Shown: one piece after another, positions 1 through 64,000 of the stretch | Position numbering within the stretch: the first letter of the stretch is position 1 | Layout: every line of letters begins with the position of its first letter | Assembly (NCBI RefSeq): GCF_000297055.2 | Contig: NC_022357.1 | Span: 1,612,001-1,676,000 of the forward strand | Length of the DNA stretch: 64,000 bases | Direction of reading: 5' to 3' | Source: Sulfuricella denitrificans skB26 | GTDB taxonomy: Bacteria > Pseudomonadota > Gammaproteobacteria > Burkholderiales > Sulfuricellaceae | Notes under the pieces: model-generated | What the model was told of the DNA's origin: nothing | Database searches by the model: none | Seen by the model: only the letters and a program-made list of their open reading frames with translations | Position numbers and translations under genes: made by a program

Positions 1-198
1 CACTTCCCAGTAGGGCCGGCCCTGAATGAATTTCTCGAAGCCGCGGAATTCGACGATATGAAACCGTGCCTGGTGCACGCGGTTGTCGTCGTCGAGCAGG
101 AGCGTGACCTTGCCGTGGCCTTCCACGCGGGAGACCGGCTCAATCACTACGCGCTTGAGTCCTTCGGGATTTGCGGCGGTTTCAAGTTCAAAAGTCAT
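1..198 (-). CDS. hoxH: NAD-reducing hydrogenase large subunit HoxH, N-terminal part
   Basis: This is the first 66 codons of the [NiFe] catalytic subunit of the cytoplasmic NAD-linked bidirectional hydrogenase; the rest lies beyond the left edge. The segment VSRVEGHGKV at about residues 22-31 is the conserved large-subunit N-terminal motif. The nickel-binding CxxC motifs are not in the window. It starts 9 bases after the hoxY stop and is the fourth gene of a hoxFUYH operon. The identification rests on the motif plus the preceding hox subunits. Maturation genes, if present, would lie to the left. Confidence 0.93.
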   Translation of the reverse strand, partial: MTFELETAANPEGLKRVVIEPVSRVEGHGKVTLLLDDDNRVHQARFHIVEFRGFEKFIQGRPYWEV

Positions 199-207
199 TT
201 TCTACAC

Positions 208-750
208 TCAGTCAAAATGCAGCATCTCATAATCCAGTTTCGGCTCCCGACCGTTCAACAAATCGGTCAAAAACTTCCAGATTGCGTCGCCAGAGGGTGG
301 GCAGCCGGGCAGAAAATAGTCCACCTTCACCACTTCGGAGATCGGATGCACCTTGTCGAACGGCAGGGGCAGTTCAGGATCGTTGGGTATCTGGCCACAC
401 TCCAGCCCACCCTCGTAGCAGTACACTTCCTGGAAGCAGTCCCACAGGTCGATGTTGTTGCGCATCGCGGGAACACCACCGTTGATGGCACATGCGCCTA
501 TCGCAACCAATACTTTACAATTCTTTCGGAACTCTTTGAGTACATGTACATTTTCTGCGTTGCATACCCCTCCTTCAACAATGCCAATGTCGCACGGTCC
601 GCAGCGCTTGATGTCGGTCAGCGGAGAGCGGTCGAACTCGACCAGCTCGATCAGGCCGAACAGGCGCTCGTCGATATCGAGTAACGACATATGGCAGCCG
701 AAGCAGCCAGCCAGGGAACAGGTGGCAATGCGAACTTTGTTCTCACTCAT
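208..750 (-). CDS. hoxY: NAD-reducing hydrogenase small subunit HoxY
   Basis: The 180-residue product is the small subunit of the soluble [NiFe] hydrogenase. It carries the proximal [4Fe-4S] cluster that passes electrons between HoxH and the HoxFU diaphorase. Cysteine motifs typical of the family are visible: CSLAGCFGC near the N terminus, CGPCDIG, IGACAINGG and PGCPPSGD. There is no Tat signal, as expected for a cytoplasmic enzyme. I chose the ATG at 750, which begins MSENKVRIATC, over an upstream start at 825 because it gives the family length and overlaps the hoxU stop by 8 bases. Confidence 0.95.
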   Translation of the reverse strand: MSENKVRIATCSLAGCFGCHMSLLDIDERLFGLIELVEFDRSPLTDIKRCGPCDIGIVEGGVCNAENVHVLKEFRKNCKVLVAIGACAINGGVPAMRNNIDLWDCFQEVYCYEGGLECGQIPNDPELPLPFDKVHPISEVVKVDYFLPGCPPSGDAIWKFLTDLLNGREPKLDYEMLHFD

Positions 751-1450
751 CGCCACCTCCGGTCTGCACGTCCTTGATGGTGATGTGGTCAAAAACGCGC
801 TGGCCGATCGGTACGGCGTAACCATGGCGTTTGATCAGAATCGCCCCGGTCGGGCACACATGGGCGGCTTTGTCGGTGACGGCGAGATCGGTATCACCCA
901 GCAGGCCGCTAGCCGAATTGACCACCAAAAGAGTTTTAATTCCACGTCCGGAAAGTCCGAACACATTCTTGCCGTCAACCTCCCGACTGGCGCGCACGCA
1001 GAGTTCGCAGTAAATGCAGCGGTTGCGATCGAGCATCACGTCGGGATGGGAGGCGTCCGCCTCGCGTTGCGGATAGAAATGGTTGTAGTGCGGACTCATC
1101 ATGCCGAGATAGTAGGCGACGGCCTGGAGCTGGCAATTGCCGGTTTTCTCGCAAGCCGGGCAGAGGTGGTTGCCCTCGACGAACAGCATTTGCGTCAGAG
1201 CAAGCCGGTCCGCATTGAGTTCCGCGATGTCGCTCAGCACTTGTTGGCCTTCCACCGCAGGCATGGTGCAGGAGGCAACATTGCGACCGTTGACGTTGAC
1301 GGTGCACAGTTTGCAGCTGCCGTGAGGCTTGAATTCCGGGTTGTGGCACAGGTGCGGGATATAGACCCCGGATGCCAGCGCCGCGTCCATGATGGTTTGG
1401 CCTTCCTGGAACGGCACCGCTAGTCCGTCTATCGTAATCGTTTTGCTCAT
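743..1450 (-). CDS. hoxU: NAD-reducing hydrogenase diaphorase subunit HoxU
   Basis: This 235-residue iron-sulfur subunit of the diaphorase module resembles the N-terminal part of NuoG and relays electrons between HoxY and HoxF. In order, it has a plant-ferredoxin-type [2Fe-2S] domain with GSCKLC, an H-x3-C-x2-C-x5-C motif (HLCPACEKTGNC), and a cluster of cysteines in CIYCELC followed by HVCPTG for [4Fe-4S] centres. The ATG at 1450 overlaps the hoxF stop as ATGA. A start four codons upstream (1462) is possible but would extend further into hoxF. Confidence 0.95.
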   Translation of the reverse strand: MSKTITIDGLAVPFQEGQTIMDAALASGVYIPHLCHNPEFKPHGSCKLCTVNVNGRNVASCTMPAVEGQQVLSDIAELNADRLALTQMLFVEGNHLCPACEKTGNCQLQAVAYYLGMMSPHYNHFYPQREADASHPDVMLDRNRCIYCELCVRASREVDGKNVFGLSGRGIKTLLVVNSASGLLGDTDLAVTDKAAHVCPTGAILIKRHGYAVPIGQRVFDHITIKDVQTGGGDE

Positions 1451-3279
1451 AGGTGCGCCCAATCGTCATCCCGCCCGGTGATCGTGCGCGCCGTCGCCAG
1501 CGCCCCATCCAGGTCGAAGGCCGGTTTGAAGGCAAATGCCTTGAGTTTGCTCTCGACCATATCGGGAAATTTTTCCAGAATATCCAGCACCGGGTTGGCG
1601 GCGCTGCTGCCCAGACCACAATGGCTCATGGTCTTGAGAATATGGCCGAGGCGCTTCAACTCTTCCAGATCGGAAGCGGTGCCGTACCCACTAGCGATCT
1701 TGCTCATGATCTTCTTCTGCAGTTCGGTGCCGACCCGACACGGTGTACAGAAGCCACAACTCTCGTGGGCGAAAAAATCGGCAAAATTCTGCGCAACCTG
1801 AAACAGGTCGCGCTTGCGCCGAAACACCATTAAAGCGCCCGCCGTGGGCAAGTCTTCGAAGGCGATTTTGCGCTCGAACTCCTTCCATGAGATGGTGGTG
1901 CCGGAAGGGCCGCTTACCTGCACTGCGTAGGGGCGCCCTTCTGCACCGCAATCGTCAAGAATCTGGCTCACCGTGACGCCGAACGGGTATTCGTAGATGC
2001 CTGGACGGGCAACATCGCCGGAAACGGAAATCAACTTGGTACCGGTCGACTGAGCCGTGCCTATCGCCGCGAACCAGGCGCCGCCTTTTTCCGCAATTTT
2101 AGCCGCACAGGCGAAGGTTTCGACGTTGTCCACCACAGTCGGCCTCCCCTTGTAACCGTACGTCACCGGGAACGGCGGACGGTTGCGCGGGCGGCCGCGT
2201 TTGCCTTCGAGCGATTCGATCAGCGCCGACTCTTCGCCGCAAATGTAGGCGCCGGCACCCAGATGGATTTCGATATCGAATGAAAAATCCATCTGACCGA
2301 GGATGGTCTCGCCCAACAACCCGGCCTCGCGACGGCATTTCAGCACTGCTTCCAGCTGCTGCAGCAGGTAACGATACTCGCCGCGCAGGTACAGAAAACC
2401 CTTGCTGGCCCCGACCACCCGCGCACCCACAGTCATGCCCTCGAACACCAGATCGGCGTAGCTGTTGAGCAGGACGCGATCCTTGAAAGTACCCGGTTCG
2501 CCTTCGTCGGCATTGCAGACAATGAAGCGCTCCGGATGGCCATCGATGTCGCAGATCACGCCGCCTTCTTCCTCGGCGATGGTGGCATGACAGAACGACC
2601 ATTTCGACGCAGTTTTGAATCCTGCCCCGCCGCGCCCGCGCAGGTTGGATTTATCCACCTCGACCAAAGTTTCCTTTGCTCCGCGCGCCAGCGTGGCGCG
2701 AATCGCTGCTCCCGGCTCGAACGGCTGCCCCAGCAGGACGTCGCCGCGGTGGATATTGTCCACCACTTCGAACAGCATGGCCGGCCAATCCGCCACCGGC
2801 TTGCGCGAGCGAATCAGTTCCGCAATCAAATCCAGCCGGTTGTGGTCCAGTTTGGTCAGTGGCCAGCCGTTGATCAGCGCTGCCGGTCCCTGGTCGCACA
2901 TTCCCGTGCAGGAAGTACTGCCTATGCTGACAAGGCCATCCTCCGACACCTTGCCCGGCTCGACCCAGAGCTTGTTGCACAAATACTGCATCAGCTCATC
3001 CTTGCCGAGCATCTGGTCAGTGATGTTGCCGGAGAAAAGAAGCCGGTATTCTCCGACCGAATGCGTAGAAAGGAATGAATAGAAACCGACCACGCCTTCC
3101 ACGTTGACCCGTGGCACGCCAAAATGTGCGGCGATAAGATCGATGGCCTCGGAGGGAATAAAATGGCAGACATCCTGAACTTCGAGCAAAACCTGCAGAA
3201 GACGAGATGCATCGCCCCCATGCCGTTCAAGAATCGGCGTCAAGATTCGGGAAATGTCAGGGAACTCGAACTGCTGCAT
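1447..3279 (-). CDS. hoxF: NAD-reducing hydrogenase diaphorase subunit HoxF
   Basis: The 610-residue flavoprotein oxidises or reduces NAD(H) at FMN. An N-terminal NuoE-like domain (about residues 1-155) is fused to a NuoF-like domain. The FMN and NADH glycine-rich segments GRGGAGF and GAGAYICGEES are present, as is the [4Fe-4S] motif ESCGFCTPC with a later HCG. In the NuoE-like part only the second cysteine pair (CTGMC) is visible; the position of the first pair reads SGNITD. A strong AGGAGG lies just upstream of the ATG. It follows the UbiB-like gene by 23 bases, so the two are probably cotranscribed. Confidence 0.95.
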   Translation of the reverse strand: MQQFEFPDISRILTPILERHGGDASRLLQVLLEVQDVCHFIPSEAIDLIAAHFGVPRVNVEGVVGFYSFLSTHSVGEYRLLFSGNITDQMLGKDELMQYLCNKLWVEPGKVSEDGLVSIGSTSCTGMCDQGPAALINGWPLTKLDHNRLDLIAELIRSRKPVADWPAMLFEVVDNIHRGDVLLGQPFEPGAAIRATLARGAKETLVEVDKSNLRGRGGAGFKTASKWSFCHATIAEEEGGVICDIDGHPERFIVCNADEGEPGTFKDRVLLNSYADLVFEGMTVGARVVGASKGFLYLRGEYRYLLQQLEAVLKCRREAGLLGETILGQMDFSFDIEIHLGAGAYICGEESALIESLEGKRGRPRNRPPFPVTYGYKGRPTVVDNVETFACAAKIAEKGGAWFAAIGTAQSTGTKLISVSGDVARPGIYEYPFGVTVSQILDDCGAEGRPYAVQVSGPSGTTISWKEFERKIAFEDLPTAGALMVFRRKRDLFQVAQNFADFFAHESCGFCTPCRVGTELQKKIMSKIASGYGTASDLEELKRLGHILKTMSHCGLGSSAANPVLDILEKFPDMVESKLKAFAFKPAFDLDGALATARTITGRDDDWAHL

Positions 3280-3302
3280 GGGGACGATCCTCCTGCTTGT
3301 AA

Positions 3303-4982
3303 CTAATCGCGGCCGGAATGCCAGATCGAAAGTATCAGCCAGAGGCTGTTGAAGAACGCCACCATGAAGCCGATCAGGCCGAACAACGGTAAGCCGAACA
3401 GGGTAGGCCCGCCTTGCACCGTCATCACGATCGAAGAGCCGATCACCAGCGAGGCAGTCAGAATGCCCAGGGTCAACCGATTGACACTCGAATCCAGCTG
3501 GTGGGAAAAACGTTCCAGACGCTTAAGGTCAAGGTCGATCTTGAACTTTCCGCGCCGCGCTTCCTTGATCAGGTGAGCCACCTCGCGCGGCAGCGTGGAG
3601 AGGATGGAAAAAATGTCATGAAGGTTGCGCTTTCCACGTTTGAATAGTGCATCCGGCATATAGCGCGCGGCGATCACCCGCCGTACGAATGGATCGAGGT
3701 GCGCCACCATATCGAAATCCGGGTCGAGCTGACGGCCCAGACCTTCCAGGGTAATCAGCGCCTTGAATAGCATGGCTAGGTCAGCAGGCATCACCAGAAA
3801 GTGGTCGCGCATGATCACGGTCAGGTCGCCCAGCAGTTTGCCGAGGCGCAGATCCTTGAGCGGCACGTTGGCATAATTGAAGACGAATTCGTTGACGTCC
3901 GCCGCCAGCTTAGACTCATCCACCGCCGCATCGCCAGTCCATTCCAATAATACGTCGAGCATCCCTTCATCGTCCTTGCCCGCCAGGGCGGCGAGCAGGT
4001 CGACAATCTGGTTGCGGCGCCCATCCATCAATCGGCCCACCATGCCAAAATCGATCATGGCAATGCGGTTGCCGGGCAGGTAGAACACGTTGCCGGGATG
4101 CGGATCGGCATGATAAAAGCCATCGACCATGATCATCTTGAGCACCGCATCGGCCCCATGTGCAGCGAGCACTTTGCGATCCAGCCCTGCAGCTTCGACA
4201 GCCGCCAAATTGTTGCCGGGGATGCCGTCCACCCACTGCTGCACGTTCATGACATCGCTAGTCCACTCCCAGTACACCCTGGGGATCACGACAGTATCGG
4301 AGCCGGCAAAATTCTCGGCAAATCGGTCGATGTTGCGCGCCTCGGCCACAAAATCGAGTTCACGCCGTAGCGAGCGGGCGAATTGCATGACAATCTGGAT
4401 CGGCTGATAGCGGCGCATTTCCGGCATCTCGAACTCGATCAGGCGTGCGAGGTGCATCAGGATGCGCAGATCGGCCTCGATCTTGGTGCGAATGCCGGGA
4501 CGGCGAATTTTCAGGACCACTGGAGTGCCATCCTGAAGCTTGGCATGGTGCACCTGAGCGATGGAGGCGGCAGCAACCGACTCGGTCTGCAACTCCTGGA
4601 AAATTTCGTGTGGGGAGCAACCCAGTGCAGCTTCAAGCTGCGGCATCAGGCTTTCGAAAGGGACCGGAGGTACGCCGCTTTGAAGCTTTTCAAACTCGGC
4701 GATCCAGTTGGGTGGAAACACATCCACCCGGGTCGCCATCACCTGCCCGAGCTTGACGAACGTCGGACCCAGATCCTCAAGCACACGCCGCACCCTCACC
4801 GGCGTATCGAGGTGCATGGCATCGCCTTGTTCCTTCCAGTGGAGAATACGCCCCGCCCGTTCGAGCAGGGTGGCGATTCCCAGCTTGCGAACGAGATCAG
4901 CCATGCCATAGCGAATCAGGGTAGTGGTAATTTCATGCAGGCGCGGCAGGTCACGCACGACGTTGATGGTTTCCCAGATCAT
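3303..4982 (-). CDS. ubiB: UbiB/ABC1/AarF-family atypical kinase
   Basis: This 559-residue membrane-associated protein belongs to the UbiB/ADCK family, which supports ubiquinone biosynthesis and has atypical ATPase activity. The family KxGQ motif (FVKLGQ, about residue 77), the alanine-rich loop (AAASIAQVH), the catalytic HADPHPGN and the metal-binding DFG are all present. Two hydrophobic helices close the C terminus (about 500-555). It reads into hoxFUYH, which is unusual, because ubiB more often lies near ubiE and ubiJ. It may be a paralogue rather than the housekeeping copy, so the symbol denotes the family. Confidence 0.8.
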   Translation of the reverse strand: MIWETINVVRDLPRLHEITTTLIRYGMADLVRKLGIATLLERAGRILHWKEQGDAMHLDTPVRVRRVLEDLGPTFVKLGQVMATRVDVFPPNWIAEFEKLQSGVPPVPFESLMPQLEAALGCSPHEIFQELQTESVAAASIAQVHHAKLQDGTPVVLKIRRPGIRTKIEADLRILMHLARLIEFEMPEMRRYQPIQIVMQFARSLRRELDFVAEARNIDRFAENFAGSDTVVIPRVYWEWTSDVMNVQQWVDGIPGNNLAAVEAAGLDRKVLAAHGADAVLKMIMVDGFYHADPHPGNVFYLPGNRIAMIDFGMVGRLMDGRRNQIVDLLAALAGKDDEGMLDVLLEWTGDAAVDESKLAADVNEFVFNYANVPLKDLRLGKLLGDLTVIMRDHFLVMPADLAMLFKALITLEGLGRQLDPDFDMVAHLDPFVRRVIAARYMPDALFKRGKRNLHDIFSILSTLPREVAHLIKEARRGKFKIDLDLKRLERFSHQLDSSVNRLTLGILTASLVIGSSIVMTVQGGPTLFGLPLFGLIGFMVAFFNSLWLILSIWHSGRD

Positions 4983-5012
4983 TGTCTGTTTTTATTATCC
5001 TAGAAAAAGCAT

Positions 5013-5163
5013 TGAACCGCAGAGTACGCGGAGGAATTCAAAAGCACTTGTCCGCGGGTGATTTGGCGAGGGTACGCATCCTCCAGCGCACACCCAAACA
5101 GAGTTCCTGTGCAAGCCGATAAACTCTTGCCTTTCCTCTGTGTCATCCGTGTCCTCTGCGGTA
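5013..5163. repeat. Small element with inverted ends (aaccgcagag ... ctctgcggt)
   Basis: The left end near 5015 reads accgcagag followed by cggaggaa. The right end near 5133-5162 is its inverted counterpart (ttcctctg ... cctctgcggt). About 95 bases separate the arms and no convincing gene lies between. This pattern resembles short GC-rich intergenic repeats that I recall from many environmental proteobacteria. Mobility is inference. Confidence 0.55.
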
Positions 5164-5180
5164 AATTGCTGCTTTTATTT

Positions 5181-5852
5181 TTAATCGACCTTTTTCAGTT
5201 TTTCGGCCTTTTCATGCAGCGCGTCCGCCATGCCGGCGAGAATGCCGCTTGCCAGCGATGCCAGGCGCGCACTCATCTCGCGTGCCGCATCTTTGCCAGC
5301 CGCTTTGCCTTCATGCAGCGTGGCAGAAACCTTGTTGTTAAGGGTGCCCACCGTTTCGGCGACCTTGGCTCCCGTGTCCGTGCCGGCGCGTCGGGCATGA
5401 CCAATCAAATCCTTCATTTCCTGCTTGATTTTGCCTGCCGCAGAATCGGCTACTACGCTGACGGTGTCGAGAAATTCCTCCTCCAGTCGCTTGAGGTTGA
5501 CCAGCGCCCAGTTCAGGTCGGTTTGGGAAAAATCCTTGGCCTGCGAAGTCAGCTGCTCCAGCGCCAAGCGCGTCGCCTCGGCCGCCTTGGTCAACGCCTC
5601 GTCCAGGCCGGCAATTCCTTCCGACAGCGCAGCTTTCACTTCGCCCGCATGCTTCGCCGCACCCATACTGATACCCTCGCTCACTGCGGTGATCACCGGT
5701 TTGATCTCATCGTAGTCGAGCCTGCGTGTTCTCAGCGCCTGCAGCGTCAAATCTCGAACCCTGGCACGAACATCCACGCCCCCCTCAACCGACGAGCTGA
5801 CCGCTTGTTTGATTTCTTCGGAGGAAAGTAGTTTCGGGCTGTTGTCATTCAT
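5181..5852 (-). CDS. Helical protein of unknown function (possibly DUF6781)
   Basis: The 223-residue product has no signal peptide or membrane segment and is almost entirely predicted amphipathic helix rich in Ala, Glu, Lys and Leu. An N-terminal stretch (about 10-50) with VRARVRDLTLQAL is followed by long helices with alanine-rich heptads and a Lys-rich tail. The layout recalls phasin-like or apolipoprotein-like scaffold proteins. From memory it resembles the uncharacterised proteobacterial family DUF6781, which I cannot verify. A good GGAGA precedes the ATG. It is divergent from mfd across about 90 bases. Confidence 0.75.
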   Translation of the reverse strand: MNDNSPKLLSSEEIKQAVSSSVEGGVDVRARVRDLTLQALRTRRLDYDEIKPVITAVSEGISMGAAKHAGEVKAALSEGIAGLDEALTKAAEATRLALEQLTSQAKDFSQTDLNWALVNLKRLEEEFLDTVSVVADSAAGKIKQEMKDLIGHARRAGTDTGAKVAETVGTLNNKVSATLHEGKAAGKDAAREMSARLASLASGILAGMADALHEKAEKLKKVD

Positions 5853-5910
5853 GACGATCTCCTTCTCGTTATTCGAATTGTCTTGCTCTAAAATCTAGCA
5901 GAAATTGCTT

Positions 5911-5916
5911 TATAAT
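5911..5916 (+). promoter_or_regulatory. Probable -10 box for mfd
   Basis: A perfect TATAAT occurs here. The ATG at 5915 overlaps this hexamer, so transcription should begin downstream of that ATG, near 5923. This favours the ATG at 5939 as the mfd start with a very short leader. No convincing -35 hexamer is seen at the expected distance. Confidence 0.45.
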
Positions 5917-5938
5917 GCGTGGTTTTCGTTGCTATTCC

Positions 5939-8900
5939 ATGCTATCAGGCCAACCCCTTCCCGCTCCAGGATCACGCAAGCGCTACGCCAGCCTTCAAGG
6001 CTCGAGCGATGCCCTAGCGCTGGCGCAACTGGCGATACAAAAACGGCCTCTGATCATCCTGACAGAAACGGCTGCGGATGCCCAGCGCCTGCACGATGAA
6101 ATCCCTTATTTCGCGCCGGATCTTTCGGTTCACCTGCTGCCAGACTGGGAAACCCTGCCTTACGACCAGTTTTCCCCGCACCAGGACCTGATTTCGGAGC
6201 GTCTGGCCACACTTTACCAGATTTCGCAAAACGCCTGCGATGTCGCCATCATACCCGCCACCACTGCACTTTATCGCCTGCCGCCGCGCGAATTTCTGGC
6301 GGCGCATACTTTTTTCCTGAAGCAGGGCACCCAGCTCGATCTGGATGCCCTGCGCGGCCAATTGACGCTGGCTGGCTATACACACGTCACCCAGGTAATA
6401 AGCCCCGGCGAATACAGCGTGCGCGGCGGCATCGTCGACCTGTTCCCGATGGGCAGCCCGCTGCCTTACCGCATCGACCTCTTCGACAACGAGATCGAGA
6501 GCATACGGACCTTCGACGCAGACACCCAGCGCAGCATCTACCCGGTCAAGGATGTCCGCCTGCTGCCGGCGCGGGAGTTTCCGCTGGACAAAATCGGCCA
6601 GGACACTTTCCGCCGCAACTTCCGCGAAAAATTCGAGGGTGATCCTTCCAAGAGCCGCCTCTACAAGGATGTCAGCCAAGGCCTGGCGCCACACGGTATC
6701 GAATATTATTTGCCGCTGTTTTTCGAGAGCACCGCCACGCTGTTCGATTACCTGCCGCAGGATGCGCTGATCTGCCAGTACCACGGACTGGAAATAGCCG
6801 CACAGAATTTCTGGCGAGACACCCAGTCGCGCTACCAACTGCTGCGCGGCGACCGTAACCGGCCGCTGTTGCCGCCGCAGGAGCTGTTCTTGCCTGTGGA
6901 GGCGCTGTTCACCGCGCTCAAGCCCTACCCGCGCATCGAATTGAGCACCGATAATCAGGACACAGAACTCAGCACTCAGGGCTCATCACTACCGCTGCCC
7001 TCGGTTCAGGTGGACCGCCGCGCCGACAACCCGGTCAGCCGGTTGCAGCAATTCGTTGCCGATTTCGACGGCCGCATCCTGATCCTGGCAGAAAGCCTGG
7101 GGCGGCGCGAAACCATGCTGCAATACCTGATGGAGCATGGCCTCAAGCCGGTGCCCTGCGAAACCTATGCCGACTTCATGGGGAGTCAGGAAAAGTTCAT
7201 GCTCGGCACGGGGCCTTTGAGCACCGGGTTTGTTCTTCCCGCCTCCCCGACTCACCTCTCGCTCGCTTTCATCACCGAAACCGAGCTGTATGCCACTCAG
7301 GTGCGCCAGACTCGGCGCCGCGACGCAGCGCGCAAGTCCACCATGGAAAACATGCTGCGCGACCTGTCCGAGGTCCGCATCAACGATCCGGTAGTGCACG
7401 AACAGCACGGCATCGGCCGCTACCTGGGGCTGGTCAGCCTGGATCTGGGCGAAGGCGAGACCGAGTTTCTGCTCCTCGAGTATGCCGGTGGCGACAAGCT
7501 TTACGTGCCGGTTTCACATCTCTACCTGATCGGCCGTTACAGCGGCGCATCGCCGGAATCCGCGCCGCTGCACAAGCTCGGCAGCGGCCAGTGGGAAAAG
7601 GCCAAGAAGAAGGCGCTCAAGCAGGCACGCGACACTGCCGCCGAACTGCTCAACCTTTACGCCCAGCGAGCCGCGCGCCAGGGGCATGTGTTCCAGATCA
7701 AGCCGCAGGATTACGAAGCGTTCTCCGCCAGTTTCGAGTTCGAGGAGACCCCGGACCAGGCCGCCGCGATCCAGGCCGTGATCGAGGACATGACCTCCGG
7801 CAAACCGATGGACCGGCTGGTCTGCGGCGACGTCGGCTTCGGCAAGACTGAGGTGGCTCTGCGCGCCGCTTTCGTTGCCGTAGCTGACGGCAAGCAGGTG
7901 GCGATCCTGGTACCCACCACCCTCCTCGCCGAGCAGCACTTCCAGAACTTTACCGACCGTTTTTCCGAGTGGCCGATCAAAATCGCCGAACTGTCACGCT
8001 TTCGCTCCGCCAAGGAACAGACCGAAGCGCTCAAGGGCATGGCGGAGGGCAAGATCGACATCGTTATCGGCACCCACAAGCTGATCCAGAAAGATATCAA
8101 GTTCAATAATCTGGGGCTGGTAATCGTCGACGAGGAACATCGCTTCGGCGTGCGCCAGAAGGAGCAGCTCAAAGCCCTGCGCGCCGAGGTCGACGTGCTG
8201 ACTTTGACCGCCACGCCCATCCCTCGCACCCTGTCGATGTCGCTGGAAGGACTGCGCGACTTTTCCGTCATCGCCACCGCGCCGCAGCGACGCCTGTCCA
8301 TCAAGACTTTCGTCAGCCCCGACAGCGACGGCATCATCCGCGAAGCGGTGCTACGCGAGCTCAAGCGCGGCGGGCAGATTTATTTCCTGCACAACGAGGT
8401 CGAAACCATCCTCAACGTGCAGGAAAAACTCACCCAGCTCCTGCCCGAAGCGCGCATCGCAGTGGCTCACGGCCAGCTGCGCGAGCGCGAGCTGGAACAT
8501 GTGATGCGCGACTTCTACCAGCAGCGCTTCAACCTGCTACTGTGCACCACCATCATTGAAACCGGCATCGATATTCCCACCGCCAACACCATCATCATCC
8601 ACCGCGCCGACAAGTTCGGCCTCGCCCAGCTGCACCAGTTGCGCGGGCGCGTCGGCCGTTCCCACCATCAGGCCTACGCCTACCTGCTCACCCCTCCCGG
8701 TGAGGATGGCATCACGCCGCAGGCGAGAAAGCGCCTGGACGCGATCCAGTCCCTGGAAGACCTGGGCGCTGGCTTTTATCTTTCCATGCACGACCTGGAA
8801 ATCCGCGGCGCGGGAGAAGTTCTCGGAGAATCACAGAGCGGAGATATGCAGGAGATCGGCTTCAATCTCTACGCCGACATGCTCAACCGGGCGGTAAAAG

Positions 8901-9376
8901 CGCTCAAGGCAGGCAATGAGCCCGACATTGCCGAGCCGCTCGGCATCACCACCGAAATCAACCTGCACAGCCCGGCATTGCTGCCCAACGACTATTGCGG
9001 CGATGTCAACGAGCGCCTGACCCTGTACAAGCGCCTGGCAAACTGCGCCACCCTGGATGAACTGGATCAGCTCCACGAAGAACTGATCGATCGTTTCGGC
9101 CTGCTGCCGTCGCAGGCCAGCGCCTTGCTCGACACGCACCGCCTGCGCATCCTCGCCAAACCGCTCGGCATCGCCAAAATCGATGCGAGCAGCAGCGGCA
9201 TCCTGCTGCAATTCATCCCCAATCCGCCGATCGACCCGGTTAAAATCATTCAGATGATCCAGAGCAAGCCCGGCTGCAAGCTGGCTGGACCTGACCGGCT
9301 TAAAGTCAGCCGCGAGATGCCGGAAGTGAAAAACAGGGTGGAAGAGGTTGTGCGGTTGCTGAAGGAGCTGGGGTAA
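5939..9376 (+). CDS. mfd: Transcription-repair coupling factor Mfd
   Basis: Mfd displaces RNA polymerase stalled at DNA lesions and recruits UvrA. The product of 1145 residues has the family length. An N-terminal UvrB-like region (GEYSVRGGIVDLFP) is followed by the RNA-polymerase-interacting domain (HGIGRYLGL), then a RecG-like helicase core with Walker A GDVGFGKTE, the DEEH box, TATPIPRTL, and motif VI in LRGRVGRS. A C-terminal TRCF domain follows. The ATG at 5939 is preferred because the one at 5915 lies inside a TATAAT. Residues about 335-352 are a low-complexity insertion rich in Ser, Thr and Gln. Confidence 0.97.
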   Translation: MLSGQPLPAPGSRKRYASLQGSSDALALAQLAIQKRPLIILTETAADAQRLHDEIPYFAPDLSVHLLPDWETLPYDQFSPHQDLISERLATLYQISQNACDVAIIPATTALYRLPPREFLAAHTFFLKQGTQLDLDALRGQLTLAGYTHVTQVISPGEYSVRGGIVDLFPMGSPLPYRIDLFDNEIESIRTFDADTQRSIYPVKDVRLLPAREFPLDKIGQDTFRRNFREKFEGDPSKSRLYKDVSQGLAPHGIEYYLPLFFESTATLFDYLPQDALICQYHGLEIAAQNFWRDTQSRYQLLRGDRNRPLLPPQELFLPVEALFTALKPYPRIELSTDNQDTELSTQGSSLPLPSVQVDRRADNPVSRLQQFVADFDGRILILAESLGRRETMLQYLMEHGLKPVPCETYADFMGSQEKFMLGTGPLSTGFVLPASPTHLSLAFITETELYATQVRQTRRRDAARKSTMENMLRDLSEVRINDPVVHEQHGIGRYLGLVSLDLGEGETEFLLLEYAGGDKLYVPVSHLYLIGRYSGASPESAPLHKLGSGQWEKAKKKALKQARDTAAELLNLYAQRAARQGHVFQIKPQDYEAFSASFEFEETPDQAAAIQAVIEDMTSGKPMDRLVCGDVGFGKTEVALRAAFVAVADGKQVAILVPTTLLAEQHFQNFTDRFSEWPIKIAELSRFRSAKEQTEALKGMAEGKIDIVIGTHKLIQKDIKFNNLGLVIVDEEHRFGVRQKEQLKALRAEVDVLTLTATPIPRTLSMSLEGLRDFSVIATAPQRRLSIKTFVSPDSDGIIREAVLRELKRGGQIYFLHNEVETILNVQEKLTQLLPEARIAVAHGQLRERELEHVMRDFYQQRFNLLLCTTIIETGIDIPTANTIIIHRADKFGLAQLHQLRGRVGRSHHQAYAYLLTPPGEDGITPQARKRLDAIQSLEDLGAGFYLSMHDLEIRGAGEVLGESQSGDMQEIGFNLYADMLNRAVKALKAGNEPDIAEPLGITTEINLHSPALLPNDYCGDVNERLTLYKRLANCATLDELDQLHEELIDRFGLLPSQASALLDTHRLRILAKPLGIAKIDASSSGILLQFIPNPPIDPVKIIQMIQSKPGCKLAGPDRLKVSREMPEVKNRVEEVVRLLKELG

Positions 9377-9385
9377 TCTGTAGAA

Positions 9386-9428
9386 ATTCAGACTAGGTCT
9401 TGCCTGCTGCGCAGGATCAAGTCTGAAT
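9386..9428. terminator. Nested inverted repeat downstream of mfd
   Basis: The outer arms attcagact (9386-9394) and agtctgaat (9420-9428) enclose an inner cctgc/gcagg pair. It begins 10 bases after the mfd stop, so a role in ending mfd transcription is likely. No T-run follows, so a classical intrinsic terminator is not certain. Confidence 0.45.
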
Positions 9429-10104
9429 CTGTAAAGGCTGCCTCGTGCCAGCTCCTGCCGTTCGCCATTCACCAGCCAGTGGCGGCAAGATACAAATTGC
9501 GGCCGTTGAGATACGGTTACAGTAATAACCCTCCTATCAACAATAGGGGAATCCCCGATTGAAAATGATCAGAATGGGCGTAAGGTCGAATTCATAACTT
9601 TTTTCGGAGAAATTATAAATTGCCACCGATAAAGACCCACACCTTTCATACGACATATCCAGTAGAAATAAATACCCCAGTATTCTCGCTGATGGCGTTG
9701 TGTACGACAGAATCAACATTATTCATGAGTTCTTCTGAGTATTGGGTTACACAAATGAAATAGCGGTAACTAAAATGCTGCCCGATGAATTCATCTGGAA
9801 CACACGTTCTGGTGACGGTGCCGCAAAAACTATCAATGCCTTCAGTCAAAAATCACAGAGTATTTATTTAATCACTCTGAAAAGTTCAGAAAAGAGTATG
9901 GCACTGAAAATGCAATATTCTGGGAATGATGCATGCTTGACAAGATAGATGGCAGCGATATTTGCGTTGATTGTTCAATGCACCCCTCCAATTGTATTAA
10001 TGAGAAAATAATTGATGCCTTATTGCCCTAGCTCGTCCAATGGCCTTGCTGATCACGCTGATCGGCTTGAGTATCGACAAGACACGGATCAAGGAAGATT
10101 CAAA
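9429..10104. other. AT-rich gene-poor stretch with possible coding remnants
   Basis: No complete gene is convincing in these 676 bases, which are visibly more AT-rich than their surroundings. Two protein-like fragments stand out on the plus strand. One is a 37-codon open run at 9816-9929 whose end reads EKFRKEYGTENAIFWE. The other is a 30-codon run at 10016-10108 containing MALLITLIGL, whose TGA overlaps the start of the next gene as ATGA. They look like decayed or truncated genes. Short open frames on the minus strand here lack ribosome sites and protein-like composition. Confidence 0.5.
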
Positions 10105-12201
10105 ATGATCACACCAAATATCCCTGAGAGAAAGGGAGTTGATTTTACGCAGGAAGCATTGGCGACACTTTTCCAACAACTGACGGAGCGCATCCGGGAA
10201 GTCTTCTGGATCGTTTCCCCAGATTGGCAAGAGGTCATCTATATCAGTCCAGGTTACGAGAAAATCTGGGGTCGGTCTTGCGAGAGCCTCTATGCCAGAC
10301 CACTGTATTGGCAGGATTCCGTCGTTGATGCAGACCGCGAACAAGTCATTGCTGCGATGATGAGCATAAAAAGCACCGGAGACCTGTCTGATGTCGCCTT
10401 CCCGGAGTATCGAATACGCCGACCTGATGGCTCTGAACGGTGGATATGCGCGCGCACCTTTCCCCTCTTTGATGCAGAAGGGAATTTTCATCGAATCGCC
10501 GGAATTGCTGAAGACATCACCGAGTGCGAACAAGCCGAGGCAGGGCTAAGGGAGAGCGAAGATTTCGTAAAGGCAATTGCCGACCATATTCCCGCCCTAC
10601 TGGGGTACTGGACCCCGGAGCTTCGTTACACCTTTGCGAGCAAAGAATACACTAAATTATTTGGCCACACAGAGGAGGAAATGCAGGGTATCCGGATACA
10701 GGATCTGGTGGGTGATGAACTGTTTAAGGAACGCGAACCCTACATTCGCGCTGCATTGCGTGGCGAACCCAATTCGTTTGAAGGCAAACTGCCCAAGCCC
10801 GATAGTGAAACCCTGCACGTTTTGGCCCAATACATACCGCACAAAGTAAATGGCCAAGTGCAGGGTGTTTTTGGGTTGGTCACTGACATTACGGCGATCA
10901 AGCGGAGCCAAGAACAGCTTCGGGTTAGCGATGCGGCCCTGAAAGCGGTCTCTCAAGGCGTAGTCATCAGGGATCCAGGCCAGTGCATCCTCTCGGCGAA
11001 TGATGCCTTTTCCTCGATCACTGGCTACAGTCCGACAGAAATCATTGGCAGTGATTACTGCTTATTGGTAGGGCCGCTTACAGATCCACAGCAGGCCGAT
11101 CGGATACGCATGGCTTTTAAGAATGGCACGGAATTCTCCGGCGACATTCTCCACTATCGCAAAGACGGCAGCGCATTCTGGAATGAGCTGACGATCTCTC
11201 CTGTGCGCAACGAGCAAGGGCATTTGACCCACTTTGTCGGCATCACTCGCGACATCACCGAACGCAAACACACAGAAGCAGCGCTCAGCATTGCCGCTGC
11301 GGCTTTTGAATCGCAGGAAGGCATGATGATCACTGATGCCAACAGTGTGATTCTACAGGTCAACCGCGCCTTCACCGAAATCTCGGGCTACACAACAGAG
11401 GAAGTTGTGGGCCAGACCCCGCGCCTGTTCAAATCAGGTCGTCACAATGCGGACTTTTATGCCGAAATGTGGGACTGCATCAAGTGCACGGGGGGTTGGC
11501 AGGGTGAAATCTGGGACCGGCGAAAGAATGGTGAAATCTATCCGAAATGGCTGACCATCACGGCAGTGAAATCGGATGACGGAACCATTACCCACTACGT
11601 CGGTGCGCACACCGACATCTCCACTCGCAAGGCGAAGGAAGACGTGATCAAGAACATGGCTTTCTATGATCCGTTGACCCAATTGCCGAACCGGCATCTG
11701 CTTAACGACCGCTTGAGTCAGGCCATGGCAGCCAGTAAGCGCAGTGGTTACTATAGTGCACTGATGTTTCTTGATTTGGATAATTTCAAGCCCCTCAATG
11801 ATACGCATGGGCATATAGCCGGCGACTTGCTGTTGATTGAAGCTGCGGATCGCCTGAATAAATGTGTGCGCGAGATGGACACAGTGGCGCGCTTTGGTGG
11901 TGATGAGTTTGTCGTGATGCTCAATGGACTGGATACGGATGAAGCCGAATCGACTTCCCAAGCTGAGATAGTTGCGGAAAAAATCCGTATTGCGTTATCC
12001 GAACCCTATTGGTTGACCATCAAGCACGAGGGAGGAATTGATTCCACCATGAAATATCATTGCACGGCGAGCATCGGCGTGTCCTTGTTTTTCAACTATG
12101 AAGCCAGCCAGGGCGACATTCTCAAGAGAGCTGATATGGCAATGTATCAAGCCAAAAAGTCAGGGAGAAATTTGATTCGGTTTCATGACTCGAAAGCTTG
12201 A
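10105..12201 (+). CDS. Diguanylate cyclase with four PAS domains
   Basis: The protein makes cyclic di-GMP. At 698 residues it has four consecutive PAS/PAC modules (about 25-135, 145-260, 270-385 and 395-510) and a C-terminal GGDEF domain. The active-site GGDEF is intact at residues 598-602. REMD lies exactly five residues before it and forms the inhibitory I-site RxxD, so product feedback is expected. No membrane segment or EAL domain is present, so it is a soluble sensor. AAGGAAG precedes the ATG at 10105; the frame stays open to 10012 but that extension lacks a ribosome site. The ligand cannot be read from sequence. Confidence 0.92.
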   Translation: MITPNIPERKGVDFTQEALATLFQQLTERIREVFWIVSPDWQEVIYISPGYEKIWGRSCESLYARPLYWQDSVVDADREQVIAAMMSIKSTGDLSDVAFPEYRIRRPDGSERWICARTFPLFDAEGNFHRIAGIAEDITECEQAEAGLRESEDFVKAIADHIPALLGYWTPELRYTFASKEYTKLFGHTEEEMQGIRIQDLVGDELFKEREPYIRAALRGEPNSFEGKLPKPDSETLHVLAQYIPHKVNGQVQGVFGLVTDITAIKRSQEQLRVSDAALKAVSQGVVIRDPGQCILSANDAFSSITGYSPTEIIGSDYCLLVGPLTDPQQADRIRMAFKNGTEFSGDILHYRKDGSAFWNELTISPVRNEQGHLTHFVGITRDITERKHTEAALSIAAAAFESQEGMMITDANSVILQVNRAFTEISGYTTEEVVGQTPRLFKSGRHNADFYAEMWDCIKCTGGWQGEIWDRRKNGEIYPKWLTITAVKSDDGTITHYVGAHTDISTRKAKEDVIKNMAFYDPLTQLPNRHLLNDRLSQAMAASKRSGYYSALMFLDLDNFKPLNDTHGHIAGDLLLIEAADRLNKCVREMDTVARFGGDEFVVMLNGLDTDEAESTSQAEIVAEKIRIALSEPYWLTIKHEGGIDSTMKYHCTASIGVSLFFNYEASQGDILKRADMAMYQAKKSGRNLIRFHDSKA

Positions 12202-12348
12202 GCGACTGTATAGAGGGCGGAATCGGACGGTCGAGGCCGTGGTGCTGAATGTATCTATGAGAGTCGACAGCGGAAGGTTAAGACAATATAATCAACACTT
12301 CCCAGTGCCCGGATTTATCCGAACCGGCGAGCCAGTACCATCTGCTCC

Positions 12349-12693
12349 CTAGGGCTTGGCCGACTCCACCTGGGGCGAGGCTTTCTTCTCCACCTCAGGC
12401 TGTGCACGTGCCGCCGGCTTAGATTCTTCCAGCACCTGAAAAAAAATCTCATCGCGCTTGATCATGCCCAGTTCGCTGCGGGCGCGCTCCTCGATGGCGT
12501 CGTAACCCTGCTTGAGGTCGCGCACTTCAGCATCGAGAGAGGCATTGCGCGCTCTCAGTTTCAGGTTGACTTCCTTCTGTTGCGTGGATTCGCGGTCGAC
12601 CTCCCATACCCGCAGCCAACTACCCTTCCCCAACCACAAGGGATATTGAAGCGCGGCAATCAGCACGACGAAGATCAGGGTCAGCCAGCGCAT
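12349..12693 (-). CDS. ftsB: Cell division protein FtsB
   Basis: FtsB is a bitopic inner-membrane protein that forms the FtsQLB complex and helps activate septal peptidoglycan synthesis. The 114-residue product has one N-terminal membrane helix (about residues 3-20), then a coiled coil typical of the DivIC family, with conserved [17 protein letters not shown] at about 69-85. The C-terminal tail of about 25 residues rich in Lys, Pro and Glu is longer than in Escherichia coli. It follows eno by 13 bases, the usual proteobacterial order. Confidence 0.93.
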
Positions 12694-12706
12694 CTCGCGA
12701 CAGTTT

Positions 12707-14011
<1,305 letters not shown>

Positions 14012-14063
14012 TTAGATCACAACTTAATTTAATGACTTACACACTGGCCACCGACAGTGGGTT

Positions 14064-16615
<2,552 letters not shown>

Positions 16616-16655
16616 TTAAAGCTAAACATCAGTTAAACAAGTTTCACAAAACGAT

Positions 16656-16699
16656 TTGCAAACTTCAGGGGGTGTGGCATAATAAGAACAATTCTCATT
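16656..16699 (+). promoter_or_regulatory. Fur-regulated promoter of feoAB
   Basis: A -35 TTGCAA (16656-16661) and a -10 CATAAT (16678-16683) are spaced by 16 bases. The -10 is overlapped by a near-palindrome, AATAAGAAcaaTTCTCATT (16681-16699), which matches a Fur box. Iron-bound Fur is expected to repress the fusion gene that begins at 16718. Confidence 0.75.
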
Positions 16700-16717
16700 A
16701 AACCAAGTCTAAAAAGC

Positions 16718-18742
16718 ATGACTACCGTTAATCTGGAAACTCTCAAAGTCGGCGAATTTGCCACTATCGCGGCAGTGCACACTGATCGCGCGCTTTCTTA
16801 TCGTCTTGCGGCACTGGGCTTCCGCATCGGAAAACGTATCGAAGTCATCCGCCATGGTCGTTTTTCCGGCCCACTGCACGTCCGCATCGGCGCTACCGAC
16901 ATCATGCTGCGCAAAAAAAGAAGCGCAGAAAATAGAGGTTCAAACGCTAGTCTGATGAAACGCGTCGCCTTGGTGGGCATGCCAAACACCGGCAAATCCA
17001 CGTTCTTCAACCGTGCCACAGGCGCTTCGGCCCGGGTCGGCAACTGGCCGGGTATCACTGTCGATCTGCTCGGCGCCAAGTTGCTGCTCGCCGGCGAGAT
17101 GGTCGAGCTGGTTGACCTGCCCGGCATCTACGACTTGCACGGCTTCTCCGACGACGAACAGGTAGTTCGCCATTTCCTGGAAAACAATCCAGTCGATCTG
17201 GTCGTCATCATCCTCAACGCCACTCAGATCGAGCGCCAGCTCAGTCTTGCCCTGCAACTCAAGCAGTTGTGCCTACCTGCCGTGTTGCTGCTGAACATGG
17301 TCGACGAAGCCAAAAAATTTGGCATCACCATCGATGCCAAAAAAATGTCGAGCTCACTGGACATGCCAGTTGTCATGCTTAGTGCCAAATATGGCAACGG
17401 CTATCAGGACGCGCACCAGATCATTACCCAGGCCATTCAAAACAGTGCGCCGATCCCGCCCGAAAAACTGCAACTCCTGCTGGCGGCTGATGACCAGATC
17501 GAAACTGACATGGAGACCGTGCTCAAGCAAACCGTCCAGGTGCCGGTTCAGATGTCGGATAATCTGACCACCCAGCTTGATCGCCTCATGCTTCACCCCT
17601 GGCTCGGGTTGCCGCTCTTCTTTTTGATCATGTATCTGCTGTTCCAGGCCATCTTCCTGCTCGGAAAACCTTTGCAGGATGGCGTCGCGTGGCTGCTAGA
17701 AGCTTTCAAACAGGGTGCGCTGGAGCCTTTGCTGGCGGGGTTGCCAGCGGCACTGCATGGCCTGCTGATTGAGGGCATCTACAATGGCGTGGGCACCGTC
17801 GCCACTTTCGTCCCCATTATCGTTCTGTTCTTCCTGTTCATGGCGCTGGTTGAGGATAGCGGCTACCTGTCGCGCGCCGCGTTCCTGATGGACGCGCTGA
17901 TGGCCAAGCTGGGACTGGATGGGCGCAGCTTCGTCATGATGCTGCTCGGTTTCGGCTGCAACGTTCCCGCGCTGATGGGCACACGGGTCATGCGCTCGCG
18001 CAGCCTGCGCCTGCTGACCATGCTGGTAATCCCGTTTTCGCTGTGTTCGGCGCGGCTACAGGTCTTCGTTTTCATCACTGCGGCGATTTTTTCGCCCAAG
18101 GCAGCGCCGCTGGTGCTTTTCAGCTTGTACCTGTTCAGTTTCGCCGCTGCCTTCATCACCGCGCTGCTGTTCAAAAATCGTTTCCAGAACAACGAGCCGT
18201 TCATCCTCGAATTGCCGCCCTACCGCTTCCCTACCCTCCGCCAGATGGTTCTGCGCGGCTGGCACGAAGTCCGCCATTTCCTTAATCGCGCCAGCAAGTT
18301 CATCATCGCCGGCGTGGTGCTGGTATGGCTGCTGACGCATTTTCCCCAGAATGTGGCACCGGGCAGCCTCGACACTTGGGCCGGGATGATCGGCCAGTTC
18401 ATGGAACCGGTACTCGCGCCCATCGGCATCGACCAGCATCTTGCTATCGCCCTGATTTTCGGTTTTGTCGCCAAGGAAATCGTTGTCGGCTCGCTGGCGG
18501 TGATCTACGGCCTCGAAGGTTCGGCGCTGACTGGCATGATGGCGCAGCAACTGGATTGGGTGCAGGCATACAGCTTCATGCTGTTCACCCTGATTTATAC
18601 GCCCTGCCTGTCCACCATCGCCACGATCCGCAGCGAATCGAAGAGCATGCCCTACACCTTGTTCGCCGTTGGCTTTCCCCTGGGGCTGGCATGGCTGTTG
18701 AGTTTCGCCTTTTACCAGACCGCCAGGGCATTGGGTTATTAA
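16718..18742 (+). CDS. feoB: Ferrous iron transporter, FeoA-FeoB fusion
   Basis: The 674-residue protein imports Fe2+ across the inner membrane. Residues 1-75 form an SH3-like FeoA domain. A FeoB G domain begins at about residue 80 (MKRVALVGMPNTGKS), with G3 DLPG and the G4 variant NMVD. Membrane Gate and core regions follow (about 290-670) with the family cysteine motif GFGCNVPAL. FeoA and FeoB are usually separate genes. The Fur-box promoter indicates iron repression. Its stop overlaps the convergent methyltransferase stop by 4 bases (TTAA). Confidence 0.95.
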   Translation: MTTVNLETLKVGEFATIAAVHTDRALSYRLAALGFRIGKRIEVIRHGRFSGPLHVRIGATDIMLRKKRSAENRGSNASLMKRVALVGMPNTGKSTFFNRATGASARVGNWPGITVDLLGAKLLLAGEMVELVDLPGIYDLHGFSDDEQVVRHFLENNPVDLVVIILNATQIERQLSLALQLKQLCLPAVLLLNMVDEAKKFGITIDAKKMSSSLDMPVVMLSAKYGNGYQDAHQIITQAIQNSAPIPPEKLQLLLAADDQIETDMETVLKQTVQVPVQMSDNLTTQLDRLMLHPWLGLPLFFLIMYLLFQAIFLLGKPLQDGVAWLLEAFKQGALEPLLAGLPAALHGLLIEGIYNGVGTVATFVPIIVLFFLFMALVEDSGYLSRAAFLMDALMAKLGLDGRSFVMMLLGFGCNVPALMGTRVMRSRSLRLLTMLVIPFSLCSARLQVFVFITAAIFSPKAAPLVLFSLYLFSFAAAFITALLFKNRFQNNEPFILELPPYRFPTLRQMVLRGWHEVRHFLNRASKFIIAGVVLVWLLTHFPQNVAPGSLDTWAGMIGQFMEPVLAPIGIDQHLAIALIFGFVAKEIVVGSLAVIYGLEGSALTGMMAQQLDWVQAYSFMLFTLIYTPCLSTIATIRSESKSMPYTLFAVGFPLGLAWLLSFAFYQTARALGY

Positions 18743-19509
18743 CCGATCTGGCGAACCCGCTCAAAAAAACAGATAGCCGCCGCGGCTGCGGCATTCAACG
18801 ACTCGGCCGCCCCCGGCATGGGGATCATGACCCTGCTGTCGGCAGCTTCGAGCAAGCTTTCCGAAACCCCCGCCCCTTCATTGCCGATAACAAATGCCGT
18901 CTGGCCGCTCAAATCAAGGCTAAACAGTGTCTTTTCAGTGCCTAAGGTCGTTGCAACTACTTGCCCCTGAAAATTTCGCGCAACGGCCACCAAATCACTG
19001 CTTTCATGAATAGACAAATGAAAATGAGCACCCATGCCGGCTCTGAGTACCTTGGGAGACCAGGCATCGACACACCCCGTCGACAAATAAATCTGCCCGA
19101 TTCCGGCAGCAGCAGCGGATCGCAGGATAGAACCCAGATTGCCGGGATCCTGAATATCTTCAAGCAGCACACAGCAATTGACCTTCCCATCGACTGGCTG
19201 CGGAATCCGGATCAACGCAACTATCCCTGTCGGCGTGTCCACGGTCGAGATTTCCCGAAACAATTCATCGCTCAGGACGATCAAATTTTCCGGCGGCTGA
19301 TTATGGATAAAATCCCGTATTTCCGGATGATCCTGTGCTGAGACAGAAACCAGGATCGCCTCGGGCACTCCGCCCGCCTGATGATAGGCGGTGACCAGAT
19401 GGATGCCATCCAGCAGGGTTTTGCCTGCTTTCTTGCGCTCTTTCGACGAAGCGGCAAGTTTTCTGGCGCTTTTAAGCAATGGATTTTCTCTTGAAGTGAT
19501 CGTTTTCAT
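18739..19509 (-). CDS. TrmH/SpoU-family RNA 2'-O-methyltransferase
   Basis: The 256-residue SPOUT enzyme methylates ribose 2'-OH groups in rRNA or tRNA using S-adenosylmethionine. An N-terminal substrate-binding domain (about 1-95) precedes the knotted catalytic domain with its three motifs: LEDIQDPGNLGSILRSA, VIGNEGAGVS and MIPMPGAAESLN. The family does not fix the target; an RlmB-like or TsnR-like role is possible. It is divergent from the SenB-like gene across 48 bases and converges on feoAB. Confidence 0.9.
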   Translation of the reverse strand: MKTITSRENPLLKSARKLAASSKERKKAGKTLLDGIHLVTAYHQAGGVPEAILVSVSAQDHPEIRDFIHNQPPENLIVLSDELFREISTVDTPTGIVALIRIPQPVDGKVNCCVLLEDIQDPGNLGSILRSAAAAGIGQIYLSTGCVDAWSPKVLRAGMGAHFHLSIHESSDLVAVARNFQGQVVATTLGTEKTLFSLDLSGQTAFVIGNEGAGVSESLLEAADSRVMIPMPGAAESLNAAAAAAICFFERVRQIG

Positions 19510-19557
19510 GGTGGTTTTGTAGCCGGCCCGCTCCTGCTATAGTTCGCTCATCAATCT

Positions 19558-20562
19558 ATGAAAATCGTCATCGTAACACCAGCCGCCAGCCGCGTCAGGA
19601 ATGGCAACCGCAACACGGCACAGCGCTGGGCCACCTTCTTGCGTCAACTGGGGCATCGCGTCTGCGTGCAGGTCGAGTGGGATGGCAGCGGCGTTGACCT
19701 GATGCTGGCACTGCATGCACGACGCAGCCATGCTTCGATCAAGCGTTTTGCCGAATGCTGGCCGGAATTGCCGCTAATCGTGGCCCTGACCGGCACCGAC
19801 TTGTATCGCGACATCAGGAACGACTGCAGTGCGCAGGAGTCCATGCAACTGGCCACGCACCTGGTTGTGCTGCAGGAAATGGGGCTCAACGAGCTTGCCC
19901 CGGCATTGCGGGAAAAAACCCACGTCATTTATCAATCCGCTCGCCCTGTCAAATCGGTGCAGCCGTTCAAAAGATGCTTCGAAGCCTGTGTCATCGGCAA
20001 CTTGCGCGAAGAAAAAGACCCTTTCCGCAGTGCGCTCGCAGCCGCCCTATTGCCGGAGAATTCTGAAGTTCATATTACCCATATGGGACGCGCCCTGAAT
20101 GACGACATGGCGCGGCAGGCGCAGGTCCTGATGGAGAAAAATCCGCGTTACCACTGGTTGGGTGAACTGCCCCATTGGAAGGTAAGAAACAGGCTGGCCC
20201 GCTGCCGGCTGATGGTGATCACCTCCATCATGGAAGGCGGTGCAAATGTTGTATCAGAGGCGCTGGCGGTCGGTGTGCCGGTAATCGCCTCGGACATATC
20301 AGGCAATATCGGCATGCTCGGTGCCGACTATGCCGGCTTTTACCCTTGCGGAAATGAACGAGCCTTGGCCAGCCTGTTACTGCATGCGGAAACATCGCCG
20401 AAATTTTATGACCTGCTCAAGGCTCAGTGCGCCAAGCGAAAACCTCTGGTTGAACCCGGTCAAGAACTTGCCGGACTGGAACAGCTTATCGCGACCGCAT
20501 CGGCTACTTCTTCTTTGCCAGATGGGCCAATCCCTGCGCCGCGCGCAGGCAAAGCTGCTTGA
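19558..20562 (+). CDS. senB: SenB-like selenosugar synthase (TIGR04348 glycosyltransferase)
   Basis: The 334-residue GT-B glycosyltransferase resembles the TIGR04348 family by its opening KIVIVTPA, NGNRNTAQRWA, LHARRSH, VALTGTDLY and a GT4-type motif with Glu226 and Glu234 (EGGANVVSE). Members of this family were shown to be SenB, which joins selenophosphate to a UDP-sugar on the route to selenoneine. The partners senA and senC are not in this window, so the product here is uncertain. The last 23 residues look non-native: they read through the antisense end of the HDOD gene, with a 59-base convergent overlap. Confidence 0.8.
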   Translation: MKIVIVTPAASRVRNGNRNTAQRWATFLRQLGHRVCVQVEWDGSGVDLMLALHARRSHASIKRFAECWPELPLIVALTGTDLYRDIRNDCSAQESMQLATHLVVLQEMGLNELAPALREKTHVIYQSARPVKSVQPFKRCFEACVIGNLREEKDPFRSALAAALLPENSEVHITHMGRALNDDMARQAQVLMEKNPRYHWLGELPHWKVRNRLARCRLMVITSIMEGGANVVSEALAVGVPVIASDISGNIGMLGADYAGFYPCGNERALASLLLHAETSPKFYDLLKAQCAKRKPLVEPGQELAGLEQLIATASATSSLPDGPIPAPRAGKAA

Positions 20563-21961
20563 ATTCCAGGTAACGTTTCTCGTCGAGCGCACCCCCATCA
20601 TGCTTACTGTCGGCGTAGAACAGACCGACCGACTTGCCATGCAAAAAAACCGACATGGCGAAAAATTCGCCATGTCCAAGCAACTGCCTGATCCCGAATG
20701 GGATCATCGGCTCCAACGTCTTTCGATTGCTTTCGCTAAGCCAAATGCCCTGTGCCTTCTCCATTAACCGACTAAATAGATGCCGGGTCGTCATGTCGAT
20801 CTGAAATTGACGCAATGGTGAATCCGGCTCTGCCCCAACCACGTACTTGGCTTTCAAGGCACTGCGATCCGCCGACATCAGGGCGAACACCACGCGGTTC
20901 AACCCGATTCCTTCGTGCATTCCTTTCAACACCAGCGCCATCATGTCGTGCAGATCCAGTGTACCATCCAGATGCGCCGCAATCTCGGCCATGATTTGGC
21001 TCAGCACATCAGGGTGCGGCGTCAGACTGACTTCAGGCACCTCGATGGGCTGTGGTGATGCTTCTGTGTCGCCCGGTTCCTCCGGCCAATCTCCTGGCAG
21101 CATGGGCAGCAATGCTGCAGCCGGTGGCACGCCGTACCAGTTCCAGTGGCGAGCTTCCACTACGGCATTGCGATACACCATGTGCACTACTTCATCTAGG
21201 TGCATGTGGAGCATCCCTGCGATCACTTCGTAATCGGCAAGCAAAGCAGGGCCATGCCAGCCGGTTTCGGCAAGCCGCGCGACCGACGCTGCCAAGGTCA
21301 CCCCTAGAACACGCGGCTGGACGCTATTTTCGCTGTGCATGAATAACTGCATCAGTTCCGGCAGGCGCCACACTTCCGCAAGCGCAAATTGCAGTTCACG
21401 CGAATCGAACCCGAGGATTTCTTTCTGCGCCTGGGCCAGGCCGATTTTATTTCGCCGCACCAGCCTGCGAATTTGCAGTGCCTGCTCCGGTGCATAAGCC
21501 CAGAGCAGAATTTCTCCCATATCGTAGAGCAGTGCGCCAATATACACTTCCTCAGATTTCATGTCGGCTCGAAAATTTGCCCAGTCGCGCGCCTGCCATG
21601 CGGCATGGTGAGCCCGGCTCATGGCCTGCATCAATCCTGGCAATGCGCCGTCCAATGTCTTCAGGTCCTCCTCGACGGCCTTTAGATTGGAGAGCCGATT
21701 GAAAAAAGGGCCGACCCCCAGCATCATCACGGCATGTTCCACCGTCGTGATTTCATTGCTGAGGCGGCTACGTGACATGCCATTGACCAGGCGCAACACT
21801 TTCAAAGTCATCAGCGGATCGCGTAGCACCACTTCCGCAATTTCTCCGGCAGTAACCTTCTCCGCCCTTCCGGCAAGTTTGCTTATCTCCCTGACGCTGC
21901 GCTGCAGCACGGGCATCTCCCAGGATTTCAGCTCTTCAACCCATTCGTTCAGAGTTTTCAT
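20504..21961 (-). CDS. HDOD and GAF domain signalling protein
   Basis: The 485-residue cytoplasmic protein has an N-terminal HDOD domain (about 15-225; MLGVGPFF and ALLYDMGEILLW), a His/Asp-poor relative of HD phosphodiesterases found in bacterial signalling. A Pro/Glu-rich linker leads to a C-terminal GAF-like domain (about 315-480). GGAG lies seven bases before the ATG at 21961. The ATG at 21967, which overlaps the upstream stop as ATGA, is an alternative. It is downstream of motA, motB and a methyltransferase, which suggests a link to motility control. Confidence 0.82.
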   Translation of the reverse strand: MKTLNEWVEELKSWEMPVLQRSVREISKLAGRAEKVTAGEIAEVVLRDPLMTLKVLRLVNGMSRSRLSNEITTVEHAVMMLGVGPFFNRLSNLKAVEEDLKTLDGALPGLMQAMSRAHHAAWQARDWANFRADMKSEEVYIGALLYDMGEILLWAYAPEQALQIRRLVRRNKIGLAQAQKEILGFDSRELQFALAEVWRLPELMQLFMHSENSVQPRVLGVTLAASVARLAETGWHGPALLADYEVIAGMLHMHLDEVVHMVYRNAVVEARHWNWYGVPPAAALLPMLPGDWPEEPGDTEASPQPIEVPEVSLTPHPDVLSQIMAEIAAHLDGTLDLHDMMALVLKGMHEGIGLNRVVFALMSADRSALKAKYVVGAEPDSPLRQFQIDMTTRHLFSRLMEKAQGIWLSESNRKTLEPMIPFGIRQLLGHGEFFAMSVFLHGKSVGLFYADSKHDGGALDEKRYLEFKQLCLRAAQGLAHLAKKK

Positions 21962-21963
21962 GT

Positions 21964-22764
21964 TCATGCTCCAGCATCCATTTCTTGCCTTGCCGGAACC
22001 CGGTAAACGTAAAGCCTGGAATGATGGAAGTCATCCAGTTCAACAACCTTTTCCGGTTCGACGCCGGGAACAGAGAATGTATTGCTGATAAAGCGGCTGC
22101 CGGATGGCATTTCCTCGCATACCTTGCGCCAGAGTCGAGCCATCGGCACTGGGGAGAGATAGGCGTAAACCACATCCTGACCGGCCAGGCTGTACTGCCA
22201 GAAATCACCCCATAGTAGAGAATAATTGCCTCTGGTCGCTATTTTTCTGGTCCAACCCAAGGCAAACGGCAAGGGGGCAATTTCCATCCCGGAGAACTTT
22301 CCGTTTGGATGCTGTGCATCGAGATAGCTCAGCATTCCACCCAGGCCGGCTCCCAAATCCAGAAAACGGGCGCCCTCTTTGCCGGGCAGCAAGCCTGCAA
22401 CTGCCGCCCAAGCCTTGCGGCTGGACAGGTAAAGCGGGATCTGGCTACGGAACACGCTCCAGTAGATAAGGAACAACAGAACAAAGGCTGCCAGGAACCA
22501 CGACGGTGCAACGTCGAACGACAGGGCCGACACCAGCGCCGGCGAAAACAGCAGATTGATAGGCAGCCACCATGACGCCAGACCGAGGCGAGAGCCGAGA
22601 AATGCGGCAATGCTACCCTGAATCAATGCGGCGACAATGAGCGGGATTTCAAGCTCGAATGAGGCGAGCACGGGCGCCACCAGCATCAGGGAAATCAGTG
22701 TTGCGACAACCTGTGAAAACAACGCAACCAGGGAAGGAGAAAAGGAATGGTGCCGATCCGATAC
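21964..22764 (-). CDS. Membrane-anchored class I methyltransferase
   Basis: Three or four hydrophobic helices occupy the first 115 residues. A Rossmann SAM-binding domain follows with motif I FLDLGAGLGGML. The substrate is unknown. I favour the GTG at 22764 (SDRHHSFSPSL) because GAGG lies 9 bases upstream. The frame is open to 22842, and that longer version would overlap motB by 26 bases. If the GTG is right, the gene still begins inside the 3' non-coding edge of motB with no promoter of its own, so it is probably in the motAB operon. Confidence 0.72.
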   Translation of the reverse strand, partial: VSDRHHSFSPSLVALFSQVVATLISLMLVAPVLASFELEIPLIVAALIQGSIAAFLGSRLGLASWWLPINLLFSPALVSALSFDVAPSWFLAAFVLLFLIYWSVFRSQIPLYLSSRKAWAAVAGLLPGKEGARFLDLGAGLGGMLSYLDAQHPNGKFSGMEIAPLPFALGWTRKIATRGNYSLLWGDFWQYSLAGQDVVYAYLSPVPMARLWRKVCEEMPSGSRFISNTFSVPGVEPEKVVELDDFHHSRLYVYRVPARQEMDAGA

Positions 22765-22816
22765 AGCACACTGCTTTCGCCCTCGCAAGAAGGCGTGCTT
22801 GCTGAAAAAAGTGAAA

Positions 22817-23779
22817 TTACTGATTCTTACCTTCGGCTGCACTGGTTTTTTCTTTCGGCGCCACCTGTTGCAGAGCGGGTGTAACCTGTTCCTGGCTTTT
22901 CACCTCAAGCGGCTTTCCGCCGCTACTGATGGCATCTTCCGTGTCCTTGTTCAGGACGATCAGGCTGATGCGCCGATTGATTGGATTGTTGGGATCGTTG
23001 CTATCAAGCATGATCGCCGAAGCAAGACCGACAACGCGCAACATCTTGCTCTCCGCCATACCACCAGCAATCAGCTCGCGCCTCGATGAGTTGGCCCGGT
23101 CGGCAGAGAGTTCCCAGTTACTGTAACCCTTTTCGCCTGAAGAATAAGGCGTCGCATCAGTATGTCCTGACAGGCTGACCCGGTTCGGCACTTCATTCAG
23201 CATTTTGCCGATTTCCTGCAAAATCTGTACGGTGTAATTTTTCATGTGGGAGCCGCCCAGATCGAACATCGGACGGTTTTTCTCATCCACGATCTGGATG
23301 CGCAGGCCTTCGGTGGTAAGGTCGATCAGAATCTGGTCCTTGAACTGTTTCAGCATCGGGTTGGATTCAATGGCCTTCTCCATTCTTTCCTTCAACCCCT
23401 GGAGCTTCTTCAGCTCCTGCCGTTCAAATTCCGCTTTTGCGGCTTGTAAATTGATCGTTTTTTTCTCACGCGGATCCATGCTTTTCTGCACCTGGCCATC
23501 TTTACGAGTCAGATCCTTGCCCCCTCCCTTGATCACGCTCGAACTGTCACCACTGCCACTCCCTCCCTGCATGGCAACTTTCAAAGGCGTCTTGAAATAC
23601 TCTGAAATGCCGGCAAGATCTCCCTTCGCCGTTGACCCGAGGAGCCACATCAGCAGAAAGAATGCCATCATCGCGGTCACGAAATCAGCGTAGGCGATTT
23701 TCCAGGCGCCACCATGGTGGCCGTGCGCACTCTTCTTGATGCGCTTAACGATTATCGGACGTTGCGAATCGTCGCTCAT
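22817..23779 (-). CDS. motB: Flagellar motor stator protein MotB
   Basis: MotB pairs with MotA as the proton-driven stator and anchors it to peptidoglycan. The 320-residue protein has a single N-terminal membrane helix containing the proton-accepting aspartate in AYADFVTAMMAFFLLMWLLG. A Ser/Gly-rich linker follows, and an OmpA-type peptidoglycan-binding domain (about 160-285) contains LSGHTDATPY and NRRISL. A Lys/Gln-rich tail ends it. The aspartate and the absence of PomB-type features favour protons over sodium. It follows motA by 40 bases. Confidence 0.96.
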   Translation of the reverse strand: MSDDSQRPIIVKRIKKSAHGHHGGAWKIAYADFVTAMMAFFLLMWLLGSTAKGDLAGISEYFKTPLKVAMQGGSGSGDSSSVIKGGGKDLTRKDGQVQKSMDPREKKTINLQAAKAEFERQELKKLQGLKERMEKAIESNPMLKQFKDQILIDLTTEGLRIQIVDEKNRPMFDLGGSHMKNYTVQILQEIGKMLNEVPNRVSLSGHTDATPYSSGEKGYSNWELSADRANSSRRELIAGGMAESKMLRVVGLASAIMLDSNDPNNPINRRISLIVLNKDTEDAISSGGKPLEVKSQEQVTPALQQVAPKEKTSAAEGKNQ

Positions 23780-23819
23780 GCCTATTTCCTAATCCCTAAT
23801 GGTGTCTAACGGCAAAAAC

Positions 23820-24680
23820 TCATTTTGACTTACTTTGCTTGATGTGTTCTTCCAACTCGCCGAAAGTAGGACGCTCGGTTGAATACAGTACCTTGCGTCC
23901 GAATTCCACCGCTACCTGCGGTGCGTAACCATTCAGGCTGGCCAGCAAAGTTACCTTGATGACATTGTACAGTTTGGTGCTTTCTTCATGTTTCTGTTCC
24001 AGTAACGAAGACAAAGGTCCGACAAACCCATAGGCCAGCAAAATACCCAGAAAGGTGCCGACCAAGGCGTGAGCTATCAGGATACCCAGTTCGGCTGGGG
24101 GGATACCAACCGACTCCATGGTATGCACCACCCCCATTACCGCAGCCACGATACCGAAAGCAGGTAAACCATCGCCGAGCTTGGCGACCACGCCGGCTGG
24201 AACCGCACCCTCATGGTGGTGTGTCTCGATCTCATTGTCCATCAGGTTTTCGATTTCGAAAGCGTTGAGGTTGCCGCCCACCATGATGCGTAAGTAATCG
24301 GTAATGAATTCGACGACATGGTGGTCACTGACAATTGAAGGATATTTCGAAAATACCGGACTTTCATGCGGTGAATCGACATCGGATTCGATCGCCATCA
24401 GCCCTTCCTTGCGCACCTTGGCCAATATCTCGTAGAGCAGTGCGAATAATTCCATATACAGTGCTTTGCTGAATTTGGATCCCTTGAGGATGCTTGGCAA
24501 TGCCTTCAAGGTTGCCTTGATCGCTTTGCCGTTATTGCCGACAAGAAAGGCTCCTCCTGCCCCACCGCCGATCATCAATAACTCCAACGGCTGGAACAGC
24601 GCGGCAAGATGTCCCCCGCCCAGCGCGAAGCCACCAAAAACTGAAGCAGAAACTACCACGTATCCTAAAATTACAAGCAT
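23820..24680 (-). CDS. motA: Flagellar motor stator protein MotA
   Basis: The 286-residue inner-membrane protein forms the proton channel with MotB and contacts FliG. Two N-terminal helices (about 1-50), a cytoplasmic domain rich in charged residues (about 70-160, including HHHEGAVPAG) and two C-terminal helices (about 160-220; FGIVAAVMGVVHTM) match the MotA layout. The charged loop should engage FliG. The start lacks a strong ribosome site. It is the first gene of a motA-motB-methyltransferase-HDOD run. Confidence 0.96.
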   Translation of the reverse strand: MLVILGYVVVSASVFGGFALGGGHLAALFQPLELLMIGGGAGGAFLVGNNGKAIKATLKALPSILKGSKFSKALYMELFALLYEILAKVRKEGLMAIESDVDSPHESPVFSKYPSIVSDHHVVEFITDYLRIMVGGNLNAFEIENLMDNEIETHHHEGAVPAGVVAKLGDGLPAFGIVAAVMGVVHTMESVGIPPAELGILIAHALVGTFLGILLAYGFVGPLSSLLEQKHEESTKLYNVIKVTLLASLNGYAPQVAVEFGRKVLYSTERPTFGELEEHIKQSKSK

Positions 24681-24760
24681 CTTGTTCGCCGCTCCCAGAC
24701 AAAAAACGGTTCAATCACAGACTAACCGTATTGCAACAACATATGAAAACAGTGTTCTTC

Positions 24761-25216
24761 TCAGAACGCAATGTGACTGATGGTGGCAACAGCAATGTTG
24801 ATCAATCCCAGAATCAAATTAAAACCGATCAGCTTGCGGATCATAGCCAGCGCATCACCAGCCTGCTTCCATTCCTGGACGGCGACGGCACGTACTAGTT
24901 TGCCATAGGGAATAAAATAAACGAAGCAGAAAACCAGCATCATCACCAGTCCGATTCCGAACATTGCGTGAGCGCCCAATGCGATGGCCTTGAATCCACC
25001 CAGAAGCATGATCATATACAGACCACTGAACAGGATTAGCGCCACGGATATCCACACCACAGGAAAAAAACGCTTGAATACCCCAGCCCACAATGGCAAC
25101 CGCTGAGGCGGAGCGAGCAGGTCGGCGGCAACCGGGCGCAACATCTGGTGAGCAAAGTACATACCGCCTACCCAAATAACCACACCCAAAATATGTAAAA
25201 AGATCGCAAAGGCCAT
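24761..25216 (-). CDS. CopD-family integral membrane protein
   Basis: The 151-residue protein has four hydrophobic helices and begins with FLHILGVVIWVGGMYFA, the CopD-like start in which His and Trp are conserved. Small proteins of this type occur widely in Proteobacteria; some are linked to copper uptake or haem-type membrane functions, but no function is assigned here. It follows rnhB by 11 bases and may be the last gene of the long envelope operon. Confidence 0.78.
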   Translation of the reverse strand: MAFAIFLHILGVVIWVGGMYFAHQMLRPVAADLLAPPQRLPLWAGVFKRFFPVVWISVALILFSGLYMIMLLGGFKAIALGAHAMFGIGLVMMLVFCFVYFIPYGKLVRAVAVQEWKQAGDALAMIRKLIGFNLILGLINIAVATISHIAF

Positions 25217-25227
25217 GAGTTCTCCTG

Positions 25228-25818
25228 TTATCTCAATTTGAGGGCAATCGCCAGTTTAACTGGAGCAAAGCTTCTGCGGTGAATTTCGCTTGCACCATGA
25301 CGCCGCAAAGCTTCAAGGTGCATTGCGGTCGGATAGCCTTTATGTCGGTCGAAGCCATATTGCGGATATTCTTGATGCAATCGAAGCATTTCTGCGTCCC
25401 GTGCAGTTTTGGCTAAAATGGAGGCCGCCGAAATTTCCGCTACGCTGCTGTCACCCTTGACGATAGCGCGACAGGGCATAACCAGTTTTGGGCAATGCAG
25501 GCCATCGATCAGCGCCTCCGATGGGACGGGCAACAGTGTTTCCACTGCGCGCCGCATTGCGAGCAGGCTTGCCTGGAGGATGTTAATGCTGTCAATTTCA
25601 GCGGCTTCAGCTTTGGCGATAGCCCAAGCCAGAGCACGTTCCCTGATTTGCTCGGCCAGGTACACGCGCTTTTTTTCACTCAATTTTTTCGAGTCGGCCA
25701 GCCCTGCTATCGGCCGCTCCCCATCGAGTATCACCGCAGCCGCGAAAACGGCCCCAGCCAGCGGCCCACGACCCGCTTCGTCAACACCGCAAATGAGCCA
25801 GTTTGAACGCGTGCTCAT
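25228..25818 (-). CDS. rnhB: Ribonuclease HII
   Basis: RNase HII removes single ribonucleotides and RNA from DNA-RNA hybrids. The 196-residue enzyme has the catalytic acidic residues in [13 protein letters not shown] and in ALIDG, the SKKLSEKKR loop, and KGD with the SIL(A)K region. Its ATG directly follows the lpxB TAA, so translation coupling is likely. The order lpxA-lpxB-rnhB is conserved in Proteobacteria. Confidence 0.97.
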
Positions 25819-26955
25819 TTATGTCGTCAGAAACGGCAGAATAGCGTCCACAGCTTTTTCTGCGGAATTTTGCTTGAGATCGAGATGCATCCTGGAGAAG
25901 GCGCGAGTCAACTTCTCCCTGACCGGCCCATCATTGACCAGGTTCAGCACCGCTTGGGACAGGTTTTCCGGCGTGGCCTCATCCTGCAACAGTTCAGGCA
26001 CAATGAAGCGCCCGGCGAGAATGTTCGGCAACCCGACATAGGGCAGGTATTTCTTGCTCTGCATCATGCGCCAGGTCAAGGGCGACATTTTGTATGTAAT
26101 CACCATCGGGCATTTCAGCAAAGCCGCTTCCAGTGTCGCGGTGCCCGAGGCCACCAGAACCGCATCTGCGGCTGTCATGGCATCATGGGCGTGGCCGAAC
26201 AATATTTTTAGCGGCAAGTCGCCCCCCCCCACGCGATACAATTCAGTCTCGAACATGTTACGCGTTTCCCGGCTCAGCAGCGGCACCAGAAAATGCACAT
26301 TTGGAGTGACGGCAGTAATCATGCGCGCAGTCTCCACAAACAGCTTGGCCATGTAATGCACTTCGCTCTGCCGACTACCGGGCAAAAGCGCGATGACGTG
26401 ATCGTTCTGAGGAAGTCTCAGCTGTTCGCGCGCGGCATAACGGTTGGGTTGTTCCGGCAACACGTCAGCCGATGGATGGCCGACATAGGTGGCCGGGATA
26501 CCCGCCGCATCATAGATTCTCTTTTCGAACGGGAACAGCACCAGCATATGGGACACCGCCCGCGCAATTTTGTGTATACGCTCTCCGCGCCAGGCCCAGA
26601 TTGACGGACTGACATAATGGACGGTGGGGATTCCCGTCTTCTTCAGCCTGAGTTCCAGGTCAAGATTGAAGTCAGGCGCATCCACGCCGATGAATACATC
26701 TGGTGGATTTTCCATGAAATGTCGCAGCAGCTTGTGCCGGATTTTGACGATTTCGCGATAATGTCGCAGCACCTCGACATAGCCACGAACGGCCAGCTTT
26801 TCCATGGGAAACAGCGAGTTTACGCCGGCAGCCTGCATTTTTGGCCCGCCAATGCCTACAAATTCGACACCTGGAACACGGTTCTTCAGCGCATTGACCA
26901 GGTGGGCGCCCAGCAAATCACCTGATGCTTCGCCCGCGACAATTCCGACTTTCAA
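25819..26955 (-). CDS. lpxB: Lipid-A-disaccharide synthase LpxB
   Basis: LpxB is a GT-B glycosyltransferase that joins UDP-2,3-diacylglucosamine to lipid X to make the tetraacyl disaccharide of lipid A at the inner membrane. The 378-residue product begins KVGIVAGEASGDLLGA and contains GIGGPKM, the DAPDFN stretch, LLPGSR and GTATLEA, all typical. The gap to lpxA is 16 bases. Confidence 0.98.
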   Translation of the reverse strand: MKVGIVAGEASGDLLGAHLVNALKNRVPGVEFVGIGGPKMQAAGVNSLFPMEKLAVRGYVEVLRHYREIVKIRHKLLRHFMENPPDVFIGVDAPDFNLDLELRLKKTGIPTVHYVSPSIWAWRGERIHKIARAVSHMLVLFPFEKRIYDAAGIPATYVGHPSADVLPEQPNRYAAREQLRLPQNDHVIALLPGSRQSEVHYMAKLFVETARMITAVTPNVHFLVPLLSRETRNMFETELYRVGGGDLPLKILFGHAHDAMTAADAVLVASGTATLEAALLKCPMVITYKMSPLTWRMMQSKKYLPYVGLPNILAGRFIVPELLQDEATPENLSQAVLNLVNDGPVREKLTRAFSRMHLDLKQNSAEKAVDAILPFLTT

Positions 26956-26971
26956 TTGATCTAAAACCCTG

Positions 26972-27742
26972 TTAACGAATGATGCCGCGCGTGGAATGAG
27001 CGAGGAAATCGGTCAGAATCTGAATTTCGAGGCAGGCATGCGTCTGCTCGGCCAGAGCCAGCTTAGCCTGTTCCAGGGTAAGCCCTGACTTGTATAGCGT
27101 CTTGTAGGCGCGCTTGATCGCCAATATGGCTTCGCTGGAGAACCCCCTGCGCTTCAGCCCTTCCGAGTTGATGCCATGAGGTTGTGCATCATGACCGGCC
27201 GCTGTGACATAGGGAGGAACATCCTTGAACAGGATGGTGCCCATCCCGGTGATGCTGTGCCCGCCGATATGGCAAAACTGGTGAACCACGGTAAAACCGC
27301 CGAGAATGGCATAATCTCCGACCTGCACGTGACCTGCCAGCTGGGCGTTATTGGCAAAGATAGTGTGATTACCAATCTGACAGTCATGCGCTAAATGCAC
27401 GTAGGCCATGATCCAGTTGTCGTCGCCTACCCGCGTCACACCCACGTCCTGCGAAGTACCCCGGTTGAACGTGCAGAATTCACGAATCACATTACGGTCG
27501 CCGATTTCAAGACGGGTTTCTTCTCCCTGATACTTCTTGTCCTGCGGCATTTCTCCCAGTGACGAAAACTGAAAAATCCGGTTGTCCGTGCCGATCCGGG
27601 TATGGCCATTGATCACCACATGAGGGCCAACCGATGTCCCGGCGCCGATTTCGACGTGCTCGCCGATAATCGAATAAGGCCCGACACTGACATCGGAAGC
27701 CAGTTTGGCACCCTCATGGACGATTGCTGTCGGATGGATCAT
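26972..27742 (-). CDS. lpxA: UDP-N-acetylglucosamine acyltransferase LpxA
   Basis: LpxA transfers a hydroxyacyl chain from acyl carrier protein to UDP-GlcNAc, the first step of lipid A synthesis. The 256-residue protein has the hexapeptide-repeat left-handed helix starting [17 protein letters not shown], the catalytic histidine in YVHLAHDC, and a C-terminal helical region ([15 protein letters not shown]). Its ATG follows the fabZ TAA without a gap. Confidence 0.98.
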
Positions 27743-28186
27743 TTACAGGGCTTTCACCGTGCACATCAGCTCTGCTTCTGTCACCACGACGCCATCGACT
27801 TTGGCGCGCGCCGCGTATTTCCAGATCCCCTTGACCGACCGGGTAATTTCCACTTCAAGCGTCAACTGGTCACCGGCAGAAACGGGTTTCTTGAAGCGCG
27901 CTCCGTCGATGCCGACAAAGTAGTACACCGATTTGTCGTCAGGCCGGGTACCCATGGTCTTGAAAGACAGAATCGCCGCCGCCTGGGCCAATGCTTCGAC
28001 GATAAGCACGCCTGGCATCACCGGGTGGTGCGGAAAATGACCGCCGAAAAAAGGCTCGTTGATCGTCACATTTTTCAGCGCCACGATATTCTTCCCCGGT
28101 TCACACGAAATCACACGATCAACCAGCAGAAAGGGGTAACGATGCGGCAAGTACTGCAATATTTCGTGGATATCCATGCTATTCAA
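27743..28186 (-). CDS. fabZ: 3-hydroxyacyl-ACP dehydratase FabZ
   Basis: FabZ dehydrates 3-hydroxyacyl-ACP in fatty acid elongation and competes with LpxA and LpxD for hydroxyacyl-ACP. The 147-residue hotdog-fold protein has [13 protein letters not shown], the active-site histidine in [16 protein letters not shown] and the catalytic glutamate in [11 protein letters not shown] start at 28186 has AAGGA six bases upstream; the ATG at 28177 is an alternative. With the TTG it overlaps the lpxD stop by 8 bases. Confidence 0.97.
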
Positions 28187-29228
28187 GGTTTTTCCTTTCC
28201 AGTTCGCTGATTTTCTTTTCCAGTTCGCTCAGCTTCTCCGCCATCTTATCTAGATGGCGCAGATGAGCCGCATTTTTGAGCCAGTCCTGATGCATGGAAA
28301 ATGGCATCACAGAGGTGTACGTTCCCACCTTGGTGATCGATTTGGTGACCAGGGTGCCGGCGGATATATTGACCCGATCAACAATTTCAAGATGCCCCAA
28401 AATGACCGCACCGCCCCCCACCGTGCAATGCTTTCCTATTTTTGCACTGCCCGCAATTCCGACACAACCCGCCATCGCAGTATGAGCGCCGATACGCACG
28501 TTATGTGCGACCTGAATCTGGTTATCCAGCTTGACGCCGTCCTCAATAATAGTGTCGTCCAGTGCTCCCCGATCAACCGTGGTATTGGCGCCAATTTCAA
28601 CGTCATCTCCGATGACCACCCGACCGATTTGTGGAACCTTGATCCAACACCCGTTTTCCATGGCAATGCCAAATCCGTCCGCCCCGATCACCACGCCGGA
28701 ATGCAGGATGGCACGCTTACCGATGACACAGCCTTGGTAGACCACCACTTGTGGATAAAACAGCGAATCATCCCCAACCTCAACGCCCTCGCCGAGGTGA
28801 CAACCGGACCCGATAACCGCGTGTTCACCGACCTTCACACTCGCTCCTACAAACGCGAATGCTCCAATGGTGACAGACGCTGGAATGCTTGCAGTTTGAT
28901 CGATTACCGCCGTTGAATGGATGCCGGGTGCCTCAGCACGCTTGGGATTAAGCAATCCGGAAACCTTGGCAAAATAGGCATATGGGTTGTCGCTCAAGAT
29001 ACGCGGCATGTCTGTCGCATCATGCTCTGCAACACTCAGGATTACGGCGCTAGCTTTGCAGTCTTGCAGCTGCCGACGGTATTTCGGATTGGTGAGAAAG
29101 CTGATATGACCGGATAGTGCAGAGGAAAGCGGCGCGACCTGATTGACCACGATATCCGCGTCGCCAATCAGCTCACCGCCAAAGCGTTCAACGATAGCAC
29201 CTAGCGTGTAGCCCGTATCAGTCCGCAT
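28179..29228 (-). CDS. lpxD: UDP-3-O-acylglucosamine N-acyltransferase LpxD
   Basis: LpxD adds the second hydroxyacyl chain in lipid A synthesis. The product of 349 residues has an N-terminal uridine-binding domain ([16 protein letters not shown]) and a hexapeptide-repeat helix with the catalytic histidine in QVAHNVRIG. The C-terminal coiled segment ([12 protein letters not shown]) is typical. The ATGs at 29228 and 29231 fit the family better than a GTG at 29249; no site has a clear ribosome-binding sequence. Confidence 0.96.
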
Positions 29229-29275
29229 CATGAAATCAACAGGCAGCACCCGCCATTCGCATCAGCAAAATAGTT

Positions 29276-29776
29276 TTATTTCTCGGACAGCGCCTTCAAT
29301 ACCCTGTCGGTGATATCGATCCGCGGACTGAAATAAACAGCTTCTTCCAGTACCAGATCGAACTTCTCCTTCTCGGCTATCTCCATGATCGTTTTTCTAG
29401 CACGATCATGCACAGAGCCCAACTCTTCGTTGCGCCTCAGGTTAAGGTCTTCCCGAAACTCCCGTTGAGCACGCTGGAAATCGCGATTCAGATTGGCGAG
29501 GTCGCGCTCCTTGTTGCGTCGATCTGATTCACTGATCGTCACGCCTTCCCGCTCCAGATGAGCCTGCAGTTCCTTGGCCTGTTTCGCCATTTTTTGCAGT
29601 TCCTGCTCGCGTGCAGCGAATTCCTTCTCGAGTTTTTTCTGTGCCTTCATGGCCGGTGCTGCTTCCCGAAAAACCCGCTCGGTGTTGACGAATCCGATCT
29701 TCATTTCGGCGGCGGATGCCCCTGCCGCAATCGGCAATAAAATGGCGGCAATTAATACAGCAATAATCTTGTTCAA
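29276..29776 (-). CDS. skp: Periplasmic chaperone Skp/OmpH
   Basis: Skp is a trimeric periplasmic chaperone that holds unfolded outer-membrane proteins for BamA. The 166-residue precursor has a signal peptide of about 23 residues ending ASAAEM, then IGFVNTERVF, followed by a long Lys/Glu/Arg-rich coiled coil (about 45-125) that forms the tentacles. It lies 21 bases after bamA and before lpxD, the standard arrangement. Confidence 0.95.
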   Translation of the reverse strand: MNKIIAVLIAAILLPIAAGASAAEMKIGFVNTERVFREAAPAMKAQKKLEKEFAAREQELQKMAKQAKELQAHLEREGVTISESDRRNKERDLANLNRDFQRAQREFREDLNLRRNEELGSVHDRARKTIMEIAEKEKFDLVLEEAVYFSPRIDITDRVLKALSEK

Positions 29777-29797
29777 CTTGATCTCCTGAAATCGCGA

Positions 29798-32092
29798 TTA
29801 GAACGTGGAACCCAAAATAAACTGGAACCTCTCCAACCTGTCTGTTTCTTTGGAATTGAGCGGAGCGGCAATACTGAATTTCATCGGCCCCATCGGGGAC
29901 TGCCAGCTAACGGCAAGACCGGTGGAATACCGCATATCGGCAAAGCTGATCTTGGAATATTGCCCAGCAATATCGCCATCGCCAAAAACCGATCCTGCAT
30001 CAAGGAACAGGCTCATGCGCAGAGATTGGTCCTTTTTCATGCCAGGGAATGGGAACAGTATTTCTGCATTGCCCACCAGACGACGATTGCCACCCAGCGC
30101 ATTGCCATCAATGTCTTTAGGCCCGAGAGAAGAAGACTTGAAACCGCGCACCGAAGTATTGCCGCCAGCGAAGAAGCTTTTGAAGAAGGGCAACGGTTTG
30201 CCACCGTAACCGTTAGCGTATCCGGCTTCACCGTTTAGCATCAGGGTGAAATCCTGAAACAAAGGCCGGAGCCACTGATGCTGATAGGAAAGCTTGTAAT
30301 ATTTAACTGTTCCGCCAGGCAGCCCCATCTCGGCAAACACCCTTTGCAGACTACCTTTTGTCGGATAGATAATGCTGTCGCGAGTATCCCTTGCCCAGCC
30401 GGCATCTCCACGCAATGTGGTGTTGCTGGAACCAAAATCCCTGACATAGTCGAGATACCGTGTCGGAGTTGTATCGTAAGTAGTCAGCTTGGTTCTCTCG
30501 ACCGACAAACCGAAATTGACTGTATCCATTTCGTTCAACGGCACCCCGAAGCGCACCCCGCCACCGATGGAATCGGAATCGTACCTGGAAACTGACAAAG
30601 AGGATGAGTTTACTTTGCGCTGATAGATGTCGAAACCGCGGCTGATGCCATCGTCGGTGTAGTAAGGGTTGGTGTAGGACAGTGAGTACACCGTATTGAT
30701 CTTGCCGCTGTTGAATTGCGTGGAAAGATAATTGCCGCTACCGAATACGTTAGCCTGTGAAATGGAGCCGCTAAGAATGAAGCCTTCCGAACTGGAAAAC
30801 CCCGCGCCCGCCATGATGCTTCCCGTGGGTTTTTCCGTCACGCTGACATTCATGTCCACCTGGTCGGTCGTGCCGGCCACGGCTGGAGTTTCAAGGTTGA
30901 CATCGGAAAAATATCCTAGGCGGTTAATCCGTTCGCGTGACCGGGTGACTTTATCGGCAGCATACCAGGCACCTTCCATCTGGCGCATCTCGCGGCGGAC
31001 GACTTCGTCACGTGTTTTGGTATTGCCGGTTACGTTGATGCGGCGCACATAAACCCGCCGACCCGGATCGATGAAGAAGGTGAATTTTGCCTCCTGTTTT
31101 TCCTTGTTGAGTTCCGGAACCGCGTTGACGTTGGCGAATGCGTAGCCGTCATTACCCAGTCGGTCACCGATCAACTTGGTGGTTTCTGTCAGCTTTTCCC
31201 GCGAGAAAACATCGCCCGGCTGGATCTTGATCAGCTTGCGCAATTCCTCTTCAGGGACCAGCATCTCCCCTGCCAGTTTGACGTCAGAAACGGTATATTT
31301 CTGGCCTTCGGTTATGTTGATAGTGATATAGATAGATTGCTTGTCTGGGGAAATAGAAACCTGAGTGGAATCCAGATTGAACTCGAGATAGCCACGATTC
31401 AGGTAATAAGAGCGCATCGTTTCGATGTCAGCCGCCAGTTTCTGCTTTGAATACTGATCGCTCTTGCTCCACCATGACATCCATCCGGGTGTAGAAAGTG
31501 CGAACAGTTCGAGGAGATCCTTTTCCGGGAAAGCCTGGTTGCCAACGATGTTGATCTGTTGAATCTTCGCCACTTCGCCTTCGCTGATATTGAAGCTGAT
31601 GGCGGTGCGGTTGCGCTCCAGCGGCGTAACGGTGGTGGTGATCGCCACCGCATATTTTCCGCGGCTGAGATATTGACGTTTGAGCTCCTGCTCAGCCTTG
31701 TCCAGTAGGGATTTGTCGAAAATTCGCCCCTCGGCCAGCCCGACTTGTTTCAAACCATCGATAAGTTGTTTTTTGTCGAATTCCTTGAGCCCCACGAAAT
31801 CGATCTGGGAAATCGCCGGCCGTTCCTGCACCATGACGATCAGCACCTCACCTTCAACTTCCAGCCGAACATCCTTGAAAAAACCGGTTCCATACAATGC
31901 CTTGATGGCTACAGCGGCTTTCTCGTCGTCAAGTTTCTCGCCCACTTTGACCGGCAGGTAGCTGAATACAGTCCCGGCCTCTGTACGCTGAATTCCCTCA
32001 ACCCGAATATCCTTGATGACAAACGGTTGAAATGCCCAGGCGGAAGCACCATACAAGCTCATCAACAACATCGGCAGGAGTTTTAATTTCAT
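29798..32092 (-). CDS. bamA: Outer membrane protein assembly factor BamA
   Basis: BamA folds and inserts beta-barrel proteins into the outer membrane. The 764-residue precursor has a signal peptide ending near residue 20 (ASAWA), five POTRA domains (about 22-420) and a 16-strand Omp85 barrel with the conserved VRGFKSSSLGP in loop 6. The C-terminal residue is phenylalanine, the usual recognition signal. It follows rseP by six bases. Confidence 0.98.
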   Translation of the reverse strand: MKLKLLPMLLMSLYGASAWAFQPFVIKDIRVEGIQRTEAGTVFSYLPVKVGEKLDDEKAAVAIKALYGTGFFKDVRLEVEGEVLIVMVQERPAISQIDFVGLKEFDKKQLIDGLKQVGLAEGRIFDKSLLDKAEQELKRQYLSRGKYAVAITTTVTPLERNRTAISFNISEGEVAKIQQINIVGNQAFPEKDLLELFALSTPGWMSWWSKSDQYSKQKLAADIETMRSYYLNRGYLEFNLDSTQVSISPDKQSIYITINITEGQKYTVSDVKLAGEMLVPEEELRKLIKIQPGDVFSREKLTETTKLIGDRLGNDGYAFANVNAVPELNKEKQEAKFTFFIDPGRRVYVRRINVTGNTKTRDEVVRREMRQMEGAWYAADKVTRSRERINRLGYFSDVNLETPAVAGTTDQVDMNVSVTEKPTGSIMAGAGFSSSEGFILSGSISQANVFGSGNYLSTQFNSGKINTVYSLSYTNPYYTDDGISRGFDIYQRKVNSSSLSVSRYDSDSIGGGVRFGVPLNEMDTVNFGLSVERTKLTTYDTTPTRYLDYVRDFGSSNTTLRGDAGWARDTRDSIIYPTKGSLQRVFAEMGLPGGTVKYYKLSYQHQWLRPLFQDFTLMLNGEAGYANGYGGKPLPFFKSFFAGGNTSVRGFKSSSLGPKDIDGNALGGNRRLVGNAEILFPFPGMKKDQSLRMSLFLDAGSVFGDGDIAGQYSKISFADMRYSTGLAVSWQSPMGPMKFSIAAPLNSKETDRLERFQFILGSTF

Positions 32093-32098
32093 TATTGT

Positions 32099-33466
32099 TT
32101 AGCCAACAACCAGACGGTTAATATCGTTATAGAAAGCGAAAAGCATTAATGTCAGCAGGACCGCAATGCCAATCTGCTGCCCGATTTCCATGGTCTTCTC
32201 GGAAACCGGGCTCCCCTTGATCATTTCGACCATATAATACATCAAATGCCCCCCATCCAATAAGGGGATGGGCAATAAATTGAGCACTCCGAGGCTGATG
32301 CTGATCAGTGCCAGAAAGCTGATATACGGAACCCAGCCGAAGCGTGCGGATTGACCGGCATAATCGGCGATGGTAATCGGGCCGCTGATATTTTTCCAGG
32401 AAACCTGGCCAGTGACCATCTTGCCCAGCATTTTCAGACTGAACAATGAGGTATCCCAGGTTTTCCGCAGCGCCTGAACAAATGCCCTGCCGACAGGATA
32501 ACGCACTTCCGTAACCAGTTTTGCGAACAAGGCTGGATCCACCATCGGCGACGCACCGATCTTGCCTACGGGGGAATTCCCATTTTCCTTTACAGAATCG
32601 GGAGTCGCTCTTACCTGGAAAGACTCGCCGCCTCTTTTTATGTCCAGCGTCAGGGGCAGACCAGGATTCTGCCTGACCCATTGCACAAGCTCATCCCAGC
32701 GATCAAGCGGAGACTGATTCACGGAGAGTATTTCATCCCCGACCCTCAGCCCTGCCTTGGCCGCAACCCCGTCCGGCAGAATCCTGCCGATTTTGGCCGG
32801 CAAGTCGGGCTGAAAGCGCATTAACCCGAGCTTGCCCATGAAATCCTTGTCCAACTCGTCGGATGAAAGGCCGCTCAAGTCAAGCTGATGCGTAGCGATT
32901 TCTCCACGCTCGTTGCGAGTTTCAATTTCCACAATGGCTTTCTGGACAGCGTGCTGCAGCAATATCCAGTTCACATCCTGCCAGGTCGCAGTCGGCTCGC
33001 TGCCGACCTGGGTAATAGTATCGCCGCGATGAAAGGTCGCAGCTGCAGCGGGAGTGGCCAACGGCACCTCACCCAGAACCGGCTTGATACCAGGCACACC
33101 GTAAATGAAAAGGAACCAGTACAACAGCACGGCAAGAAGAAGGTTCGCTACCGGCCCGGCCAGCACGATAGCGCTGCGGCGGTAAATGGATTGGCTATTG
33201 AAGGCAAAGGGCATGTCGACAGGCTCAATCGGCCCTTCCCGCTCGTCCAGCATCTTGACGTAGCCGCCCAGCGGAAAAGCGGCCAACACCCATTCTGTAC
33301 CGGCCGATGCAAATTTTTTGGTTATCATCGGCTTACCGAAGCCTACAGAAAAACGCAACACTCTGACACCACACCAGCGTGCCACGATGTAATGGCCGTA
33401 TTCGTGAACGACGATCAGAATCCCGAGTGTCACGGCAAATGCCGCAAGGGTAAACAACAGGCTCAT
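32099..33466 (-). CDS. rseP: Site-2 protease RseP
   Basis: RseP cleaves the anti-sigma factor RseA within the membrane to release sigma-E after envelope stress. The product of 455 residues has the zinc motif HEYGH in its first helix, PDZ domains in the periplasmic part ([12 protein letters not shown]), and the LLDGGH motif in a late helix. The ATG at 33466 ([10 protein letters not shown]) overlaps the dxr stop as ATGA and is preferred over 33490. Confidence 0.97.
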
Positions 33467-34656
33467 GCGTATCCCATCACGCGCATCCACTCGAGTGCCG
33501 ATTCACGCGCCACGGCATCTGCATCGATCACATCTTCCAGTGCCACGACCGGTTTGGAACTATTTTTTTGTAGCACGCTTTCGATCATGGCAGGGATCAG
33601 TTTGAAGGGAACGCGTTCATCGAGAAACGCATCTACCGCCACTTCGTTCGCCGCATTCAATGTAGCAGGAGTGGTGCCTCCCTGACGCAAAGCCTGGTAG
33701 GCCAGATCCAGACAGGGAAAACGCACCATGTCTGGCGCCTCGAAATCTAGACGCGCGATCTTGAACAGATCCAGCGAGGAGACCCCTGCATCGATCCGTT
33801 CTGGAAAACCCAGCGCATACGCAATCGGCGTGCGCATGTCAGGGTTGCCTAGCTGCGCCAGCACCGAGCCATCAATATACTCCACCATGGAATGAATCAC
33901 ACTCTGGGGATGAATCACCACCTGGATTTTGTCCGCGTCTGCGTTAAACAGCCAGTGCGCCTCAATGACTTCCAGGCCCTTGTTCATCATGGTTGCCGAA
34001 TCAACGGAGATTTTCCGCCCCATGACCCAGTTCGGATGGGCGCAAGCCTGCTGAGGCGTTACATTATCCAAGTCGCTCAACGGCACGGTACGGAAAGGCC
34101 CGCCCGACGCGGTGAGCAGGATACGCTTGACCCCAGAACCATCCAGATCACCCGAAAAATCTCGTGGCAGAGACTGGAAAATCGCATTATGCTCACTGTC
34201 GATCGGCAACAGCGTGGCTTTGTGCTGCCTGACCGCATCCATGAACACGCTACCCGACATCACCAGCGTTTCCTTGTTGGCAAGCAGAATACGCTTGCCT
34301 GCCTTGGCCGCAGCCAGCGAAGGGCGCAATCCGGCACTACCGACAATCGCCGCCATCACGCTATCAACCTGGGGTAGGGATGCCACCCTCTCCAGCGCCT
34401 CGATACCGCTAAGCACCTCAACATCAAGGCCAGCCAGTTTGATCTTGCCATGCAGCACTTCTGCGCAATCCGGATCCAGCATGACTGCATAATCGGGCTG
34501 AAATTGCCGGCATTGCTCAAACAGGCGGTCGACCTGGCGATTCGCGGTCAGCGCAACCACCCGGAAAAGCTCGGCATGGCGCGCAACGACATCCAGGGTA
34601 TTCATGCCGATTGTCCCGGTCGAACCGAGCACAGTAATATTTTGAATTTTTGGCAT
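33463..34656 (-). CDS. dxr: 1-deoxy-D-xylulose 5-phosphate reductoisomerase Dxr
   Basis: Dxr makes methylerythritol 4-phosphate, the committed step of the non-mevalonate isoprenoid pathway. The 397-residue NADPH enzyme has [14 protein letters not shown] at the N terminus, [20 protein letters not shown] and the metal and substrate region [18 protein letters not shown]. The start shares one base with the cdsA stop (TGATG). The isoprenoid link to uppS in the same operon is sensible. Confidence 0.98.
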
Positions 34657-35477
34657 CAGTTTAATACATTATAATTTTTGATGAGCAGCAACCCGAAAGC
34701 GGCTATGGGCATCGCCGCAGTCAGGGCGTCAATGCGGTCCAGCACACCGCCATGGCCGGGAAGAATCTGACCACTATCCTTAAGCCCGGCCACGCGCTTC
34801 ATCCAGGATTCGAACAAATCTCCCAGGATACTGAACAGTGTCAGCAGCCACAGTAACAGTATTCCCAGCCACAAACCCGAACTGAACAGCACGGCGGAAT
34901 CGTCCCACATTCCCCACGCCAACCCATACAAGCCAACACCCAGGAAAGCACCTGCAACGCCCTCCCAGGTTTTACCCGGGCTGATTGACGGAGCAAGCTT
35001 GTGCCGGCCAAATTTGCGACCAGCAAAATAGGCGGCGGTATCGGCGATCCACACCACCGCCAGCAAACCCAGAAGCAGTCCGGGGCCGAAATTTCGCAGT
35101 TCCACCAGGGCAAGCCATGTGGGAATCAAAACAATCCAACCGATCAACGCCAGGATAGTCCAGTGCATGGCACGCCATTGATTGCGTAGCCACAGCGGAA
35201 CCAGGAGCACCCAGAAAAGGAAGGCAATGCCATACAACATGAAATTGACTGACCGAGAAGATTCGACCAGCAGTGCCAGACCGATGAACAGCGTCAGCAG
35301 CACATAAACCCATCCCTGAAAATCCGAGAAGGCGGAAATTCTCGACCACTCACGGGCGCCGATCAGCAGCACCACCCCCAGCATCAGTAGCGCCCAACCC
35401 ATTTCCGGGAGAAGAAACAGTGCGGCTAAAAATAAAGGTAACAGCAACAGAACGGTCAGAACGCGTGTCTTAAGCAT
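34656..35477 (-). CDS. cdsA: Phosphatidate cytidylyltransferase CdsA
   Basis: CdsA makes CDP-diacylglycerol from phosphatidate and CTP for phospholipid synthesis. The 273-residue protein has seven or eight membrane helices and the family signature [19 protein letters not shown] near its C terminus. It overlaps uppS by 8 bases and dxr by one base, so it is translationally tied to both. Confidence 0.97.
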
Positions 35478-36225
35478 TTGACTTAAGCTGCTCGCTGGTG
35501 CGCCCGAAGCGGCGCTCTCTTTGCTGGAAGGATTCGATCGCGCGTTTTAAGGCTGTACTATTGAAATCCGGCCACAAGGTGTCGGTAAAATACAGCTCGG
35601 CATAGGCCAACTGCCAAAGCATGAAGTTACTGATGCGCTTCTCCCCGCCTGTGCGTATAAACAGATCCGGCTCCGGTGCATAGCTGGTGGAAAGATAGGG
35701 CTCCAGATCCTCTTCCTTGAAAGTCTGGCCACAGTCAGGATTAGCCTCCAGCATCCTGTGTGTTGCCTGAACCAAGTCCCATCGGCCACCGTAATTGGCG
35801 GCGATGGTCAGGCTCAACCCGGTGTTGTTTTGCGTGAGCGATTCAGCGTGATCTATCATCTCGACCAGTTTGCCCTCAAAACGGGAGCGGTCGCCGATAA
35901 CTTTCAGCCGAATGTTGTTGTTATGGAGTTTAGTGACTTCCCGCTCTAGTGCGAGCATGAACAACTGCATCAAAAACGACACTTCCTCCGCCGGGCGGCG
36001 CCAATTTTCGCTGCTGAAAGCGAACAGTGTCAGGTATTTGACCCCAAGTTCGGAACAGGCCTTTACCGTGGTTCTGACAACTTCAACACCGCGCTTGTGG
36101 CCGGCGATACGTGGCATGAAGCGCTTCTTGGCCCATCTGCCGTTGCCATCCATAATGATGGCGATATGATGCGGCACATCCCCGATTTCGGGAATGCTGC
36201 GAGTGGAGCTGGTAAACAGGGCCAC
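35470..36225 (-). CDS. uppS: Undecaprenyl diphosphate synthase UppS
   Basis: UppS is a cis-prenyltransferase that makes the C55 carrier lipid for peptidoglycan and surface polysaccharides. The 251-residue protein has the catalytic aspartate in [24 protein letters not shown], and the C-terminal [19 protein letters not shown]. It is ten bases downstream of frr and overlaps cdsA. Confidence 0.98.
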
Positions 36226-36235
36226 TTTCGCGACT

Positions 36236-36793
36236 CTAAATTGCCATCAGGTCGGTTTCTTTAGCTTGAAGGACCTTATCGACTTCAGCAATATACCGGT
36301 CAGTCAGCTTCTGAATTTCTTCCTGGGAGCGACGCTCATCATCCTCGCTGATCGCTTTATCTTTCAGCAGATCCTTGAGCGTTGCATTGGCGTCGCGTCG
36401 CACATTGCGCACAGCCACTTTGGCGTTTTCAGCCTCGTTCTTGACGACCTTGATCAATTCCCGGCGGCGCTCTTCTGTCAGCGCCGGCGTCGGCACCCGG
36501 ATCAGATCGCCCTGGCTGGATGGATTAAGACCCAGATCGGAGTCACGGATCGCTTTCTCAACAGCGCCCACCATTTTCTTTTCCCATGGTGTCACGCCGA
36601 TGTTGCGCGAATCGATCAAGTTGATGTTGGCAACCGTGCTGATCGGCACTAGAGAACCGTAGTAATCGACCATCACGTGATCGAGTATCCCGGTATGAGC
36701 GCGCCCGGTGCGCACCTTGCCCAGATCCAACTTCAGAGCCTCGATGCTCTTCTGCATTCTTTGCTCGGCTGATTTTTTTACGTCTGCAATCAT
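36236..36793 (-). CDS. frr: Ribosome recycling factor
   Basis: RRF splits post-termination ribosomes with EF-G. The 185-residue protein has the family length and the conserved [21 protein letters not shown] and [11 protein letters not shown] segments. The order tsf-pyrH-frr-uppS is conserved. There are 48 bases between pyrH and frr, without a visible terminator. Confidence 0.98.
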
Positions 36794-36841
36794 GTCAAGA
36801 ATCCTTCCTGTCCAGACTCAACCCACTTTATTAGTGAGCTT

Positions 36842-37564
36842 TCAACACTCAACCAGCGTTCCTTCATCTTCGCCCATCACTACACGTTTCAACGCGCCAT
36901 GCTTGAAAATGCTGAAAACACACAGCGGCATTTTTTGATCGCGGCACAACGCTAGCGCGGTAGCGTCCATGACTTTGAGGTTTTTCGAAATTGCCTCGTC
37001 GAAGCTGAGACGGTCATAGCGTGTTGCTTCCGGATCGGTCTTCGGGTCCGCAGTGTAAACGCCATCCACTTTGGTCGCCTTGAGCACTACCTGCGCAGCC
37101 ATCTCGGAGGCGCGCAGCGCAGCAGCGGTGTCGGTGGTAAAAAAGGGATTCCCGGTTCCTGCACCGAAAATCACCACTTTACCTTCTTCCAGATAGCGCA
37201 ATGCCTTGCCACGAATATAAGGTTCCGCTACCTGTTGAATAGTCAGCGCCGATTGCACTCGCGCGATGAGGCCTGCGCGTCGCATGGCATCCTGTAGCGC
37301 CAATGCGTTCATCACGGTAGCCAGCATACCCATATAGTCGGCGGTGGCGCGATCCATACCCGCGGATGCGGGTGCCACACCACGGAAAATGTTGCCGCCT
37401 CCGACCACTACCGCGACTTCCACCCCAAGTTGAATCACATCGCCGATTTCGGAAACGATGCGATCGATGACATCGCGGTTGATACCGTAGCTGTCATCGC
37501 CCATCAGCGCTTCGCCAGAAAGCTTGATCAGAATGCGTTTGTACTTGGGAGTGGGCATAGTCAT
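36842..37564 (-). CDS. pyrH: UMP kinase PyrH
   Basis: PyrH phosphorylates UMP to UDP. The 240-residue amino-acid-kinase-fold protein begins [15 protein letters not shown] and has [25 protein letters not shown] and the C-terminal VMGEDEGT. The start touches the tsf stop by one base. GTP activation and UTP inhibition are known for the family; nothing here shows it directly. Confidence 0.98.
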
Positions 37565-38442
37565 TACACCTTTGCGGCAGCCGCCACTTCCGCGGCAAAA
37601 TCGGTACTACGCTTCTCGATACCCTCGCCCACCACGAACATCTGGAAGGCATTGACCTGGGCACCTTTGGAAGCCAGCAATTTTTCCACGGTCATGTCGG
37701 GGTCCTTGACGAAGGGCTGGCCAACCAGGGTCACTTCGGCGAGATACTTGGTAACCCGGCCTTCCACCATCTTCTCGACGATGTTGGCAGGCTTGCCGCT
37801 TTCGGCTGCCTGGGCGGTATAAATCTCACGTTCCTTGGCGAGCAGATCAGCAGGTACTTGTTCCTTGGAAACGCAAACCGGTTTGCTGGCAGCGATGTGC
37901 ATGGCGATATCCTTGCCCAGCGACTCTTCGCCGCCGGTGTAATCCACCAGAACGCCGATCTTGGTGCCATGCAGGTAGGCCGCCATTTGGCCAGCCGAAC
38001 TGAAGCGAACAAAACGGCGCGCCGCAATATTTTCGCCCAGCTTCATCACCAGACCTTGGCGTGCTTCCTCAATGGTGCTGCCCGAAGCCAGCTTCATCGC
38101 GGACAGAGCAGCAACATCCGCTGGATTCTGCTGCGCCACGACCTGGGCCAATTCCTTGGCAAAGTTGTTGAAATCGTCGTTCTTGGCGACGAAATCGGTT
38201 TCGCAGTTGACTTCGATCAGGGCGCCAGTCTTGCGGTCGGCACTGATAAAGCTGCCCACCATGCCTTCCGCAGCAATGCGGCTGGCTGCCTTGCCAGCCT
38301 TGGCGCCGCTCTTGATGCGCATCGCATCTTCAGCTGCCTTGATATCGCCGTTTGCCTCAACCAGTGCCTTCTTGCACTCCATCATGCCGAGGCCGGTCAA
38401 TTCACGCAGGTCCTTGACCATGCTTGCGGTGATTTCCGCCAT
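37564..38442 (-). CDS. tsf: Elongation factor Ts
   Basis: EF-Ts exchanges GDP for GTP on EF-Tu. The 292-residue protein has the N-terminal UBA-like [16 protein letters not shown] and the EF-Tu contact TDFVAKND. The length is typical. An intrinsic terminator separates it from rpsB, so it may receive reduced transcription or have its own promoter in the 124-base gap. Confidence 0.98.
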
Positions 38443-38529
38443 GTTAAAACTCCTTGCTAAGATATATTTAAGCTGTCGCAGCTAGCGCTTTTTACGGCAC
38501 GCGCGCCATTAAAATTCAAATTCAGACAT

Positions 38530-38557
38530 AAAAAAGGGGCTCAAAGGCCCCTTTTTT
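38530..38557 (-). terminator. Intrinsic terminator between rpsB and tsf
   Basis: A stem of aaaaaggggc and gccccttttt around a six-base loop is flanked by A and T tracts on both sides, so it can act in either direction. On the minus strand it follows rpsB. It probably works as a partial terminator that sets the rpsB to tsf ratio. Confidence 0.88.
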
Positions 38558-38566
38558 GCAGGCTGA

Positions 38567-39304
38567 TTACTCAGCCACCTGCTCTTCAACCTCGACAAAC
38601 TCCTCGCCGACGATCTCCTGCAGCGACTGACTACGCCCTTCCAGAATTGCATCGGCAGCGCCCCTGACGTACAAACGGATGGCCTGAGTAGAGTCGTCAT
38701 TACCGGGAATAACGTAATTGATGCCAATCGGGGAGTTATTGGTATCCACCACGCCAACCACCGGAATGCCCAGCTTGTTGGCTTCAGTGATCGCGCCCTT
38801 CTCGTGGCCGACGTCGATCACGAAAATCATATCCGGCAGGCCGCCCATGTCCTTGATCCCGCCCAGGCTGCGTTCCAGCTTGTCCAGTTCGCGACGAAGA
38901 AGCAAAGCTTCTTTCTTGGCCAGCTTGCTGATATTTTCTTCCGACAGCATGGTCTGCACTTCCTGAAGACGCTTGATGGATTGCTTGACCGTCTTGAAGT
39001 TGGTCAGCATGCCGCCGAGCCAGCGGAAATTCACGAAATGGCAACCCGCGCGCTCTGCTTCTTCCTTAAGGATTTCACGAGCTTGGCGCTTGGTGCCGAC
39101 AAACAGGATGTTGCCCTTGTTCGAAGCCAGTTTGCGCATGAACTTCATCGCATCCTGGTACATCGGCAGGGTTTTTTCCAGGTTGATAATGTGAATCTTG
39201 TTACGGTCGCCGAAAATATATGGCGCCATCTTGGGGTTCCAGTAACGGGTTTGGTGTCCGAAATGGACGCCCGCTTCCAACATCTGACGCATGGTCACTG
39301 ACAT
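38567..39304 (-). CDS. rpsB: 30S ribosomal protein S2
   Basis: S2 is an essential small-subunit protein. The 245-residue product has [19 protein letters not shown] at the N terminus, [23 protein letters not shown] and [10 protein letters not shown], all typical. AGGAG lies before the ATG. The leader of about 120 bases between promoter and start could hold an S2 autoregulatory structure, but I cannot establish one by eye. Confidence 0.98.
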
Positions 39305-39433
39305 TTTGCTGCTCCTAGTAAGGGTTATGCCTCCACCCGCCCGATACCACCCGGCAAGCCGGGCACCCTGTACGTTAAGCGGATGTGCGAAGTTTTAAGT
39401 TTTCAAGCCATTGGCCATAAAACTTAACTTGCA

Positions 39434-39463
39434 ATTCTAACATGCCTGCAAGGATTTCCTCAA
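39434..39463 (-). promoter_or_regulatory. Probable sigma-70 promoter of rpsB
   Basis: On the minus strand TTGAGG (39458-39463) and TAGAAT (39434-39439) are spaced by 18 bases, about 130 bases upstream of rpsB. The -35 overlaps the last codons of the DsrE-like gene. Position and spacing suit a strong ribosomal-protein promoter. Confidence 0.5.
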
Positions 39464-39888
39464 GGACGAATGTAAGCCCAGCCCTCTCTCTGCCGTTTCA
39501 TCAGCTCCACCACTCCCGTCTTGACGTAGCCAACCGACGGGTACATGTCCTCACGAGACAGCTTGCGGCCGATCATGGTATTTTCGCAGGCCACGATTTT
39601 CACGCCACGACGGACAGCTTCATCGATTTTTTCGGCTATCTCGGTTTCCAGCAGCACCATGTCCAAGCCCGGGCCATAGGCCAACACTTCGATTTGCACA
39701 TTTTTCATACCTAACTCTAACTGCACATTTTTTGCATTGCTGAGAGTGAGATACCATTTCTGAGGCTCGTTGTCGCTCACCTGGAAAATCACCTTGTGAA
39801 CAGGTTTTGCAGAAGATCCGCCGGCATGGGCTGGAAAAATCACTTGCAGCAACAGCGCAGAGAGCAAAAATGCTTTTATCAGGCTCAT
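39460..39888 (-). CDS. Exported DsrE-like protein
   Basis: The 142-residue precursor has a signal peptide (LIKAFLLSALLLQVIFPAHA), so the mature protein is periplasmic. The rest matches a DsrE/DsrF-like fold: an early VIFQVSD strand, an ALAYGPGL-like strand (EVLAYGPGLDMV), and one conserved cysteine in IVACENTM. DsrE relatives often carry sulfur or persulfide, but this exported type is uncharacterised. GGAGGAGG precedes the ATG at 39888. It is divergent from map across 77 bases. Confidence 0.82.
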   Translation of the reverse strand: MSLIKAFLLSALLLQVIFPAHAGGSSAKPVHKVIFQVSDNEPQKWYLTLSNAKNVQLELGMKNVQIEVLAYGPGLDMVLLETEIAEKIDEAVRRGVKIVACENTMIGRKLSREDMYPSVGYVKTGVVELMKRQREGWAYIRP

Positions 39889-39965
39889 TAAGACCTCCTC
39901 CAACAAATCTTGGGACTCACAGTAATTTGATATACTGACCGCAATTTAATTCTATCAGCGGCGCC

Positions 39966-40766
39966 ATGTCCATCATAATCAAAACCCCGGAAGAAATTGA
40001 AAAAATGCGCATCGTCGGCAAACTGGCGGCCGAACTGCTCGACTATATCGGGCCATTCGTCAAAGCAGGCGTCACCACAGGTGACCTGGACAAGCTCTGC
40101 CACGATTACACCGTAGATGTGCAGCATGCCATACCCGCCCCGCTGAATTACGCGCCTTCCGGCCACCACCCTTACCCGAAATCCATATGCACGTCCGTCA
40201 ACCATCAGGTTTGCCATGGCGTTCCCAGCGATAAAAAACTCAAATCCGGCGACATCATTAACATCGACGTCACCACCATCAAGGATGGCTATCATGGGGA
40301 TAGCAGCCGCATGTTCTACGTCGGCGAGCCCTCTATCCAGGCAAAGCGCCTGTGTGAAATCACCTACGAGTGCATGTGGCTCGGCATTGCCGTTATCAAA
40401 CCCGGCGCCCGCCTGGGCGACATTGGAAATGTCATACAGCAGCGTGCCGAGAGCAATGGATACAGTGTAGTCCGCGAGTTTTGCGGCCACGGTATCGGCG
40501 CAAACTTCCACGAAGAACCCCAGGTCGTACACTACGGCAAGGCTGGAACCGGCGTAGAACTGGTTCCCGGCATGATCTTCACCGTCGAACCGATGATCAA
40601 TGCCGGTCGGCGCGACATTCGCCAGCTTGGTGACGGTTGGTCCATCGTGACCAAAGATCACAGCCTGTCGGCACAATGGGAACATACCATCCTGGTCACC
40701 GAAACCGGTTATGAAGTCTTGACGCTGTCCGCCGGTTCGCCCAAGAAACCCGATTTCATCAGCTGA
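39966..40766 (+). CDS. map: Methionine aminopeptidase, type I
   Basis: The enzyme removes the initiator methionine from nascent proteins. The 266-residue product has the metal ligands in INIDVTTIKDGYHGD, the histidine in GHGIGANFHEEP, and the glutamates in FTVEPMI and the late WEHTILVTETG. The length fits a type I enzyme. It is divergent from the DsrE-like gene and five bases upstream of glnD. Confidence 0.97.
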   Translation: MSIIIKTPEEIEKMRIVGKLAAELLDYIGPFVKAGVTTGDLDKLCHDYTVDVQHAIPAPLNYAPSGHHPYPKSICTSVNHQVCHGVPSDKKLKSGDIINIDVTTIKDGYHGDSSRMFYVGEPSIQAKRLCEITYECMWLGIAVIKPGARLGDIGNVIQQRAESNGYSVVREFCGHGIGANFHEEPQVVHYGKAGTGVELVPGMIFTVEPMINAGRRDIRQLGDGWSIVTKDHSLSAQWEHTILVTETGYEVLTLSAGSPKKPDFIS

Positions 40767-40771
40767 CCCAG

Positions 40772-43342
40772 ATGGTTCCTCCCTCCATGGACACGAAGCG
40801 GTGGCGAGAAACCCTCCAGATCGGCAGGAGTAAGCTGCGGCATACCTATCTGAAGAACGGTAATGCCGCTGCTCTCCTGCACGGCCACAGCAGGCTGGTG
40901 GATAAGCTGCTTCAGACCATCTGGCGTCACTTATCCTTACCTTCCTCTAGCGTGCTTATCGCCGTTGGCGGTTACGGCCGCCAACAACTTTTTCCCGGTT
41001 CAGACACCGATCTGCTGATCCTTCTCCCATCAAACCCGGATGAGATGCTCGGGCAGAAACTGGAACAGCTCATCGGTTTGCTATGGGACACCGGCCTGGA
41101 AGTCGGCCACAGCGTGCGTACCCTGCCCGAATGTCTGGAGGAAGCGAAGGACATCACGGTCCAGACCAATCTGCTCGAAGCGCGCTTCCTGGCCGGGAAC
41201 CGCACGCTGTTTCAAAGATTTACTGTTGCGGCACAGGAAAACCTGAATGCCCAGGATTTTTTCGAAGCGAAACTGCTGGAACAACAGCGGCGCTATGCTC
41301 GCTTCCACGATACCGCCTACAACCTGGAACCCAACCTGAAGGAAAGTCCGGGCGGCCTGCGGGATTTGCAAAATATCCTGTGGGTCAGCCGTGCGCTGGG
41401 TTTAGGGGATAACTGGAACAAGCTGGCGCTTGGATCCATCATTACCGTCCAGGAAGCCCGTCAAATCCGTAGCCACGAACGCTTTCTGGAAAATCTGCGC
41501 ATTCGCCTTCACTATCTCGCCCGGCGGCGCGAAGACCGCCTCCTGTTCGACCACCAGACGCTGCTTGCCGAGCAATGCGGATATACGGACAAAGCCCAAC
41601 ACAGAGCCAGCGAACAATTGATGCAGCGCTATTACCGCACCGCCAAGGCGGTCAGCCTGCTCAACGAAATCCTGCTAAAAAATCTGCGCGAGCGCACCTC
41701 CCCTGCTGCCTTAAGGCAGGTTGACCCTATCAACGAAACCTTTCAGGCTCGCAATGGGCTGCTCGAAATCACTGATACAGACGCATTTCAGCGTGAACCG
41801 AGCATCATCCTGGAAAGTTTTCTACTGCTGCAGCAACACCCTGAATTGAGCGGCATGAGTGCGACCACGCTGCGCGCATTGTGGCGTTCGACGCCAAAAA
41901 TCAATGCCGCCTTCCGGCGCCAGCCCAGCAATCAGGCACTGTTCATGCAAATCATCCGGCAGCCGCGCGGGCTCACCCACGAACTGCGCCTGATGAACCA
42001 GCTTGGCATCCTGGGACGCTACATTCCAGCCTTTGGCCGGATTGTCGGCCAGATGCAGCATGACCTGTTCCATGTCTACACAGTGGACGAGCACATCATG
42101 ATGGTGGTGCGCAATCTGAGGCGTTTTACCGTACCGGAATTCGCCCATGAGTTTCCGCTGGCCAGTGGCCTCATCAACAATTTCGAACGCCCGGAAGTGC
42201 TTTATCTGGCAGGCCTGTTCCACGACATCGCCAAAGGAAGGGGGGGTGACCACTCGACGCTGGGCACGGTGGATGCGCGCCGCTTCTGCCGACAGCATGG
42301 CCTGAGCGAGGAGAGCACCGACATGGTTACCTGGCTGGTGGAGAACCACTTGGTCATGTCAGCCACAGCTCAAAAACAGGATACCAGCGACCCAGAAGTA
42401 ATCGAATCCTTCGCCAATCGGGTTCGCGATCAACGCCACCTCGTCGCACTTTATTTACTCACCGTCGCCGATATTCGAGGCACCAGCCCGAAAGTCTGGA
42501 ATGGCTGGAAAGGAAAGCTGCTGGAGGATCTGTTCAGGGCAACACAACGTTACCTGGCGAGTGGCAGCACCCCGCTGGATACGCACCTTCAGACAAGGCA
42601 AACCGAAGCCCTGTCCATTCTCCGCCTTTATGCCTTCGCTAACGACGCGCACCAGGCGTTATGGGCGCAACTGGAATCGGGCTATTTCCTTCGGCATGAG
42701 GCACAGGAAATTGCCTGGCACGTCCGCAACCTCCATGCCAAGGTCAACTCCGGGCAACCCGTTGTCAAGGCACGTTTAAGCCCCGCAGGGGAAGGCATCC
42801 AGGTGATGATCTACACGCCGGACAAGGACGATCTATTCACCCGTATTTGCAGTTTTTTCGAGCGCAACGACTTCAACATCGTCGAAGCCAAAATCCACAC
42901 CAGCCGCCATGGCTACGCCCTTGACAGCTACGTGGTCCTGGATGAGGCTAACCGCGCTGCCCATTATCGCGATTTGCTGAGTTTTATCGAATATGAATTA
43001 TCACAACGACTGACCCCGGACAAGGCACCGGAACCACCCTTGCAAGGGCGCCTGAGCCGCCACCTCAAGCATTTCCCGATTACGCCGGAAATTTCAGTCA
43101 AACCTGACGAAAAAAGGGTCTACCATGTGTTGTCAATCGTTGCAGGCGACCGTCCCGGCTTGCTTTCACGTATTGCCCAGGTACTTCTGAAGCACCGTAT
43201 TCATTTGCATACAGCAAAAATCGCAACGCTGGGTGAGCGCGCCGAGGATACCTTCCTGATTACCGGTGCGGAACTGGAAAACCCGAAAGAAGTGCTGCGT
43301 CTCGAAGCCGATTTGCGGCAGCAATTACAGGCAACCCACTGA
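40772..43342 (+). CDS. glnD: PII uridylyltransferase GlnD
   Basis: GlnD uridylylates and deuridylylates PII proteins in response to glutamine and sets nitrogen control. The 856-residue protein has a nucleotidyltransferase domain with GGYGRQQLFPGSDTDLLIL, an HD domain with GLFHDIAKGRGGDHS, and two C-terminal ACT domains (about 690-760 and 790-856). The order map-glnD is common in Proteobacteria. No truncation is seen. Confidence 0.97.
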   Translation: MVPPSMDTKRWRETLQIGRSKLRHTYLKNGNAAALLHGHSRLVDKLLQTIWRHLSLPSSSVLIAVGGYGRQQLFPGSDTDLLILLPSNPDEMLGQKLEQLIGLLWDTGLEVGHSVRTLPECLEEAKDITVQTNLLEARFLAGNRTLFQRFTVAAQENLNAQDFFEAKLLEQQRRYARFHDTAYNLEPNLKESPGGLRDLQNILWVSRALGLGDNWNKLALGSIITVQEARQIRSHERFLENLRIRLHYLARRREDRLLFDHQTLLAEQCGYTDKAQHRASEQLMQRYYRTAKAVSLLNEILLKNLRERTSPAALRQVDPINETFQARNGLLEITDTDAFQREPSIILESFLLLQQHPELSGMSATTLRALWRSTPKINAAFRRQPSNQALFMQIIRQPRGLTHELRLMNQLGILGRYIPAFGRIVGQMQHDLFHVYTVDEHIMMVVRNLRRFTVPEFAHEFPLASGLINNFERPEVLYLAGLFHDIAKGRGGDHSTLGTVDARRFCRQHGLSEESTDMVTWLVENHLVMSATAQKQDTSDPEVIESFANRVRDQRHLVALYLLTVADIRGTSPKVWNGWKGKLLEDLFRATQRYLASGSTPLDTHLQTRQTEALSILRLYAFANDAHQALWAQLESGYFLRHEAQEIAWHVRNLHAKVNSGQPVVKARLSPAGEGIQVMIYTPDKDDLFTRICSFFERNDFNIVEAKIHTSRHGYALDSYVVLDEANRAAHYRDLLSFIEYELSQRLTPDKAPEPPLQGRLSRHLKHFPITPEISVKPDEKRVYHVLSIVAGDRPGLLSRIAQVLLKHRIHLHTAKIATLGERAEDTFLITGAELENPKEVLRLEADLRQQLQATH

Positions 43343-43395
43343 TAATTTGTCATGTCGGATTCATATAGACTCAATTTAAGAAAGCAGGAGCTAGA

Positions 43396-44841
43396 GTGAC
43401 ATCTCCAGACTCGCTTGATCCCTCCGACTGGCAAGACCTCCGGGCTCAAGGCCATCGCATGCTCGACGACATGCTGGACTACCTCGAGCATATCCGCGAG
43501 CGTCCGGTCTGGCAGCCGATCCCGCAGGATGTGCGCAACCTGTTCCAGCAAAATCTTCCCCAGAAACCAAGCGATCTTGCCGCAGTCCATAAATCCTTCA
43601 TGCAGGATGTTCTACCCTACACCGTCGGCAACGCCCATCCGGGCTTCATGGGTTGGGTCCATGGCGGAGGAACACCCGTAGGCATGCTGGCGGAGATGCT
43701 GGCCGCCGGACTGAACGCGAATCTCGGTGGTCGTGACCAGATGCCGGTTGAGGTTGAGCAACAGGTGGTGCAGTGGGTTCGCGAACTCTTCAGTTTTCCG
43801 GAAAGTGCTAGCGGGCTGTTTGTAACCGGCACCTCCATGGCGAATCTGATCGGTGTTCTGGTTGCCCGCACCGCTGCCCTCGGCACCGGCGTGCGCCATG
43901 AAGGACTCGCAGCCAGCGACAAACAATTGACTGCCTACACCTCAGCGGGTGCACACGGTTGCATTGCGCAGGCGATGGATCTTTCCGGTCTTGGAATCGA
44001 CGCCTTGCGAGTCATTCCGATGAACGATCAATACCAGATGGATATTGCTGCGCTTGAACGTTCCATCGCAGCGGACAGAAACGCCGGATTTAGCCCATTC
44101 TTCATTGCCGGAACCGCCGGTACGGTCGATGTCGGCGCGATCGACAATCTCACCGCCTTAGCCGATATCGCCCATAGGGAAGGGCTGTGGTTTCATGTTG
44201 ATGGCGCCTACGGTGCTCTGGGCATATTGGCACCGGATATTGCACCACGCCTGAAAGGCATCGGTCGAGCAGATTCCATCGCACTGGATTTCCATAAGTG
44301 GGGACAAGTTCCGTACGATGCCGGCTTTATCCTGGTTAGAGATGGCCATCTGCATTACGACACCTTCGCCTCACCAGCTGCTTACCTGCGACGTGAAACC
44401 CGGGGATTGGCGGCTGGATCGCCCTGGCCTTGCGATTTTGGGCCCGATCTCTCGCGTGGCTTCCGCGCTCTCAAAACGTGGTTCACGATTAAAGTATATG
44501 GCGCTGAAAAGCTCGGTCAAATGATTTCAAACACCTGCACGCTTGCCCAATACATGAAGCAGCGCATCGAGACATCACCGGAACTTGAACTCCTTGCACC
44601 GGTCTCGCTGAACATCGTCTGCTTTCGCTACCGCAGCGAAGATGCCGACCGGGTGAATGCGAACATTGTTGTTGCCCTGCAGGAGTCGGGGATAGCCGCA
44701 CCGTCAACGACCACCATCGATGGGCACCTCGCCATTCGAGCCGCCATCGTCAATCACCGCACCTGCTCAGATGACATCGACGCCTTGATCAATGCAACGA
44801 TTGCCTTCGGTCAGGTTCACGCCAAACCCATGCAAGACTAG
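43396..44841 (+). CDS. Group II PLP-dependent decarboxylase of unknown substrate
   Basis: The 481-residue fold-type I protein resembles aromatic-amino-acid and glutamate-type decarboxylases. Visible are GNAHPGFMGWVHGGGTP (about 77-93), a stacking histidine at about 187 (SAGAHGC), the aspartate in FHVDGAYG, and the PLP lysine at 301 in DFHKWGQ. The substrate cannot be read from the sequence; an amino acid or amino acid derivative is likely. GTG is the start, with AGGAG five bases before it. It is first of three genes separated by 9 and 15 bases, 53 bases after glnD. Confidence 0.87.
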   Translation: MTSPDSLDPSDWQDLRAQGHRMLDDMLDYLEHIRERPVWQPIPQDVRNLFQQNLPQKPSDLAAVHKSFMQDVLPYTVGNAHPGFMGWVHGGGTPVGMLAEMLAAGLNANLGGRDQMPVEVEQQVVQWVRELFSFPESASGLFVTGTSMANLIGVLVARTAALGTGVRHEGLAASDKQLTAYTSAGAHGCIAQAMDLSGLGIDALRVIPMNDQYQMDIAALERSIAADRNAGFSPFFIAGTAGTVDVGAIDNLTALADIAHREGLWFHVDGAYGALGILAPDIAPRLKGIGRADSIALDFHKWGQVPYDAGFILVRDGHLHYDTFASPAAYLRRETRGLAAGSPWPCDFGPDLSRGFRALKTWFTIKVYGAEKLGQMISNTCTLAQYMKQRIETSPELELLAPVSLNIVCFRYRSEDADRVNANIVVALQESGIAAPSTTTIDGHLAIRAAIVNHRTCSDDIDALINATIAFGQVHAKPMQD

Positions 44842-44850
44842 GAAACTGCC

Positions 44851-46068
44851 ATGTCTAATGAAAATGGGCAAGAGCCGCTCATCGGCCTGGCTGCCTTAAT
44901 GCGTATGGCCTACTCCGGCGTTGGCCTCGCGCCGTTGGGAGCTCAGCTAATCGCTCGCGCAGAGCGCAATCCGAACGATGCCAATGCGTTGATGGATTTG
45001 TCTACGGTACTGCAGCTCAGGGGGAATCGCGAAATGGCACTGGGCGTACAAGCCCAGGCACTGTCAATTCAGCAGCTTTATCGCCCGCCGACAGCTAGCG
45101 AAAAACCTGGCATCCATCTACTCGCCATCATGGGGCCTGGGGACTTGATGTCAAACTCGCCGCTGGAGTTTCTGCTAGAAGACGCCGATGTTGTGCTTGA
45201 CCTGCTCTATATTACTCCGGGCCTGCCTTTGCCGCCGGCCTTGCCCGATCATGACGTGTTGTTCGTTGCCATTGCCCAGTCTGACCAGAATCTTCCCCTG
45301 TTAAAGGAAACAACGCGCGCCATAAAGTCCTGGCCACGCCCGGTACTCAATATGCCGGATCGAATTGGCTTGATGTCGCGCGATGACGCTTGTGCGCTGC
45401 TAAAATCCGTGCCAGAGGTAGTCATGCCGGTCACGGCACGAATATCCAGACAAACTCTGGAACAAATCGGCCGCGAAGCGCTATCGATCACCGCCATCCT
45501 TGAAGATGGCGATTACCCCATCATCGTCCGGCCAGTCGACTCCCATGCAGGCCAAGGCCTGGATAAAATAGCGTATCCGGCCGCCATTGCGGACTACCTG
45601 AATAAGTCGCCGAACAGCGAGTTCTATGTGGCGCGTTTTGTCGATTATCGAAGCCCGGATGGGCAGTTCCGAAAATACCGAATCGTGCTCATCGAAGGCC
45701 GCCCGTTTGTCAGTCATATGGGCATCTCTGACCACTGGATGATTCATTACCTGAATGCAGGGATGGCCGACAGCGCCGAAAAACGAGATGAAGAAGCACA
45801 TTTCATGGCCGATTTCGACACCGGCTTCGCACGCCGGCACGAACAGGCCTTCCGCGCCATCAACGAGCGGGTTGGTCTCGATTACCTCGGCATCGACTGC
45901 GGCGAGACCGCCGATGGAAAATTACTGATTTTCGAGATTGACAGCTGCATGATCGTCCACGCAATCGATCCGGTCGACGTATTTCCCTACAAACAGCCTC
46001 AGATGAAAAAAGTATTCTCTGCATTTCGCGAGATGCTGTTAAATGCGATACAGCGCAGCCATCCTTAA
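44851..46068 (+). CDS. TPR-ATP-grasp ligase of unknown substrate
   Basis: The 405-residue protein begins with a TPR-like helical region (about 20-80; NPNDANALMDLSTVLQLRGN). An ATP-grasp domain follows, with IIVRPVDSHAGQG at about 223-235, VARFVDYRS, and the metal-binding FEID at 361-364 followed by MIVHAIDP. ATP-grasp enzymes of this RimK/GshB-like type join a carboxylate to an amine with ATP. A decarboxylase upstream and a methyltransferase downstream suggest an amide-forming step. The family is uncharacterised as far as I know. Confidence 0.85.
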   Translation: MSNENGQEPLIGLAALMRMAYSGVGLAPLGAQLIARAERNPNDANALMDLSTVLQLRGNREMALGVQAQALSIQQLYRPPTASEKPGIHLLAIMGPGDLMSNSPLEFLLEDADVVLDLLYITPGLPLPPALPDHDVLFVAIAQSDQNLPLLKETTRAIKSWPRPVLNMPDRIGLMSRDDACALLKSVPEVVMPVTARISRQTLEQIGREALSITAILEDGDYPIIVRPVDSHAGQGLDKIAYPAAIADYLNKSPNSEFYVARFVDYRSPDGQFRKYRIVLIEGRPFVSHMGISDHWMIHYLNAGMADSAEKRDEEAHFMADFDTGFARRHEQAFRAINERVGLDYLGIDCGETADGKLLIFEIDSCMIVHAIDPVDVFPYKQPQMKKVFSAFREMLLNAIQRSHP

Positions 46069-46083
46069 GAGAAGCCGTCAACC

Positions 46084-48561
46084 ATGAGAAGGAAGCCTGT
46101 CACTTCCCCAGGAGATATCCCGTCCACAGAGCAGCTACTGGTGGAGGGCGGCGATGCGCGCATTGCGCTTGAACCTGACGACGTTTTGAACAAATATGGT
46201 TGCCAGCCATTCCCGGATCCAGATCTAGCCGCTTTCGGATCATCGACAGCATCGGTCATTTCTGCTGAGAGCTTCGCCGCAGCCGACAAACTGCGTCATC
46301 GCATCTTCCTCACAGCCGGAGCCGAGTCCGAAGCAGTCACTTATACCCGGGAACTCAATCTGATTCGCCAGGAATTGCTTCGCTTGTGCGGAGTATCCGA
46401 CCTCGCCGGTATCGAGGTGGTCTTTGCCTCATCAGGCACTGATCTTCACTTGATTGCCGCCCAGCTTGCTGGCGGTACCGAATCCATGCCCACTCTCATC
46501 GTCATGGTGAACGCTGCGGAGACGGGCAGCTATGTACCGGCAGCACTGGCCGGTCGCCACTTCAGTAGCCGAGCCTCATTGGGTGAATCGGTCATCGAAG
46601 GGGCATCCATCTTTAGCGGTAGTACAGTTGAAGTCGTGACCGTGCCCATTCGCCATGATGATGGTACCCCACGAGCGACAACTGACGTAGACGCCGACTT
46701 CGAATCCCTGGTAACCGGAGCGGCCGAAATGGGGAGACGCGTACTCCTGGTGCTTGTCGACGTCTCCAAAACCGGACTGATCGCGCCCAGTCCGGCCTGC
46801 GTTTCGCGACTACAGCATAGGCTGCCGGGAACAATGGATGTCCTCGTCGATGCCTGCCAGTTCCGGATCGCCCCCTCTACCCTGCTCGCCTATCTGAAAC
46901 ATGATTTCATGGTGGCGCTGACTGGATCGAAATTCGTGACCGGCCCGACCTTTTCCGGCGCGCTACTCATCCCCCCGGCAGTCGCGCTGCGGCTGCGGAA
47001 ACGGCCTTTCCCTCCCGCACTGGGAGCCTATTCCACCCAGGGAGATTGGCCTCAAGGCTGGGACACCGCGGGTTACCTCGAAAATGTTGCCAATTTTGGG
47101 CTTCTGTTGCGCTGGGAAGCGGCTTTGGAGGAGTTGCGCGCATTTCGCTCGGTGCCTGAGTCAAAAGCCGCAGGCTTTCTCCAGGCTTTTGCCAGCGCTG
47201 TCCAGGATCGACTGACGCGCGATCTGGCCTTCGAACCCTTGCCCGTTCCTGAGCTTGATCGTCACCCCTTGATCGAAGCATCAAGCTGGGATGATATCCC
47301 GACGATCTTCCCGTTCCTGCTCTTTCATCCCGAAACCCCTGACGGGAAGCAACCTTTTAACCGCGAAGAAACAGCGCAGGTCTACCGACTGTTGCAAGCC
47401 GACCTGTCCAACCATCCCGGCTCAGGACACGCCGGGATAAACAATGATAGTGCCAGATTACGCTGCCAGTTGGGACAGCCGGTTGCATGCGGCAACCGTA
47501 ACGGTATCTTGGTCAGCGCGTTGCGACTATGCGTCAGCTCGCGTCTCATCGTCGAGGCGACATCAGACGGTGGGCGCAATACCGCCATCGTCATCGCGAG
47601 GGCGATGGCGGCACTAGACAAAATCGCGATGCTTGTGAAAAATAATTATTTTAAAAATATCGCCATCGGAAGCCAGGGAAGCGAGGACGAAAACGAGTGC
47701 CACTACCTCGGGCAGTTCATCCCCCTGCACTACCACCACAACATGCTGATGGACGAATACCGCATGGGTCGTTTCAAGGCAGCTATCAACCACACGGTTT
47801 TTGAGGGCGCCAAGGTCCTGGAGCTGGGAGGGGGAACCGGCGTCTTGTCCTGTTTTGCAGCATCCAAAGCGAGCAAGGTCTGGTGCGTGGAATTCAACCC
47901 TGATCTGGTAGCGGAGTCACGACGTCTGCTGGCGCACAATCCGGATGGGCACAAAGTGAAAGTAATCCACGCCGATGCCTTTCATTACCTGCCCCCAGAG
48001 CCTGTAGACGTGGTGATCTGCGAAATGATCCACTCGGCGATGTTGCGGGAAAAACAGGTCGCGGTCATCAACGCTTTCAAGGATCGCTACCAGCGTCGCT
48101 TCGGCACCCCACTGCCTGTTTTCGTGCCGGAAGCCATCATCATGGCAGTCCAGCCACTACAGCAAACTTATGATTTTTTCGGCTTTCACGCGCCCATCGT
48201 TCAGTTCCAGTCACCGCATGCCATCCTGCCCGGTACGCTTGAGATGGCGGCACCAGTGGTTTACAGCACGCTCGACTTCACCCTGCCCACTTCTCCAGAG
48301 ATCCAATGGGTAGGCACTTTCTCCATGGAAAGGGACGGGACGGTCAACGCCCTGCGCTTCGTGACAAAAAACATTCTGGCGGTAGTACTTGAGCAAGACA
48401 CCACGATAGATTGGCTAGGCGGCCATCTTGTGCTGCCCTTGGCCGAACCGTTGGAAGTCAAAGCCGGCGACGTGATCCAGATAAGCTTCCGCTATTTTGC
48501 TGGCGGGTCGTTGAAGTCTTTGGAAAAAAACATGCGTGCCACACTGCTGGATTCTGAATGA
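46084..48561 (+). CDS. Fusion of a fold-type I PLP domain and a PRMT-like methyltransferase
   Basis: The 825-residue product has two parts. Residues about 40-500 look like a class-V-type PLP enzyme, with Asp256 in VLVDACQF and Lys283 in TGSKFVTGP at the positions expected for PLP binding. Residues about 545-825 form a SAM methyltransferase with motif I ELGGGTG at 580-586, an acidic VEFN, VVICEMIHS at the double-E-like position, and a beta-sandwich C terminus as in protein arginine methyltransferases. I know of no characterised enzyme with this fusion. Either half could be regulatory. Confidence 0.82.
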   Translation: MRRKPVTSPGDIPSTEQLLVEGGDARIALEPDDVLNKYGCQPFPDPDLAAFGSSTASVISAESFAAADKLRHRIFLTAGAESEAVTYTRELNLIRQELLRLCGVSDLAGIEVVFASSGTDLHLIAAQLAGGTESMPTLIVMVNAAETGSYVPAALAGRHFSSRASLGESVIEGASIFSGSTVEVVTVPIRHDDGTPRATTDVDADFESLVTGAAEMGRRVLLVLVDVSKTGLIAPSPACVSRLQHRLPGTMDVLVDACQFRIAPSTLLAYLKHDFMVALTGSKFVTGPTFSGALLIPPAVALRLRKRPFPPALGAYSTQGDWPQGWDTAGYLENVANFGLLLRWEAALEELRAFRSVPESKAAGFLQAFASAVQDRLTRDLAFEPLPVPELDRHPLIEASSWDDIPTIFPFLLFHPETPDGKQPFNREETAQVYRLLQADLSNHPGSGHAGINNDSARLRCQLGQPVACGNRNGILVSALRLCVSSRLIVEATSDGGRNTAIVIARAMAALDKIAMLVKNNYFKNIAIGSQGSEDENECHYLGQFIPLHYHHNMLMDEYRMGRFKAAINHTVFEGAKVLELGGGTGVLSCFAASKASKVWCVEFNPDLVAESRRLLAHNPDGHKVKVIHADAFHYLPPEPVDVVICEMIHSAMLREKQVAVINAFKDRYQRRFGTPLPVFVPEAIIMAVQPLQQTYDFFGFHAPIVQFQSPHAILPGTLEMAAPVVYSTLDFTLPTSPEIQWVGTFSMERDGTVNALRFVTKNILAVVLEQDTTIDWLGGHLVLPLAEPLEVKAGDVIQISFRYFAGGSLKSLEKNMRATLLDSE

Positions 48562-48572
48562 CAGGATGTCTG

Positions 48573-48863
48573 TTATATGGGTGGTGGCTTGTTGTCCACG
48601 CCACCATGCTCCAGCTGGTAAAGCCAGGCAAGTAGTTCCGCCACCGCGAAATAAAGCTCCGGCGGAATATGCTGATCCAGATCCACCTGCATCAACAACG
48701 AAACCAGTTCGGGCGATTCGTGCACATAGACGCCGGCATCCCGGGCACGCTCGATAATCGCCTCGGCCAGCAAACCCCGGCCCTTCGCCACCACCTGGGG
48801 CGCCGCCTTGCCGGCGCTGTAAGCCAGCGCGACAGCAAGTTGCTGGCTATCAGGTTTTTTCAT
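48573..48863 (-). CDS. FlhB C-terminal domain-like flagellar protein
   Basis: The 96-residue protein matches the cytoplasmic C-terminal domain of FlhB/YscU export-switch proteins (AVALAYSAGKAAPQVVAKG and IPPELYFAVAELLAWLY). The autocleavage NPTH motif and the membrane part are absent. Such stand-alone FlhB tails may act in export switching. The start at 48863 (MKKPDSQQ) overlaps the fliK-like stop by 14 bases. It converges on the fusion gene 11 bases away. Confidence 0.85.
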   Translation of the reverse strand: MKKPDSQQLAVALAYSAGKAAPQVVAKGRGLLAEAIIERARDAGVYVHESPELVSLLMQVDLDQHIPPELYFAVAELLAWLYQLEHGGVDNKPPPI

Positions 48864-49911
48864 GCCGCTCCACCGACATGGCCAGCACATTCAGGCCGGC
48901 AGCCTCCATCGAGTTACGCAGCCTGTCCTGCGCCCCTCTCATCGCTTCCGCTGTACCCGCATCTACTGCCTTTAGTTCGACACGCAAGCCCTGCTGGGTA
49001 AAGGCCAGCGATGCCTGCACATCGCCCAATCTAGGTAGTTGAAGGCGCAAACTGGTCTGCCAGTGCGGCATTTCTGCCTCTCCAACACCCCCTTCGCGTG
49101 CGCCCCGCTCTTCCACCCGCCACTCCATCGGCTGTCCCTGCCACACCTGCCCCTGCCATATCAGCTGACGGGAGTCGAGCGTTTGCAACTGCTGCTGAAC
49201 CAGGGTAACGGCCTCGGCATGAACGGGCATCCTGGAGGCGCTTTGTGCAAGAAGTCCCTCTGATTGCATCAATGCAGGAGCATTCTTCTGCGCAACCTCA
49301 GCTCCCGACCCTGGAATCAAAACCGGAAGCTTGCCCTGCGGCTCCTGCATCAAATCTGTCAGTCGCCTTTCTCCGGCGACCCATTGCGCCTGGTGCGACT
49401 CATAGAACAAGCCACTCTGAGACAAAGCATTACGCAGGGAAGCGGCAAAATCCTTGATATCGGATGGCGCAGCGGAAAGAAGCGGAGCCGTCTTGTTAAG
49501 CGGAGCAGCTTGTGTTTCTGACTGGTCAGATATTTTTTGCAGCAGAGCGCCGAGATAACGTACCGAATCGCTGAGGCTGACTTGCGGTTTGGCGCCAGCC
49601 GCAAGATTGTTGCCTGCCGCGGAAGGCAAATCGCGAGTAAGCGCGAAGGTGAGGCGAGGCTGATTGGAAACGAAGGTCAACTCAACCTTATCACCAGGCT
49701 GGGTATTGCGGGGCAGATTCATGTCTAGCGAGGCATCACCGACTTGCACCTGGAATCGCCCATTCGGCAGGCTAGCCAGCACCACGGCTGACAAGCGCTG
49801 GCCAGGTACCCATTGGGCCTCCTCCAGCGGAGTCTGAGCGACATCAATGAGAGGTGGCGCTGAGGTTTTAATCAGCAGTTGCAGCTGATTTAAAACATCA
49901 TTATGAATCAT
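48850..49911 (-). CDS. fliK: FliK-like flagellar hook-length control protein
   Basis: The 353-residue protein has a low-complexity Gln/Ala/Ser middle and a C-terminal FliK-type domain (about 260-350; LRLQLPRLGDVQASLAFTQ). It probably sets hook length or belongs to the FlhB-switch family; the assignment is by domain and neighbours rather than by full-length similarity. Its ATG overlaps the DUF2802 gene by 11 bases. Confidence 0.8.
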   Translation of the reverse strand: MIHNDVLNQLQLLIKTSAPPLIDVAQTPLEEAQWVPGQRLSAVVLASLPNGRFQVQVGDASLDMNLPRNTQPGDKVELTFVSNQPRLTFALTRDLPSAAGNNLAAGAKPQVSLSDSVRYLGALLQKISDQSETQAAPLNKTAPLLSAAPSDIKDFAASLRNALSQSGLFYESHQAQWVAGERRLTDLMQEPQGKLPVLIPGSGAEVAQKNAPALMQSEGLLAQSASRMPVHAEAVTLVQQQLQTLDSRQLIWQGQVWQGQPMEWRVEERGAREGGVGEAEMPHWQTSLRLQLPRLGDVQASLAFTQQGLRVELKAVDAGTAEAMRGAQDRLRNSMEAAGLNVLAMSVERHEKT

Positions 49912-50290
49912 TGGATTGATTACGGTGCATAGCGACGATCAATTCCGCCTCGCCGCGTGAAATGCCGCAACTGGCAGCCACCTCATTCACGTTGAGTCCC
50001 TGCTGAGCCATTTGTATCGCGTGGGTATATGGGGTAACCGCAACCTGCTGTGTCTTCAGTTTCTCAAGCTCCTTCTGCAACTTGTCGACTTGACCCTGAA
50101 GCTGAGCGAACTCCATCTCCAGAGATTGCACCTCACGGCTTTTGGCGTGGGCTTCAGCCCCTCTTTGCCAAATCCGCCATCCACGGGGTTTAGCAGAGCG
50201 CATCAACAGCAGCATCTCGGCGATATAAACCGCCAGCACCAGCACCGCGCCTATGAGCAATTCACGCCAGGTAATTACAAAGGATTCCAA
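49901..50290 (-). CDS. DUF2802 membrane protein in the flagellar cluster
   Basis: The 129-residue protein has one N-terminal membrane helix (about 10-30), a coiled coil (about 50-85) and a small helix-turn-helix-like end (VNEVAASCGISRGEAELIVAMH). This layout is DUF2802, a family found next to fliK and motility genes in Proteobacteria. The molecular role is unknown. Confidence 0.82.
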   Translation of the reverse strand: MESFVITWRELLIGAVLVLAVYIAEMLLLMRSAKPRGWRIWQRGAEAHAKSREVQSLEMEFAQLQGQVDKLQKELEKLKTQQVAVTPYTHAIQMAQQGLNVNEVAASCGISRGEAELIVAMHRNQSNDS

Positions 50291-50350
50291 ATTGGATCTC
50301 GGCTTAAAAAATAATCCACAATATCATTGTGTATCTGTTTTACCAACTAC

Positions 50351-50590
50351 TCAGGCATATTCGTCGATCAGATGATCCGGATCTGGACGTTTGCTGTCGG
50401 ATTCTTCAGAGGACTGCACCGGAAGGGGCTTGCGGTTATTTCTATGCTTGAAATCGTCGAATGACGGATGCTTATTTTCAGGGTGGACTGGAACAGAGTC
50501 GCTGACAGTGCCGACTGAGTCTGTCGAGGCCAAATGAGGCTGGATAACTATTTGGTATGGCTCTGCAGACAGAGTTTGCTGTTGATACAT
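50351..50590 (-). CDS. Small hypothetical protein in the flagellar cluster
   Basis: The 79-residue product begins MYQQQTLSAEPYQIVIQP. It has no membrane segment and a charged, Pro- and Asp-rich C-terminal half that is probably disordered. GGAGAGG lies just before the ATG at 50590; the frame is open to 50611. It sits between fliT and the DUF2802 gene. I do not recognise it. A FlaG-like or chaperone-linked role is a guess from location only. Confidence 0.6.
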   Translation of the reverse strand: MYQQQTLSAEPYQIVIQPHLASTDSVGTVSDSVPVHPENKHPSFDDFKHRNNRKPLPVQSSEESDSKRPDPDHLIDEYA

Positions 50591-50618
50591 CACCTCTCCG
50601 CGAAAAATCAAGGCATGG

Positions 50619-50945
50619 TCAGGGTGTTTCGTACGCCTTTAGCAGCTTTTTTTCCGCTCCGATGCTGCCCAGTATTTCCTGCAATTCACCCTTCCATGCT
50701 TCGGTTAGCATCTTGATTTCTTTATCCGCAGAAAGAGTTTTATGGATCAGTTCACCTTTTCGAAACTGTTCTTCTCGCGCCCACAGATCCTCATTTTCCT
50801 GTTTCATCAGGGTATCGGTTAGAGCCGCACGCACCTGTACAAGCTCAATGAGTCGATCCCATTCCGCTTGATTGGCAGCCTCCAGCATTTTCTGCGTAAG
50901 CCGCCATATTGCATCATATTGCTCAATTAATTCAGCACTACTCAC
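50619..50945 (-). CDS. fliT: FliT-like flagellar export chaperone
   Basis: The 108-residue, all-helical protein is of FliT size and lies directly after fliS. FliT binds FliD and, in enterobacteria, FlhDC. Similarity to the family is by length, helical pattern and position, with conserved Trp and Lys in the first helix (EQYDAIWRLTQKML). It follows the fliS stop by two bases. Confidence 0.8.
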   Translation of the reverse strand: MSSAELIEQYDAIWRLTQKMLEAANQAEWDRLIELVQVRAALTDTLMKQENEDLWAREEQFRKGELIHKTLSADKEIKMLTEAWKGELQEILGSIGAEKKLLKAYETP

Positions 50946-50947
50946 AC

Positions 50948-51433
50948 TCAGGCCTTGCCGTAGCTAACCGCCGAGTTACGCTGCGGCGGGGCACCATTGG
51001 CGACCTCGATGGGTTTTGACGGCAGTGGCTTTTGGCCAATCGCCGCCCAAGCACCCCTCAAATCTACCAGCAAGCGGCCGACTTCATCCAAGGCACCAAT
51101 TTCATTTTTCATGTTTGCCATCAGTAAACGGTCGCACATGTAATCATATAAATCATTCAGGTTTTGAGCCATCTCTCCACCTGCCTTGATATCGAGGCTT
51201 AATTGCAGACCATCCTGAATAATTGCCATCGCCCTGGATATCGATGCACATTTCGTGATGACATCATTTTTTTGCATCGCCATTCGGGCCTTGGCCACCG
51301 ATCTGACCGCACCATCAAAAAGCATGACAATCAATTGATGCGAAGAAACTCCATCCAGGTTGGCCTCAACACTGGCGTTAGAGTAGGCTTTCATGGCATC
51401 GCGATTCACGGCATTCATCAACTTATTCTCCAT
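50948..51433 (-). CDS. fliS: Flagellin export chaperone FliS
   Basis: FliS binds the C terminus of flagellin and keeps it unfolded for export. The 161-residue product has the start AMKAYSNASVEANLDGVSSHQLIVMLFDGA and the DLYDYMCDRLLMAN region typical of the family. The C-terminal tail of about 30 residues (PSKPIEVANGAPPQ) is longer than usual. It lies 27 bases from fliD. Confidence 0.94.
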   Translation of the reverse strand: MENKLMNAVNRDAMKAYSNASVEANLDGVSSHQLIVMLFDGAVRSVAKARMAMQKNDVITKCASISRAMAIIQDGLQLSLDIKAGGEMAQNLNDLYDYMCDRLLMANMKNEIGALDEVGRLLVDLRGAWAAIGQKPLPSKPIEVANGAPPQRNSAVSYGKA

Positions 51434-51460
51434 TTAATTTCTGCCATAAAAAATATTGGC

Positions 51461-53140
51461 TTACAAACTTGCCTTTATCCCAGGCAAATTAGCCAGCTGC
51501 TGGGTCAAGGCATCGCTGGTTGACTGCATCTGGCTCATCATGGTGTTCAATGCGGAAAACTGCTTGGTGTAGTTCGCCTGCAAACGGGCAAGCCGTATAT
51601 TCAAAGCATCCCGGCTGCTACCAATATTCTTGACACTCTGATTCAAGCCTGCAGTACGGGATGCAATCACACCATCATTCGCAAGAAATTTACTGAGCAG
51701 GCCATTCAGTTGATCCGCATAGCCGCGAGTGAATGTCACCGTTCCGCGATCACCTGTAGCGCCCCCAAGAATCTGGATTTGCAGGCCGCTCGCCGAAGTG
51801 CCGATTGCACCAGACAATGTCTGGACACCGCCTTCCGCAGTAGCGCCACCTATCGTCCCCGCCGCTGACGAACTAGCGGTGCCGAGGTTGCTCGCATTAA
51901 TGGCATAAGTACCGGTCTGAGTATTCGCTGAGGAACTCACGAATTTGATCTGACTATCGGAGGGACTACCTAGCGCCGTAAAAATACCGGCGATATCCTT
52001 AAAATTCGTATCGATTGCATTCTGTAACTTGTTGGCATCCAAAGACAATGAACCGTCTTTCTGCGTCTTAATGCCAATCGAATACAGTGTGGTATTGGTA
52101 CCGGTCAAACCGCTGATGGGAGTGACCATCATGCTACGCATCTGACCCATGATCGTACGCACGGAGGAATCACTCTGCAGGATACCTGCTGTTTTGGTCG
52201 CGGGGTCATAGGCGGACAAGCTATTGAGCGTATTGTTCATATCGTTAAACGCTGTCACGAAGCCCTGCACCGACGACTTCATGGTCACCGTATCACGAGC
52301 CACACTCAGCGTAGATGTACCGGCCTTCTGCAACTTCAGTGAGACTCCTTGCAGTACATCGTCCACCGTGTTGGTCGTCTTGCTGACGAACACACCATCC
52401 ACTTTCAGTTCGGCATTTTGAGCAGTGGCTACCTCAGACATGTTCTGAGTGCCAGTCGGATCGTTCGCCAGCAAATTTGACAATGCGGCATCGCCGCTAA
52501 CGCTAATTTTCAAGCTCTGTGTCTTGCCGCTGGAGATGGAGCTCAGCACCAGACGATAAGGGGAATCGCCTCCATCGTTAACGATCGAGGCGGTAATGCC
52601 GACATTCCCGCCATTGATGGCATCGCGAATACCTTCAAGCGTATTGTGTGCGCTGTCGATGGTAATAGTTTTAATCGCATTACTGCTGGCAAAGGTCACA
52701 CCTGGGCCGGCATATTTACCGGTAACCGCATCGAATGTAGGTGTAGCTGCATCAGTAATGGTGCCGAAATCGAAACTGATCGTGCCGACGCCAATTTCTG
52801 AAACCGCGTTGGACTGGCCTGGCGCAACCAATTTCTGCGCTTGCGCGAGCTTTAGCACCTCAATCGAATGACTGCCAATCGCAGCCGAGTCCGAGGCACT
52901 TGCGTCCATAACCGTGGGGTCAGTTGAATTTGCCGTATTGGAGTTGAATTTAGCGGGATCGTTCAAGCTTTGAACCGCCGTTTGAAACTTTGCAACAGCA
53001 CTCTTGATGCTGCCGAAGGCCGAGATTTTGGCCTGATAATTAGCCTCTTTCGTGTTCAGAGCAACCAGTGGTTTCTGCTCCACCTGCATTAACTGGCTGA
53101 CGATGCCGGCTACATCGAGACTTGAAGCTGAAACGGCCAT
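51461..53140 (-). CDS. fliD: Flagellar hook-associated protein 2 (cap) FliD
   Basis: FliD forms the filament cap that assembles flagellin. The 559-residue protein has the N-terminal coiled segment (SSLDVAGIVSQLMQVEQKP), a flagellin-hook IN motif (about 165-245), the middle D2-D3 region, and a C-terminal coiled coil ending DALTQQLANLPG. Its order flaG-fliD-fliS-fliT downstream of flagellin is classical. Confidence 0.96.
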   Translation of the reverse strand: MAVSASSLDVAGIVSQLMQVEQKPLVALNTKEANYQAKISAFGSIKSAVAKFQTAVQSLNDPAKFNSNTANSTDPTVMDASASDSAAIGSHSIEVLKLAQAQKLVAPGQSNAVSEIGVGTISFDFGTITDAATPTFDAVTGKYAGPGVTFASSNAIKTITIDSAHNTLEGIRDAINGGNVGITASIVNDGGDSPYRLVLSSISSGKTQSLKISVSGDAALSNLLANDPTGTQNMSEVATAQNAELKVDGVFVSKTTNTVDDVLQGVSLKLQKAGTSTLSVARDTVTMKSSVQGFVTAFNDMNNTLNSLSAYDPATKTAGILQSDSSVRTIMGQMRSMMVTPISGLTGTNTTLYSIGIKTQKDGSLSLDANKLQNAIDTNFKDIAGIFTALGSPSDSQIKFVSSSANTQTGTYAINASNLGTASSSAAGTIGGATAEGGVQTLSGAIGTSASGLQIQILGGATGDRGTVTFTRGYADQLNGLLSKFLANDGVIASRTAGLNQSVKNIGSSRDALNIRLARLQANYTKQFSALNTMMSQMQSTSDALTQQLANLPGIKASL

Positions 53141-53241
53141 GATTGCCTCCTTGCGTGAACAACTGTCTTGCTATAGTGCGGGCTGAGCACTCTACTTAAA
53201 GGACCTCAATTCTACATCTTAAATGTAAAGCATACTCGCCG

Positions 53242-53616
53242 TCATGCCTTCTGGCGGATAATCAAGCCCTGCAAGGTATCGATCGACTTGGCAATAGACA
53301 ATATCTCTTCAGTAGGAAATTGACGGATGACATCACCGGTGACTTTGTCCATGACCTTGATCACGTTTATCTTGGTATCCTTATCAACAGTAAATTCAAT
53401 ATTCGATCCGTGCGGCATATTTTGCAACACCTGGTTCACGTTTTCCACTGCATTTTTTACTTGATCCTGCACAGTCGCCGAAGTTACCGACTGAACCGAC
53501 TTCTCCTGTGCAACCACACTTGTGGCAGATTGCGGGACCGCTATTGACCTTGCCTTGTACGCCGTATCCGCTACATTACCACCTGACTGTATCCCACCAT
53601 TAAGCTGAATATCCAT
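53242..53616 (-). CDS. flaG: FlaG-like protein
   Basis: The 124-residue product has a variable N terminus and a conserved C-terminal domain (NIEFTVDKDTKINVIKVMD) typical of FlaG, which affects filament length. GGGGGAGG lies before the ATG at 53616. It is between fliC and fliD. Confidence 0.9.
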   Translation of the reverse strand: MDIQLNGGIQSGGNVADTAYKARSIAVPQSATSVVAQEKSVQSVTSATVQDQVKNAVENVNQVLQNMPHGSNIEFTVDKDTKINVIKVMDKVTGDVIRQFPTEEILSIAKSIDTLQGLIIRQKA

Positions 53617-53635
53617 GATACCTCCCCCATGGGAA

Positions 53636-53667
53636 ATTCCCCTGCCAGCTTGAACCGGCAGGGGAAT
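53636..53667 (-). terminator. Hairpin after flagellin
   Basis: The arms attcccctgcc and ggcaggggaat surround a ten-base loop in the gap between fliC and flaG. It follows the flagellin stop by about 20 bases on the minus strand. No long T-run follows, but such strong hairpins often end or stabilise flagellin mRNA. Confidence 0.7.
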
Positions 53668-53688
53668 GGTTTACATTGAAATAACCAC

Positions 53689-55839
53689 TTAACGCAACAG
53701 GGTCAACACTGAGTTAGGCAACTGGTTCGCCTGAGCCAACATCGCTGTGCCCGCTTGCTGCAGGATCTGGTTACGGGTCAACTGAGCGGTTTCTGCCGCA
53801 TAGTCCGCATCCTGAATCCGGCTACGCGCAGCAGACAAGTTTTCCGATGAAGCTGTCAAACTGGCTACCACACTCGTAAAGCGGTTTTGCAACGCACCCA
53901 TGCTGCCACGAATGGTGCTGACCTGGCTCAACGCGCCGTCGATCAGCGAGATCGCGTTGTTCGCGCCAGATACCGTGGTGATATCCACTCCGGCAATCGT
54001 GGTCAGGCCAACACTGGCAGCGCTCAATCCTGCTGCGCCAGGCGAGGTGCCGCCGATGCTGAAGGTGTTGGCGGAATTGAGCGACAACGTGCCTTTGGTG
54101 CTGTTAGCAGCATAAACCCCGCTGGTGCCAGCCGTATCGACGCTGGCCACGGCACCGGCAGTGCCTAGGGTAACCGGCTCAGTCGGCGCGGCCACAACTC
54201 CGGTACCCCCGTACAGGGTATTAGTCACGGTAAGCGCACCGGCGGTTCTGGAGGTGAAGCCCACTGTGCCGTTGCCGGCAGCCTGTTGTGCGGAAATTGC
54301 CGAGGCCAGATTGGTCGCAGTCAGAATATCGTCATCAGTCGCAGCCGTACCACCAGTGCCCAACTTGACCTGGATGTTGCCGGCGGTGGCAGGGCCGCTT
54401 GCATTATGTGCGGTGAATTCATAGGTCAGACCGCCGACTTTCAGCGTGTCGCCAATCGCAACGCCTGCACCCACCGTGGTTGAAGCCCAGGAGCTGGCAT
54501 TAGCGGTTGCCGCAGCCGTCGCCAAACCATCCGCGAAACCAGTCGATTTTACGTTGCTCTTTGCTGTCAGAATCGCATCAGTTGTCACACCCGTAATGGT
54601 GAATGCGTTCGTTACCGTGGAATTCAAGGCGAGCGCGGCACGAACGTTAGCGCCTTGAGTAGAAGCTGCGGAATCAGTAGCGATCTGAATGTTGGTCGCA
54701 CTATTGGCGGCCGCGCTGTACGTGAAGGTAACGCCAGCCACAGTCAGAGTGTCGGTAATCGCGGCAGTACCCGTGGAAGTATTGGTCACGACCTGGCGTG
54801 CGCCACTGGAGACCGTGATGACGCTGTTGCCGAAGGCCTTGGTAGCACCCGCCAATTCGAGGCCGGTGGCATTCTCTACGCGGGTGGCGCCGTCAGCCGT
54901 AGTGGCAGCATTGGTGGTGATGTCGATGGTTTTGCCGGTGTTGGAACTTAGCGTCAGTGCGCCGGTACCGCCATTTGCCGCTGCTGTCACGCCGGTCTGA
55001 GCTGATACGGCATTGATCGCGGCAGCGACGTTGGCGCCCTGGGTCGCGACATTACTGGAACCAGCCACTGCGCCGACGCTCACACCGTTGATCACCAGAT
55101 CGCCGGATTGCAGCGTCTGATTGCGCAGCAAGGCGTTAGTACTGGTAACCGAGGTCGCGGCAGACGCAACCACACCGGTCTTGGAGGACACACTATTAAT
55201 GGAAGCGGCAATCGCTTCGGCCGAACCGGATGTTGAACTGCCGACATCCTGACCGTTCAGGGTCAACTGACCTGCTGTTAGGGCTGTGCCAGTTACTGCA
55301 GTAATACTGTTGCTGGTAACCTGATATGAGCCAAGCGCCGTTGTTTGCGAATTGCCTGTGCTCGCAGTAATGGTCTGATTGGCATTCGCGCCAACCTGGA
55401 ATTGGGAAGCAGTAAAGGTGCCATCCAAAATATTCTGGCCGTTAAATTGGGAGGTGGTCGCCACGCGCTGGATTTCCGCCAGCAACTGCACTACCTCAGC
55501 ATTCAGCGAAGTACGATCTGACGCAGTGTTGGTCGAGTTGGCAGACTGCACGGCCAGTTCGCGGATACGCTGCAGGTTATTTGTTACCTCGGCCAATCCG
55601 CCTTCTGCGGTTTGCGCCAGGGAAACGCCGTCGTTGGCGTTACGTGCAGCCTGGTTCAGGCCGCGAATCTGGGAGGTCATCCGGTCGGAAATCGCCAAGC
55701 CGGCTGCGTCGTCCTTGGCGCTGTTAATACGCAAGCCGGAAGACAAGCGCTGCAAAGACGTTTGCAACGCGGCCTGGGACGTATTCAGATTGCGCTGCGC
55801 ATTCAGCGAGGCAATGTTGGTATTGATAATTTGGGGCAT
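53689..55839 (-). CDS. fliC: Flagellin
   Basis: The 716-residue protein is longer than many flagellins. The conserved N terminus ([35 protein letters not shown]) and C terminus ([36 protein letters not shown]) form the D0/D1 core. Residues about 150-620 are a variable region rich in Ala, Thr, Ser and Gly with repeated flagellin-IN-like units (for example [13 protein letters not shown]). It is probably the glycosylated surface domain. AGGAGA precedes the ATG and a sigma-28 promoter lies upstream. Confidence 0.96.
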
Positions 55840-55938
55840 TTTATGTCTCCTTGGTAGGGTAGTTTAACTGCTGGCGTTGTCGCCTCCGACTTTGGTTGCC
55901 CTAAATAATCAGAGCCACTTAATCCGCTGTCAGTACCT

Positions 55939-55965
55939 TTATCGGGTCACCATGAGAAAACTTTA
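55939..55965 (-). promoter_or_regulatory. Sigma-28 (FliA) promoter of flagellin
   Basis: On the minus strand TAAA (55962-55965) is followed after exactly 15 bases by CCCGATAA (55939-55946), close to the sigma-28 consensus TAAA-N15-GCCGATAA. The flagellin ATG is about 100 bases downstream. Confidence 0.88.
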
Positions 55966-56271
55966 ATATTTTTTAAACAATTTTTCCGCCCAATTGGCTG
56001 CACTGTCACCTTCCCCTAAAGCTAGATGCCTCCTAGACGCGAACATTCCTACAGCAACACATACGAGTCTGAGAGACACAGCGTCGAATTAAACTGAACA
56101 CTGAATCAAGCGAATTGAAGAAACAATACTTCTGCAAATTGCATGAATTCCTTTTGCGCTCACCGTAACAAGTGTTCCGCTGCTATTATTCACTCTACAT
56201 CAAGTGCCTGGAATTTCTTTAACCAGAACGCTGAAAGTTGAACTTGTTGGCAGGAAAGGGTAATCACGGGA
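55966..56271. other. Intergenic region between flagellin and the TPR gene
   Basis: This 306-base region separates divergent genes. It contains the AT-rich upstream side of the flagellin promoter (aatattttttaaac) and the leader of the TPR gene. I see no gene, RNA or repeat here, and no clear promoter for the TPR gene. Confidence 0.6.
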
Positions 56272-56763
56272 ATGAATCAAGGAACGAATGCCGAAACAGC
56301 GATGTTGGATCCGGCTCAGCAACAAGCTATTCAAATGGCCATACAGCAGGCTGTTGCTCACCACCAAACCGGTCGGTTGCAGGAAGCCGAGCATCTTTAC
56401 CGTGCTATCCTGCAGATACAGCCACGACACCCGGATGCCAACCACAATCTAGGGGTGCTTGCAGTACAAATGCAACAGCCTGCTGCGAGCTTGTGTTACT
56501 TCAAGACCTCACTGGAATCCAACCCGGAAAATGAGCGTTACCTGCTGAGTTACATCGATGCGCTAATTCAATCCGGAGAAATATCTAGCGCGCGCCAGTT
56601 GCTGGCACAATCCAAGCAGCATGGGTTGCATAGCGAGGCGCTGGAAGCGTTAGCGATTCGGCTGGCAGATGTAAAGGCGGATGAGCCCGCCCCCAACCCC
56701 AGCCCGGGATACCGCCTAAACGTGCCAAACCAGCCAAAAAAACCAACTCACACAGAGGAGTAG
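56272..56763 (+). CDS. N-terminal TPR part of the SPINDLY-type glycosyltransferase (frame ends early)
   Basis: The 163-residue product has about two TPR units (AVAHHQTGRLQEAEHLYRAIL and HPDANHNLGVLAVQ) and a Pro/Lys linker, then stops at 56761. Homologous proteins, as I recall them, run on through a linker into EINELVALF and further TPRs, and that continuation is present here in the -1 frame. The shift maps to an A7 run at 56736-56742. It is therefore probably the front part of one larger gene, unless the short protein is used in its own right. Confidence 0.75.
   Translation: MNQGTNAETAMLDPAQQQAIQMAIQQAVAHHQTGRLQEAEHLYRAILQIQPRHPDANHNLGVLAVQMQQPAASLCYFKTSLESNPENERYLLSYIDALIQSGEISSARQLLAQSKQHGLHSEALEALAIRLADVKADEPAPNPSPGYRLNVPNQPKKPTHTEE
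56736..56742 (+). other. A7 slippery run at the frame change
   Basis: Seven adenines lie in phase A AAA AAA with respect to the upstream frame. A -1 slip here joins the upstream frame (...QPKK) to the downstream frame (TNSHRGVEPNRQEINELVALF). One extra A in the mRNA or in the genome would do the same. A sequencing or assembly error in the homopolymer is an alternative. Confidence 0.65.
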
Positions 56764-56825
56764 AGCCGAACAGGCAAGAAATCAATGAATTAGTAGCGCT
56801 GTTTAGCCAAGGCCGCCACTCCGAA

Positions 56826-59033
56826 ATGGAGGCGGTAGCCCGGGATTGGACGATGCGGTTCCCCAGGTATGGGATAGGCTGGAAGGCTCTGGGAACAGCA
56901 CTATCAGGTCAGGGGAAAAGTTCCGAGGCATTGGATGCTTTACAGAGGGCAATTGCGCTATCAAGGGATGATGCGGAAGCACATAGCAACCTTGGCAATG
57001 CGCTGAAGAATCTGCGTCGTTTTAGCGAAGCCGAAACCAGCTACCGGCAGGCGATAAAAATCAGGCCGAACTTCGCCGAAGCGCAATGCAACCTGGGTGT
57101 TGTTCTCGTCGAACAAGGCCGGTTAAGTGAAGCTGAAGCTAATTTACGTCGAGCGCTGGAGATCAAGCCCAACCACGCTGATGCGCACAACAATCTTGGC
57201 ATCGCGCTGATGAAGCAGGAGCGACTATCGGAAGCAGAGCCATGCTTTCAGCAGGCGCTTAAAATCAAACCAGACTACCATGAAGCGCTCAACAATCTAG
57301 GCTCTCTTTTAACTGAACAGGGATTGCTGGCCGAAGCTGAAATCAGTTGCGTGGAAGCGCTGAAAATCAAACCAGATTATGTTCCGGCACTGAGCAACCT
57401 GGGTGTCTGCCTGCAACAGCAAGGCAGATTAGCTGAATCCGAAGCCTGTTTTCGTCGCGCGCTTGAAATCAAGCCGGATTCGGCTGAGGCGCTTTGCGGC
57501 CTGGGCATCACCCTCAACGACCAGGGCCGTTTTCCCGAAGCAGAAGCCAACCTGCGTCGCGCACTGGAAATCAAGCCGGATTATGTTGATGCCCACAGCA
57601 ACCTGGGGATGATTTTGGAAAAACAGGGCAGGATCGATGAGGCGATCGCAAGCTATAACCGGGCGCTGGAACTCGATCCTGACAATCCTGACATACTTAA
57701 CAATTTTGGCTTGGCCCTGCAGGATCAAGGGCGACTTGAGGAGTCCATTCCCTTGATGCGCCACGCCCTGAAATCAAAACCAGGCCATCTGGCAGCGCAG
57801 AACAATCTGCTGTTCGGATTTAATTATCATCCCGACCTGAGCGCGGAAGAAATTTTTCGGGCATACCAGGAGTACGACACCCAAACAGGGTTGCCGCTGC
57901 GCTCGACCTGGCTTCCTCATCGCAACGACAAGAACCCTGCCCGCCGTCTGAAGATAGGTTACGTCTCTCCCGACTTTCGCCAGCATGCCGTTCGAAACTT
58001 CCTGGAGCCACTACTGGCATGGCATGACAAGTCCTCGGTGGAGGTCTACGCCTATGCAGAGCTGACCCAGGAAGATGACGCCACCACCCGCTACCGAAGT
58101 TATGTAGATCATTGGATACCTACCAAAGGCATGAACGACGAAGCGCTTGCGCAGCGTATCCGTGACGATGGTATCGACATATTGGTCGAACTGGCGGGAC
58201 ATACCGCGAGTAATCGACTGACTGTCTTTGCCCGAAAACCGGCCCCTGTTTCATTAAGCTGGATGGGCTATGGCTACACTACGGGTCTGAGCGCAATCGA
58301 CTACTACCTTACCGATGCTGTCAGCGCTCCATTGGGCAGCGATAGCCTATTTGCCGAGCAGCCTTGGAGGCTGGAAAACCCACCTCATGCCTATCGACCA
58401 GCCGTAGACATGGGTGAGGTTGGCGATCTGCCAGCACAACAACGCGGTTACATTACATTTGGCACCCTGACCCGCTCGATACGTATCAATCACCGCACGA
58501 TACGGGTGTGGTCGGAGATCCTCAAAGCCATGCCAAACTCACGCCTTGTCATCGACAGCCGCAACTTCAAAGACCCCTTGATGCAGGAACGGATGGCTAC
58601 CAGATTTGAGGAACATGACATAGCTCGAGAGCGGCTGGAAATCGGCTATCATAGCCCTCCCTGGGATGTATTTCGGGGCATCGACATCGGCCTGGATTGT
58701 TTCCCCCACAACTCCGGCACTACCCTATTTGAATCGCTCTATATGGGCGTACCCTACATCACGTTGGCGGGGCGGCCTTCAGTCGGACGGTTGGGCAGTA
58801 GCATCCTTCAAGCGGTAGGCCACCCGGAATGGATTGCCGAGAGCGAAAATGAATATATCACCAAGGCAGTCAAGCTGGCTGGCAATTGGGATCACCTGGC
58901 AAGCATACGCTCGCAATTACGAACAGAAATGGATAACAGCCCGATCAGGGACGAGGCCGGTTTTGCGCGCAAGGTAGAGAATGCGTATCGGCAAATGTGG
59001 CAACATTGGTGTGAGTTACCGTCGGATCACTAG
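56826..59033 (+). CDS. SPINDLY-type O-linked glycosyltransferase (TPR-OGT), main part
   Basis: The 735-residue product has about nine TPR repeats (up to about residue 330) followed by a GT41 catalytic region: GYVSPDFRQHAVRNF, VELAGHTASNRLTVFA, WMGYGYTTG and SGTTLFESLYMGVP. It transfers a sugar from a nucleotide donor to Ser/Thr. Its position opposite flagellin suggests flagellin as target. No ribosome site precedes the ATG at 56826, and protein-like sequence runs upstream in frame from about 56742, so this is probably the second part of one frameshifted or slippage-read gene. Confidence 0.85.
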   Translation: MEAVARDWTMRFPRYGIGWKALGTALSGQGKSSEALDALQRAIALSRDDAEAHSNLGNALKNLRRFSEAETSYRQAIKIRPNFAEAQCNLGVVLVEQGRLSEAEANLRRALEIKPNHADAHNNLGIALMKQERLSEAEPCFQQALKIKPDYHEALNNLGSLLTEQGLLAEAEISCVEALKIKPDYVPALSNLGVCLQQQGRLAESEACFRRALEIKPDSAEALCGLGITLNDQGRFPEAEANLRRALEIKPDYVDAHSNLGMILEKQGRIDEAIASYNRALELDPDNPDILNNFGLALQDQGRLEESIPLMRHALKSKPGHLAAQNNLLFGFNYHPDLSAEEIFRAYQEYDTQTGLPLRSTWLPHRNDKNPARRLKIGYVSPDFRQHAVRNFLEPLLAWHDKSSVEVYAYAELTQEDDATTRYRSYVDHWIPTKGMNDEALAQRIRDDGIDILVELAGHTASNRLTVFARKPAPVSLSWMGYGYTTGLSAIDYYLTDAVSAPLGSDSLFAEQPWRLENPPHAYRPAVDMGEVGDLPAQQRGYITFGTLTRSIRINHRTIRVWSEILKAMPNSRLVIDSRNFKDPLMQERMATRFEEHDIARERLEIGYHSPPWDVFRGIDIGLDCFPHNSGTTLFESLYMGVPYITLAGRPSVGRLGSSILQAVGHPEWIAESENEYITKAVKLAGNWDHLASIRSQLRTEMDNSPIRDEAGFARKVENAYRQMWQHWCELPSDH

Positions 59034-59146
59034 ACCGTCGCTCAATGGGAAACATCGGTACCACCGGGCGAACTGTGACGAACATCGAGTGTAGATGTGT
59101 TGCCGTGTCCGAAGATGGCTATAAAATTTCATATGGATGACAAAAC

Positions 59147-59920
59147 ATGAAGGCGATCATACTTGCGGGTGGGTTAGGGACAAGGATAAGCGAGGAGACA
59201 TCGGTCAAGCCCAAGCCGATGATAGAAATCGGCGGTCGGCCTGTGTTGTGGCATATCATGAAACTGTACTCGACCCACGGCATCAATGATTTTGTGGTTT
59301 GTTGCGGCTACAAAGGCTATGTCATCAAGGAATATTTTGCCAATTATTTTCTGCACATGTCAGATGTAACTTTCGACATGCAGAACAACCAGATGGAAGT
59401 GCATGAACGACACGCCGAGCCGTGGCGTGTCACGCTGGTGGACACCGGTGACGACACCATGACGGGCGGGCGGTTGAAGCGTGTTGCTCAATATATCAAA
59501 GACGAAGAAGCATTTTGTTTTACCTATGGTGACGGCGTAGCGGATGTGGATATCTCAGCATTGGTAGCCTTTCACCGGCAGCACGGTAAGCATGCGACTG
59601 TGACAGCAGTTCAGCCGCCCGGACGTTATGGTGCGTTAGCCATGGATGGCGGTTCAGTGCGCGGCTTTATTGAAAAGCCGCAAGGTGACGGCGGCTGGAT
59701 TAATGGCGGATTTTTTGTATTGTCGCCAGCCTGCCTTGACCTTGTTATCGATGACACCACATCCTGGGAGGGTGCGCCGCTCAGCCAGCTTGCAACGCAA
59801 GGCGAGCTAATGGCATATGAACACAATAGGTTCTGGCAGCCAATGGATACGTTACGCGACAAAAATCACCTGGAAAATCTTTGGCAAAGTGGCAAGGCTC
59901 CATGGAAAGTGTGGAAATGA
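59147..59920 (+). CDS. rfbF: Glucose-1-phosphate cytidylyltransferase
   Basis: The enzyme makes CDP-glucose from CTP and glucose 1-phosphate, the entry to CDP-deoxysugars. The 257-residue product begins [29 protein letters not shown] and has YGDGVADVD and [18 protein letters not shown]. It leads an operon in which each following gene overlaps the previous one or nearly so. The gap of 113 bases before it separates it from the glycosyltransferase gene. Confidence 0.95.
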
Positions 59921-60981
59921 ATCCAAATTTCTGGCGTGGCAAGTGCGTGTTTATCACCGGCCATACCGGATTCAAAGGCGGCTGGCTATCGCTATGGCTG
60001 CAATCCATGGGTGCGGAAGTACATGGCTACGCGCTTAACCCGCCAACAGAGCCCAATCTTTTTACCGTAGCGGAGGTTGGCAAAGGCATGGCGAGCAGCA
60101 AAATTGCGGATATCCGCGATGCCGACAAACTCAGCCGTGCCATGCAAGTGGCTCACCCGGAAATTGTATTTCATCTGGCTGCCCAACCTTTGGTACGTTA
60201 CTCTTATGTTCACCCTGTAGAGACCTACGCGGTAAATGTGATGGGAACGGTGCATATGCTCGAAGCCGTACGTGCCACATCCAGCGTGAAGGCGGTTGTG
60301 AATGTCACCACAGACAAATGCTATGAAAACCGCGAGTGGATATGGGGTTACCGCGAGATTGAAGCCATGGGGGGATTTGACCCATATTCGAGCAGCAAGG
60401 GCTGTGCCGAATTAGTGACCGCCGCCTATAGACGATCTTTCCTTGAATCAGCATGCATCGCGCTGGCGAGCGCACGGGCGGGGAATGTGATTGGTGGCGG
60501 CGACTGGGCGGCAGACCGATTGATCCCGGATTTTCTACGCGCCCTGGATGCAGGCGAAACATTAAAGTTGCATTCCCCTCTATCCACGCGCCCATGGCAG
60601 CATGTACTGGAGCCGCTGTCAGGCTATTTGATGCTGGCGGAACGGCTTTATACGGATGGCGCCATTTTTGCCGAGGCCTGGAACTTTGGTCCTTCAGATG
60701 AGGGTGCCCGCACAGTGCAATGGATTGTCGAATGCCTGGCAGAAATGCGCAAAGACCTAAACTGGCAATGCGACCAATCATTGCAACCGCATGAAGCACG
60801 CTATCTCAAGCTGGATAGCAGCAAGGCACACCACCAGTTGAACTGGCGGCCACGCTGGCAATTGCGGACTGCCTTGCAAAAGACGATGGAATGGCATGAA
60901 GCGTGGCGTAAGGCCGAAGACATGAGATCTGTCACAATGGCACAGATCAGTAATTACCATTCCTTGACGCAGAACGCTTAA
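59917..60981 (+). CDS. rfbG: CDP-glucose 4,6-dehydratase
   Basis: The short-chain dehydrogenase makes CDP-4-keto-6-deoxyglucose. The protein of 354 residues has an NAD motif [14 protein letters not shown], the catalytic [11 protein letters not shown] and the Tyr-Lys pair in [12 protein letters not shown]. The ATG at 59917 overlaps the rfbF stop as ATGA; a start at 59881 would overlap more and lacks support. Confidence 0.95.
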
Positions 60982-60983
60982 CT

Positions 60984-61544
60984 ATGCAGCGCTTTGATTT
61001 TATTCCAACCCCCTTGGTGGGCCTTATGGTGGTGCAACGTAAGGTAATAGAAGATTATCGAGGCCTTCTGTCACGCCTTTATTGTGTCGAAGAATTTTGT
61101 GCAGCCGGCATTAATAAACCTATTGCCCAAATCAATCATACGATCACCCACAATAAAGGCGCGGTGCGTGGCCTGCATTTTCAGCATCCACCTCATACCG
61201 AGACCAAGCTGGTAAGTTGTTTAACGGGCGCAATATGGGATGTGGCAGTTGATTTCCGGCGCAACTCACCAACTTTCCTGCAATGGCATGGTGAAACTCT
61301 CTCTGCCGAAAATCGCAAGAGTTTGTTCATTCCTGAAGGCTTTGCCCATGGTTTCCAAACACTGACTGAGGATTGCGAGCTTATTTATTTGCATACAGCC
61401 GCTTATCGTCCCGATGCAGAAGGTGCGCTGAACGTGGCAGATCCAAGGCTAAATATTACTTGGCCTTTGCCGATAGACGATCTTTCCGAGCGAGACCGCA
61501 ATCATTCATTTATCGGTTTGGATTCACAAGGAATTGTTTTATGA
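60984..61544 (+). CDS. Nucleotide-sugar 3,5-epimerase-like protein (RmlC/RfbC family)
   Basis: The 186-residue cupin resembles dTDP-4-dehydrorhamnose 3,5-epimerase. The catalytic histidine in VRGLHFQHP, the aspartate in VAVDFRRN and the tyrosine region (YLHTAAYRPDAEG) are present. In this operon the substrate is probably a CDP-4-keto-6-deoxyhexose rather than the dTDP form. It follows rfbG by two bases. Confidence 0.88.
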   Translation: MQRFDFIPTPLVGLMVVQRKVIEDYRGLLSRLYCVEEFCAAGINKPIAQINHTITHNKGAVRGLHFQHPPHTETKLVSCLTGAIWDVAVDFRRNSPTFLQWHGETLSAENRKSLFIPEGFAHGFQTLTEDCELIYLHTAAYRPDAEGALNVADPRLNITWPLPIDDLSERDRNHSFIGLDSQGIVL

Positions 61545-62767
61545 AATGCCGGCACTGCCAGACTGAACTGACGTTGCCGTTCATCGACCTGGGAGCGGCG
61601 CCACCGTCCAACGCCTACCTCACTTCACAGACCTTGCATGCGCCAGAAAAATATTTTCCATTGCGCGTGTTGGTGTGTACCGAATGCTGGCTGGTGCAGA
61701 CCGAGGATTACGCAGGTGCAGACGAACTGTTTTCCGCCGATTACGCTTACTTCAGCTCCTTCTCAACGACCTGGTTAAACCACGCTGAAGAGTATGTGGC
61801 GGATATGGTGCAGCGTTTTGGTCTGAATGGGAATTCCCGTATTGTCGAAGTGGCGGCAAATGATGGCTATCTGCTTCAATACGTCAAAGCACGTAATATC
61901 CCTTGCCTTGGGGTGGAACCTACCGCCGGCACAGCTGGCGCTGCGCGGAAAAAAGGTATTGAGATCGTCAAGGCTTTTTTCGGTGTTCGCCTCGCCCGCG
62001 ACCTTGTAGGTCAAGGAAAGCAGGCTGACCTGACTGTAGCCAACAACGTGTTGGCCCACGTACCGGACATTAACGATTTTGTTGCCGGCTTCAGCCTTCT
62101 GCTTAAACCGGCGGGAGTCTCCACCTTCGAGTTTCCTCACCTTCTGCGACTAGTGTCCGAAAATCAGTTCGACACCATTTACCATGAGCACTACTCCTAC
62201 CTTTCATTGACTACAGTAAAACGCATCTTCGAGCACAACGGGTTGAGTGTATTTGATGTGGAGGAGTTGCCAACCCACGGTGGCAGTCTGCGTGTATACG
62301 CACAACGCAGCGATTCTGGGGTGCGTAAACAAAGTCCGAATGTGGCAGCGATTTCGGCATATGAAGCAGCGGCAGGCATGATTGACAAAGCGTTTTATGC
62401 GGGTTTTCAAACCAAAGCAGATCACATAAAAAATGATTTTTTGGCTTTTTTGATTGACGCTAAGCGCGCTAATAAAGCAGTCGCGGGGTATGGTGCAGCC
62501 GCCAAGGGGAACACCCTTCTAAATTATGCGGGTGTTCGATCGGACTTGCTGCCTTACGTTGTGGATCGCAACCCCGCCAAGCAAGATAAATTCTTGCCTG
62601 GTTGCCGTATCCCGATTGTTGCCGAAGCGCATTTGCAACAAACCCAACCAGATTATGTGGCAATACTGCCGTGGAATTTACGCGAGGAGGTGATGGCGCA
62701 ACTGGCTTATATCCGCGAATGGGGCGGACAGTTTGTTACGTCAGTGCCTGTTTTGGAGATTAAATGA
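61541..62767 (+). CDS. Sugar C-methyltransferase (TylC3/NovU-like)
   Basis: The 408-residue protein has a zinc-binding N terminus (CRHC ... CTEC), a SAM-binding middle (VEVAANDGYLLQYV) with the HEHYSYLSL region, and a C-terminal domain typical of sugar C-methyltransferases (GYGAAAKGNTLLNYAG). It should add a methyl to C3 or C5 of a 4-keto sugar. The ATG at 61541 overlaps the epimerase stop as ATGA; the longer frame back to 61373 is not used. Confidence 0.92.
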   Translation: MKCRHCQTELTLPFIDLGAAPPSNAYLTSQTLHAPEKYFPLRVLVCTECWLVQTEDYAGADELFSADYAYFSSFSTTWLNHAEEYVADMVQRFGLNGNSRIVEVAANDGYLLQYVKARNIPCLGVEPTAGTAGAARKKGIEIVKAFFGVRLARDLVGQGKQADLTVANNVLAHVPDINDFVAGFSLLLKPAGVSTFEFPHLLRLVSENQFDTIYHEHYSYLSLTTVKRIFEHNGLSVFDVEELPTHGGSLRVYAQRSDSGVRKQSPNVAAISAYEAAAGMIDKAFYAGFQTKADHIKNDFLAFLIDAKRANKAVAGYGAAAKGNTLLNYAGVRSDLLPYVVDRNPAKQDKFLPGCRIPIVAEAHLQQTQPDYVAILPWNLREEVMAQLAYIREWGGQFVTSVPVLEIK

Positions 62768-63885
62768 AGTCGCGCATTTTCTACACCAAGCCTTCCATCA
62801 CCGAGTTGGAAGTTCACTATGCAACTGATGCTGCTGCCAATGGCTGGGGAGAAAAATGTTACGAGTACATCAGTCGCTTTGAAGAGGCATTCAAAACACA
62901 CTTGGGTGTCAATTACGCCATCGCCACATCAAGCTGCACCGGGGCACTTCACATGGGCATGGCTGCGATAGGCATCGGCCCAGGTGACGAAGTCATTATG
63001 GCTGACACCAACTGGATTGCGACGGCCTCACCGATCGTTCATTTAGGCGCAAATCCTGTTTTCGTCGACATTCTTCCAGATTCCTGGTGCCTTGATCCTG
63101 AGTTGGTCGAACAAGCTATTACACCTCGTACCAAGGCAATTATCGCCGTCCATTTGTATGGGAATCTTTGTGAGATGGGTAAACTCCTCGCCATAGGAGA
63201 AAAACATGGCATTCCAGTCATTGAGGACGCCGCTGAAGCGATTGGCTCTATCTACCATGGCAAACGCGCAGGGTCGATGGGCAAGTTCGGTACCTTCTCG
63301 TTTCACGGCACCAAAACGCTTACAACTGGTGAAGGTGGGATGTTTGTCACCAACGACCCAGAACTATACGAACACATGCTCACACTGAGCAATCATGGGC
63401 GAGCACGAGGACAGACCAAGCAGTTTTGGCCAGACATGATTGGCTTTAAGTACAAGATGTCGAACATCCAGGCGGCGATAGGCTGCGCACAGATTGAGCG
63501 CATCGATGAATTAACGCGGCGCAAACGCGAGATTCTTTCTTACTACCGCGATCACTTGGCTATTCTTCCCGGTCTATCCATGAATCCAGAACCAGCAGGT
63601 ACGGTCAATGGAGCCTGGATGCCAACTGTGGTATTCCATCCAGAAACAGGCATAACCTGTGAAAGCCTGCAAGCGGCCTTTACAGCGGAACACATTGATG
63701 CAAGAGTGTTTTTTCACCCCCTGTCGAGCCTGCCGATGTTTGAAGATCAACCGCAAAATCGGTTGGCATGGAATCTTCCAGGCAGGGCGATCAATTTGCC
63801 AAGCTTCCATGAAATGGACTTCTCTCAACAGGATCGTGTGATCAATGTCATGACGAAAATACTGGATGGAAATTTGCAATCATGA
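62764..63885 (+). CDS. DegT/DnrJ/EryC1-family sugar aminotransferase
   Basis: The 373-residue PLP enzyme has the active-site lysine at 184 in FHGTKTLTTGEGG and the family segments SSCTGALHMG, VIEDAAEAIG and MSNIQAAIGCAQ. It should aminate a keto group of the CDP-sugar. It is not RfbH-like: it has the simple lysine type rather than the iron-sulfur dehydratase. It overlaps both its neighbours as ATGA. Confidence 0.92.
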   Translation: MKSRIFYTKPSITELEVHYATDAAANGWGEKCYEYISRFEEAFKTHLGVNYAIATSSCTGALHMGMAAIGIGPGDEVIMADTNWIATASPIVHLGANPVFVDILPDSWCLDPELVEQAITPRTKAIIAVHLYGNLCEMGKLLAIGEKHGIPVIEDAAEAIGSIYHGKRAGSMGKFGTFSFHGTKTLTTGEGGMFVTNDPELYEHMLTLSNHGRARGQTKQFWPDMIGFKYKMSNIQAAIGCAQIERIDELTRRKREILSYYRDHLAILPGLSMNPEPAGTVNGAWMPTVVFHPETGITCESLQAAFTAEHIDARVFFHPLSSLPMFEDQPQNRLAWNLPGRAINLPSFHEMDFSQQDRVINVMTKILDGNLQS

Positions 63886-64000
63886 TGAACTTCGAAGAGA
63901 TAAAAAAATACTGGGAAGATCGCGCAGCCGGGGATTCCAGCGCACAATCGACCACGCAAGATTTTTATCTTCGAGAGATCGAATACAACGTTTTACTCGA
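63882..64000 (+). CDS. SAM-dependent methyltransferase, N-terminal part
   Basis: About 39 codons are visible before the right edge. The N terminus, FEEIKKYWEDRAAGDSSAQS, resembles the start of class I methyltransferases found in polysaccharide clusters. The start overlaps the aminotransferase stop as ATGATG. Function beyond this is not readable. Confidence 0.55.
   Translation, partial: MMNFEEIKKYWEDRAAGDSSAQSTTQDFYLREIEYNVLL

Follow-up and report, generated by a model that had tools for sequence, protein, structure and literature searches.

In Sulfuricella denitrificans skB26, a predicted fold-type I PLP enzyme and a PRMT-like methyltransferase are encoded by one gene. This fusion is genuine and narrow in distribution, and the most plausible reading is that two activities associated with the flagellum became joined in a single lineage. 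The PLP part belongs to an operon with a decarboxylase (DEC) and an ATP-grasp ligase (GRASP); neither this operon nor a link to flagella had been mentioned in the original prediction, which was made from the DNA sequence of the region. Our best guess, to which a probability of about 40% may be assigned, is that the DEC-GRASP-PLP operon and the methyltransferase constitute a flagellum-associated modification pathway in beta- and gammaproteobacteria, with putative chemistry and target. Coordinates without a locus name refer to the window, i.e., the whole stretch of 64,000 nucleotides that was analysed.

The fusion gene and its two halves

The following features were assigned to the fusion:

46084..48561, + strand: PLP-methyltransferase fusion gene, ATG start, ORF of 825 amino acids; fusion also in Sulfuricella sp. 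T08 (L019, 86%)
46117..47640, + strand: PLP half, residues ~12–519, unnamed family with predicted fold type I; structural match with Z 21.2, catalytic residues invariant in 41/41
46849..46851, + strand: codon of Asp256, which by analogy with class V enzymes would pair with the ring nitrogen of PLP; invariant in 41/41
46930..46932, + strand: codon of Lys283, presumed Schiff-base lysine; invariant in 41/41
47641..47703, + strand: linker, residues 520–540, located between the final column conserved in the PLP half and the YLGQFIP sequence in the methyltransferase; evolves faster than either half
47704..48558, + strand: PRMT-like class I methyltransferase half, residues 541–825; PRMT matches, stand-alone in >70 loci
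47815..47841, + strand: SAM motif I VLELGGGTG, residues 578–586; Methyltransf_25 at 1.4e-8
48022..48051, + strand: double-E loop, E647...E656 (CEMIHSAMLRE), aligned to the double-E of PRMTs; in 75/76 family proteins
48403..48414, + strand: TIDW, residues 774–777, which may correspond to the THW loop of PRMTs; [TS][IV]DW in 76/76 family proteins

As had been proposed, a single protein carries both halves; its reading frame is present in one exact copy in the genome and contains no internal stop. A sequencing artefact, or a frameshift joining two genes, was ruled out, since an uninterrupted version of the same fusion, 86% identical, is present in Sulfuricella sp. T08 and the dN/dS of the whole fusion between the two species is 0.19. 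Both halves are under purifying selection (dN/dS of 0.22 for the PLP half and 0.09 for the methyltransferase half); the value for the linker, 0.52, is based on 21 codons only. The search for relatives yielded a full-length fusion only in strain T08, besides the genome of S. denitrificans. Elsewhere the halves are unfused, and the search for separate genes which had been recommended with the original prediction detected a PLP gene of this kind at about 40 loci; for the methyltransferase gene, the number of loci exceeded 70. One locus of the Nitrosomonadales (L027) contains decarboxylase, ligase, PLP protein and methyltransferase as four adjacent unfused genes, in that order, beside fliE/fliF/fliG. 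A row of this type is likely the kind of ancestor from which the fusion arose, although the PLP protein of L027 is only 28% identical. In this locus (L027:7554-9572) the decarboxylase and the ligase are 66–75% identical to the genes in the window, and the PLP protein possesses about 130 additional N-terminal residues; possibly, the PLP gene was replaced there by a divergent paralogue.

The PLP half was modelled with AlphaFold from seven input sequences (mean pLDDT 71, pTM 0.79). The model matched the NifS-like protein 4ixo with Z 21.2 (rmsd 3.6 Å, 334 residues aligned), and NifS and alanine:glyoxylate aminotransferases (AGT) with Z 20–21; a Foldseek search gave a best E of 5e-9 and listed cysteine desulfurases, the Egt2 lyase and group II decarboxylases. 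The fold-type I domain claimed at the outset was thereby borne out by modelling, and Asp256 and Lys283, which had been taken for a competent PLP site, were found at the positions claimed, in the motifs D256-A-C-Q259 and T280-G-S-K283. In alignments, D256, Q259, S282 and K283 were invariant in 13/13 relatives and then in a wider set of 41/41. The PLP half resembles the class V fold-type I enzymes (NifS/SufS cysteine desulfurases, AGT, Egt2 C-S lyase) in fold (Z ~20–21) and in the active-site pattern of Asp-x-x-Gln and Ser-Lys. It differs from them by an identity of only 9–18% in the best structural matches, by a nearly invariant K229 in an SKTG motif and by an extra conserved N-terminal segment, N36-x-Y38-x-C40. 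When 13/13 members were scanned against Pfam, no family matched the PLP half, Aminotran_5 included; no NCBIfam model covers it, and a profile search against PDB sequences gave no sequence relative. Thus, the PLP half is a predicted fold-type I PLP enzyme. Its modelled fold does not reveal the reaction, and aminotransferase activity would be one of several possibilities, because the top structural matches include desulfurases, C-S lyases and decarboxylases.

The PLP family recurs in beta-, gamma- and alphaproteobacteria. On plasmids of Sinorhizobium and Rhizobium (L189:8968-10503, L190, L192) a PLP protein with 41–42% identity, annotated as "hypothetical protein", is preceded by NRPS-type genes (annotated in L189 and L192) and followed by a ParB-domain protein.

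For the methyltransferase half, a SAM motif I had been expected at residues 580–586, where VLELGGGTG (578–586) is located; a post-I motif, VEFNPD, is present at 602. A search of the PDB with the single sequence gave PRMTs at 1e-11, and a profile of 19 sequences gave PRMT chains at 3e-24, with an alignment which covers, in PRMT3, both the Rossmann core and the barrel, and which also runs through the PRMT2 barrel; this supports the predicted PRMT-like character with a beta-rich end. PRMT_C was matched by one of the 19 methyltransferase relatives (3.4e-7). Similarities to PRMT1/2/3/4 comprise the sequence profile, SAM motif I, the double-E loop and the extent of the match into the C-terminal barrel. 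On the other hand, there is no THW loop (FSW in PRMT5); 76/76 family proteins contain [T/S][I/V]DW, and TIDW is 2 residues off register against THW in the alignment to PRMT3. The half also lacks about 12 residues at a site of additional sequence in PRMT3 which is probably its dimerisation arm. Judged from its sequence, the half is PRMT-like by homology, and the lack of a THW motif keeps it outside the PRMTs in the strict sense. The notion that PRMT-like enzymes are uncommon in bacteria does not hold for this family, which occurs as a stand-alone protein in about 70 loci, mostly betaproteobacterial.

The methyltransferase FliB, a lysine methylase of flagellin, is likewise found among flagellar genes; it is a [4Fe-4S] enzyme (PMC8598068), whereas the Sulfuricella methyltransferase half is a class I SAM enzyme of the PRMT type. 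With PADLOC, the region 47800-48050 and its equivalents matched mad2 in 19/19 methyltransferases tested, along a stretch of about 84 residues that surrounds the SAM motif and with E down to 7e-22, more strongly than generic methyltransferase models did. A function in defence was set aside, since this was the sole PADLOC match in the 19 methyltransferases and none was obtained for the decarboxylase or the ligase.

The operon and its insertion site

Upstream and downstream of the fusion gene the window contains:

40772..43342, + strand: glnD, upstream border of the inserted block; 49 bp from the flhB-like gene in a relative with an empty site
43396..44841, + strand: DEC, PLP group II decarboxylase, first gene of the operon; Pyridoxal_deC at 1.1e-68
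44851..46068, + strand: GRASP, second gene of the operon, RimK-like ATP-grasp ligase whose N-terminus is helical and TPR-like; model against RimK with Z 17.5
48573..48890, - strand: FlhB C-terminal-like protein, downstream border; Bac_export_2 at 6e-19
48850..49911, - strand: fliK; Flg_hook at 3.9e-15
50619..55839, - strand: fliT, fliS, fliD, flaG, fliC; Pfam matches

DEC ends 9 bp before GRASP (405 aa), which is separated by 15 bp from the fusion gene. The PLP gene is the third of the operon, and the order DEC-GRASP-PLP is kept in nearly all of the approximately 40 loci. The model of GRASP could be superimposed on RimK 5zct over 270 residues; fold and conserved acidic residues are shared with RimK/LysX ligases. 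Unlike these, GRASP has the additional helical N-terminus, and it scored 12.4 bits with the RimK family model, far below the cut-off of 143.4. Several other arrangements were observed: two divergently oriented ATP-grasp paralogues in the vicinity of fli or che genes, with the PLP gene downstream of one of them (L130:6069-9046, L132); a ligase homologue on a Paraburkholderia plasmid with a serC-like transaminase as a different PLP partner (L194:7941-10306); and, in Rhizobium tumorigenes, the order GRASP-PLP-DEC, at a distance from flagellar genes and close to an MFS transporter.

The same types of enzymes (PLP decarboxylase, ATP-grasp ligase, PLP enzyme) are known from MfnA, MfnD and MfnC of methanofuran/methylofuran side-chain synthesis. 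That pathway was ruled out for the operon: the formyltransferase FTR is present in just 2/37 genomes with the PLP protein and missing in 35/37, including S. denitrificans.

In G011, a close relative with about 90% DNA identity in the neighbouring genes, 49 bp separate the DNA that matches the end of glnD from that around the FlhB-like gene, i.e., the site is empty. In G003, of the same genus, the interval between glnD and flhB (L202:2555-5283) contains an intact decarboxylase and an ATP-grasp gene, inverted and without the PLP-methyltransferase; thus, the interval took up or rearranged the operon differently. A methyltransferase gene resident at this site before the insertion of the operon is unsupported, since the site in congeneric relatives lacks one. 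The flagellin encoded at 53689-55839 has 716 aa and a long central insertion, with about 490 residues between its conserved ends.

Association with flagella

Co-occurrence was determined in 300 genomes sampled from the order, and 205 of them contained flagellin (PF00669). Flagellin was present in 36/37 PLP-positive genomes (Fisher p 7e-6; the genomes are related, so that the p value overstates their independence), and in 48/49 GRASP-positive as compared with 157/251 GRASP-negative genomes (Fisher p 5e-8, with relatedness ignored). It was also found in 15/15 genomes with a genuine methyltransferase (Fisher p 3e-3, relatedness again ignored), a count which leaves out a divergent protein of 23% identity in G058. 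The sole PLP-positive genome without flagellin, G578, is missing FliH as well.

Core flagellar genes were found within 8 kb in 17/41 PLP loci, and the other 24 are not near flagellar genes. Where the PLP loci adjoin flagellar genes, their positions vary (fliC/fliD/fliS, flgM/N-flgA, fliE/fliF, fliQ; at least 9/17 taxonomic groups). Among loci with the methyltransferase only, which served as a comparison set and are not a random control, 5/74 had a core flagellar gene within the same distance; in Gallionella-type loci the methyltransferase alone adjoins flhB/fliK/ycgR. Apart from the operon genes, neighbour families common to at least three taxonomic groups were nearly all flagellar. A literature search, with most subscription journals outside its coverage, gave no description of operons combining flagellum, ATP-grasp and PLP genes, or of bacterial PRMTs acting on flagellin.

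Possible functions of the pathway and the fusion

In the putative modification pathway, the decarboxylase would convert an amino acid to an amine; the ligase would link the carboxylate of a small acid, or that of a side chain in a flagellar protein, with an amine or an amino acid; the PLP enzyme would remodel the amino-acid-like part; and the methyltransferase may methylate the product or the same flagellar target. In the Sulfuricella lineage, the PLP gene would have become fused to an adjacent gene for a PRMT-like methyltransferase which belonged to the same set of flagellum-linked functions. It appears rather unlikely that all of this amounts to a previously undescribed system dedicated to the flagellum, in which an ATP-grasp ligase with a TPR part would attach an amine derived from decarboxylation, a PLP enzyme of a new family would remodel it, and a bacterial PRMT-like enzyme would add the methyl group, with a single chain responsible for both remodelling and methylation in Sulfuricella. 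The rhizobial PLP homologue behind NRPS genes and the trio of R. tumorigenes indicate that the link between this chemistry and flagella is not universal.

The operon could instead make a free small molecule, such as an amide-type specialised metabolite, in which case the flagellar neighbourhood would reflect a preferred site of insertion or regulation in common with motility, while the methyltransferase would tailor the molecule or be fused by chance. Sets of a decarboxylase, a ligase and an aminotransferase yield small molecules, e.g., methanofuran (PMC8141765), and the pairing of a GRASP homologue with a SerC-like transaminase points in this direction, as does the MFS transporter near the R. 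tumorigenes trio. This explanation is a serious rival, if a somewhat unlikely one, because of the NRPS genes directly before the rhizobial homologue, the position of that trio away from flagellar genes, and the location of over half of the PLP loci; the near-perfect co-occurrence with flagellin, and flagellar neighbourhoods which are repeated and differently placed, would be unexpected for an unrelated metabolite.

The two halves might also be independent, with the methyltransferase modifying a flagellum-linked target of its own, like its stand-alone relatives, and being joined to the PLP enzyme only since the genes were neighbours. The short and fast-evolving linker, the unfused genes side by side in L027, and the finding that 11/15 methyltransferase genomes in the sample, as well as about 70 further loci, have the methyltransferase without the PLP protein are consistent with independence. 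Retention of the fusion in two species speaks against it, although both halves would be expected to be under purifying selection even if they did not cooperate; on the whole, independence is considered unlikely.

Channelling of an aminated product from the PLP site to the SAM site for methylation, as suggested in the original prediction, is possible and agrees with the physical fusion of two sites which look intact, but its chances are slim. The argument against it is that most genomes with the methyltransferase have no PLP enzyme of this family: both were present in only 4/15 methyltransferase genomes, two of the four being the fusions, the overlap outside fusion genomes was at chance level (2/13, p 0.47), most relatives of either half are in genomes without the other, and PRMT-type methyltransferases usually have proteins as substrates.

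The fusion connects two uncharacterised flagellum-associated protein families. Should the operon modify flagellin, as the flagellum-associated modification pathway would allow, this would be a modification of the filament other than the known glycosylation and the methylation of lysine by FliB, and the methyltransferase would be a candidate for an enzyme of the PRMT type acting on a surface protein of bacteria.
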